Part shown: one piece after another, positions 1 to 38,103 of the stretch
How positions within the stretch are numbered: position 1 is the first letter of the stretch
How the letters are laid out: each line of letters begins with the position of its first letter
Source of the DNA: Pantanalinema sp.
GTDB taxonomy: Bacteria; Cyanobacteriota; Sericytochromatia; S15B-MN24; UBA4093
Assembly: GCA_036704125.1 (NCBI GenBank)
Contig: DATNQI010000001.1
Span: forward strand, 1 to 38,103
Length of the DNA: 38,103 nucleotides
Direction of reading: 5' to 3'
Notes under the pieces: generated by a model
The model's database searches: none
What the model was told of the DNA's origin: nothing
What the model saw: only the letters and a program-made list of their open reading frames with translations
Program-made: the position numbers and the translations under genes

Positions 1-1299
1 CTGCCAGGCCCGGTAGACGTACTCGGCGCTCTTCAGCGCGACGTAGCGGTCCATGAGGAACGGGTTGTGCATCGCCTCGGTCATCATGCCGAGGAGCTGG
101 ATCTCCTGCCCGGTGACCTGCGCCACCACGTCCGCCATCACGTCGTAGGCGTGGCTGAAGAAGATGTCGCCCTGCTTGTGCTTGGTGGGCGGCATGTACT
201 TGGTGGGCGACTCCGGGAACAGGGTGCGGACCAGGAGCGCCTGCGCGATCTCGCGGGCGACGGTGTCCTCGCGGGCCGGGTCGATCTCGAAGCTGTGTCC
301 CAGCCCCAGCAGCCGGTCGGGCAGGCCGGCTCGGCGGGCGAAGGACTGGTTCACGAACTGGGAGGCCACCACCGTGTGGGCCGCCTCGTCGGCGTCGGCG
401 GTGGTGATGTAGTTGTCCTCGCCGGTGTTGATGACCACGTCGGCCAGGGCGCAGATGCGCCGGGAGAAGTGCTGGTCGCACAGCGTCCGCTTCATGTTGA
501 TGTCGCGGAACAGGATGCCGTACATGGCGTCGTTGAGCAGCATGTCGAGGCCGTTCTGGGCCGCGAGCACCGAGATCTCGGGCATGCACAGGCCCGAGGC
601 GTAGTTGGTCAGCATGATGTAGCGCCCGAGCTCCTCGCCGACCGCGTCGAGGGCCTCGCGCATCAGCTTGAAGTTGGCGCCGGTGGCGTAGGTGCCACCG
701 GTGCCCTCGGTGGTGGTGCCGTGGGGCACGAAGTCGATCAGGGACTGACCGGTGGAGCGGATGACCGCGATGATGTCGGCGCCGGCGCGGGCGGCCGCCA
801 CCGCCTGGGGCACGTCCTCGAAGATGTTGCCCGTGGCGACGATCAGGTACTTCCAGGGCTTGGCTCCCATGCCGTGGCGCTCGCGCCGGTTGACGCGGCG
901 CTCGCGACGCTCGGCCAAGAGGGCATCGAGCAGGTCCTTGGCCTTGGCGTCGGTCCAGGCCTCGACCTCGCGCGGGTCGAGCGGCGCGGTGAAGTCGACC
1001 TCGCCCTTGGCGATCGCGACGGCGGCCTCCTGCGGCGAGAGGCCGGTCTGGAGGCAGGCGAAGCCGAGCCAGTAGCTCGCGCCGCGCGCAAGCAGCCCCT
1101 GCGCGTTGAGCGCCTCGACCGCGCGGTTGGGCCAGGGCACCTCGTCCTCATCGACCCCGTCCACGCCGAACAGGCGCAGCACCGCGCGCTCCGTGCTCAG
1201 CGTGGAGTGCGTGCCGAAGTAGTCCAGCATCGGCTTGGCGATGCGCTGGGCGAGCTCGCGCGCATAGGCGACTTTCTGCGTGTCGATGGCGATATGCAC
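1..1299 (-). CDS. kamD: Lysine 5,6-aminomutase alpha subunit (partial, C-terminus beyond the left edge)
   Basis: KamD with KamE forms the adenosylcobalamin- and PLP-dependent aminomutase that shifts the terminal amino group of D-lysine or beta-lysine in lysine fermentation. The 433 visible residues match the family closely: VPHGTTTEGTGGTYAT (about 191-206), TNYASGLCMPEI (231-242), LLNDAMYGILFRDINM (254-269) and the tail MMTEAMHNPFLMDRY. The known protein is a little over 500 residues, so roughly 80 are missing. I start it at a GTG (VHIAIDTQK) because an in-frame stop lies at 1321-1323 and a purine-rich AAAAAAGGGGG Shine-Dalgarno lies at 1310-1319. The spacing from the upstream gene is 21 nt, so the two are cotranscribed. 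KamE would be expected just beyond the left edge. Family identity is very sure; the exact substrate isomer is inferred. Confidence 0.95.
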   Translation of the reverse strand, partial: MHIAIDTQKVAYARELAQRIAKPMLDYFGTHSTLSTERAVLRLFGVDGVDEDEVPWPNRAVEALNAQGLLARGASYWLGFACLQTGLSPQEAAVAIAKGEVDFTAPLDPREVEAWTDAKAKDLLDALLAERRERRVNRRERHGMGAKPWKYLIVATGNIFEDVPQAVAAARAGADIIAVIRSTGQSLIDFVPHGTTTEGTGGTYATGANFKLMREALDAVGEELGRYIMLTNYASGLCMPEISVLAAQNGLDMLLNDAMYGILFRDINMKRTLCDQHFSRRICALADVVINTGEDNYITTADADEAAHTVVASQFVNQSFARRAGLPDRLLGLGHSFEIDPAREDTVAREIAQALLVRTLFPESPTKYMPPTKHKQGDIFFSHAYDVMADVVAQVTGQEIQLLGMMTEAMHNPFLMDRYVALKSAEYVYRAWQ

Positions 1300-1320
1300 C
1301 GGAAATGACCCCCTTTTTTG

Positions 1321-2331
1321 CTAGAGAATGGCGGCGGCGCGGTCGAAGACCACGTCGAAGACGGGAACGGGCGCGAGGCGCTCGCGCATCATGGAGAGGA
1401 ACGTCTCGGGCGAGACGCTGGCCCCGAAGGGGCTGGTGGGATTGACCGTGACGGCCACGAGCCTCACCGGGCGAGAAGCGAAGAAGCGGGTCCCGCGCGC
1501 CTCGAGCCTGTCGAAGGTGTCGCTCGAGAGCAAAAGGTGGGTGCCGTCGGGCACCACCACGTCGAGCCCCTCGCGCCGGCCCTCGACGAGCTTCCGTGCG
1601 ACCCCCTCGGTCAGCGCACCCGTCAGCGACAGGCACCGCGCGTCCGCGTCGAGCCACCGCAGCAGGGTCTCCCCCTGCTCGATGACGGTCCTGGCCGGCC
1701 AGGCGACAAACTCCCCCGAGCGCTTCAGGGCGCCGGTCCGGGCGGGCAGGTCCGCGTAGGGCGAGGCGGGAAGGCTCAGCCAGCGGGTCTGGAGCACGGT
1801 GTGGCGCGCAACCTCCTCGGGGTCCTCGCTGAGCGAGAGGCCCGTGGAGAGGACCACCCCCTCGGCGACCTCGCTCGAGGCCGAGGCCCGGCGGTCGATG
1901 GCGCCGTCAACGAAGACCTGCTTGGCCCCGTGCGCGCGCAGGAGCTTGATGAGGGCCACCGTGTCCTGGACCGTGACGGGTCCGGCCACCTCGACCTGCC
2001 CCGAACCGAGGACCTCGTAGAGGCCCACCGGGCCGATGGCCGTGCGGAAAGGGGTGCTTGCGATCTCGCGCAGGCGCGCGTCCGATCGCCTGGCCGAAAG
2101 CTGCGCGGTCGCGACCAGGGTGCCCGGCGGCGGCGAGATGCGCGGCTTGGGACGGTCGGTGACGGCGTCGATGTCCTCGCCGTCGCGGCCGACCGAGGTC
2201 AGGCCCATGCGCACCCCGAGCGCCTCGTAGCGCGCGACGAGGTGGTTGAGGCACGTGGTCTTGCCGGCGTTCTTGGCGGTGCCGACGATGGCGAGGGTCG
2301 CGTGCGGGCGACAGAGGTCGAAGAGGGTCAT
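1321..2331 (-). CDS. kamB: P-loop protein, probable lysine 5,6-aminomutase reactivase subunit KamB
   Basis: This 336-residue protein begins almost at once with a Walker A motif, GTAKNAGKTT (residues 17-26), followed by TSVGRDGED, a mid-region VFVDGAIDRRASAS, and VVLSTGLSLSEDP. The motifs, the length (about 340) and the position directly before kamD fit KamB, thought to act with the MutS-like KamC in reactivating the aminomutase by exchanging damaged cobalamin. I chose ATG at 2331 rather than a GTG at 2391. The extra 20 residues look non-conserved, and TGATACGAT at 2382-2390 (read on the minus strand) looks like an extended -10. No KamC gene lies between this gene and kamD, unlike the kamA-B-C-D-E order I know from fermenting bacteria. 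The P-loop is seen; the KamB name is inferred from context and recall. Confidence 0.6.
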   Translation of the reverse strand: MTLFDLCRPHATLAIVGTAKNAGKTTCLNHLVARYEALGVRMGLTSVGRDGEDIDAVTDRPKPRISPPPGTLVATAQLSARRSDARLREIASTPFRTAIGPVGLYEVLGSGQVEVAGPVTVQDTVALIKLLRAHGAKQVFVDGAIDRRASASSEVAEGVVLSTGLSLSEDPEEVARHTVLQTRWLSLPASPYADLPARTGALKRSGEFVAWPARTVIEQGETLLRWLDADARCLSLTGALTEGVARKLVEGRREGLDVVVPDGTHLLLSSDTFDRLEARGTRFFASRPVRLVAVTVNPTSPFGASVSPETFLSMMRERLAPVPVFDVVFDRAAAIL

Positions 2332-2529
2332 GGCGAAGAGCGGCCTTGTCGGAAGCGAATCAGGGCGGGGCGCAAGCCTCGATCGTATCACAGTCGGGCG
2401 GATCTAGCCTATGGCGGCCAGCGACGCGCAGGGCACGAGGCATCGGACGCTTTCAAGGTGACTCGCCGCGCGGGGGTGTGCTATATCCGACCCCGATGGT
2501 CGCGCATGCCTGAGGAAAGGCGGTGTCAG

Positions 2530-2805
2530 TTGAACAAGGACGATCTGGTGCAGGTGGTCTCGGACAAGGCCAACTCGTCGCGCAAGACCGCGGAGGCGGT
2601 GGTCAACGCGGCCCTGGAGGCGATCGGCGAGGCGCTGATCAAAGGCGAGAAGGTCACCATCATCGGGTTCGGCACCTTCGCGGTGAAGGAGCGCGCGGCG
2701 CGCGAGGGGCGCAACCCCCGCACGGGCGAGACGATCAAGATCCCGGCCCGGCGCTCGCCTGCCTTCCTGCCTGGCAAGGCGCTCAAGGACAGAATTGAAG
2801 GCTGA
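2530..2805 (+). CDS. hup: HU-family DNA-binding protein
   Basis: This is a small basic, nucleoid-associated, dimeric DNA-bending protein. Its 91 residues are the normal HU length. The start is MNKDDLVQVVSDKANSS with the usual helix-loop-helix, and the diagnostic arm GFGTFAVKERAAREGRNP runs into RTGETIKIPARRSPAF and ends GKALKDRIEG. The start codon is TTG at 2530: it gives the canonical N-terminus and is preceded by GAGGAAAGG at about 2513-2521. An in-frame ATG 24 nt upstream would add MPEERRCQ and bury this ribosome site. The gene is divergent from the kam operon and 55 bp before agmatinase. The HU/IHF family is certain; the subtype (HU rather than IHF) is judged from the generic dimerisation region. 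Confidence 0.93.
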   Translation: MNKDDLVQVVSDKANSSRKTAEAVVNAALEAIGEALIKGEKVTIIGFGTFAVKERAAREGRNPRTGETIKIPARRSPAFLPGKALKDRIEG

Positions 2806-2860
2806 GGCGGAGGTGGTAAACTGGTAAGTTGTCCCCGATCCGCCTCTTGAAGGAACCTCC

Positions 2861-3766
2861 ATGCAAGCCACCACCGACCTGGAAACCAGCTTCTACGGCC
2901 TCCCGCGCGAGCAGTGCGACTACGCCAGCGCTCGCGCGGCGATCTTCGGAACCCCCTTCGAGGGGGCCGTCTCCTACGGCTCGGGCACCTCGAGGGGGCC
3001 GAGCGCCGTGCTCGAGGCCTCGCAGCAGGTGGAGCTCTTCGACCACGAGGCGGGCTGGAGCCCCTGCGAGGTCGGGATCGCCACCCTCGAGCCCGAGACG
3101 CTCGACACCCCGCTCGCCTCCTTCGAGGCGGTCAAGGCGACCATCGACCGGATCCTGCCCGGGCTGCTCGCCGACGGCAAGTTCCCGGTCCTCATCGGCG
3201 GCGACCACTCGGTGATGCCGCCCGTCATCCCCCACTACCTGGGCAAGTATCCCGAGCTCGGGGTGTTCCAGATCGACGCGCACGCCGATCTGCGCGACCA
3301 GTACGACGACAACCCCAACTCGCACGCGTGCGCCATCCGCCGCGCGCACGACCATCCGATCGTCCACTCGGTGGGCGTGGGCATCCGCAACATCTCGGCC
3401 GAGGAGTGGGACTGGTACAAGGATCAGACCAACATCACCATGGTCTGGGGCGGCAGCCGGATGGTCTCCGAGGGGGACTGGAAGAGCGAGGTCCGTGCCG
3501 CCATCGCGAAGCTGCCCCGGCACGTCTACCTCACCATCGACGTGGACGGCCTGGACCCCTCGATCATGCCGAGCACCGGCACCCCCGAGCCCGGCGGCCT
3601 GAGCTGGCAGCAGACCTGCTTCGCCCTCCAGGAGCTGTTCGCCACCAGGACCGTCGTCGGCATGGACGTCAACGAGCTCGCGCCCATCGAGACCCTGCAC
3701 GGCCCCGACTTCCTGGTCGCCAAGCTGATCTACAAGGCGATCGGCTACAAGTTCGCGAAGAGCTAG
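2861..3766 (+). CDS. speB: Agmatinase / ureohydrolase family
   Basis: This is probably agmatinase, the manganese enzyme that hydrolyses agmatine to putrescine and urea in polyamine synthesis. At 301 residues it has standard length. All metal-binding motifs of the arginase/agmatinase fold are present: GGDHS (H116), QIDAHADLRD (D139, H141, D143) and TIDVDGLDPS (D227, D229), followed by GTPEPGG. SHACAIRR fits the agmatinase branch better than arginase. The ribosome site AAGGA lies at 2850-2854. It follows HU by 55 bp on the same strand, so readthrough is possible. Immediately downstream is the attC-like inverted repeat at 3776-3845, in the orientation expected if this gene were an integron cassette. 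Other ureohydrolases (guanidinobutyrase, formiminoglutamase) cannot be excluded. Confidence 0.88.
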   Translation: MQATTDLETSFYGLPREQCDYASARAAIFGTPFEGAVSYGSGTSRGPSAVLEASQQVELFDHEAGWSPCEVGIATLEPETLDTPLASFEAVKATIDRILPGLLADGKFPVLIGGDHSVMPPVIPHYLGKYPELGVFQIDAHADLRDQYDDNPNSHACAIRRAHDHPIVHSVGVGIRNISAEEWDWYKDQTNITMVWGGSRMVSEGDWKSEVRAAIAKLPRHVYLTIDVDGLDPSIMPSTGTPEPGGLSWQQTCFALQELFATRTVVGMDVNELAPIETLHGPDFLVAKLIYKAIGYKFAKS

Positions 3767-3775
3767 CGGCAGAGC

Positions 3776-3845
3776 GTCTAACAAAGCTGTTCCTTCAAGC
3801 CGCCCACGGCGGCCAAAGGCCGTAACATGCCTGGTTTTGTTGGAT
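3776..3845 (+). repeat. attC-like imperfect inverted repeat
   Basis: This 70-bp element lies between convergent genes. It begins GTCTAAC and ends GTTGGAT, which fit the attC core-site consensus RYYYAAC...GTTRRRY. The inverted arms extend to AGAGC (3771-3775) and GCTCT (3846-3850), and CTAACAAA faces TTTTGTTGG. Inside are TTCAAGCCG, which resembles the left half of class 1 integron attC sites, and a GCCGCC/GGCGGC hairpin at about 3800-3814. Length and asymmetry fit attC. There is no integrase gene and no second site in the window, and a role as a convergent hairpin or terminator remains possible, although no T-run follows. Confidence 0.5.
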
Positions 3846-3849
3846 GCTC

Positions 3850-5235
3850 TTAGTTCCGCGCGGGCGGCAACGCCCCACGCGAAGCCGGGCCCGTCGTGGC
3901 CCGGCTTCGCACGTCGCGCAGGGCCTCGGCGAAGTCCTCGCCCACGATCACGGTGAAGTCGGTGGTGACGTCTCCCAGGCTGCCGCTGACCTGCTTGCCC
4001 GAGATGCCCAGGGTCTGGGCGATGGGGCCGATGAGCGCCTCCTCACCGCGCTGCGGGGCGATCTCGGTCTCGGAGAGGCCCTTTCGCCGGGAGGTTCCCA
4101 CCACCCAGACCGTCCAGCCGTCCTGCCTGAGCAGGTGGGCCGCCTCGTTGGCCAGACCCGTGCGACGCGTGCCGTTCAGGACCGAGATCCGGGTGTCGGC
4201 CTTGACCTCGGGGGCGATGAGCGCACCCTGCGCGGCAGGCCCCGGCGCCTCGTCGGTGAGGGTACGCCTGGCGAGCGCGCGCGCGGCGCGCTCGTCGGGC
4301 AGCCAGAAGCTCGCCTCGAAGCGATCGCCCGAGAAGGCGCCCGGCACCATGGCCATGTGCAGGTCCGTCGACTGGAGCCCCCTGGCCCACATGGCGTAGC
4401 GCAGGATCTGGTCGAATGGCAAGTCGGTCTCGACGCTCTGGTAGGCCACCTCGACCAGCTGGGGAAGCTTGGCGAGGCTCGCGGGCTGCAGCAGCTTGTC
4501 GAGCAGCGCCTGAACGAAGACCTGCTGGCGCTGGACCCGGCCGATGTCGCCGTTCACGTCGTGGCGAAAGCGGACGTACTGCTCGGCCGCGGCCCCGTCG
4601 AGGACCTGGCGGCCCTTCTTGAGGGCGATCGTGAGGCCGGCCGCGCGATCCCGGTAGCGCATGTTCTTCTCGACGTCGAGCTCGATCCCGCCCAGGAGGT
4701 CCACCATCTCGCTCAGCGCCTCCAGCCTGAGGCGCACGTAGTGATCGATCGGAACGTCCAGGAAGCGCGAAACCGTGTCCACGGCAAGCTCGGGCCCGCC
4801 GTAGGCGAAGGCCGCGTTGATCTTGTCGAAGCCCTGGCGCCCCGGGATCGAGACCCGGGTGTCGCGCGGAACGCTCAAAAGCTGGATGCAACGGTGAACG
4901 GGGTCGAGCGAGGCGACGATCAGGGTGTCGGATCGCACCGGGGCCGCATCGTCGCGCCGGCGCCCGGTGAAGCCCGCATCGCTGCCGATGAGCAGGACGT
5001 TGGTGCGCGCGAAGGAGTCGCCTCGCACCGCGGCAGGCAGCTGCGAGAGGGCCTCGACCGGCGACGCGCCGCCGGGAACGAGGCTCGCCTGACGCACCTG
5101 CAGGCCCGTGATGGCCCCGGCGCCGAAGGCGATCCCCATCGACACGGCCAAGAGGGCGATCCAGCCCCAGGGCCTGCGGCGAGGAGCGACCGGGCGTCGG
5201 CCGGGGTTCGGCGCGGCGGGAGGACGTGCACTCAT
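3850..5235 (-). CDS. LytR-CpsA-Psr (LCP) family envelope glycopolymer ligase with LytR_C domain
   Basis: LCP proteins transfer lipid-linked glycopolymers to the cell wall outside the cytoplasmic membrane. The 461-residue protein has a proline/arginine-rich cytoplasmic tail, one membrane anchor (about 24-45), and an LCP domain (about 78-240). The domain has NVLLIGSD, RSDTLIVASLDP, LLSVPRDTRVSIPG, DKINAAFAYGG, YRDRAAGL and VRFRHDVNGDIGRVQRQQ, including the conserved Asp and Arg residues. A C-terminal LytR_C domain (about 345-440, starting RISVLNGTRRTGLANE) follows. The ATG has no spaced Shine-Dalgarno. A TGCTAGACT extended -10 (5242-5250) ends 6 nt before it, so the mRNA may be leaderless. It stands alone and converges on agmatinase. 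The polymer it attaches is unknown. Confidence 0.92.
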   Translation of the reverse strand: MSARPPAAPNPGRRPVAPRRRPWGWIALLAVSMGIAFGAGAITGLQVRQASLVPGGASPVEALSQLPAAVRGDSFARTNVLLIGSDAGFTGRRRDDAAPVRSDTLIVASLDPVHRCIQLLSVPRDTRVSIPGRQGFDKINAAFAYGGPELAVDTVSRFLDVPIDHYVRLRLEALSEMVDLLGGIELDVEKNMRYRDRAAGLTIALKKGRQVLDGAAAEQYVRFRHDVNGDIGRVQRQQVFVQALLDKLLQPASLAKLPQLVEVAYQSVETDLPFDQILRYAMWARGLQSTDLHMAMVPGAFSGDRFEASFWLPDERAARALARRTLTDEAPGPAAQGALIAPEVKADTRISVLNGTRRTGLANEAAHLLRQDGWTVWVVGTSRRKGLSETEIAPQRGEEALIGPIAQTLGISGKQVSGSLGDVTTDFTVIVGEDFAEALRDVRSRATTGPASRGALPPARN

Positions 5236-5300
5236 GCCCCCAGTCTAGCAAACCCCCGTCCAGCACTTCAAGGCGCTCGGGCAAGGGATCCGAGCGACGC

Positions 5301-5329
5301 TTGCACGCGCGCCTGAACGGGGCTAGCAT
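5301..5329 (+). promoter_or_regulatory. Promoter for the 5336 gene, apparently leaderless
   Basis: TTGCAC (5301-5306), a 17-bp spacer and TAGCAT (5324-5329). The ATG begins 6 nt after the -10, where transcription should start, and no ribosome site fits in between. Confidence 0.55.
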
Positions 5330-5335
5330 AGATCC

Positions 5336-6169
5336 ATGCGAAACCTCGCCGCGATCGCTCTTACCGGCTCCATCCTGCTCGCCTCGGGCCCGGCCCTCGC
5401 CGCCGACCCGACGCCCGGCCACGGTGCGCTCACCACTTCCCTTCCGCTCAAGGTCGAGCCCCTTGCCCCCGAGGGCGCCTTCTGGTCGCTGGCCCTGCCC
5501 GGCGCCGGCCAGTTCTACCAGGGCGATCACCTGCGCGGGGCCACCTATCTCGGGGCGACCGTCGGCTCCACGGCGCTCGTCACCGGCCTGCAGGTCGCGT
5601 TTTACAACGCGCTGGCCCCCGGCATTTTCTGGTCGGGGGAGCAGAGTGCCGTCGTCTTCGTGGAAAGCCTCGTCGCCAGCTGGCTCGTCGTGGGGGGAAT
5701 CAGCGCCTACGACGCCTACCACTCCATCCTCGCCAAGCAGCCTGCCGCGCCCGTGGCCACCACCCTTCCTGCGGTCGCGCCGAGCGATCCCGTCCCTTCC
5801 CCTGCGCCGGCCGCCCAAGTTCAGGCCGCCGCGCCGACGCCTCCCCCCGTCGCACAGACGCCCGCCCCCGACGCGGAGGCGATCATCATGGAGAGCTATC
5901 GCCTGGCCGATGGCGGCGACCACTGGCAGGCGGTCACCCAGTTGCAGTCGATCTCGGACCCCGCGTGGCTGCCGAAGGCCCGGACCCTGCTTTCCGCATG
6001 GGGCGACGCCGCGGGCGCGCAGGGCCTCGCCACCGCTCGCGAGAAGCTCGCGCGAGGCGATCGCGCCGCGGCCCGAGCCGCGCTCGATCGCCTCGAAAAG
6101 TTGCCTCTCAAGCCCACCCTGCGCCAGCAAGTCCTTGCCCTTCGCCGAGAGCTCGGCGATCGTCCCTGA
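5336..6169 (+). CDS. Exported membrane protein with GAGQFYQG motif (unknown function)
   Basis: I do not recognise a named family. The 277-residue product has a signal peptide (residues 1-23, ending ALAADP), then SLALPGAGQFYQGDHLRG, a motif common in small membrane proteins of the DUF5683 type. Two or three hydrophobic segments follow (about 63-85 and 105-128), then a long alanine/proline linker (about 135-180). The C-terminal 90 residues are helical and charged, with a TPR-like pattern (AREKLARGDRAAARAAL). It is probably inner-membrane anchored with a periplasmic helical domain. It is followed after 25 nt by a second exported gene and shares its terminator, so the two form an operon. The start coincides with the predicted transcription start. 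Confidence 0.75.
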   Translation: MRNLAAIALTGSILLASGPALAADPTPGHGALTTSLPLKVEPLAPEGAFWSLALPGAGQFYQGDHLRGATYLGATVGSTALVTGLQVAFYNALAPGIFWSGEQSAVVFVESLVASWLVVGGISAYDAYHSILAKQPAAPVATTLPAVAPSDPVPSPAPAAQVQAAAPTPPPVAQTPAPDAEAIIMESYRLADGGDHWQAVTQLQSISDPAWLPKARTLLSAWGDAAGAQGLATAREKLARGDRAAARAALDRLEKLPLKPTLRQQVLALRRELGDRP

Positions 6170-6194
6170 GCCCACCCTTTCCGGAGGACCGCCC

Positions 6195-6617
6195 ATGCGT
6201 GCCCGAATCCTGACCCTCGCCGTCGCATGCACCTGCCTGCTGGCCCCTGCCGCCGGCGCCGATCCCGCCAAGCCCGCGGCCGAGGCCGAGGTGACGGGCG
6301 TGGTGCTCGACGCCCGCGGCCTCAACTACGAACCGCGCATGTCCCCTCGCTTCTTCGACGACAGCGCCCACGACCTGCTCGAAGGCATCCCCTTCGATCC
6401 CGACAAGGTGTTGAACGACGGGCTCGCGCGCTGGGCGCGGGCCTACGACCCCGCCCAGCCCAACGCGCGCACCGGCAAGAACCCGCTCGTGATCAAGCCG
6501 ATGCGGATCGAGGTGGGCGATCGCCTCGTGATCTCGGGCGCGGACGCGGCCAAGCTCAAGGCCGCCAACGCCAGGGACAGGATCCTCGAGCGCATGCGGA
6601 TCCTCATCGTCTACTGA
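6195..6617 (+). CDS. Secreted protein resembling the C-terminal domain of FlgP/LPP20-type proteins
   Basis: The product has 140 residues: a signal peptide (1-22, ending AAGADP), then a single domain starting VTGVVLDARGLNYEPRMSP and ending ILERMRILIVY, with RTGKNPLVIKP and LVISGADAAKLKAAN between. From memory, this pattern (a DARGL motif, NPLVVKA-like, ISNADA-like and a terminal CRVIIV-like strand) is found at the C-terminus of LPP20/FlgP-like lipoproteins. Here it occurs alone, without a lipid cysteine and without the usual preceding domain. A strong GGAGGA ribosome site sits 6 nt before the ATG. It is cotranscribed with the 5336 gene and ends at a clear terminator. Its role in envelope or motility structures is only a guess. 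Confidence 0.75.
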   Translation: MRARILTLAVACTCLLAPAAGADPAKPAAEAEVTGVVLDARGLNYEPRMSPRFFDDSAHDLLEGIPFDPDKVLNDGLARWARAYDPAQPNARTGKNPLVIKPMRIEVGDRLVISGADAAKLKAANARDRILERMRILIVY

Positions 6618-6631
6618 ACAGGCGCCAGCAG

Positions 6632-6661
6632 AAAGGGCAGCCCCACGCGGGGCTGCCCTTT
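6632..6661. terminator. Bidirectional intrinsic terminator
   Basis: A near-perfect 12-13 bp G+C-rich stem (AAGGGCAGCCCC at 6633-6644 with its complement at 6649-6660) has a 4-nt loop and is flanked by A and T residues on both sides. It lies between the convergent 6195-6617 gene and the protease gene. Confidence 0.85.
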
Positions 6662-6687
6662 TCCGTTCGATTCGAGGGGTTCTTGCG

Positions 6688-8526
6688 CTAGGGCATCCGC
6701 AGGCCGTAGAGGCCGGCCGTGACGCGCTTGCCGGAGGAGTCGACCGACGTCACCTTGAGGTAGTAGGTGGCGCCCGGGGCGAGCCCCGGCAGGGTCAGGG
6801 CGTGGCTGGTCGCCATCGCGGTACTCCGCACGTTCTGCCAGTAGCCCATGAAGTAGGTGCTGCTGCTGGTGTAGTCGATGCGGGAGTCGGCCTCCACGCT
6901 GGTGGTCCAGCCGATGGTCGCGCTGTTGCGGGTCAGGCCCTTGAGCGCCACGTTCGAGATGGTGAGCTCGGTCGTCGAGCTCGGGGTCTGGACGTTGGCG
7001 ACGTTGGACATGCCCGACGCGTTGCCTGCCGCGTCGTAGGCCTCCACGGTGTAGGCGTAGCCGGTGCCGGGCGAGAGGCCCGAGTCGGCGTAGCCGGTCG
7101 AGGCGGTCGTCGCGATCAGCTGGCCGTTTCGGTAGAGGCGGTAGAGCGCCACCCCCACGTTGTCGCTCGCGGCGTTCCACTCGAGCTGCACCTGGGTGGT
7201 CGAGGCGGCCAGGGCCTTGATCCCCGTGGGGACGCTCGGCGACTGGGTGTCACCGCCGCCCGCCCCGGTCCCGGGCTCGGGAGCCGGCGTGGGGGCCGTG
7301 CCGCCGACCGCCGCCAGGGCCTTGAAGGCATTGAGGCGCTTGACCGCGCTGTTGCCGAAGCCGGTCGCCGGATCCCCCGTGGAGGTCAGGGCGTCGCGCA
7401 GCTCCTGAACCGACATGGCAGGATTCTTGGCGAGTAACAGGGCTGCGGCCGCGGCGACGTGCGGGGAGGCCATGCTCGTGCCCGAGTGCTTCTTGTAGGT
7501 CTGCTCGGTGCTCGAGAGGATGTCCACGCCGGGGGCGGCGATGTCCACGTAGCTGCCGTAGTTGGAGAAGGAGGCCCGCTTGTCGGACTGATCGCTCGCG
7601 CCGACCGCCAGGGCGTTCGGATACGCGGCCGGGTAGTCGGGGGTCGAGGTGCCGTCGTTGCCGGCGGCGACCACGCACAGCGTTCCCTTGGCGGTCACCT
7701 GGTCCACGGCGTCCTTCATGGCGCTCGACTGCTGGGGGCCGCCGAGCGACAGGTTGATGACGCGGGCCCCCAGCTCGTTGGCCTTCAGGATGCCCTTCAC
7801 GATGGCGTTGGTGTCACCCGAGCCGTCCGAGCCCAGCACCTTGATGGCGAGGACCTTGGTCTTGTAGGCGAGGCCCGCCACGCCGACGCCGTTGTCGGCG
7901 ACCGCCGCGATGGTGCCGGCCACGTGCGAGCCGTGGCCCTGATCGTCCATGGGATCGCTGTCGCTGTTGCCGAAGTCGGGCCCCTTGATGACCTGACCCT
8001 TGAGGTCGGGGTGGTTGTAGTCGACGCCGGTGTCGACCACCGCGACCACCACGTTGGGATCGCCCGCGGTCACGTCCCAGGCCTGCTGGGCCTGGACCTT
8101 GGTGAGCCCCCACAGCTGGCCGAGCATGGGATCGTTGACGGTGGAGGCGGCCTTGAAATCGGTTGCATGGTAGATGTAGTTGGGTTCGGCGTACACGACG
8201 CCGGGGTCTCGCCGCAGCTTGGCGACCGTCTCGCCGACGCTCGAGCCCGCGGGCACCGCGTAGAGCCCGGCGTTGCCGAGGCCCTCGATGGCCTGCACCA
8301 TCCGCATGCCCTGGACCGAGCGAACGCGCTGGCCCTGCTTCAGCTTAACGATCACCCGGTCGGCGGCATACTCGGCCCCCGCCTCGGCCGGGGGATTGAG
8401 CCAGGTCACATCGGGCGGCACGGCACCCGCGACCTGGGTGCCGGGCGGCAAGGCGGCGCAGCCGGCGAGGCCACAGAGCGCGAGGGTCGCCGACAAGCGG
8501 CGAAAGGCGCGGGGATCAAATCGCAT
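6688..8526 (-). CDS. Lipoprotein subtilisin-like serine protease (S8) with fibronectin type III-like domains
   Basis: This is a surface or periplasmic endopeptidase of 612 residues. The N-terminus is a lipoprotein signal with lipobox LAGC (C23). An I9-type propeptide covers about 55-120 (RVIVKLKQG to VYAEPNYIYH). The S8 catalytic domain spans about 130-405, with D165 in VVDTGVDYNHPDL, H198 in GHGSHVAGT, N290 in AAGND and S351 in SGTSMASPHVA. A Pro/Gly linker (about 410-427) leads to one clear FN3 domain (428-515) and a second FN3-like domain (520-612, SNVALKGLTRNSATIGW). I start at ATG 8526, not at an upstream in-frame start at 8562, because GGAG lies at the right distance and the lipoprotein signal then begins properly. 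It is transcribed alone behind an unusual structured leader (8527-8643). Confidence 0.95.
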   Translation of the reverse strand: MRFDPRAFRRLSATLALCGLAGCAALPPGTQVAGAVPPDVTWLNPPAEAGAEYAADRVIVKLKQGQRVRSVQGMRMVQAIEGLGNAGLYAVPAGSSVGETVAKLRRDPGVVYAEPNYIYHATDFKAASTVNDPMLGQLWGLTKVQAQQAWDVTAGDPNVVVAVVDTGVDYNHPDLKGQVIKGPDFGNSDSDPMDDQGHGSHVAGTIAAVADNGVGVAGLAYKTKVLAIKVLGSDGSGDTNAIVKGILKANELGARVINLSLGGPQQSSAMKDAVDQVTAKGTLCVVAAGNDGTSTPDYPAAYPNALAVGASDQSDKRASFSNYGSYVDIAAPGVDILSSTEQTYKKHSGTSMASPHVAAAAALLLAKNPAMSVQELRDALTSTGDPATGFGNSAVKRLNAFKALAAVGGTAPTPAPEPGTGAGGGDTQSPSVPTGIKALAASTTQVQLEWNAASDNVGVALYRLYRNGQLIATTASTGYADSGLSPGTGYAYTVEAYDAAGNASGMSNVANVQTPSSTTELTISNVALKGLTRNSATIGWTTSVEADSRIDYTSSSTYFMGYWQNVRSTAMATSHALTLPGLAPGATYYLKVTSVDSSGKRVTAGLYGLRMP

Positions 8527-8643
8527 CGATAGAGGCTCCTTTTGTTCGGTATCGGGGAGCAAAAGCGTCCCCCTACCGCGGCTTACCCGTGGCCCGAGGG
8601 CGGAACACCGCTCGAACTGGGGTTTTGAGCCTCCTCGATTCTA
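8527..8643 (-). promoter_or_regulatory. Promoter and structured 5' leader of the protease gene
   Basis: On the minus strand TAGAAT (8638-8643) is a good -10; no convincing -35 is visible. The predicted leader of about 100 nt contains a small hairpin (GCGG-TGTT-CCGC, 8600-8611). Just before the ribosome site is a long hairpin at 8547-8578, in which CGGTA pairs with TACCG, GGGGA with TCCCC and GC with GC around a four-base loop. I could not match it to a known riboswitch class. Confidence 0.45.
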
Positions 8644-8709
8644 GTGAGCAAAGGTGCCGGGCGGATTTCGAGGAAGTATGCGATTTGTTAAACGCGGGCT
8701 AAAAACAGC

Positions 8710-9714
8710 CTATCGGAGGTCCTTCGCGCGCTGATCGACCAAGCGCAGGGCGAGCTCCCATGCCGCCTTCAGGCTGGCATGGCTCGCCTCGCCGGTACCT
8801 GCGAGCTCGAAGGCCGTGCCGTGGTCCACCGACGTCCGCACGAAGGGCAGGCCCACCGTGACGTTCACCCCCCGATCGAACCCGTGCATCTTGAGCGGGA
8901 TGTGACCCTGGTCGTGGTACATGCACACGATCACCTGGAACTCGCCGCGAAGCGCCCGGTAGAAGACGGTGTCGGGGGGCAGGGGGCCGACCACCTTGTG
9001 GCCGCGCGCCTGGGCGGCAAGCACGGCGGGCTGGATCGTCTCGAGCTCCTCTCGGCCGAAGCGCCCGGCCTCGCCCGCATGGGGGTTCAGGCCGCAGACG
9101 GCGATGGTGCCGTCCGGATCGCCCAGGAGGCGCAGGCTCTGGGCGGCAAGCGCGATGGTTTCCTCGATCCGCTCGCGGGTGAGGCAGGCGGTGACCTCGC
9201 TGAACGGCACGTGGGCCGTCACGTGGATGGCCCTGAGCGGCTCGACCACCAGGAGCATCCCGAAGCTCGACGAGCGCCCCACCTGGGCGAAGAACTCGGT
9301 GTGGCCGATGAACGACGGCCGCGTCAGCTGGATCGCCTCCTTGGAGATGGGACCGGTGACCACTCCGCTCAGGGCCCCTGAGGCCAGGTGAGGGGCCACC
9401 GCCTCCAGCACGGCGTAGGCGTAGGCGCCGCTCTCGCGCCTCACCGCTCCGAGGGTGGGCAGCTCGCGAGCCGGCCAGGCCACCTCGACGAGGCCGATGG
9501 CGCCGGGCGCGAGCGAACCGGCCGCTTCGGGGCCCGCAAGCGGGGTCAGCTCGAGCGAAAGGCCGAGCGAGTCGGCCGCTCGGGCCAGGAGGCGCCGGTC
9601 GCCGAACACCACCGGCCTTTCCCCCGCCGGCAGGTCCGTCAGAAAGCGAGCGGCGATCTCGGGGCCGATGCCCGAGGGGTCACCGGGGGTCAGGGCGATG
9701 GGAAGGGGGGTCAT
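8710..9714 (-). CDS. pdxA: 4-hydroxythreonine-4-phosphate dehydrogenase
   Basis: PdxA oxidises 4-phosphohydroxy-L-threonine with NAD in the DXP-dependent pathway to pyridoxal 5'-phosphate. The 334 residues show the family hallmarks: LTPGDPSGIGPE near the start, TGPISKEA, FIGHTEFFA, VTAHVPFSEV, GLNPHAGE and MYHDQGHIPLK, which supply the three metal-binding histidines, then NVTVGLPFVRTSVDHGTAF. AGGAGG lies 4 nt before the ATG. It is the third gene after a kinase and regulator pair, only 8 nt behind the regulator stop, so it is cotranscribed with them. PLP is the cofactor of KamD/KamE-type aminomutase, encoded 8 kb away, but a regulatory link is inference only. Confidence 0.96.
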   Translation of the reverse strand: MTPLPIALTPGDPSGIGPEIAARFLTDLPAGERPVVFGDRRLLARAADSLGLSLELTPLAGPEAAGSLAPGAIGLVEVAWPARELPTLGAVRRESGAYAYAVLEAVAPHLASGALSGVVTGPISKEAIQLTRPSFIGHTEFFAQVGRSSSFGMLLVVEPLRAIHVTAHVPFSEVTACLTRERIEETIALAAQSLRLLGDPDGTIAVCGLNPHAGEAGRFGREELETIQPAVLAAQARGHKVVGPLPPDTVFYRALRGEFQVIVCMYHDQGHIPLKMHGFDRGVNVTVGLPFVRTSVDHGTAFELAGTGEASHASLKAAWELALRLVDQRAKDLR

Positions 9715-9722
9715 GGGGCCTC

Positions 9723-10427
9723 CTAGGGGACGAACTTGTAGCCCGCTCCGCGGACCGAGAGGAAGTGGCGCGGCTGAGCGGGATCCGCCTCGAAGGCGCG
9801 GCGCAGGCGCATGATGAAGTTGTCCACGGTCCGGGTCGAGGCGGGCCCCGACCAGCCCCAGGCCCCCTCGAGCAGCTGCTCGCGCGAGAGGACCTTGCCC
9901 GGGTGATCGCGGAAGATGCGCAGGAGCTGGAACTCGATGGGCGTGAGCTTGAGGACCTTGCCGTCCCGGGACGCCTCGAAGCGCTCGAAGTCCACCCGGG
10001 CGGTGCCGAACTCGAGAAAGGCGGTTTGCGGAGCGCCCGACGCGCTCGCCTGCTGCCAGCTCGCCCGGCGCAGGAGGGTCTCGACGCGCGCCAGCAGCTC
10101 CTCGAGGTTGAAGGGCTTGGTCACGTAGTCGTCGGCCCCGATGCGCAGGCCCTCGATCTTCTCGAGGGGCTGGCTGCGCGCCGTCAGCATCAGCACCGGG
10201 GTGATGTTGCCCGACCGGCGCAGCCCCCGGCACAGGTCGAGCCCGCTCATCCCGGGCAGCATGAGATCGAGGATGATCAGGTCGAAGGCGCCTTGCTCGT
10301 CGATGAGCAGGCGCTTGGCCTCCATCCCGTCCTTGACGAGGGTGACGGCATGGCCCTCGATCTCCAGGTTGAACTTGAGGCCGTTGGCGATGTGGGCCTC
10401 GTCCTCGACGATCAGGATCTCAGACAT
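9723..10427 (-). CDS. OmpR/PhoB-family response regulator
   Basis: A 234-residue transcription factor. The receiver domain (2-118) has the acidic pair E8-D9, phospho-acceptor D54 in LIILDLMLPGMSG, T82 and K104 in DDYVTKPF. A winged-helix DNA-binding domain (about 140-232) includes LTPIEFQLLRIF, RTVDNFIMRLRRAF and the terminal RGAGYKFVP. The start MSEILIVEDEA is preceded by GGGAGG and lies inside the last codons of the kinase gene (8-nt overlap), so translation is coupled and the two form one two-component system. The kinase comes first, which is the less common order. The regulon is unknown; pdxA is the immediate downstream gene. Confidence 0.95.
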   Translation of the reverse strand: MSEILIVEDEAHIANGLKFNLEIEGHAVTLVKDGMEAKRLLIDEQGAFDLIILDLMLPGMSGLDLCRGLRRSGNITPVLMLTARSQPLEKIEGLRIGADDYVTKPFNLEELLARVETLLRRASWQQASASGAPQTAFLEFGTARVDFERFEASRDGKVLKLTPIEFQLLRIFRDHPGKVLSREQLLEGAWGWSGPASTRTVDNFIMRLRRAFEADPAQPRHFLSVRGAGYKFVP

Positions 10428-11364
10428 CTGCGCCTCCCGGTAGCTGAACGACGAACGTGGTGCCCATCCCCTCGCCCTCGCTCTCGGCGCGGATCCGGCC
10501 GCCAAGCAGGTGCAGGGTCTCGCGCACGATGTAGAGCCCCAGGCCCGTGCCGGGGCGGGTCCGCGTCAGCTCGGATCCCACCCGGTAGAAGCGCTGGAAG
10601 ACCCGCTTGAGGTCCTTCGGGGCGAGGCCCACGCCCCGGTCCCGCACGACGACCTCGGCACCGCCCGCCTCGAGGCCCCTGATCGCCACCTCGACCTGGA
10701 CCGCTTGGCCCGAGTACTTCACGGCGTTGTCCAGGAGGTTCAGGAAGACCATGTGCAGGCCGGCGCGCTCCGCGCGCACCTCGGCGTCGGCGCCATCGAC
10801 GCGGACCGCGGCCGGCGCGAGGCCGTAGCGATCGCGGATGGTGCCGGCCACCTCGTCGAGCAGCGGCTTGAGCGCGATCGCCTCGAGGGAGATCGCCTGG
10901 CGCCGCTCGAGGCGCGCGGCGGCGAGAACGTGATCGAGCAGGAGGCTGAGGCGCTCCACGTCCTCGAGCATGACCGCATGGAATGCCTGAGCTTGCTCGG
11001 GCGAGGCCTTGCCGCGCTGCAGGGTCTGGAGGTGCAGCTTGAGGGAGGTCAGGGGGGTCTTGAGCTCGTGGGTGACGCTGTCGATGAAGTTCTGCTGGGC
11101 GCGGTTGAGCCGGATCTGCTTGATGAGGCTGATCAGGAAGAAGATGAGGCCGACGAGCACCCCGGCGAAGAGCACGCACCCGACCGCGAGGATGATCCAC
11201 CGCCCGGACCCGCTCGCGCCGTGGGCGTCGCTCAGGGCCCGGATGTGCATGTAGTCCGTGACGATCACCACGTTCCAGAGGGTGACGAGCGCCAGGCAGA
11301 TGGCGATGAGGATGCTGCCCCAGATGATGGGGGGGGCGATCGAGGCGGGCTTCTGGCGAGTCAT
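10420..11364 (-). CDS. Membrane sensor histidine kinase
   Basis: A 314-residue kinase with two transmembrane helices (about 14-35 and 56-81) enclosing a very short extracytoplasmic loop of about 20 residues. It therefore probably senses the membrane or a partner protein, not a bound ligand. There is no HAMP domain; the HisKA helix follows directly, with H99 in FIDSVTHELKTPLTSL. The ATPase domain has an N box FLNLLDNAVKYS, G1 DRGVGL, F box VFQRFYRV and G2 GTGLGLYIV. The ATG is preceded 6 nt upstream by TGAGACAAT (11371-11379) and no Shine-Dalgarno, suggesting a leaderless start. It is the first gene of the kinase, regulator and pdxA operon. Confidence 0.94.
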   Translation of the reverse strand: MTRQKPASIAPPIIWGSILIAICLALVTLWNVVIVTDYMHIRALSDAHGASGSGRWIILAVGCVLFAGVLVGLIFFLISLIKQIRLNRAQQNFIDSVTHELKTPLTSLKLHLQTLQRGKASPEQAQAFHAVMLEDVERLSLLLDHVLAAARLERRQAISLEAIALKPLLDEVAGTIRDRYGLAPAAVRVDGADAEVRAERAGLHMVFLNLLDNAVKYSGQAVQVEVAIRGLEAGGAEVVVRDRGVGLAPKDLKRVFQRFYRVGSELTRTRPGTGLGLYIVRETLHLLGGRIRAESEGEGMGTTFVVQLPGGADV

Positions 11365-11386
11365 GGGGGCATTGTCTCATGCAAGC

Positions 11387-11414
11387 GCGGGGCGCGTCAC
11401 CCGACGCGCCCCGC
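11387..11414. terminator. Perfect 12-bp hairpin after the desaturase gene
   Basis: GCGGGGCGCGTC (11387-11398) and its exact complement (11403-11414) enclose the loop ACCC. There is no T-run. It lies 30 bp past the desaturase stop and before the kinase gene, so it probably ends the desaturase transcript or limits readthrough. Confidence 0.55.
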
Positions 11415-11444
11415 GATGATACCGGCACCGGCTCCAGCGCCGCG

Positions 11445-12350
11445 CTACCAGACCACGTTCCAGACCAGGCGGCAGCGCTCGAGGATCCAGATCAGGCCCT
11501 TGGTGGGGTCCAGCTCGTGCCAGCGCAGGCCGTGGGCCGCGCGGCGCGCGTTGGCGTGGTGGTTGTTGTGGTAGCCCTCGCCCAAAGCGAGGATGCCGAG
11601 GAAAGGGACGTTGACGCTGTCGTCCCCGCTCTCGAAGTTCTTGTAGCCGAAGCGGGGGAGGTGGCAGACCGAGTTGATGCACCAGGTCGCGTGGTTCATC
11701 ACGAGAACGGGGAAGTAGAAGCACCAGAGCATGCCGCCGAAGCCCAGGAAGTGGTAGAAGGCGAGGGCCGTCAGGAGGTGGGGCAGGATCATGAACACGG
11801 GGCGCTCGAAGAGGCGGGCGTACCAGTAGACGCGCACGTCCTTGGCGAGCTCGCGCGTCTTGGCGCTGAAGGGAGCGAGGTCCCGGAAGATCCAGCCCAT
11901 GTGCGCCATCCAGAAGCCGAGCCGCTTGGGGCTGTGCAGGTCGTTGGGCTTGTCGGAGGCGCGGTGGTGGTGCCGGTGGTCGCCGACCCAGCCGACCGGA
12001 TCCCCCGAGAGGCCCGTGACCGCGCCCAGCGCGCCGATAAAGCGGATGAGGCCGACGGTCTCGAAGCCCCGGTGGGTGAGGTAGCGGTGCAGGTAGAAGG
12101 TGACGCTGAAGCCCAGCCACAGGTACATGCCGATCATCAGGGGCAGGTAGCTGAGCTTGAAGGGCTGGGTGAGGGCCGCGAGGCCGAGGAGCTGCGAGGC
12201 GCCCAGGAACAGGATCACCCAGGGATTGAGCCGCGCCGAGGCCAGCATGCGGCGGACGTTCACGGTCGCAAGCGTCCAGGTCGGCTCCTCCTCGCCGCGC
12301 ACGGCGTTGCCCTTGACGCCCCAGTCGAGGCTACGGTTGATCAGGCCCAT
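11445..12350 (-). CDS. Membrane fatty-acid (acyl-CoA delta-9 type) desaturase
   Basis: This di-iron membrane enzyme introduces a cis double bond into fatty acyl chains and adjusts membrane fluidity. The 301 residues carry the three histidine boxes: HRYLTH (88-93), HRHHH (125-129) and HNNHH near residue 255, plus the conserved NSVCH. Hydrophobic pairs at about 43-60 and 67-87, and again at 185-225, match the usual four-helix topology. The N-terminal 40 residues are hydrophilic. AAGGGGGG lies upstream of the ATG. It is transcribed alone; the 258-bp region upstream is shared with a divergent gene and holds an inverted repeat next to a TTGACC -35-like box. The regiospecificity is inferred from the stearoyl-CoA-type boxes. 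Confidence 0.93.
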   Translation of the reverse strand: MGLINRSLDWGVKGNAVRGEEEPTWTLATVNVRRMLASARLNPWVILFLGASQLLGLAALTQPFKLSYLPLMIGMYLWLGFSVTFYLHRYLTHRGFETVGLIRFIGALGAVTGLSGDPVGWVGDHRHHHRASDKPNDLHSPKRLGFWMAHMGWIFRDLAPFSAKTRELAKDVRVYWYARLFERPVFMILPHLLTALAFYHFLGFGGMLWCFYFPVLVMNHATWCINSVCHLPRFGYKNFESGDDSVNVPFLGILALGEGYHNNHHANARRAAHGLRWHELDPTKGLIWILERCRLVWNVVW

Positions 12351-12433
12351 CGATGCTTCCCCCCTTCTGATTCGCGCGGCGGTTTTGCGCGTCCTCTCGA
12401 TTCTTGATCATCCCGGTCGCGAAGTCGGTCATC

Positions 12434-12451
12434 GAAGCGTCATGGCGCTTC
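12434..12451. promoter_or_regulatory. Inverted repeat upstream of the desaturase gene
   Basis: GAAGCG (12434-12439) and CGCTTC (12446-12451) flank 6 bp. A minus-strand TTGACC (12459-12464) could be the -35 box of the desaturase promoter, so this palindrome would lie in the spacer, where a repressor such as a fatty-acid-responsive regulator could bind. The -10 is not clear. The rest of 12351-12609 holds only TGGTAGAAT at about 12554-12562, an extended -10 for the divergent gene. Confidence 0.35.
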
Positions 12452-12609
12452 ACACTTCGGTCAAAGTTACCGGCCCGGTGCCGGGCTGACCGCCATCGCG
12501 CCCCTTCGTCCGGGCACAACCTCGTCATGGGACGCGCCACGGGCCGCGAAACTTGGTAGAATCGAGGAGAATCGAAGACCAAGCCGCCTGGGCGGAGGAC
12601 GGGAATGAT

Positions 12610-13035
12610 ATGGAATTTAAATACACGCTTTGGCTGGATGCCCCCCACGATCGCGTCTGGTTCGCCATCAAGGACCAGATCGAGCACCCCAAATCCAACA
12701 ACGGCCAGATCCAGTCGATCAACGTGATCGAGCGCAAGAAGAACTCCCTGGTCCGCGAGGTGAAGCCCAAGCGCGGCCGCAAGTTCCAGGAGAAGATCAC
12801 CTTCTTCCCCTCGCGCAAGGCCATCACCGAGATGAGCCGCGGCCCCTACGAGAGCATCGTCCAGGAGGTCACCAAGGAGAAGGGGCGCACCAAGCTGACC
12901 ATGGAGTTCAAGCCCCGGCGCATGACCCTGTGGCTGCTCAAGATGAAGCAGTGGGTCAAGCGCGCCCCCCTCGAGCTGGACGACCTCATGAACCTGACCA
13001 GCATCCCCAAGCCGGTCGGGGCCAAGACCAAGTAG
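12610..13035 (+). CDS. SRPBCC/START-like domain protein
   Basis: A 141-residue protein without signal peptide. The pattern MEFKYTLWLDAPHDRVWFAI (a first beta strand, then a helix), alternating beta strands (SLVREVKP, KITFFPSR, TEMSRGPYE, KLTMEFKP) and a long C-terminal helix (MTLWLLKMKQWVKRAP) is that of a helix-grip SRPBCC domain, which binds lipids or other hydrophobic ligands. I cannot name the ligand. GGAGG at about 12594-12598 and an extended -10 upstream support the start at ATG 12610. The methyltransferase gene begins 11 nt after its stop, so the two are probably cotranscribed. The fold assignment is an inference from pattern. Confidence 0.65.
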   Translation: MEFKYTLWLDAPHDRVWFAIKDQIEHPKSNNGQIQSINVIERKKNSLVREVKPKRGRKFQEKITFFPSRKAITEMSRGPYESIVQEVTKEKGRTKLTMEFKPRRMTLWLLKMKQWVKRAPLELDDLMNLTSIPKPVGAKTK

Positions 13036-13046
13036 CCTCACTCGCC

Positions 13047-13916
13047 GTGGCTCTGACCGAGCGCCAGCGCCAGCGCCAGGCCCGGGCGCGCGCCGACTGG
13101 ACGCCCCCCGGCCCCGTGCCGCCGGGGGATCAGGGCGAGCCCGACCTGGTCCCCGGTCCCGACGAGACGCTGGACGCGTTCGCGGGACACTGGCGCCTTT
13201 TCCAGCTGAGGGGCGGTCACCGCTACTCCACCGACGACCTCCTGGGCGCCTGGTATGCCTGGGACACCATGCGCTTGCTGGATCGGACGCCCGCAAACGC
13301 CCTGGACCTGGGCACGGGGATCGGCTCGGTGGGCCTCTTCGTCGCATGGAAGTACCCGGCCCTGCACCTGACGGGAATCGAGGCGCAGGCGCGAAGCCTC
13401 TCGCTGGCGCGCCGCTCGGCTCGCTACAACGGGGTGGCCGCGCGCGCGCGCTACCTCGAAGGCGACCTGCGCGAGCTGAGCATGACCGTCGGGGCCTTCG
13501 AGCTGGTGACGGGGAGCCCCCCGTACTGGGACCGAGCGGACGGGACGGTGAGCGACGCGCCCCAGAAGGGGCCGTGCCGCTTCGAGTTCCGCGGGGGGGT
13601 CGAGGGCTACTGCGAGGCGGCCAGAGCGGCCCTCGCCCCACAGGGCGTGTTCGCGGTGGTCTTCGACGGGCGCCAGACCGCGCGCCTCGAGGTTGCCGCC
13701 GAGGCGGCGGGCCTCGAGATCTTCCGGCTGCGCGAGGTCGTCTCGCGCGAAGGGGACCCGCCCCTCATCGTGGTGGCCGCCATGGCCCGCGCCGGCGAGG
13801 CGCCCTGGCCGCGGCTAGACGAGCCCGCGCTCCTGTTGCGGGACGCCGAGGGCAAGCGCACCGACGCCTTCCGCGCCCTGCGCGAGGCGATGGGCCTGCC
13901 GCCAGGGGCTAGGTAG
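13047..13916 (+). CDS. Class I SAM-dependent methyltransferase, TrmN6/YfiC-like
   Basis: The 289-residue protein has a basic N-terminal tail, then HWRLFQLRGGHRYSTDD, a Rossmann motif I LDLGTGIGSVGL (87-98), the acidic end of strand 2 in GIEAQ, and GSPPYW (156-161) where tRNA1(Val) adenine-N6 methyltransferases carry NPPY. This gives an N6-adenine-type enzyme with serine in place of asparagine. The substrate is unproven; tRNA is likely by analogy. I chose GTG 13047, which leaves an 11-nt gap after the SRPBCC gene. No strong ribosome site is visible, so the start is uncertain by some codons. The 3' end overlaps the convergent 13909-14256 gene by 8 bp. Confidence 0.8.
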   Translation: MALTERQRQRQARARADWTPPGPVPPGDQGEPDLVPGPDETLDAFAGHWRLFQLRGGHRYSTDDLLGAWYAWDTMRLLDRTPANALDLGTGIGSVGLFVAWKYPALHLTGIEAQARSLSLARRSARYNGVAARARYLEGDLRELSMTVGAFELVTGSPPYWDRADGTVSDAPQKGPCRFEFRGGVEGYCEAARAALAPQGVFAVVFDGRQTARLEVAAEAAGLEIFRLREVVSREGDPPLIVVAAMARAGEAPWPRLDEPALLLRDAEGKRTDAFRALREAMGLPPGAR

Positions 13917-14256
13917 CGCGATCGCGCGCGAGCGCCTTGCGGACCCCCTTGAGGGTCCACTTCATGAAGAAGCGGGTGCGCCAGCGCCACCAGCCCGCGC
14001 GCAGGCGCCCCGTTGAACGCATGGGTGGCTGGACCGAGACCTTGATCGCGGACGTCTCGCCGCGCGGCTCCAGGGTCACGAGGATGACCTCGCCCTTGGG
14101 GGTCGCCATGCGCATGGGCTGAGTCAGGTCGGCGTGGGTGAGCTGGGCGGTGATGCCGGGCTGCCTGGCCTCCATGCGCGGCGCGAGCTTGAGCAACAGG
14201 CGGCGAACGGCCTCGAGGTCCCCAGGGATCTCGATCATCATCTTCACGGTGTTCAT
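13909..14256 (-). CDS. Small hypothetical protein, translationally coupled to the EEP gene
   Basis: The 115-residue product starts MNTVKMMIEIPGDLEAVRRL, looks alpha/beta (TPKGEVILVTLEPRGETSAIKVSV), and ends in a strongly basic aromatic tail (GRLRAGWWRWRTRFFMKWTL) that could lie on a membrane surface. It resembles SRPBCC-type small proteins, but I cannot name it. The stop codon of the upstream EEP gene (14264-14266) lies 7 nt before this ATG with no independent ribosome site, so translation probably depends on the upstream gene. It overlaps the convergent methyltransferase gene by 8 bp. Confidence 0.65.
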   Translation of the reverse strand: MNTVKMMIEIPGDLEAVRRLLLKLAPRMEARQPGITAQLTHADLTQPMRMATPKGEVILVTLEPRGETSAIKVSVQPPMRSTGRLRAGWWRWRTRFFMKWTLKGVRKALARDRAT

Positions 14257-14263
14257 CCCGTCA

Positions 14264-15052
14264 TCATACCCGATCCGCACCGTCCCAGCGCAGGTGCGCG
14301 AAGACGGCGTAGTGGTCCGAGGCCGGGGCCTCGGCGCGATCGAGGGCCACCTCGGCTGCTAGCACCGTCGCGCCTCGATCCGCGAAGAGGTAGTCCACCC
14401 GGCGATCCGGGGAGTCGTACCAGACGAGCGGGTTGGCGCGCGTCCAGGTCAGGCCCTGGAGGGTCGGGTGCGCCGCGCGGTACGCATCGATCAGGCGCTC
14501 GCTCACGAGCCGCAGGGCGGGCTCACCCTCGACGCCGTTGAGATCGCCCGCGAGCACGAAGCGCGCCCCGGGGCGATCCCAGCCCAGGTCCCTCACCCGA
14601 TCGAGCGCATGCCGCACCTGGTCCTCGCGCGTTTGGTGCGCGTCGAGGGGCCACGAGAGGTGGGTGCCGAGCAGGTGGACGAGGCCCTCGGGGTGAGCGA
14701 GGGTGCCCAGGGCCGCGACCCGCGCGTCCGGGCTCACCGACCCCGGCGGGAGCTGGAGGACCTCGACCCAGCGAAAGGGCCAGCGCGCGATGAGCGCGAC
14801 GCCGCCGCGCTCGCGGCTGCGGACCTCGTCGGGGTTGCCGTACGGGGCGAAGCACGCGAACGAGAGCCCGAGGCGCGCGGCGAGATCCGCCACCTGGTCG
14901 TAGGGATAGGGCGAGCCGCGCGAGGCGACCTCTTGCAGGCACAGCGCGTCGAGGCCGAGCTCCGCGAGCTGCTCGACCATGGCCTCGCGCCTCCCCTCGA
15001 ACCAGCCGTCGCTCACCCCCGCCAGGTTGATGGTCGCGATCCGGATGTCCAT
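14264..15052 (-). CDS. Endonuclease/exonuclease/phosphatase (EEP) family protein
   Basis: A metal-dependent phosphodiesterase of the DNase I/exonuclease III fold, 262 residues, with no signal peptide. The catalytic motifs are in order: IATINLAG near the start (Asn), LCLQEV (Glu), LLGTHLSWP (His), LAGDLNG (Asp-Asn), RRVDYLFAD and SDHYAVFAHL (Asp-His). The substrate may be DNA, RNA or a phosphorylated lipid or sugar. I prefer ATG 15052, because MDIRIATINL is the natural N-terminus and TACCAT (15060-15065 on the minus strand) lies 7 nt before it. ATG 15061 would add MTA. A GGCTTC/GAAGCC hairpin lies at 15083-15102 upstream. The next gene is coupled to its stop. Confidence 0.85.
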   Translation of the reverse strand: MDIRIATINLAGVSDGWFEGRREAMVEQLAELGLDALCLQEVASRGSPYPYDQVADLAARLGLSFACFAPYGNPDEVRSRERGGVALIARWPFRWVEVLQLPPGSVSPDARVAALGTLAHPEGLVHLLGTHLSWPLDAHQTREDQVRHALDRVRDLGWDRPGARFVLAGDLNGVEGEPALRLVSERLIDAYRAAHPTLQGLTWTRANPLVWYDSPDRRVDYLFADRGATVLAAEVALDRAEAPASDHYAVFAHLRWDGADRV

Positions 15053-15121
15053 GGCCGTCATGGTAGCGACGCGCTCGCGGCCCGGCTTCGGCCCGGAAGC
15101 CGAGAGGGGTCGTGCGATCGG

Positions 15122-15150
15122 TTTACTAAACTTCATTAAGTCGTTACAAT
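15122..15150 (+). promoter_or_regulatory. Promoter for the ATP-grasp/PurD-like operon
   Basis: TTTACT (15122-15127), a 17-bp spacer and TACAAT (15145-15150), in a locally A+T-rich stretch 60 bp before the ATG at 15211. Confidence 0.6.
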
Positions 15151-15210
15151 AATCATCAGCAATTCGCATCTATCGCGACGCGTCCGCTGCAAGACAAGGA
15201 GCTCGAGCGC

Positions 15211-16401
15211 ATGTACGAACGCCTTTCCCCCTGGCCCCGGCCCAGCAACCGCACGATCCTCTGCGTGGCCCGCGAGCGCGCGGGCCGCCTGTTCATCGAG
15301 GCGGCCGCCAATCTCGGCTGCCGCGTCCTGGTGCTCACCGAGACCGGCGCGCTGAGAGATGCCTCCTGGCCCGATTCGATCGCGCGCAAGGTGGGGGTGT
15401 GGAGCCTGGACGACCACGCGGCCGCCATGGAGGTGGCCCTCGGGCTCGCGGCCCAGGAGCGCGTCGACTTCAGGCGGATCGACCGGGTGGTGGCCCTCTT
15501 GGAGCGCGACGTGGAGCTCGCCGCCGAGATCCGCGAGATGCTCGACATCGAGGGGCAGCCCCGCTGGCAGGCGAACCTGTTCCGCGACAAGCTTGCCATG
15601 CGCCTTCGGGCGCTCACCTGCGGCATCCGCGTGCCCTACTTCGCCGCATGCGCCGACCGCGAGGCGGTGCGGCGCATGTGCGAGCAGGTGCCTCCCCCCT
15701 ACCTCGTCAAGCCCCGCGACGGCCTCGGAGCGGGCGGGATCCGGCGCCTCGAGCGCCGCGAGCAGGTGCAGGGCGCCATCGACGCGCTCGGTGACCAGGT
15801 CGATCGCTACCTGATCGAGCAGTACGTGGCGGGCGACGTCTACCACGTGGATTCGCTGACCAAGGACGGGACTCCGCGCTTCGCGATCGCCTCGCGCTAC
15901 GGCCTGCCGCTGCTCGACGTGATCCAGGGCGGCAACTTCGTCAGCTACACCATCGAGCGGGGCAGCGAGCTGGAGCGACGGCTCCTGGAAGCCAACCGCG
16001 ACATCATCCAGGGCTTCGGCTACCAGCGCGGCGTCTCGCACATCGAGTTCATCGTGGGCCGCGACGACGGCGCGATCTACTTCCTCGAAGGGGCGAGCCG
16101 GATGGCGGCCGCCCGGATCCCCTGGGTGATCAAGCAGGCGACAGGGGTGTGCATGTACCACGAGTGGGCCGCCCTCGAGGCCCTGCCGGATTACGAGCCG
16201 GCCATGCCGGGCGAGGGCTACGCGGGCATCATCACCACGGTCACCAAGCGCGGCCCGGCCAACCTGGAAGGCTACCGGGATCCTGCGATCGTCTGGAAAT
16301 CGAGGGATCCCTACGTGCCGTCCATGATCGTGAGGGCCGACGATCCGCGCAGCCTGGAGGAGCGGATGCGGCACCTCGACCGGGAGTTCGCCGCCCTATG
16401 A
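15211..16401 (+). CDS. ATP-grasp carboxylate-amine (or thiol) ligase of unknown substrate
   Basis: The 396-residue protein has a Rossmann-like preATP-grasp domain (about 14-115) and an ATP-grasp domain (about 118-330). In the latter, K167 and the glycine loop RDGLGAGGI (169-177) bind ATP, E203 lies in LIEQYVAGD, and E279 (SHIEFIV) with E293 (FLEGASR) bind magnesium. Such enzymes join a carboxylate, via an acyl phosphate, to an amine. I cannot identify the substrates. AAGGAG precedes the ATG by 9 nt and a clear promoter lies at 15122-15150. The stop overlaps the ATG of the PurD-like gene by 4 nt, so the two are coupled and probably act in one pathway. Confidence 0.88.
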   Translation: MYERLSPWPRPSNRTILCVARERAGRLFIEAAANLGCRVLVLTETGALRDASWPDSIARKVGVWSLDDHAAAMEVALGLAAQERVDFRRIDRVVALLERDVELAAEIREMLDIEGQPRWQANLFRDKLAMRLRALTCGIRVPYFAACADREAVRRMCEQVPPPYLVKPRDGLGAGGIRRLERREQVQGAIDALGDQVDRYLIEQYVAGDVYHVDSLTKDGTPRFAIASRYGLPLLDVIQGGNFVSYTIERGSELERRLLEANRDIIQGFGYQRGVSHIEFIVGRDDGAIYFLEGASRMAAARIPWVIKQATGVCMYHEWAALEALPDYEPAMPGEGYAGIITTVTKRGPANLEGYRDPAIVWKSRDPYVPSMIVRADDPRSLEERMRHLDREFAAL

Positions 16402-17720
16402 CGAGGCACGGTCCTTTGAAACCCCGGCACCTGCGCGTGCTCGTGGTGGGCGGGGGCGGGCGCGAGCACGCGCTCGCCTGGAAGCTTGCCTCCTCGAAGC
16501 GGGTCGAGGAGGTCTACTGCGCGCCCGGCAACGCGGGCACCGACACCTTCTGCGTCAACTTGCCGGTTGCTGTCGCTGAGTTCCAGCGCCTGGTGGCGAT
16601 CGCAAGCGGACTCGGCATCGACCTGGTGGTCATCGGGCCGTCGGCGGCGCTGATCCACGGCCTGACCGACCGCTTCCTCGAAGCCGGGATCCCGGTGTTC
16701 GGCCCGAGCGCCGCGGCGGCCGTCATCGAGGGGAGCAAGGCCTTCTCCAAGGCGTTCATGCGCCGGCACGGCATCCCCACGGCCGCGTACGCGGTCTTCG
16801 AGGACCCCGCCGAGGCGCGCGCATACGCCCGCGCCAACTGGGGCGCCGAGGGCCTCGTCGTCAAGACCGACGAGTTGGCCGACGTTCAGAGCGTGGTGGT
16901 GGCCGACACCCTCGAAGCGGCGCTCGAGGCGGTGGACCAGACCATGCTCGAGGGGCGCTACGGCCCGGCGGGGCGCCGCGTCATCGTCGAGGAGCGCCTG
17001 ACGGGGGCGGAGGCCTCGATCCTCGCCTTCGTGGACGGCCTTCACTATCGCCTCTTGCCGCCCGCCCAGGACCACAAGGCCCTGTACGACGGCAACCGAG
17101 GCCCCAACACCGAGGGAATGGGCGCCTTTTCGCCCGCGGGGGTGGTCACTCCGGAGCTTTGCGAGAGGATCCGCCGCGACATCATGGATCCGACCGTGCG
17201 GGGCATGGCCCTCGAGGGGATCGGCTACCCCGGGGTCCTGTTCGTCGGGGTCATGCTGACCGCGAGCGGGCCCAAGGTGCTCGAGTACAACTGCCGCTTC
17301 GGGGATCCCGAGGCCCAGGTGACGCTGCCGCCGCTGCAGAGCGACCTGGTCGACGTGATCGAGGCCTGCCTCTGCTGCAAGCTCGATCGCCTCTCCTTGC
17401 GCTTCGAGGAGGCCTACTACCTCTGCGTGGTCGGGGCCTCGGTGGGCTACCCCGAGATGAACGAGACGGGGCACGGCATCGTCGGCTGGGAGTCGGCTTG
17501 CAACGAGCGGCAGACCATGCTTTTCCACGCCCACACCCGCTGGGAGGGCGATCGCCTCGTCACGGCGGGGGGGCGCGTGCTCAACGCGGTGGCGAGCGCC
17601 CCCACCCTCGACGAGGCCCGCCGCCTTGCCTACCAGGCGATGGATGCCATCTCCTTCGGATGCGGCGGTCCCGTCGTGCGGCGGGACGTGGGAACGCAAG
17701 CCATCGGCCTCAAGGCCTGA
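16398..17720 (+). CDS. purD: PurD homologue (phosphoribosylamine-glycine ligase family) with a degenerate ATP loop
   Basis: PurD makes glycinamide ribonucleotide in purine synthesis. The 440-residue length and most signatures fit: VVGGGGREHALAW (16-28), APGNAGT, FGPSAAAAVIEGSKAFSK, AQDHK (223-227), EYNCRFGDPEAQ (296-307) and LVTAGGRVLNAV. But where family members read about KADGLAAGKGVVVA, this one reads KTDELADVQSVVVA (156-169). All the loop glycines and the second lysine are gone with no indel. GPNTGGMG has become GPNTEGMG, and HAGT near 377 has become HAHT. The frame is intact, so this is not a sequencing frameshift. It may be a repurposed paralogue working with the overlapping ATP-grasp gene, in which case a normal PurD should exist elsewhere in the genome. 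Family certain; canonical activity doubtful. Confidence 0.85.
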   Translation: MTRHGPLKPRHLRVLVVGGGGREHALAWKLASSKRVEEVYCAPGNAGTDTFCVNLPVAVAEFQRLVAIASGLGIDLVVIGPSAALIHGLTDRFLEAGIPVFGPSAAAAVIEGSKAFSKAFMRRHGIPTAAYAVFEDPAEARAYARANWGAEGLVVKTDELADVQSVVVADTLEAALEAVDQTMLEGRYGPAGRRVIVEERLTGAEASILAFVDGLHYRLLPPAQDHKALYDGNRGPNTEGMGAFSPAGVVTPELCERIRRDIMDPTVRGMALEGIGYPGVLFVGVMLTASGPKVLEYNCRFGDPEAQVTLPPLQSDLVDVIEACLCCKLDRLSLRFEEAYYLCVVGASVGYPEMNETGHGIVGWESACNERQTMLFHAHTRWEGDRLVTAGGRVLNAVASAPTLDEARRLAYQAMDAISFGCGGPVVRRDVGTQAIGLKA

Positions 17721-17799
17721 TCGTCGCTCGCCTCGGGCGCTTCCTTCCGGCAGAATGGGGGCGTTTCCACCGATGGGCGACGGTGCCCGGGAGGTCAGC

Positions 17800-17979
17800 A
17801 TGGCGGACAAGGACATTTACCGGCAAAACGTGGAGCCGGCCAAGGAAGACGTGGTCGAGTTCGAGTCGGAGCTGCCCCAGCAGAAGCACGGCGTGTTCGA
17901 AAAGGCCAAGGGCGCGCTGGAGGGCCTGGTGGACAGGGCCAAGGAGGCCGTCCAGGACATCAAGGAGCACAATAAGTAG
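17800..17979 (+). CDS. Small CsbD-like amphipathic protein
   Basis: A 59-residue, highly charged protein, MADKDIYRQNVEPAKEDVVE at the start and a helical repeat FEKAKGALEGLVDRAKEAVQ in the second half. The pattern of K-G-x-x-E-G and A-K-E-A is like small CsbD-type stress proteins, but similarity is weak. GGGAGG lies at a good distance before the ATG. It begins 79 nt after the PurD-like gene and ends just before a 26-bp perfect palindrome. Confidence 0.65.
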   Translation: MADKDIYRQNVEPAKEDVVEFESELPQQKHGVFEKAKGALEGLVDRAKEAVQDIKEHNK

Positions 17980-17983
17980 GCGT

Positions 17984-18009
17984 CAGGCCCGGGCGATCGC
18001 CCGGGCCTG
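17984..18009. terminator. 26-bp perfect palindrome between convergent genes
   Basis: An uninterrupted palindrome whose arms start CAGGCCCGGGC and whose centre is GCGATCGC (17993-18000). It would fold into an 11-bp stem with a GATC loop, but no T-run follows on either strand. It lies 4 bp after the 59-residue gene and 10 bp before the stop of the convergent lipoprotein gene. Its role as a terminator is inferred from position. Confidence 0.55.
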
Positions 18010-18019
18010 CTCGAAAGGT

Positions 18020-19069
18020 CTAGTCCGAGAAGCGGCTCCAAGCGCGCTTCGCGAGGTCGTACTTCCACACCCCTGAGTTGTCGTAGCTCTTGGCGTAGGC
18101 CGTCTGGGCGTCGGCGAGGACCACCGTGTCAAGCGCCACGTCCTTCGGGATGGCGACGGGCTCGAGGGCCCATGTCGTCTGGGTGAGGGTGTAGACCTCA
18201 CCCATGGGGACCCCCGACTCGACGGCCATCCCGACCACCGTGTCGCCGAAGGCCACGATGCGCGGGGCTCCGAGGGTGCGGTTCCCCGAGGGGAACTTGA
18301 GGGTCCAGCCGTCCGCGTCGAAGTGATAGAGACCCGCTGCCGTCGAGAGCCAGACGTTCTGCGACGAGGGGGCCGCAAGCCCCGAGGCGATCCCGAGATC
18401 GGGGTAGGCGGTCCAGTCCTTCCCGTCGAAGTGCATGACCACCTCGCCCGCGACCCAGACATCGTCCGCGGCGAGCACCTTGACCGAGCCGAGGTTCTTC
18501 CCCGCGGCGGCCTGGACCGCAACCTTGGTCCACTGGCGCTGGGGGGCGTCGTACCTGAGGATCGCGCCCTTGGTCCCGACCGCGTAGCCGACGAAGCCCG
18601 CCGACGCGGAGGCCACCGAGAGGTCGGTCAGGAGCACCCGGTCCTTGAGGGGCTTGGTCGGCGAGAGCACGTCGTCGAGATCCGTCGGCTCGAGCTCCCA
18701 GGTGCCCGTCTCGTAGCGCACGATCCCGGCCCCCGCCGCCCAGCCGACAGAAGCGTCGCTTGCGATCGCGATCGCCCGGCCGTAGCGATCGCTCGGCGCG
18801 TTGCAAAGCTTGGGGCTGCCGGGCAACAGCCGAGCGAGCTGAACGCCCTTCCAGGCGATCGGGCCGATGTCGGTCTGGAAGAGGGCGGTGGTCGTGCCCG
18901 TGACCGGTACGACCTCGCCGTCCCCCTTGCCCCCCCCGCCCGAGACCAGGCCGAGCGAGGCGCCCGGGGCCCACAGGGCGTCGGCCGAGGTCGGCAGCGA
19001 CGTGCACCCGGTGGCGAGCGATGCGAGCAGGATCGCCGTCCCGACGAGATTGATTGATCGAGCCCTCAT
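18020..19069 (-). CDS. Lipoprotein with beta-propeller-like repeats
   Basis: A 349-residue exported lipoprotein with signal peptide and lipobox LATGC (C22). The body shows six or more repeated units that pair a hydrophobic strand with a Trp or aspartate-rich turn, such as ASVGWAAGAGIVRYETGTW, VGYAVGTKGAILRYD and ADDVWVAGEVVMHFDGKDW. This is the style of YCF48/BNR-type propellers, and the last unit is VWKYDLAKRAWSRFSD. A glycine-rich segment (GGGGKGDG) follows the lipid anchor. I know no specific function. It is the third gene of a three-lipoprotein operon; its ATG overlaps the stop of the upstream gene by 4 nt. Confidence 0.85.
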   Translation of the reverse strand: MRARSINLVGTAILLASLATGCTSLPTSADALWAPGASLGLVSGGGGKGDGEVVPVTGTTTALFQTDIGPIAWKGVQLARLLPGSPKLCNAPSDRYGRAIAIASDASVGWAAGAGIVRYETGTWELEPTDLDDVLSPTKPLKDRVLLTDLSVASASAGFVGYAVGTKGAILRYDAPQRQWTKVAVQAAAGKNLGSVKVLAADDVWVAGEVVMHFDGKDWTAYPDLGIASGLAAPSSQNVWLSTAAGLYHFDADGWTLKFPSGNRTLGAPRIVAFGDTVVGMAVESGVPMGEVYTLTQTTWALEPVAIPKDVALDTVVLADAQTAYAKSYDNSGVWKYDLAKRAWSRFSD

Positions 19070-19977
19070 CGTGCGTCACCCCCCAGGACGAAGTAGGAGA
19101 CGCCCCACACGGCGGCGTCGTAGGTACCGTTGGTCAGATCGGTGAAGGTGTCGTCCGAGACGGCATCGATCACCACATGCCCCCGGCCGGGGGTCTGCGG
19201 GAAGGTGAAGGTCCCCGCGTACAGGCCGTTGCCTTCGTCCTTGAGCGGCACGTGCTCGCGCAAGGGCGGCCGCGACATGAAGGTCCAGACCGGCGCGGGC
19301 GCTCCTCCGGCCTTGCCCTCGACCTTGACCTCGACCCGGGCCTGGCTCCCGGGCTGGACCCGAGGCGCCAGGTCCGAGGCTATCTGCTCGCCCGGCTGGA
19401 TCATCAGGGCGGGCTTGCCGTCCACCTTGAGGCGCACCATGGTGATGGAGAGCTTGGTGGTCGCCGGGGCGAGGGCCATGGGCGAGAGGGCATCGAGCTC
19501 CCAGACGCCCGCGCGCTTGACCAGCCGCGCGCTCCGGCGGGCGGTCTCGACGTAGGGCTTGGTCACGAACGTGTTCTGCCAGGCGTAGTCGGCGACGAAG
19601 CGGGCGGGGCGGTCCTGGGAGAAGACCGCCTCGGCCGTCAGCTGGCGCAGCGCGTCGGTCCGGAAGTCGATGGCCATGCGATCGACCACCGAGGATGCGG
19701 CCTGGGTCGTCTTGGGGTAGCTGCGTCCCCAGCGGCGCGGCAGCCCGTCCAGGGCGCCGCCGTCCGAGAAGATTCCGACCCCGTCGTTGACGAGCTGCGA
19801 AGGCTCGAAGAAGGGACGGTAGTCCTTCGATTCGAGAAGGGCCGAGATCTCGGCCTTCTCGCGGTCGGCATCGAGCTTCGGCGTGTCGATCGGAGGCTGC
19901 CCTCCCAGCTCGAAGGCCCATTGGCACCCGACGAGTGCCGCCGAGACCCCGAGGATGCCGATGAGCTTGGCCATCAT
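19066..19977 (-). CDS. Lipoprotein of unknown function
   Basis: A 303-residue exported lipoprotein; the signal MMAKLIGILGVSAALVGC ends in the lipobox LVGC. The middle is rich in charged helices (EKAEISALLESKDYRPFF, DRMAIDFRTDALRQLTAEAV) and the C-terminal half is beta-rich (RVEVKVEGKAGG, GNGLYAGTFTFPQTPGRGHV), ending in DAAVWGVSYFVLGGDAR. The C-terminal region resembles an immunoglobulin-like domain. No family comes to mind. It lies 40 nt after the preceding lipoprotein gene and overlaps the next by 4 nt. ATG 19977 and 19974 are adjacent; I took the first. Confidence 0.8.
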   Translation of the reverse strand: MMAKLIGILGVSAALVGCQWAFELGGQPPIDTPKLDADREKAEISALLESKDYRPFFEPSQLVNDGVGIFSDGGALDGLPRRWGRSYPKTTQAASSVVDRMAIDFRTDALRQLTAEAVFSQDRPARFVADYAWQNTFVTKPYVETARRSARLVKRAGVWELDALSPMALAPATTKLSITMVRLKVDGKPALMIQPGEQIASDLAPRVQPGSQARVEVKVEGKAGGAPAPVWTFMSRPPLREHVPLKDEGNGLYAGTFTFPQTPGRGHVVIDAVSDDTFTDLTNGTYDAAVWGVSYFVLGGDAR

Positions 19978-20017
19978 TTCGCGGCGCACCCTCTCACCCC
20001 CCTCCGGGAACCTTCCC

Positions 20018-20902
20018 TCAAAGCTTGTTAGGACGCTCAATTATGGCACCGGTGTAGGCGTCCAGCAAGTATTTGCCGCGGACGTAGCTCGTCTTGGGCG
20101 CCACGTAGCGGTCATCCTGGGGCACGTCCCAGTCGTAGCGGTTGCCGGTCTTGCCGCCGTAAGAGGAGCCGGAGTCGTAGTAGTAGACATCCTCGTCGTC
20201 GTAATAGGCGTCGCCGTAGTAGGGGCCATAGACCGAGGCCTTTTGGGCGGCAAGCGTCTGGCGGGTCGCCACGCTGGAGTCCAGCTCGTAGACCGCCCCG
20301 CCGTTGACGGTGGTGCGCAGGGTGATCGCCATGCCGGGAGCCCCGACGCCCATCCCGATGTCGAGGGCGGTCTCGATGGCCTTGCCGAGCAGGATGGTGC
20401 GCGGGAAGTCGACCGAGGCCAGGGTGTCGCCGGTGTCGTCCTGCTCCTCGGGGGCGAGCAGATCGCCCTTGCCCGTGTAGACGAAGTTGAGCAGGCGATA
20501 CTTGAAGGTCGAGGGCACGACGGCCTGGGCCCGGTAGCTCGCGCTCGCGCCGGGTGCGGGGCTCGCGCTCGCGCTCGGCGTGGGGGCCAGGGCCTGCACC
20601 TGGACCCGGTAGGTGAACTCCCAGGCGCTGGTCTTTGCCACGCGGCCGTTGGTGCCGACCATCTGGGCCTGAACGCGGACCAGATCGGCATCCGGGTAGT
20701 GGAGGCTCAGGTAGCGCTGGACGGCATGGTAGGCGTCGAAGAGGGTCGAGCCGTCCATGTCGTAGGCGGGAGCGCGCTTGGCGGTGCTCCCCGCGGCGTA
20801 GCCGGTCGAAACGGTGTTGAAGTCCCTGATCACGCACCCGGTGAGCGGCGTGAGCGCGCAGCAGGTGGCGGCGAAGAGAGAGAGAAGGCGGGAAAATCGC
20901 AT
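20018..20902 (-). CDS. Lipoprotein with Tyr/Asp-rich tract
   Basis: A 294-residue lipoprotein with lipobox LTGC (C23), first gene of the operon. Residues 50-105 look like an alpha/beta domain. A Ser/Ala/Pro low-complexity linker (TPSASASPAPGASAS, 108-122) separates it from a second region. Residues 225-258 are extremely rich in tyrosine, aspartate and glycine (YYGDAYYDDEDVYYYDSG), a flexible, possibly metal-binding or adhesive segment. No family recognised. GGAGG lies 6 nt before the ATG. Upstream are three 12-bp direct repeats and a -10-like TATGCT (20942-20947). Confidence 0.82.
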   Translation of the reverse strand: MRFSRLLSLFAATCCALTPLTGCVIRDFNTVSTGYAAGSTAKRAPAYDMDGSTLFDAYHAVQRYLSLHYPDADLVRVQAQMVGTNGRVAKTSAWEFTYRVQVQALAPTPSASASPAPGASASYRAQAVVPSTFKYRLLNFVYTGKGDLLAPEEQDDTGDTLASVDFPRTILLGKAIETALDIGMGVGAPGMAITLRTTVNGGAVYELDSSVATRQTLAAQKASVYGPYYGDAYYDDEDVYYYDSGSSYGGKTGNRYDWDVPQDDRYVAPKTSYVRGKYLLDAYTGAIIERPNKL

Positions 20903-20958
20903 GGCGTCCTCCTGTCGGTGCACGATGCCTTGACAGGATTGAGCATAGGCAAGCCCGC

Positions 20959-20994
20959 TCACATGGGTGATCACATGGCGGATCACCCTGGAAA
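20959..20994 (-). promoter_or_regulatory. Three 12-bp direct repeats, candidate BTAD-regulator operator
   Basis: TCACATGGGTGA, TCACATGGCGGA and TCACCCTGGAAA follow each other with an exact 12-bp period. Read for the minus-strand lipoprotein operon, they occupy the -35 region. TATGCT (20942-20947) is a plausible -10, 11 bp nearer the gene, and there is no TTGACA-like box. GGGTGATC/GATCACCC (20965-20972 and 20981-20988) also forms an inverted repeat within it. SARP/AfsR-type winged-helix BTAD regulators are known to bind such tandem repeats at -35. Confidence 0.5.
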
Positions 20995-20998
20995 AAAT

Positions 20999-23900
20999 CT
21001 ACGCGCTCCCCGAGAGAATCCGCGCGTAGACCTCTTTGGACTCGGCGGCGGGGCTGACGCCGAGCTCTTGGGCGAGGATCGCCTCAAGCTGCTGGTAGTG
21101 GCGCACAGCTCCCTGGCGGTTGCCCAGGCGATGGAGCGCGGTCATCTTGGCCCGGTGCGCGAACTCGGCGCAGGCGTCGACCGCGAGCGCCCGATCCGCC
21201 CAGGCCAGGACGGTCTCGAAAGCACCGGTCCCCTCGTGGATGGAGAGCAGGCGCTCGAAGGCCGAGAGCGCGCGCTGGTGGAAGTGCTCCTGGGTGGCCT
21301 GCACCCAGAGGCTCTCGTCGAGATCCGCCAGGAAGCGCCCCCGGTAGAGCTCGAGCGCCTTCTCCAGGGCCAGGGTCTGCTGCGGGAGGCTCAGCGCGGC
21401 ATCCTTCGCCTGATCCAGGTGGTACGCGAACTCCTGGACGTCCAGGGCGTAGGGGGCGCCGAAGTTGAAGAAGTACTTGCCGTCGCGCCACTGGATGTAG
21501 CGCGAGGGGGCGTTCTTGACCAGCGCGGGCTCGAGGGCCTGCCGCAGGCGGCTGATGATCATGAGGATCGCCCCGCGCGAGACGTCCTCGTCGCCGTACA
21601 GCAGCTGGGCGAGCTGCTCGCGGGTCACGCCCTGGCGCTGGTGAAGAAGGTAAGCGAGCACGAGCTTGGTCTTGGTGCCCTGCCACTGCTTGGTGGCGAT
21701 GGCCCCCGTGGGGGCGACGGCCTCGAAGGCACCGAAGCAGCGCAGGCGAAGCGCGCTCTGGAGCGATCCGGCTGCCTCGCGCGCGACCTCGGGGCTCGCG
21801 CCAGGCTCGCTCGCGGGTTCGAGGGGAGGAAACTGAGCGAGCAGCACCCGGTAGGCGTTGGCCTCGCAGATGCCGCGCGCCTCCTCCCAGGTCGCGAACG
21901 CCTCCGCCTCGCCCCGGGCCTGCTGGACCCGCGCCAGGTAGAACAGCGCCTGCGCGTGGCGGTAGCGGTAGCCCTGGCTCTCGAGGGTCTTGCGGGCGAT
22001 TTCGAGGATCTCGGCGGCCCGCTCGAGCTCGCCGCGGTCCAGGGCCAGCTGGCCGGCGGGAATCTGCAGGTCGATCATGCCGGGGGCCTCGATGGGCATC
22101 CCGCGCAAGGCGATCGCCTGCCTCAACAGCTCCTGGGCCCGGTCGTACTGGCGCTGGAGGCGCGCGACCTCGGAGAGGCCGCTCAGGGCCTGGGCCTCGA
22201 GGGGCCGGTCCCCCATGGACAATGCCCCCTCGCGCGTCTGGTGGAAGAAGTCGGCGGCCTTGGCCTCCTGACCGAGACTACATGCGATCATCCCGAGGGT
22301 CAGTGTGGTCCAGAGCGCGTCGCGGCGCGCCCCGAGTTGCTGGGCGAGGGCGAGCCCCTCCTCGGCCACCTTCCACGCCTCGTCGTAGGCCCCCTGGGAG
22401 TGATGGATGGCGGCCAGGTTGTTGTAGGTGGCGGGAAAAGCGCGGCGCCCCCCCGCCTCGGCCTGCCGGATGGACTCGCGATAGGTTGCCACGGCGCGCT
22501 CGAAGTCGCCCTGGCGCGCGTAGGCGAGCCCCAGGTTGTGAAGCACCTTGCTCTGGCCCACGAAGTCCTCGGCGCGCCGGTAGAAGTCCCGCGCGCGCTC
22601 GAACGCGCCGAGGGCCCCGCGGGCGTCGCTGGCCATCTGGAAGGCCATGCCCAGGGCGTTCCAGGCAAAGGCACGGCCCGGCAGGTCGTCCTCGGGCAGC
22701 ACCGAAAGGGCCTGCTCGGCGAGTGCCGCGAGGCGCGAATCGCCGCGAGACCCCCAGATCGCGGCCTGGTAAGCGAGCGCACGTCCCTGCGCGAGGCGAT
22801 CGCCCTCGGCCTCGGCGAGCGATGCTGCGCGCTCGAAGCGCGAGAGGGCGACATCGGAGCGGCCCCACAGGCGCTGGATCTCGCCGCCGTAGAGCAAGAG
22901 CCAGGCCGAAGCGTCGGTGAAGTCAGCGGGGAAGCGCTGAAGCAGCTGATCGAGGGTGGACAGGCGAACCTGCGCCAGGTAGCCCGGAGCGATAAGGCAA
23001 AGGACTTCGGCGGCCTGGGGGTAGAGGCCCCCGTCCAGGAGCACCGCGAGGGCCTCTTCCGGATGGGCCTGCGCCCACTCGGAACCGATCCGGTGCCGAA
23101 GCGCGCGCACGGCCTCGGGCGCGAGCGTCGCCTGGAGCTTGTCGAGGAGGAAGGCCTGGAAGATGGGGTGGTAGTAGCTCTCGGCCGACTCGGCCCGCGT
23201 CAGGATCAGGTTGGCCCGCCGAAGGGCATGGATCGTCTCCTCGGCATCCGCCAGGCCGAGGGCCGCACTGCAGATGCCGGGCTCCACGATGGGCAGCAAG
23301 GAAGTCTTGAGAAGGAAGTCCTGCCGCTCGGCGGCAAGCTCCGCGAAGACCTCCTGGGCGAGGTAGTCGAAGAGGGAGGGCGCCCCCTCGTGGGATCGAT
23401 TGAGCGGCTCGCTGTGCTGGGCGGCCATGATGAGGCCCGCGGCCCAGCCCTCGGTCGACTGAAACAGGGTGAGGGCGTCCGCCTCGGCGATCGCGCGGCC
23501 CGAGACGGAGCGCACCAGGGTGCCCACCTCGCTCGGGCTGAAGCGCAGATCCAGGATGCCGAGCTCCACGAGTTGCTGGCGCACCTTGAGCTGGGGCAGG
23601 CGCAGCGGGGGCTGGGAGCGGGAAATGAGGAGCAGCTGCACGTTCTCGGGAAGGTAGCTGATGAGGGCCTCGATCGCCTGCACCACCGGCTCGGCCGCAT
23701 GCACCGCATGGAAATCGTCCAGCACCAGGATGAAGGGGGCCTCGTCGCGCTCGCCCAGCTCCTCGGCGAAGAGGCCCATGAGGCTCGGGACGATCGGCGC
23801 GGGGTCGGGGCTCGCGCTGAGCAGCTCGCGTGCCTGGCTGGTGGCGCCTGGCCAGGCAGCGGTCGCCCCGCCGATCAGGTAGTGCAGGAAGGTCGCGAGG

Positions 23901-24133
23901 TCCGCGTCGTAGGCGTCGAGGTTGATCCAGCAGGAGCGCGCGCCGGTCAGGATGACGTAGTCGGCCACGGTGGTGCTCTTGCCGTAGCCGGGCCCGGCGC
24001 ACACGAAGGTGAGGCGCGCGCGCGGATTCATGCCGGCGCCCAGGCGCTCGACGAGCCCCGCCCGGCGCACGAAGGTGTCAGGGACCGAGGGGGCGCGCAA
24101 TTTTCGCTTGATGAGGGGGAAGGGGCCGCTCAT
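20999..24133 (-). CDS. MalT-like ATPase transcriptional regulator with TPRs and C-terminal BTAD domain
   Basis: A 1044-residue STAND-type regulator. The N-terminal NTPase has Walker A GPGYGKST (47-54) and Walker B ILVLDDFH (about 135-142), then the MalT-type winged helix (about 240-330, RQDFLLKTSLLPIVEPGI). A long tetratricopeptide region (about 350-780, e.g. KVLHNLGLAYARQGDFERAV) follows. The last 245 residues, from LRLRCFGAFEAV, hold an OmpR-like winged helix (REQLAQLLYGDEDVSRGAI) and a bacterial transcriptional activation domain (BTAD), ending QELGVSPAAESKEVYARI. It lacks the LuxR helix-turn-helix of MalT itself. TGGTACACT lies 6 nt before the ATG with no spaced ribosome site, suggesting a leaderless mRNA. 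The lipoprotein operon starts about 100 bp downstream on the same strand and is the likely target. Confidence 0.92.
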   Translation of the reverse strand: MSGPFPLIKRKLRAPSVPDTFVRRAGLVERLGAGMNPRARLTFVCAGPGYGKSTTVADYVILTGARSCWINLDAYDADLATFLHYLIGGATAAWPGATSQARELLSASPDPAPIVPSLMGLFAEELGERDEAPFILVLDDFHAVHAAEPVVQAIEALISYLPENVQLLLISRSQPPLRLPQLKVRQQLVELGILDLRFSPSEVGTLVRSVSGRAIAEADALTLFQSTEGWAAGLIMAAQHSEPLNRSHEGAPSLFDYLAQEVFAELAAERQDFLLKTSLLPIVEPGICSAALGLADAEETIHALRRANLILTRAESAESYYHPIFQAFLLDKLQATLAPEAVRALRHRIGSEWAQAHPEEALAVLLDGGLYPQAAEVLCLIAPGYLAQVRLSTLDQLLQRFPADFTDASAWLLLYGGEIQRLWGRSDVALSRFERAASLAEAEGDRLAQGRALAYQAAIWGSRGDSRLAALAEQALSVLPEDDLPGRAFAWNALGMAFQMASDARGALGAFERARDFYRRAEDFVGQSKVLHNLGLAYARQGDFERAVATYRESIRQAEAGGRRAFPATYNNLAAIHHSQGAYDEAWKVAEEGLALAQQLGARRDALWTTLTLGMIACSLGQEAKAADFFHQTREGALSMGDRPLEAQALSGLSEVARLQRQYDRAQELLRQAIALRGMPIEAPGMIDLQIPAGQLALDRGELERAAEILEIARKTLESQGYRYRHAQALFYLARVQQARGEAEAFATWEEARGICEANAYRVLLAQFPPLEPASEPGASPEVAREAAGSLQSALRLRCFGAFEAVAPTGAIATKQWQGTKTKLVLAYLLHQRQGVTREQLAQLLYGDEDVSRGAILMIISRLRQALEPALVKNAPSRYIQWRDGKYFFNFGAPYALDVQEFAYHLDQAKDAALSLPQQTLALEKALELYRGRFLADLDESLWVQATQEHFHQRALSAFERLLSIHEGTGAFETVLAWADRALAVDACAEFAHRAKMTALHRLGNRQGAVRHYQQLEAILAQELGVSPAAESKEVYARILSGSA

Positions 24134-24184
24134 GCCGCCAGTGTACCACGCCTGCTCCCTGGCATCCGGAGGCCAAATCGTGCG

Positions 24185-24218
24185 TTGCCGGGCCCGGGCC
24201 GGTGTGCTACACCGGCCC
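24185..24218 (+). promoter_or_regulatory. Promoter with overlapping perfect inverted repeat
   Basis: TTGCCG (24185-24190), a 17-bp spacer and TACACC (24208-24213). A perfect 10-bp inverted repeat, GGGCCGGTGT (24196-24205) and ACACCGGCCC (24209-24218), spans the -10. It could be an operator or an attenuating hairpin for the 24247 gene. Confidence 0.4.
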
Positions 24219-24246
24219 CAGGTTTCTCGGAGGACGGAGGCCCCTC

Positions 24247-24786
24247 ATGGCGAACAAGCTGACAGACCAGGTGATCGCGCGCGCGGCCCGAGCCGGCGCG
24301 GACTGCCGCGGCTCCTTTCGGGACATCGAGAGCGCCGAGCGCGCCTTCTGCAAGCTTCAGGCGAGTGGCCTTCGTGACGACTGCATCTCGCTGGAGGTGG
24401 TGGACGACTGCCCCGCCTGCGCGGCCGAGCGTGCCGGCATGGCGGACCCGATCGCGGAGATCGTGATCGCCCGCGCCCAGGGGGCAGGGGCACTCGCGGG
24501 CAGCGCCCTCGGCCTCGGGATGGTGGGATGGCCGGGGAGCCCGGTCATCGGGGGGACGGGCTGGGTCGATGGCTTCGCCGCGCTGTGCGTGATCGGGGCC
24601 TGGGGGCTCAGCGGCGCCATTCTCGGCGCGCTGGCCGGCGCGGCCGTCACCGAGCTGCCCATCGCTCGAAGAGGAGGGCGGCCGCCCCACCGGCACTACG
24701 TGCTGGTGCTGCGGCCGCCCTCAGGGATGGAGCAGCGGGCGATTGCCGTGCTCGTGGAGGCCAAGGCCAGAATCGAGCCCGAGTAG
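24247..24786 (+). CDS. Membrane-associated general-stress-type protein
   Basis: A 179-residue protein. An N-terminal ferredoxin-like part (about 20-52, CRGSFRDIESAERAFCKLQ then CISLEVVDDCPAC) is followed by a glycine/alanine-zipper membrane segment (AQGAGALAGSALGLGMVG and LSGAILGALAGAAVTELP), then a C-terminal strand pair (HYVLVLRPPSG). This layout is that of the general stress protein/DUF1269-like family, in which a glycine-rich hydrophobic hairpin is set between two halves of an alpha/beta domain. A CPAC motif could bind metal or form a disulfide. GGACGGAGG lies before the ATG. It is divergent from the BTAD regulator gene and converges on pfkA. Confidence 0.75.
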   Translation: MANKLTDQVIARAARAGADCRGSFRDIESAERAFCKLQASGLRDDCISLEVVDDCPACAAERAGMADPIAEIVIARAQGAGALAGSALGLGMVGWPGSPVIGGTGWVDGFAALCVIGAWGLSGAILGALAGAAVTELPIARRGGRPPHRHYVLVLRPPSGMEQRAIAVLVEAKARIEPE

Positions 24787-24796
24787 CCCGCCGGAT

Positions 24797-25882
24797 CTAG
24801 TCGCCGAAGTAGACGCCCGTGTGGCGGGCGGCCTGGACCAGCTCGCTGTTCGGATCGATCAGCTTGAGCTGATCGATGGCCTCGGCGATGGGCACGTGGG
24901 TCACGTGCCCGGCGCGCAGGCAGACCATCTGGTCGAACTTGCCCTCGTGCACCAGGCGGCACGCCTCGACCCCGAAGCGAGTGCCCAGGATCCGGTCGTA
25001 GGGGGAGGGGGTGCCGCCGCGCTGCAGATGGCCGAGCACCGTCACCCGGGTCTCGAGGCCGGTGCGGCGGATGATCTCGGCGCCGACCCAGTTGCCCACC
25101 CCGCCGAGGCGCGCGACGTTCTTGGTCGGGTCGAGGTCCGCGTACATGGCCCCGGCGCCAGCGGGTGCCGCCCCCTCTGCGACCACGACGATCGAGTAGC
25201 TCTTGCCCGCCTCGGAGCGCTCGTAGACCGCTTGGGCCACCTTCTCCATGTCGAAGGGGATCTCGGGCACGAGGATGACGTTGACCGCGCCGGCCATTCC
25301 CGACTTCAGCGCGATCCAGCCCGCGGTGCGGCCCATGACCTCGAGGACCATCACGCGGTGGTGACTCTCGGCCGTCGTGAGCAGCTTGTCGATGGCCTCG
25401 GTCGCCGTCACCACCGCCGTGTCGAAGCCGAAGGTCTGATCCGTCGAGTTGAGGTCGTTGTCGATGGTCTTGGGCACGCCGACCAGGTTGATGCCCTTCT
25501 TGGCGAGGTCGTGACCGATGCCGAGGGTGCCGTCGCCGCCGATCAGCACCAGCGCGTCCAGGCCCAGGTCGTGGTAGCGCTGGACCACCTGGTCCGAGAC
25601 GTCCTTGAGCACCGTCTGGCCGTCCTCGACGACCGGGTACTTGAAGGGGTTGCCGCGGTTGGTGGTGCCGAGGATCGTCCCGCCGCGCGCGATGATGCCG
25701 CGGATGTCGTCGAGGCCGAGCGGCATGATGTGGTCCGGCTTGAGCAGGCCGTCGAAGCCGTCCTTGATGCCGACGACCTCCCAGCCGTACTCGGAGATCG
25801 CCATCTTGGTGACGGCTCGGATGACCGCGTTCAGGCCGGGAGCGTCCCCCCCGCCGGTCGAGATTGCGATGCGCTTGGGCAT
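24797..25882 (-). CDS. pfkA: 6-phosphofructokinase (group III type)
   Basis: Phosphorylates fructose 6-phosphate in glycolysis. The 361 residues include GGGDAPGLNAVIR (10-22), IGGDGTLG (114-121), the catalytic PKTIDND (137-143, D141), FGFDTAV, EVMGRTAGW and the terminal GHLQRGGTPSPYDR. The residue after GGD is glycine (ATP-type) and the residue before TIDND is lysine. In the classical ATP enzyme both are glycine; in PPi enzymes they are aspartate and lysine. Glycine plus lysine is typical of group III ATP-dependent enzymes, so ATP is my first choice for donor. GGAGG precedes the ATG, which I place at 25882. The gene is divergent from pgi across 135 bp. Confidence 0.95.
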   Translation of the reverse strand: MPKRIAISTGGGDAPGLNAVIRAVTKMAISEYGWEVVGIKDGFDGLLKPDHIMPLGLDDIRGIIARGGTILGTTNRGNPFKYPVVEDGQTVLKDVSDQVVQRYHDLGLDALVLIGGDGTLGIGHDLAKKGINLVGVPKTIDNDLNSTDQTFGFDTAVVTATEAIDKLLTTAESHHRVMVLEVMGRTAGWIALKSGMAGAVNVILVPEIPFDMEKVAQAVYERSEAGKSYSIVVVAEGAAPAGAGAMYADLDPTKNVARLGGVGNWVGAEIIRRTGLETRVTVLGHLQRGGTPSPYDRILGTRFGVEACRLVHEGKFDQMVCLRAGHVTHVPIAEAIDQLKLIDPNSELVQAARHTGVYFGD

Positions 25883-25917
25883 GGGTCTGTGTCCTCCGCG
25901 GTGTCGTGGCGGCCAAT

Positions 25918-25947
25918 TTGCCAATCAGCCTGGCGTCTGGTTATGAT
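25918..25947 (+). promoter_or_regulatory. Promoter for pgi
   Basis: TTGCCA (25918-25923), an 18-bp spacer and TATGAT (25942-25947), giving a leader of about 64 nt before pgi. Confidence 0.6.
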
Positions 25948-26017
25948 CCGAAGGCCTAAACTTAATTCAAGTCGATCCAAAAAAGCAACCAGCCCTCGTC
26001 ACAGAAAGGAAAGGTCC

Positions 26018-27493
26018 ATGCTGCACGGCTCCTCTCCCCTCAGCGCCTCGACTCCGACCTACACGGATCCCGCCTGGCAACGGTCCATGGCCCTCAAGCT
26101 CGACTTCAACAACATGATGGAGGGCGCCATCGGCCACGTCGAGGGGCTGGAGGCCGGCGACGTCTGGGGGCTCCAGGGCCGCATGATGGACGTCCACCGC
26201 CAGATCTCCGAGCGCTCGGGGCGCGGCGGCGAGTTCCTCGGCTTCCTGGATCTTCCCTACCAGGGCCAGGACGACCTCGACGCCATCCAGGCCGCGGCCG
26301 ATCGCCTCGCGGCCCTGGGCGATCGCCACGTGGTGCTCGGCATCGGAGGATCCTATCTCGGTGCCCGGGCGGTGATCGAGGCCCTCAAGAACCCCTACCG
26401 CAACGACATCTCCCGTCAGCGCCGCAAGAACCGCCCGCGCCTCTTCTGGGAAGGCAACTCGATCGACACCGACGTCATGCACGCCCTGATGGGCATGCTG
26501 CCTGCCCAGCGGCCCGAGGGAATCGACGACGCCTTCACCGTCAACGTCATCTCCAAGTCCGGCACCACCCTCGAGACCGCCGTCGCCTTCCGCTTCATGC
26601 AGCAGCGCCTCAAGCAGATCTACGGGGCGGACCACGCCGAGTACGTGGTGGCGACCACCGACGCGCAGAAGGGCACCCTCAAGGGCATCGCCGACGCCGA
26701 GGGCTACCAGCAGTTCCCCATCCCCGACGACGTGGGCGGCCGCTACTCGGTCCTGACGGCCGTAGGCCTCTTGCCCGCGGCAATCGCCGGGGTGAACATC
26801 CATGAGCTGGTCGCCGGCGCCCGGTTCATGGCCGATCGCTGCAAGAACCCCGACCTTCACGCCAACATCGCCTACCTCTACGCGGTCCTGCGCCACCTGT
26901 CCTACAAGTCGCGCCGCACCGTCTCGGTGATGGCCTCCTGGACCAAGCGTCTCGAGTACTTCACCTTCTGGTACGACCAGCTCTGCGCCGAGAGCCTCGG
27001 CAAGGACGGCCAGGGCGTCATCCCGGTGGCGACCGTCAACACCCGCGACCTCCACTCGCGCGGCCAGCAGGTCCAGGAGGGGCCCCGCTCGATGGTGGTC
27101 ACCAACCTGGTCCTCGAGACACCCGACTGGGACGTGGTCGTGCCCAAGGTCGAGGGCAACGCCGACGGCCTCGACTACCTGGCGGGCAAGCACCTCTCCG
27201 AGATGGTCCTGAGCGCCATGGAGGGCACGGCCTACGCCTACGCCCGCGAGCAGCGCCCCAGCATGAACCTGCTCATCCCCCAGCTCAACGCCTTCACCCT
27301 GGGGCAGCTGATCTACCTGTTCGAGCTGGCGACGGTCGCCGAGGGCTACCTCATGGGGATCAACCCGCTGGATCAGCCGGGGGTGGAGTCGTACAAGAAC
27401 TTCATGTTCGGCAACCTCGGGCGAGCGGACAAGGCCGCCTACAAGGCCGAGTTCGACGCCCGGCCCAAGGGCTCGAGCGACTTCATGGTCTAG
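26018..27493 (+). CDS. pgi: Glucose-6-phosphate isomerase
   Basis: Interconverts glucose 6-phosphate and fructose 6-phosphate. The 491-residue protein has two SIS domains. Motifs are GIGGSYLGARA (about 108-118), SKSGTTLET (about 181-189), GGRYSVLTAVGLLP (sugar-binding), the catalytic glutamate in GQQVQEGPRS, and a C-terminal NPLDQPGVESYKN with the conserved lysine. The length is between that of short bacterial (about 450) and long (about 550) forms. AAAGGAAAGG lies before ATG 26018. It is divergent from pfkA, so two consecutive glycolytic enzymes share one control region. Its stop overlaps the convergent TPR gene by 3 nt. Confidence 0.97.
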   Translation: MLHGSSPLSASTPTYTDPAWQRSMALKLDFNNMMEGAIGHVEGLEAGDVWGLQGRMMDVHRQISERSGRGGEFLGFLDLPYQGQDDLDAIQAAADRLAALGDRHVVLGIGGSYLGARAVIEALKNPYRNDISRQRRKNRPRLFWEGNSIDTDVMHALMGMLPAQRPEGIDDAFTVNVISKSGTTLETAVAFRFMQQRLKQIYGADHAEYVVATTDAQKGTLKGIADAEGYQQFPIPDDVGGRYSVLTAVGLLPAAIAGVNIHELVAGARFMADRCKNPDLHANIAYLYAVLRHLSYKSRRTVSVMASWTKRLEYFTFWYDQLCAESLGKDGQGVIPVATVNTRDLHSRGQQVQEGPRSMVVTNLVLETPDWDVVVPKVEGNADGLDYLAGKHLSEMVLSAMEGTAYAYAREQRPSMNLLIPQLNAFTLGQLIYLFELATVAEGYLMGINPLDQPGVESYKNFMFGNLGRADKAAYKAEFDARPKGSSDFMV

Positions 27494-28260
27494 ACCACCT
27501 CGGCGTCCAGGTCGTAGACCCGCACGCCCTCGTCGCCGGGTTCGTAGGCGTCGCCCTCGAGGGCGGCGCCTTCTTGGCCTGAGCAGAGGGGCATCACCAG
27601 CTGGAAGCCCCCCAGCGACACGGCCTCCTGGCGCCGGGCGACGGCAGCCTGATTGAGGCAGTGCTGCGCCTCGTGGTGCTGGCCCCTGTGCCAGTAGAGG
27701 TGGGCCATGTTGCGCAAAGGAGCGGCGAGCGCGCCGTCGCGCGCGACGGCGCGCTCGAAGCAGGTCGCAGCCTCCTGGGCCTGGCCGGCGAGGGCGAGCA
27801 AGACGCCCAGGTTGTTGTAAGGGGCCGCCGCATGGGGGTTGGAAGCGATCGCGCGCTCCAGGCACGCGCGCGACTCCTCCGGTCGCTCGGATCGCAGGTG
27901 CGCCGTGGCGAGGTTGACGAGCGCCTCGGCCGAGCGCGCTCGCAGCGAGAGGGCCTTCTCCCAGCAGCGCAGGGCGCTCGCGGGGTCCGAGAGGCGCCAG
28001 TAGACCACCCCGAGGTTCTGGTACCCGTCCGAGAGCGCCGGAGCGCGGTCGATCACCGCCACGAAGCGCGCGAAGGCCTCGTCCCACTCGCCCTCCTCGC
28101 AGGCGGCCAGCCCCAGGAGCAGGTGGCCTGGGAAGGCCCCGGGGTCCTCCTCGACGGCCCTGCGATAGGCCGCGAGCCCCTCGGCGCGCGATCCCGACGC
28201 CACGTAGGCGAGGCCCAGGCGGATGAGCGGAGCGTCGAAAGGATCGACCGAGCAGGACAT
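27490..28260 (-). CDS. Tetratricopeptide repeat protein
   Basis: A 256-residue protein made of five to six TPR units in tandem (about 12-215), for example LGLAYVASGSRAEGLAAYRR, YQNLGVVYWRLSDPASALRC and YNNLGVLLALAGQAQEAATC. A short C-terminal region follows, rich in acidic residues (EGDAYEPGDEGVRVYDLDAE). No signal peptide or membrane segment, so it is a cytosolic scaffold or adaptor of unknown partner. ATG 28260 follows GAGG by a fitting distance; an upstream GTG at 28281 lacks one. It converges on pgi. Confidence 0.85.
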   Translation of the reverse strand: MSCSVDPFDAPLIRLGLAYVASGSRAEGLAAYRRAVEEDPGAFPGHLLLGLAACEEGEWDEAFARFVAVIDRAPALSDGYQNLGVVYWRLSDPASALRCWEKALSLRARSAEALVNLATAHLRSERPEESRACLERAIASNPHAAAPYNNLGVLLALAGQAQEAATCFERAVARDGALAAPLRNMAHLYWHRGQHHEAQHCLNQAAVARRQEAVSLGGFQLVMPLCSGQEGAALEGDAYEPGDEGVRVYDLDAEVV

Positions 28261-28359
28261 ACGGACCTCAACGATGAGCACGTGCGCGTGAGCCGAGGGA
28301 ATCTTACCCGCTCGGACGCGTGCCGGAAACCCGCTGCTCGGGTAGAGAATTACCTAGGA

Positions 28360-28388
28360 TTGCGCGCTTCAGTGACATCCGTTACAAT
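28360..28388 (+). promoter_or_regulatory. Promoter for the 28448 lipoprotein gene
   Basis: TTGCGC (28360-28365), a 17-bp spacer and TACAAT (28383-28388). Confidence 0.6.
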
Positions 28389-28447
28389 CCATAAGTCTCG
28401 GCCGATCGCTCAACGCAGCGCCGCCCGCCGAGTCTCGGAGGCCCCCC

Positions 28448-29812
28448 ATGCGTCCCAGCGTCTCACGTCGGACCATCGCGATCGCCCTTGCCTTGACCGT
28501 CCTGACGGGCTGCCAGGCGCCGGGCTTCATGGGGCTGAGCGACAACGCCACCTCGCCCGAGACCGAGAGCAACCGGCTGGTGCGGGCGCGCTTCCGGGTA
28601 CTGGTGCCGGCCTCGCTTGCTCAGGACGTCTCGCTGGCGCCCGTCTCGCAGCCCCCCGCGACCTGGTCCGAGAGCCAGTACGACGATCGCAGCGTGGTGG
28701 GGGCGCGGGTCTTCCTCGATGCGCAATCGAGCGTCGCCGACACGACCGACGATCTGGGCTACGCGAGCCTCGCCGTCCCGCTGGGCCAGCTGGTGCCCGT
28801 GCGCGCCGAGTTCAAGACCCCGAACGGTACCGTCGCCATGACGTCGCTGGTGCGGGTGACGGGGACCGAGCAGGCCGTTCCGATCTTCACCATCACCGTC
28901 GCCTCCACCCTGGTCACCAGCAAGATCGCCCAGCGCTTCAGCTTCAAGGAGCTGCGGCACCTGGACTACCAACAGATCATCGAGGGGACCAGGACGGTCA
29001 ATCAGGCCATCCGCACCTCCAGCGGCGCCTACGACCCGCGCTACCTGCCCAACCTGGCGCGCACCTGGTCGGTCCTTGACACGGCCCAGACCCTCGCGCG
29101 GCTCGACCCCATCCTCAACCGCGCCCTGGCGCGGGTTCTTGCGACCCCGATCCCCGCCGAGGCGGCGGCGAGCGCGAGCGTCGTTGCGACCCCCTCGGCG
29201 CTGCCGGCGCTCACCCCCCTTCGCGCCCCGACGGCGAGCGTCGTGGCGACCGCCTCCGCCCGCTCGGCCTCGGCGAGCGCCTTGGCGCCGGATCGCGCCC
29301 AGGCCGATGATCGCCTCTTCCCCGCCTCGCATGGCCGCCGCTGGACCTACGACCTCTTCGACGGCTCGGGCCAGCGCCTGGGGACCCTGACGCGCGAGGT
29401 GACCAGAGTCACCCCCAAGGCCAACGGGCTGCTGGTGCAGGGCACCGAGTCGGGCGAGTGGGCGGACAACGAGCTGCGCTTCCTGATGAGGCGCACCGCC
29501 GCAGGCGTCCAGTTCGCGGCGGCTTATCGCCCATCGGTCACCTACCCGATGCCCCTCTCGGACGGCCAGTCCTGGAAGGCCGCCCCGGACATCCAGGCCG
29601 TCGCGCACGCGCCGGTTTCGACCGAGGCCGCCACCGAATCGTGGGACGCCAGCTGGCGCATCGACTTCACGCGAGCGCGCGACGGCAAGACCACCGAGTG
29701 GAGCGAGTGGCTCGCCCCCGAAGAGGGCTTCACGCGCTTCCAGTGGCTCGATCCGCGCACCGGCGATCGCTGGGAGGCGCGCCTCCAGCCTCAGGCGGAC
29801 GGCACTCCCTAG
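28448..29812 (+). CDS. Two-domain lipoprotein of unknown function
   Basis: A 454-residue exported lipoprotein with lipobox LTGC (C22). Residues about 45-150 form a beta-rich domain with an immunoglobulin or carboxypeptidase-regulatory look (VVGARVFLDAQSSVADTTDD, LGYASLAVPLGQLVPVRAEF). Residues 155-235 are helical. A low-complexity Ala/Ser/Thr/Pro linker (about 236-290) leads to a C-terminal domain starting LFPASHGRRWTYDLFDGSGQ, which has the DUF3108-like style 'length-W-Y-D' and ends RWEARLQPQADGTP. GGAGG lies 6 nt before the ATG and its own promoter is at 28360-28388. No partner gene is evident. Confidence 0.82.
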   Translation: MRPSVSRRTIAIALALTVLTGCQAPGFMGLSDNATSPETESNRLVRARFRVLVPASLAQDVSLAPVSQPPATWSESQYDDRSVVGARVFLDAQSSVADTTDDLGYASLAVPLGQLVPVRAEFKTPNGTVAMTSLVRVTGTEQAVPIFTITVASTLVTSKIAQRFSFKELRHLDYQQIIEGTRTVNQAIRTSSGAYDPRYLPNLARTWSVLDTAQTLARLDPILNRALARVLATPIPAEAAASASVVATPSALPALTPLRAPTASVVATASARSASASALAPDRAQADDRLFPASHGRRWTYDLFDGSGQRLGTLTREVTRVTPKANGLLVQGTESGEWADNELRFLMRRTAAGVQFAAAYRPSVTYPMPLSDGQSWKAAPDIQAVAHAPVSTEAATESWDASWRIDFTRARDGKTTEWSEWLAPEEGFTRFQWLDPRTGDRWEARLQPQADGTP

Positions 29813-29849
29813 ATCGCGCCCCCAAAGCCCCCCTCGGGGCCCGCGGGTA

Positions 29850-29858
29850 TGCTAGAAT
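29850..29858 (+). promoter_or_regulatory. Extended -10 promoter for the serine dehydratase operon
   Basis: TGCTAGAAT is an extended -10 (TGn plus TAGAAT), about 73 bp before sdaAB; no good -35 is visible. A short GCCCC/GGGGC hairpin lies just upstream at 29827-29840. Confidence 0.45.
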
Positions 29859-29930
29859 GAGCCCTCGACCCACGTCGTGCGGCCTGCGCCGCCGCGCCGA
29901 ACGCAGCCGGCCGGTTTTCGAAAGGTCCCC

Positions 29931-30608
29931 ATGAGCCAGTACAAGAGCGTCTTCGACATCATCGGTCCGGTCATGGTCGGGCCTTCCAGCTCGCACACCG
30001 CCGGCGCCGTCCGGATCGGGGCCTTCGCGCGCACCATCCTGGGCGCCACCCCGCGCCGCGCCGAGATCCTCCTGCACGGCTCGTTCGCCGAGACCGGCCC
30101 CGGGCACGGCACCGACAAGGGCCTGGTCGGCGGCCTGCTCGGCATGGCCACCGACGACCCGGACATCCGGTACGCCTTCGCGCGCGCCGAGGCCGAGGGC
30201 ATGGCCTTCACCATCGGCAAGACCGATCTCGGCCCCAAGGTCCATCCCTGCTCGGCCCGCCTCGTCCTCGAGGCCCCCTCGGGCGACACCATCCAGCTCA
30301 CGGGCACCTCGATCGGGGGCGGCAACGTCGCCATCACCGAGGTCAACGGTTACCAGGTCCGGCTGAGCGGCGAGTTCCCCACCCTCGTCACCGTCCACGC
30401 CGACACCCCGGGCGTCATCCTGCAGGTCACGCGGATCCTCGCCGAGCATGGCATCAACGTCGCCTTCATGAACGTGGCGCGCCAGCAGAAGGGCCGCGAC
30501 GCCTTCATGACCATCGAGGGGGACCACGCCATCCCGGATCCGGCGCTCTCGGCCATCGCCGAGCTGCCGGAGATGAAGATGGTCCGCTACCTGCCCAAGC
30601 TCTCCTGA
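29931..30608 (+). CDS. sdaAB: L-serine dehydratase, beta subunit
   Basis: With the alpha subunit this forms an iron-sulfur L-serine dehydratase that converts serine to pyruvate and ammonia. The 225 residues start with the diagnostic SVFDIIGPVMVGPSSSHTAG (6-25), then LLHGSFAETGPGHGTDKGLV and VHPCSARL, and end with an ACT domain (about 150-222, LVTVHADTPGVILQVTRILA), a common allosteric amino-acid sensor. GAAAGG lies before the ATG. The alpha subunit gene starts 16 nt downstream. Confidence 0.95.
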   Translation: MSQYKSVFDIIGPVMVGPSSSHTAGAVRIGAFARTILGATPRRAEILLHGSFAETGPGHGTDKGLVGGLLGMATDDPDIRYAFARAEAEGMAFTIGKTDLGPKVHPCSARLVLEAPSGDTIQLTGTSIGGGNVAITEVNGYQVRLSGEFPTLVTVHADTPGVILQVTRILAEHGINVAFMNVARQQKGRDAFMTIEGDHAIPDPALSAIAELPEMKMVRYLPKLS

Positions 30609-30624
30609 GAGGACCCCCGACGCC

Positions 30625-31506
30625 ATGACCGACACCGAGATCCAGTTCCACACGATCGCCGACCTCCTCGCCCTGGCCGAGGACCTGGGGGTGGGCATCG
30701 GCGAAGTGACCCTGCGCTACGAGATCCAGGCCTCCAACTTCCCCCGCGCCTCGATCCACAACGCCATGCTCGCGCGCTGGAGCATCATGCTCGAGGCCAT
30801 GCAGCGCGGCACCGAGGCCCCCAAGACCGGGCTCGGCGGCCTGGTGAGCGGCACCGGCTACGCCATGGCCCACCACGTCCCCAAGCTGCTGGACCCCATC
30901 ACCGCGGGAATGGCTGCCCGAGCACTCGCCGTCAACGAGTGCTCGGCCGGCATGGAGCGGATCGTGGCGGCCCCCACCGCGGGCTCCTCGGGCATCCTTC
31001 CCGCCACCCTGTGGGGAGCCTCGGAGCGTCTCGGCAGCACCCCCGAGCAGGTCGTGAACGCCCTGTTCGTGGCCGCGGGGCTCGGGATGGTGATGGCCAA
31101 CAACGCGACCATCTCGGGCGCCAAGGGAGGCTGCATGGCCGAGGTGGGCGTCAGCACCGGAATGGCCGCAGGTGCCGCCTGCGAGCTCGCGGGGGGAAGC
31201 CCGCGCCAGGTCGTCCACGCCATGGCCCTCGGCGTCAAGAACACCCTGGGTCTGGCCTGCGATCCCGTCGGTGGCCTGGTGGAGGTCCCCTGCATCAAGC
31301 GCAACGCCCTGTACAGTGCCATGGCCATGGTCGCCGCCGAGCTCGCGCTGGCGGGGATCGAGAGCTTCATCCCGCCCGACGAGGTCATCTCGGCCATGAA
31401 GGAGATCGGCGAGGCCATGCCCAGCCAGTACAAGGAGACCGCCTGCGGCGGCCTGGCCATCACCCCCACCGGCAAGAAGGTGATGGACGCCAAGGTCACC
31501 CTCTAA
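30625..31506 (+). CDS. sdaAA: L-serine dehydratase, iron-sulfur-dependent alpha subunit
   Basis: The catalytic subunit, 293 residues. Cysteines for the [4Fe-4S] cluster are at C106 (NECSAGMERIVAAPTAGSSG), C170 (ISGAKGGCMAEVG), C212 and C223 (GLACDPVGGLVEVPC). The last three are the usual ligands, so the cluster should be oxygen-sensitive. The ATG at 30625 lies 16 nt after sdaAB and is preceded by GAGAGGA. A TPR gene starts 22 nt after its stop. Fits amino-acid catabolism beside the lysine-fermentation gene at the left edge. Confidence 0.96.
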   Translation: MTDTEIQFHTIADLLALAEDLGVGIGEVTLRYEIQASNFPRASIHNAMLARWSIMLEAMQRGTEAPKTGLGGLVSGTGYAMAHHVPKLLDPITAGMAARALAVNECSAGMERIVAAPTAGSSGILPATLWGASERLGSTPEQVVNALFVAAGLGMVMANNATISGAKGGCMAEVGVSTGMAAGAACELAGGSPRQVVHAMALGVKNTLGLACDPVGGLVEVPCIKRNALYSAMAMVAAELALAGIESFIPPDEVISAMKEIGEAMPSQYKETACGGLAITPTGKKVMDAKVTL

Positions 31507-31528
31507 TTCCGAGCGAGTACAGCCAATC

Positions 31529-32068
31529 ATGTGGTGGTTCAAATCCAAGAACAAGGCCCGGGACATGGTCCGGGAGCACCTGGAGCGCGGCCTGGAGTTC
31601 GCTGCCGACGCTCACCTCGAGGAGGCCGAAAACGAGTTCACGGCCTCCCTCGAGATCGCGCCCGACTTCAAGCCGACGCGCCTGGCCTTCGGCGCCTTTT
31701 TGCGCGAGCACGGCCGGTACGACGAGGCGCTCGTCCACTACCATCACCTCATGAAGGTCGATGCCGAGGACCCCGTTCCCTTCTTCGAGATGGGCGAGAC
31801 CTACCTGCTGGCCGGCCGGCGCGACTGGGCGGTCGCCCAGTACCGGCAGGCCCTGCTGCGCGACGCCGACCACCCCCGGGCGCAGGCCCGGCTCAACGAG
31901 GCGGCCGCCGAGCAGATCGACTTCGCGGTGGGCGAGGAGGGCTCCCTTCGCGAGCGCCAGGTCCTCGCGCTCGCGCAGTTCAAGCAGGCCAAGGCCCAGA
32001 TCAAGCGCCAGCGCTCGCTGGGCTATCGCCTGCGCCACCTCCTTTCCCGAACGGCCCCGCGGGACTGA
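31529..32068 (+). CDS. Small tetratricopeptide repeat protein
   Basis: A 179-residue cytosolic protein with a Trp/Lys-rich start (MWWFKSKNKARDMVREHLER), about three TPR units (ERGLEFAADAHLEEAENEFT, FGAFLREHGRYDEALVHYH, GETYLLAGRRDWAVAQYRQA) and a basic helical tail (AKAQIKRQRSLGYRLRHLL). It follows the serine dehydratase genes by 22 nt without a strong ribosome site, so it is probably read from that transcript. Function unknown. Confidence 0.82.
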   Translation: MWWFKSKNKARDMVREHLERGLEFAADAHLEEAENEFTASLEIAPDFKPTRLAFGAFLREHGRYDEALVHYHHLMKVDAEDPVPFFEMGETYLLAGRRDWAVAQYRQALLRDADHPRAQARLNEAAAEQIDFAVGEEGSLRERQVLALAQFKQAKAQIKRQRSLGYRLRHLLSRTAPRD

Positions 32069-32100
32069 CCCCGGGCCCGACCTGAACCCCCGATCGCTTC

Positions 32101-32129
32101 TTGGAGGCGGCCTCTGGCTCCGGTATCAT
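32101..32129 (+). promoter_or_regulatory. Promoter for the zinc-ribbon gene
   Basis: TTGGAG (32101-32106), a 17-bp spacer and TATCAT (32124-32129), with the GTG start at 32176. Confidence 0.55.
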
Positions 32130-32175
32130 CGCGACGGCGTGCGCGAGCCGCCGAAGAGTGCCGAGGAGAGCCGTC

Positions 32176-33054
32176 GTGGATCGAGGATCGCATCCCGCAG
32201 AGAAACGCTACACCCTCAAGCACCAGGGAGCTCAGCCCCGGGTCTTCTTGCGCTGTGTCTCGTGCGGGGCGAAGGCCGGTGGGGACGGCGCCTTCTGCGC
32301 CCGGTGCGGTAACCCGCTGCTCGGCTCGGCGAAAATCGCCTGCCTCGGCTGTGGCAGCGACGCGATCGCGCCGGGCGATCGCCACTGCGGCGCTTGCGGA
32401 GCCTACCTGCCCAGGGCGTCTCGCCCTAGCGGGGAGCAGCGCGCAACGCCCTGGCTCAGCCGTACCGCCAAGGCCCTGGCGGCCACGGCCGTGGCGGCTG
32501 GGCTCTGGCTCGGCGCGCAGGGGATCGGCCTGGTGCGCGGGGCGATCTCGCACGCCCCGAGCCTTGCCGGCATCAAGGTCGGAGACGCCCAGCAAGCGGT
32601 CGAACGACGCATCGGCAAGCCGGACGTCAAGCCGACCGAGGTCTTCTGGAACGGGGTGGACGGCAAGCCTCACCGGGTCGGGCTCTGGAGGTACGGCCTG
32701 ACCCCCGACTCCGAGGTCGCAAACCTGACCGTGACCTTCCTGGACGGCAAGGTCTACCAGGTCGGTGCGCTCGACAGGATGTACCCGACGAGCGAAGGGC
32801 TGCGCGTGGGCGATCGCATCGCCAAGGCCAGCCGCCTCTACGGCACCCCGATCGAGGAGAACCTGGTCTCCGGCCTGATGCCCATGAAGTACGTGCGACA
32901 GGGAGTCGTGGTCAAGGTCGTGACCATGCCGGGCGACGATCGGGTGCTCGCGGTCGGGCTCGAGTCCCCGCGCGCGCTGCCGACGGCCTCGGCGGACGAC
33001 GGCGCGATGGGCGAGCGCAAAGGCCTCGATCGGATCACGACCACCCCGCTGTGA
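32176..33054 (+). CDS. Double zinc-ribbon, single-pass membrane protein
   Basis: A 292-residue protein. The N-terminal cytosolic part has two zinc ribbons, C27-x2-C30/C41-x2-C44 and C56-x2-C59/C71-x2-C74 (the second within CLGCGSDAIAPGDRHCGACG). A transmembrane helix (about 98-120) follows. The extracytoplasmic remainder (about 125-290) contains two related units, KVGDAQQAVERRIGKP and RVGDRIAKASRLYGTP. Each leads into strands, in the manner of GVGDS or 'SmpA/BamE-like' sequence repeats. GTG 32176 is preceded by GAGGAG at 6 nt, and a promoter lies upstream. Its role in envelope sensing is only a suggestion. Confidence 0.78.
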   Translation: MDRGSHPAEKRYTLKHQGAQPRVFLRCVSCGAKAGGDGAFCARCGNPLLGSAKIACLGCGSDAIAPGDRHCGACGAYLPRASRPSGEQRATPWLSRTAKALAATAVAAGLWLGAQGIGLVRGAISHAPSLAGIKVGDAQQAVERRIGKPDVKPTEVFWNGVDGKPHRVGLWRYGLTPDSEVANLTVTFLDGKVYQVGALDRMYPTSEGLRVGDRIAKASRLYGTPIEENLVSGLMPMKYVRQGVVVKVVTMPGDDRVLAVGLESPRALPTASADDGAMGERKGLDRITTTPL

Positions 33055-33060
33055 TCCCGG

Positions 33061-33861
33061 CTAGGCCCGCTGGCACTCGGGACAGTAGTAGGTTCCGCGG
33101 CCGCCCACCCTGGTCTTGAGGATGGGGGTGGAACAAACCGGACAGGCCGCCTTTTCTCTCGCGAAGACCCTCAGAAAGTCCTGGTTGGTGCCGTAGCGGC
33201 CCATGCCGTCCCGGTAGTCCCTGAAGGTGGTCCCCCGGTGCTCGATGCCGTGACGCAGGACCTCGCGGATCGCCGCGTGGAGGCGCTCGGCTTCGGCGAA
33301 GCTCAGCGCGCCGCGCTCCGGATGAAGGCCCGCCAGGTGGAGGGCCTCGTCCACGTAGATGTTGCCGAGCCCGGCGACCACCTTCTGGTTCAGCAGCAGC
33401 GGCTTCAGGGTCCGGGCGCGCGCCGTGCGCCGGGCGAAGGCCTCGAGCCCGAACTCCGGCGACAGGGGCTCGGGCCCCATGGCTGCCAGGGTCGGGATGG
33501 TCCCGTAGGCGCCGGGGGGCACCACCTGCAGCCGGCCGAAGCGCCGCGGATCGTTGAAGAAGAGCCCCGTGCCGTCGTCGAGGAAAAAGCTCACGCGCAG
33601 ATGCCGCATCCCGGCGCTTGGCGCCGCGGCGACCGCGAGTTGGCCGGTCATTCCCAGGTGGATGACGAGATCCCTGTCGCCCAGCGCGGCGATCATGTAC
33701 TTGCCGCGCCGGCGCAGCGCCTCCACGCGCCGGCCCTCGGCGTCGCGCAGGTCCCGGTAGTGCGGGTCCACCAGCGCCTGCGCGACGCGGGTGATCCGGC
33801 GCCCGAGCAGGAGGGGCTCGAGATCGGTTCGGATGGTCTCGACTTCGGGCAGCTCAGGCAT
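33061..33861 (-). CDS. mutM: Formamidopyrimidine-DNA glycosylase (MutM/Fpg)
   Basis: Removes 8-oxoguanine and formamidopyrimidines from DNA. The 266 residues begin MPELPEVETI, with catalytic P2 and E3. A lysine in the beta-clamp (GKYM, about 54), HLGMTGQL, FNDPRRFGR, NQKVVAGLGNIYVDEAL and a C-terminal zinc finger (CPVC and CPEC separated by 16 residues) complete the set. GAGGAGG precedes the ATG. mutY lies about 350 bp upstream on the same strand, with a small opposing gene between, so the two repair genes of the 8-oxoguanine system are neighbours but not one simple operon. Confidence 0.97.
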   Translation of the reverse strand: MPELPEVETIRTDLEPLLLGRRITRVAQALVDPHYRDLRDAEGRRVEALRRRGKYMIAALGDRDLVIHLGMTGQLAVAAAPSAGMRHLRVSFFLDDGTGLFFNDPRRFGRLQVVPPGAYGTIPTLAAMGPEPLSPEFGLEAFARRTARARTLKPLLLNQKVVAGLGNIYVDEALHLAGLHPERGALSFAEAERLHAAIREVLRHGIEHRGTTFRDYRDGMGRYGTNQDFLRVFAREKAACPVCSTPILKTRVGGRGTYYCPECQRA

Positions 33862-33962
33862 CGGGCCTCCTCGTCTCGGTGACCATGGTACCCGGGGCCC
33901 GGCCCCGCGTTAAGGGCCGCTCGAAAGCGTGGTAAGATGGGCACCTCAAGAGAGGAGCCCCC

Positions 33963-34232
33963 ATGCCAGTCAGCCTCAGCGAGCGCATCGATGCGCTCTT
34001 CGACCAGATGATCGAGCAGCAGCGCGCCAAGGTCCTGCGGATCGCGCGAGAGATCAACCCCACCATCACCCCGGACGACGTGCTGAACCCCCACGACTTC
34101 CCCGATCTGAACGTCGATGCCCAGTACAACTTCGAGGACGGGATCCTCTCGGGCTACATCGGGGCCCAGATGGCCGTGCGCGCCGAGATGGCCTCGCTCG
34201 CCCACGCGAGCGAGTCACGCGAGGTCGGTTAG
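33963..34232 (+). CDS. 89-residue protein of unknown function between mutM and mutY
   Basis: A short acidic, mainly helical protein (SERIDALFDQMIEQQRAKVL, REINPTITPDDVLNPHDFPD, FEDGILSGYIGAQMAVRAEM). No motif known to me. Supporting evidence is GAGAGGAG at a proper distance, an extended -10 TGGTAAGAT (about 33929-33940) upstream, and a sequence pattern unlike a frame shadow. Its 3' end overlaps mutY by 18 bp in antisense, so expression of one may disturb the other. Confidence 0.7.
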   Translation: MPVSLSERIDALFDQMIEQQRAKVLRIAREINPTITPDDVLNPHDFPDLNVDAQYNFEDGILSGYIGAQMAVRAEMASLAHASESREVG

Positions 34233-35360
34233 CCCCAGCCCCAGCTGGCGAGGCGCCTCGAGTGCGGCGAGGATCTTGAGCTGCGCCTGCGGGAAGGCGA
34301 ACGCCTCCAGGCCCTCCGGGTGCACCCAGCGCCGATCGTCCGTTTCGCCGGGCAGGACCGCCCCGGCGGCGGGGTGGGCCGTGAAGGCCCGGTAAACGGC
34401 GCTGAGGTGGGTGAACTGGTGCGAGACCGTCACCAGAGGCGTCACCGCGGCCAGCCCCGGGCCGAACCGCTCGGACCAGGCGAGCGCTAGCCCCGTGGCC
34501 GGCTCGACCTCGGCCAAGAGTTCGAAGGTCGGGAACTCCCAGAGCCCACCGAGCAGGCCTTTTGTCGGCCTGCGGATGATGAGCAGCCGGCCCAGGGGAT
34601 CGGCGATCAGGCCGACCGCGAACGTCACGGGCCGCGGCGGAGCCTTCTTGCTCTTGACGGGCAGCTCTTCGACCCGACCGGCGGCTTTCGCCCCGCAGAG
34701 CGCCGCGAGCGGGCAGGAGGCGCACGCCGCCTGCCGGGGGGTGCAAACCGTCGCCCCGAGCTCCATCAGGGCCTGGTTGAACCACCGGGCCCCACCGGTG
34801 GGGATCAGCCGTGCGGTGAGATCCTCGAAGCGCTTGCGGCTCTGGGGCCTGGCGATGTCGTCCTCGACGAGAAAGAGGCGCGAGAGGACCCGGAACACGT
34901 TGCCGTCCACCGCCGGTCGCGGCAGGTCGAAGGCGATCGAGGCGACGGCCCCCGCCGTGTAGTCGCCGATGCCGGGCAGCGCCCGGATGGCGTCGTAGTC
35001 CTCGGGGAAGATCCCCTGGTGCCCGGCCACGATCTCCCGGGCGGCCTTCTGGAGGTTGCGCGCCCGCGAGTAGTAGCCGAGGCCCTCCCAGTGCTTCAGG
35101 ACGTCGTCGATCGGCGCCGAGGCGAGCGCCTCGACCGACGGGAAGCGCCGCATGAAGCGGTCGTAATAGGGGATGACCGTCGCCACCTGAGTCTGCTGGA
35201 GCATGACCTCCGACACCCAGATCCGGTACGGATCGCGCGTCTCGCGCCACGGCATGGGGCGCTTGTTCGCCTCGAACCAGGCGAGCAGATCGGCCGCCAG
35301 CACGCTCGCGCGCCCGGGCGACAGCGGGATCGGTTGGAAGGAAGGTGTTTTCGAGGCCAT
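34215..35360 (-). CDS. mutY: A/G-specific adenine DNA glycosylase (MutY)
   Basis: Removes adenine paired with 8-oxoguanine. The 381 residues show catalytic E51 in EVMLQQTQV, the helix-hairpin-helix PGIGDYTAGAVAS (129-141), D152 in VDGNVFRV, and the iron-sulfur cluster ligands C206-x6-C213-x2-C216-x5-C222. A C-terminal Nudix-like domain (about 240-370, GGLWEFPTFELL) recognises 8-oxoguanine. I use ATG 35360; TGGTACGCT (35369-35377 on the minus strand) lies 8 nt upstream and there is no ribosome site, so the message is probably almost leaderless. The 3' end overlaps the 89-residue gene. Confidence 0.96.
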   Translation of the reverse strand: MASKTPSFQPIPLSPGRASVLAADLLAWFEANKRPMPWRETRDPYRIWVSEVMLQQTQVATVIPYYDRFMRRFPSVEALASAPIDDVLKHWEGLGYYSRARNLQKAAREIVAGHQGIFPEDYDAIRALPGIGDYTAGAVASIAFDLPRPAVDGNVFRVLSRLFLVEDDIARPQSRKRFEDLTARLIPTGGARWFNQALMELGATVCTPRQAACASCPLAALCGAKAAGRVEELPVKSKKAPPRPVTFAVGLIADPLGRLLIIRRPTKGLLGGLWEFPTFELLAEVEPATGLALAWSERFGPGLAAVTPLVTVSHQFTHLSAVYRAFTAHPAAGAVLPGETDDRRWVHPEGLEAFAFPQAQLKILAALEAPRQLGLGLTDLA

Positions 35361-35387
35361 CAGGCAGCAGCGTACCACCCAAGAAGC

Positions 35388-35421
35388 CGCGGCCGCAACG
35401 CCCGTGGGCGTTGCGGCCGCG
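35388..35421. terminator. Long perfect hairpin between mutY and the Gly/Ala-rich gene
   Basis: A 15-bp perfect stem (arm starting CGCGGCCGCAACGCC) with a 4-nt loop CGTG. It follows the stop of the minus-strand 35441-36712 gene by 20 bp and precedes mutY. No T-run, so it may terminate or stabilise the 3' end. Confidence 0.6.
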
Positions 35422-35440
35422 CTTGAACGCTGATGGGAGG

Positions 35441-36712
35441 CTAGACGCCGGCCAGCCCGAGCATGGAATCGAGCGCCTCGGACTTCTGCTCGGCCGCGGC
35501 CTCCTTGACCGCCGCGCCGGTATCGGTGTCCATGAAGTCGCCGAAGGCATCGGCGAACTGGTCCCAGTCATCCGATTGGGCGGCCTTGAAGGCCTTGGTG
35601 GCCGCAGGCAGCACGTCGCCCATGGTCTTGGACACGTTCTCGCTCAGCACGCCCGAGTCCTTGAGGGCGCCGAGGGCTCCGTCGAAGCCGCCGTTGTTGT
35701 AGGCGTCCACCACTCCGCCGAGCTTGCCGAGCTCCGGGGTGTCGGTGATGTTGCCCATGCCCTTGAGGATCGCGCCGGCGTCCTGCTTGAGGACCCCGTT
35801 GGCCACGCCCACCGCGTCGTTGAGCACGCCCATGGTCTTGTCGTCGAAGAACTTGCCGAGGCCGTCCTTGCCGCCGATGGCGCCGAGCAGGGCCGCGGGG
35901 TCCTTGTTCTCGATGGCGTTCACGGCGCCGGCGCCCATGGTCATGTACTTGCCCGCGTCGCCGCCGACCATGCCGCCCAGCGCCCCGAGGCCGCCCGCAA
36001 GTCCGCCCTTCTCGACGGCGCCCAGGATCTCGGCGCCCTTGGCGCCCCACTTGGCGACCTCGCCCAGGGTGCCGCCCAGGCCGCTCGCGGCCCCGGCGAT
36101 CGCGCCCAGGGCGGACTTCAGGTTTCCGCTCTTGAGGGCCTCCGCGAGTTCGATGGCCTTCATGGCCATCTGGGCGTACTTCATGGCCATCGAGACGACC
36201 TGGAGGCCCGGCACGAACATGGCCACCAGCGAGAGAACCGGCAGGACCTTCGCGACCAGGTTCTTGAGCTTGCTGAGGAAGCCGCCCTTCTTCTTCTTGG
36301 GGGCCTCGGCCTTCTTGGCCTTGCCGGTGGCCTGGCTCGAGATGTCGACCTCGCCCTCGTTGCCCACCGCCGACGCCGCGCCGTTCTTCATGTTGAAGAC
36401 CTGCTGCATGACGTTGAAGCGGTTCTGGTCGTCCACGTTGTCGAGGTTGAGGGCCTTGGGAGCCCCGCCGGCCGGCAGAAGGTCGCCGCCCGCCTCGGGC
36501 TTGATGGCGCCGCCGCCCACGCTCGGAAGGGAGAGGCCGGAAGCCTCGCCCTTGGCCTTCTCCATCGGAGTTTCGAGGTACTGGACGCCGGATTCCACGT
36601 CGGTAACGACCGGGCTCTCGACAGGTGCTTGAGCCGCCTCGAGCGGACCGGTCTTCGCCTTGTAGAGGCCGCTATTTTGAATGTTTGCCAACGTCGGGTC
36701 GATGCCGCCCAT
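35441..36712 (-). CDS. Gly/Ala-rich hydrophobic protein, translocator- or pore-like (unknown)
   Basis: A 423-residue protein with no N-terminal signal peptide. The first 130 residues are hydrophilic and disordered (MGGIDPTLANIQNSGLYKAK), ending in a basic KKAEAPKKKKGG patch. A hydrophobic helix follows (about 147-180, KVLPVLSLVAMFVPGLQVV). The remainder is tandem amphipathic helices rich in Gly, Ala and Asp, with recurring forms such as GALGGMVGGDAGKYM, LLGAIGGKDGLGKFF and GALGALKDSGVL. This layout recalls secreted translocators or pore-formers, but no family can be named. A clean AAGGAG lies 7 nt before the ATG, and a strong hairpin follows the stop. The upstream 100 bp are A+T-rich compared with the window. 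Confidence 0.8.
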   Translation of the reverse strand: MGGIDPTLANIQNSGLYKAKTGPLEAAQAPVESPVVTDVESGVQYLETPMEKAKGEASGLSLPSVGGGAIKPEAGGDLLPAGGAPKALNLDNVDDQNRFNVMQQVFNMKNGAASAVGNEGEVDISSQATGKAKKAEAPKKKKGGFLSKLKNLVAKVLPVLSLVAMFVPGLQVVSMAMKYAQMAMKAIELAEALKSGNLKSALGAIAGAASGLGGTLGEVAKWGAKGAEILGAVEKGGLAGGLGALGGMVGGDAGKYMTMGAGAVNAIENKDPAALLGAIGGKDGLGKFFDDKTMGVLNDAVGVANGVLKQDAGAILKGMGNITDTPELGKLGGVVDAYNNGGFDGALGALKDSGVLSENVSKTMGDVLPAATKAFKAAQSDDWDQFADAFGDFMDTDTGAAVKEAAAEQKSEALDSMLGLAGV

Positions 36713-36811
36713 ACGATTCTCCTTTTGCGTCAGGGGGTCAGTTACGGTCTTTATGGACGGCTCCTCGTTAAATATTGTCGAAGCGAATCAACGGACTGTT
36801 AAATCTCGATT

Positions 36812-37024
36812 TTATTTCCGTTGGGTCCAGGCCGGAGTGGCCGAGGGGGTGGCCGTGCGCGCGGCGGGCACGGGGCGCTCGGACTTGAAGACCCATCCCG
36901 CCTGGACAGGGACGGGGCGAGGCGCCGCGGGGCCACCCGTCGCATGGCAAGCCGCCGAGAGCATTGCGCCCAAGCAGAGGATCAAGGATGCGGGCCTGAG
37001 CCGTTCGCGTCGCGCCGTCTTCAT
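36812..37024 (-). CDS. Small lipoprotein
   Basis: A 70-residue protein with a short basic start (MKTARRERLRPAS), a hydrophobic helix and a lipobox LSAAC, then a proline/alanine-rich mature part of about 45 residues (ATGGPAAPRPVPVQAGWVF). TAGAAT (37032-37037) lies 7 nt before the ATG and there is no ribosome site, which fits a leaderless transcript. The gene is too short for certainty, but the intact lipoprotein signal and the start arrangement support it. It ends 100 bp before the Gly/Ala-rich gene on the same strand. Confidence 0.6.
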   Translation of the reverse strand: MKTARRERLRPASLILCLGAMLSAACHATGGPAAPRPVPVQAGWVFKSERPVPAARTATPSATPAWTQRK

Positions 37025-37212
37025 GGCGTCGATTCTAGCCCGAGGGGCACGCCTCGCTTGTTCGGCGAGACCGCCAAAAAACTTGGGGCGCCAGAGGGGC
37101 TGTAAGCAAGCGACAATCAATCGATTCTGCTATCATGCCGTCAGGCGATCCGGCCCCCCTCGTGCGTCGGCGCGGTTCGCGCTCCCTACTTCTCGCACCA
37201 GAAGGACCTGTC

Positions 37213-38103
37213 ATGTTTTCGAAAGTGCTGATCGCCAATCGCGGTGAGATTGCCGTCCGCATCATCCGGGCCTGCCAAGAGCTCGGCATCAAGACGGTCG
37301 CCGTCTACACCGAGGCCGATCGGGAGGGCCGCCACGTCCAGCTCGCCGACCAGGCCTACAGCCTCGGCTCGGACTCCTACCTCAACACCCAGGCGATCTT
37401 CGCCATCGCCGAGCGCGCGGGCGCGGACGCCGTCCACCCCGGCTACGGCTTCCTCGCCGAGAACGAGCGGTTCGCCCGCGAATGCCGCGATCGCGGCCTG
37501 ACCTGGATCGGTCCCAACCCCGCCTCGATCGGACTGATGGGCTCCAAGACCGTCGCGCGCCGCATGGCCATCGAGGCCGAGGTGCCCGTGGTGCCGGGGA
37601 TCACCGAGGCCCTGACCGAACCCGAGGTCGCCCGCTCCTTCGCCGCCAAGCACGGCTACCCCTGCGTCATCAAGGCGGCCGCCGGCGGCGGCGGGCGCGG
37701 CATGCAGGTCGTGCACGCCCCCGAGGAGGTCGAGGCCGCCATCGCCAAGGGCATCCGCGAGGGCGAGGCCTACTTCGGCAGCGGCGAGGTCTACATCGAG
37801 CGCTACCTCGGCAGGCCCCGCCACATCGAGATCCAGATCCTCTGCGATGCGCACGGCAACGCCGTCGCGCTGGGCGAGCGCGAGTGCACCATCCAGCGCC
37901 GCCACCAGAAGCTGGTCGAGGAGTCCCCCTCGGTGGCCCTGACCCCCGAGCTGCGCCGCGCCATGGGCGAGGCCGCGGTCCGCATGGCCAAGGCCGTCGG
38001 CTACGACAGCGCGGGAACCTGCGAGTTCCTGTTCCAGGACGGGGCCTTCTACTTCCTCGAGATGAACACCCGCATCCAGGTCGAGCACACCGTCACCGAG
38101 ATG
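37213..38103 (+). CDS. accC: Biotin carboxylase, acetyl-CoA carboxylase type (partial, C-terminus beyond the right edge)
   Basis: ATP-dependent carboxylation of biotin, the first step of fatty-acid synthesis if this is AccC. The 297 visible residues contain the N-terminal KVLIANRGEIAVRIIRACQE (4-23), AVHPGYGFLAEN, the ATP loop IKAAAGGGGRGM (about 155-166), IERYLGRPRHIEIQ, ERECTIQRRHQKLVEESPS and EMNTRIQVEHTVTEM, all as in the family. About 150 residues are missing. AAGGA lies before ATG 37213. Pyruvate or propionyl-CoA carboxylase biotin subunits share these motifs, so the name rests on overall likeness and the lack of a visible partner. TATCAT at about 37131-37136 may be the -10. Confidence 0.93.
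   Translation, partial: MFSKVLIANRGEIAVRIIRACQELGIKTVAVYTEADREGRHVQLADQAYSLGSDSYLNTQAIFAIAERAGADAVHPGYGFLAENERFARECRDRGLTWIGPNPASIGLMGSKTVARRMAIEAEVPVVPGITEALTEPEVARSFAAKHGYPCVIKAAAGGGGRGMQVVHAPEEVEAAIAKGIREGEAYFGSGEVYIERYLGRPRHIEIQILCDAHGNAVALGERECTIQRRHQKLVEESPSVALTPELRRAMGEAAVRMAKAVGYDSAGTCEFLFQDGAFYFLEMNTRIQVEHTVTEM

Follow-up and report, generated by a model that had tools for sequence, protein, structure and literature searches.

A conserved direct repeat with SARP-like geometry as the predicted operator of a putative MalT-SARP regulator of surface lipoproteins in Sericytochromatia

Short tandem repeats at the -35 position of a promoter, next to the gene of a large putative DNA-binding protein, raise the question of whether protein, repeats and downstream genes belong to one regulatory circuit. 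We examined such a locus from Candidatus Sericytochromatia, a non-photosynthetic and uncultured class that is sister to the cyanobacteria. The window, by which we mean the whole stretch of DNA analysed, is the entire contig C1 (38,103 bp) of a 3.5 Mb draft genome labelled G000. We compared this genome with those of related Sericytochromatia, the nearest of which (G001) belongs to a different genus. Because the genomes are drafts, absence of the box described below from some of them carries little meaning.

We located the repeat and its promoter on the strand that encodes the lipoproteins. On the forward strand, TCACATGG at 20959-20966 and 20971-20978 and TCACCCTG at 20983-20990 succeed one another at exact 12-bp steps, and AGCATA at 20942-20947, which reads TATGCT on the minus strand, is separated from the closest copy by exactly 11 bp. 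These coordinates agree with an initial annotation of the locus. In the direction of the genes the layout is (GTGATC)-CATGTGATC-CATGTGAGC at 12-bp steps and then the -10 element (TATGCT); the minus strand reads AGGGTGATCCGC CATGTGATCACC CATGTGAGCGGG CTTGCC TATGCT, with the first lipoprotein start codon 39 bp further on. Half-site 1 (20971..20977, minus; CATGTGA, core TGTGATC) and half-site 2 (20959..20965, minus; CATGTGA, core TGTGAGC) are 12 bp apart, and the -10 element (20942..20947, minus) comes 11 bp after CATGTGA, or 8 bp after the GTGAGCG core. The extra upstream half-site (20983..20989, minus; AGGGTGA, core GTGATC) proved to be a complete GTGATC half-site in the coding direction (GGTGATCCG), better than its 5/8 match implies, and is absent from that offset in the orthologous G001 promoter. 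The repeats do occupy the -35 position of the lipoprotein operon, as first proposed, and a good match to TTGACA is missing there. We predict that transcription starts near 20935.

The neighbouring gene (20999..24133, minus) encodes a regulator of 1,044 residues that joins a MalT-like STAND ATPase and TPR region to a C-terminal OmpR-type winged helix and BTAD, an architecture we term MalT-SARP. Pfam profiles recognized BTAD (E = 3e-22), TPR_MalT (1e-19) and Trans_reg_C (3e-5, just under the cut-off), so that the winged helix and BTAD first read from the sequence are both recovered. NCBIfam profiles matched MalT (NF003420) over residues 7-534 (E = 1e-60) and AfsR over residues 779-1042 (E = 1e-19), both below their equivalog cut-offs. 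The P-loop and Walker B-like motifs, GPGYGKST and LVLDDFH, are intact. Profile and fold matches delimit a C-terminal SARP-like DNA-binding/BTAD module (residues 779-1042; 21008..21799, minus), which matched AfsR chains with an E value of 3e-21. An AlphaFold2 model of the C-terminal 249 residues (pLDDT 94) found its best PDB folds in AfsR (8k60/8hvr) and EmbR (2fez), with TM scores of about 0.70-0.75. A search of genome contigs with the single regulator protein as query gave zero matches. Eight regulators yielded an alignment too divergent to serve as a scan query, and a profile search with an alignment query returned two relatives already known together with distant homologs in Chloroflexota, Bacillota, Nitrospirota and others.

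A search for the box ahead of the regulator's own gene found none, and we therefore rejected autoregulation through it. That upstream region has features of its own. A perfect 10-bp inverted repeat, GGGCCGGTGT-n3-ACACCGGCCC, lies at 24196-24218, between the regulator and a divergent gene starting at 24247; no similar inverted repeat was found at the corresponding place in G001. The divergent gene (24247-24786) specifies a glycine-rich, membrane-like product and looks related by eye to the divergent G001 gene at L002:757-1305, so that synteny may extend upstream.

Downstream of the repeat lie three lipoprotein genes, all on the minus strand. The first (20018..20902; 294 residues, lipobox LTGC) has an ortholog in the same place in G001 (43-49% identity) and weaker homologs in G007 and G009. 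The second (19066..19977; 303 residues) is predicted to be mostly beta structure, and a fold search with its model returned no convincing structural relative. The third (18020..19069; 349 residues), whose start overlaps the stop of the second, has homologs with 36% identity in G001 and 34% in G009, and shows a weak YCF48/BNR-like match (PF14870, E = 0.002) that falls under the cut-off. All three genes thus have homologs in G001 and G009, and in G003 and G005 the first target directly behind the box is a homolog of the second gene. A paralog of the first lipoprotein at G000:C26:38436-38993 (43% over residues 46-234) showed no box when its locus was scanned for a CATGTGA pair.

Is the repeat conserved? 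The initial annotation had proposed looking for it upstream of orthologous operons and elsewhere in the genome, and regarded lack of conservation in relatives as grounds for abandoning the idea. We found that box, spacing and position are kept between regulator and lipoprotein gene in five other genomes (G001, G003, G005, G007 and G009). The shared architecture consists of two copies of YGT[G/C/T]ATCG placed 12 bp apart, with 8 bp from the last copy to TANNNT; across sites, the repeat unit is YGT[G/C/T]ATCGNNNN. In G001, CATGTGA-tcggc-CACGTGA-n11-TATTCT lies between a regulator orthologue of 52% identity and the lipoprotein orthologues. A lipoprotein gene likewise follows GCTGTGA-tcggt-CACGTTA-n11-TAAGGT in G007, TACGTGA-tcggt-CATGTTA-n11-TATATT in G009, CATGTCA-tcggg-GATGTCA-n11-TACGAT in G005 and GATGTCA-tcgcg-CGTGTCA-n11-TAGCAT in G003. 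Two half-sites are therefore the rule, and the three copies first described, although present, are peculiar to the window promoter. For G009 we infer the identity of the regulator, since the contig holds only its 3' end; G009:C234 was considered as the regulator adjoining this box and dropped when a tree paired it with a box-less G007 paralog. A single clade of box-adjacent regulators was neither rejected (p-AU 0.25) nor demonstrated.

The box also recurs genome-wide ahead of surface-protein genes. Whole-genome scans gave five boxes in G000 (C1, C4, C49, C64 and C79, the last degenerate) and five in G001 (C19, C14, C13, C35 and C54). Four of the five G000/G001 box pairs precede BLAST orthologues with 42-58% identity: the operon adjoining the regulator (43%), a secreted protein (50%), a VWA-domain lipoprotein (58%), whose G009 counterpart is likewise preceded by a box, and one other lipoprotein (42%). 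The fifth pair, G000:C49 and G001:C13, precedes two small lipoproteins between which BLAST shows no similarity. In the G003/G005 family, the GTCA form of the box precedes a different set of lipoproteins, homologous among themselves. Overall, a gene with a lipobox follows 18 of 19 boxes, compared with 3.2% of random positions; beyond VWA, no target domain was recognized at family level. Anchoring the five promoter pairs on the box gave 74% identity within the operator and 25-28% in the flanks, the operator value being inflated because the sites were picked by pattern. Twelve genomes of the class yielded no orthologue beside a box; nine of these had no match, and the matches in the other three (G012, G014 and AT-rich G015) are unlike the box. 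Without the -10 element, the box pattern has more than 60 one-mismatch matches per genome and is unspecific because GTGATC is common in genes; sites lacking a -10 were therefore not counted. Two-mismatch matches at G000:C102, G001:C57 and G005:C62 were set aside as noise, lying within genes or without a lipoprotein. The targets are best explained as a regulon in which about five promoters, that of the adjacent three-gene operon among them, drive surface lipoproteins or secreted proteins. The original expectation of a lipoprotein target and no antibiotic cluster thus stands as to class, but its extent was too narrow at a single operon.

We then set the locus against known systems. AfsR places two SARP protomers next to each other on a pair of 11-bp repeats that stand in for the -35 contact, and 8 bp separate its 3' repeat from the -10 (PMC10936776). 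AfsR half-sites read CGTT(T/C)ATCGNN, and a review permits spacers of 4-15 nt (PMC10972967), a range that includes the 5-nt spacer found here. Like AfsR, the large SARP of Streptomyces coelicolor that acts at the afs box of afsS, the protein combines an OmpR-type winged helix followed directly by BTAD with a STAND ATPase and TPRs. In both systems two direct repeats cover the -35 position, T-N-ATCG is common to both half-sites and, aligned on ATCG, the last G lies 8 bp before the -10; the same 8 bp hold here when the half-site is taken as GTNATCG. The likeness first drawn to AfsR and the SARPs accordingly holds for the fold and the -35 repeats, but not for the step or the domain order. SARP steps are 11 bp (as in AfsR) or 22 bp, whereas all sites here have 12 bp, and SARPs carry the DNA-binding domain and BTAD at the N terminus, whereas here they occupy residues about 797-1042 of 1,044, behind a MalT-type N terminus. 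A C-terminal module and a 12-bp step depart on two counts from what is usual for SARPs. The targets also differ, being an antibiotic regulator gene for AfsR and predicted surface lipoproteins in Sericytochromatia.

Other relatives resemble parts of the protein. MalT, the STAND-family maltose activator of E. coli, shares the N-terminal ATPase region and MalT-type TPRs but ends in a LuxR-type HTH in place of the SARP module (Trans_reg_C plus BTAD), and no maltose genes are among the predicted targets here. PimR and other SARP-LAL proteins also join a SARP module to a large ATP-binding part and use operators of two or three heptamers; their SARP part is N-terminal, however, their repeat units are 10 or 11 bp and their targets are antifungal clusters. 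EmbR of Mycobacterium tuberculosis shares the winged helix and BTAD fold (2fez, TM 0.75), but has an FHA domain and phosphorylation input and lacks the STAND and TPR parts. We found no report of this regulon, or of 12-bp SARP operators, in the open-access literature. What is new here is a SARP-like geometry in which the step is 12 bp and the domain order is swapped.

A residue in the recognition helix would connect this regulator with this box. The helix (RGAILMIISRLRQALEP; residues 853-869; 21527..21577, minus) places Met858 at AfsR Thr88 and Arg862 at AfsR Arg92, and AfsR Thr88 contacts the base preceding ATCG. In the window's family and in that of G007/G009 the box has G or T at this place, and the regulators of the window, G001 and G007 have Met at the position of Thr88. 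In the G003/G005 family the base is C, and the regulators of both genomes have Val at that position. This joint change of residue and base supports binding of the box by this protein; as a single family-level contrast, it is supportive and not proof.

Together, these comparisons make it very probable that an ATP/inducer-gated, SARP-type activator, encoded beside the box, drives an envelope-lipoprotein regulon from it. The repeat would be the operator for the neighbouring regulator, two of whose SARP-type C-terminal domains would bind YGTNATCG half-sites head to tail, 12 bp apart. The bound pair would overlap the place where a -35 box is missing and recruit RNA polymerase to the -10, 8 bp past the last half-site, as AfsR does. 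Binding and activation by this regulator are predictions from sequence. By analogy with MalT and AfsR (PMC10936776), binding of ATP and an inducer would probably be needed to release an activator otherwise held off by its MalT-like ATPase and TPR regions.

The strongest competing explanation, which we consider unlikely, is that the box is a true operator for another OmpR/PhoB-type or SARP-type regulator, with the neighbour present by coincidence or as one among several. In its favour, every genome carries a number of MalT-SARP paralogs, similar tandem sites are bound by response regulators, and the regulator's own gene has no box in front of it. Against this, the box adjoins this regulator in the window and in all five other genomes, boxes are largely missing where no box-adjacent orthologue was found, the recognition residue covaries, and the repeats beside the paralogs are different ones, spaced at 11 bp.

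A repressor or dual-control site is more improbable still. The box does overlap the core promoter, where repressors also sit. Yet hexamers at -35 spacing in the ten promoters have 0-4 of 6 matches to TTGACA, leaving none with a good -35, as expected if the promoters depend on an activator; and the box has the geometry of SARP activators, whose binding substitutes for the -35 contact.

We give very little weight to chance repeats enriched by pattern-hunting. Taken alone, the window is mildly unusual and weak evidence: 62 of 2,000 dinucleotide shuffles of the intergenic stretch equalled its repeat (p about 0.03), and the significance of the repeat comes from its conservation in relatives. The pattern was, moreover, refined in the course of searching. 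Spacings nonetheless proved fixed despite free alternatives. Across two genomes, GTGATC-N(0-20)-YGTGA-N11-TANNNT, which allows 21 spacings, gave six matches, all at the 12-bp step. GTGA-N7-YGTGA-N(3-19)-TANNNT, which allows 17 distances, gave 14, of which nine lay at exactly 11 bp and the rest were scattered; these nine comprise all but one of the ten regulon sites, the exception being the degenerate C79, which does not fit the pattern. With the two discovery sites excluded, the chance is about 5e-6 for the repeat step and 1e-6 for the -10 distance. A reversed-pattern control was too lenient and underestimated chance because GTGATC is common inside genes; the spacing tests are independent of it. 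Orthologous targets and lipobox enrichment also speak against chance, and conservation in independent genomes already refutes it.

A CRP/FNR-type palindromic site (TGTGA...TCACA), prompted by the likeness of TGTGA to a CRP half-site and by GTGATCAC in the window copy, was ruled out by the layout, every other site being a direct and not an inverted repeat, and is the least credible reading.

Regulators of this kind form a large MalT-SARP-like expansion, with 29 matches to this protein in G005 and 24 in G007. Several paralogs, L063 (G009:C16), L058 (G001:C35), L093 (G003:C122) and L057 (G000:C45), are followed directly after their stop codon by candidate tandem boxes whose step is 11 bp, for example CTGTAAC-n4-ATGTAAC-n10-TACGCT at G001:C35 and CTGTAAC-n4-CCGTAAC-n10-TACGGT at G003:C122. 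These precede an AMP-ligase-like gene or a lipoprotein, with a chance of 2-7% per single case. Since paralogs seem to use an 11-bp step, the 12-bp subfamily is the odd one out. Separately, L137 (G000:C35:25206), CATGTGATCGCGATGTGACCGCGATCACC, pairs two half-sites, spaced at 11 bp, with an inverted GATCAC nearby; no open reading frame was found over it or just after.

A wider and tentative reading, which we hold possible though doubtful, is that MalT-SARP regulators of Sericytochromatia are expanded, self-contained modules, each carrying an operator directly behind its stop codon and driving a lipoprotein suite of its own. The window module would then have moved to a 12-bp step and its box spread to at least four further surface genes; if so, the 12-bp step would demand a different SARP dimer interface. 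Two questions follow: how a pair of SARP domains accommodates a 12-bp step, and which signal the MalT-like half senses. The analysis also names a candidate specificity residue and its base, which can be swapped. To our knowledge, SARP-type activation is known almost exclusively from actinobacterial antibiotic clusters. The predicted regulon, with its half-site, geometry and target list, would place a SARP-like activation geometry outside that setting, in the control of surface lipoproteins.
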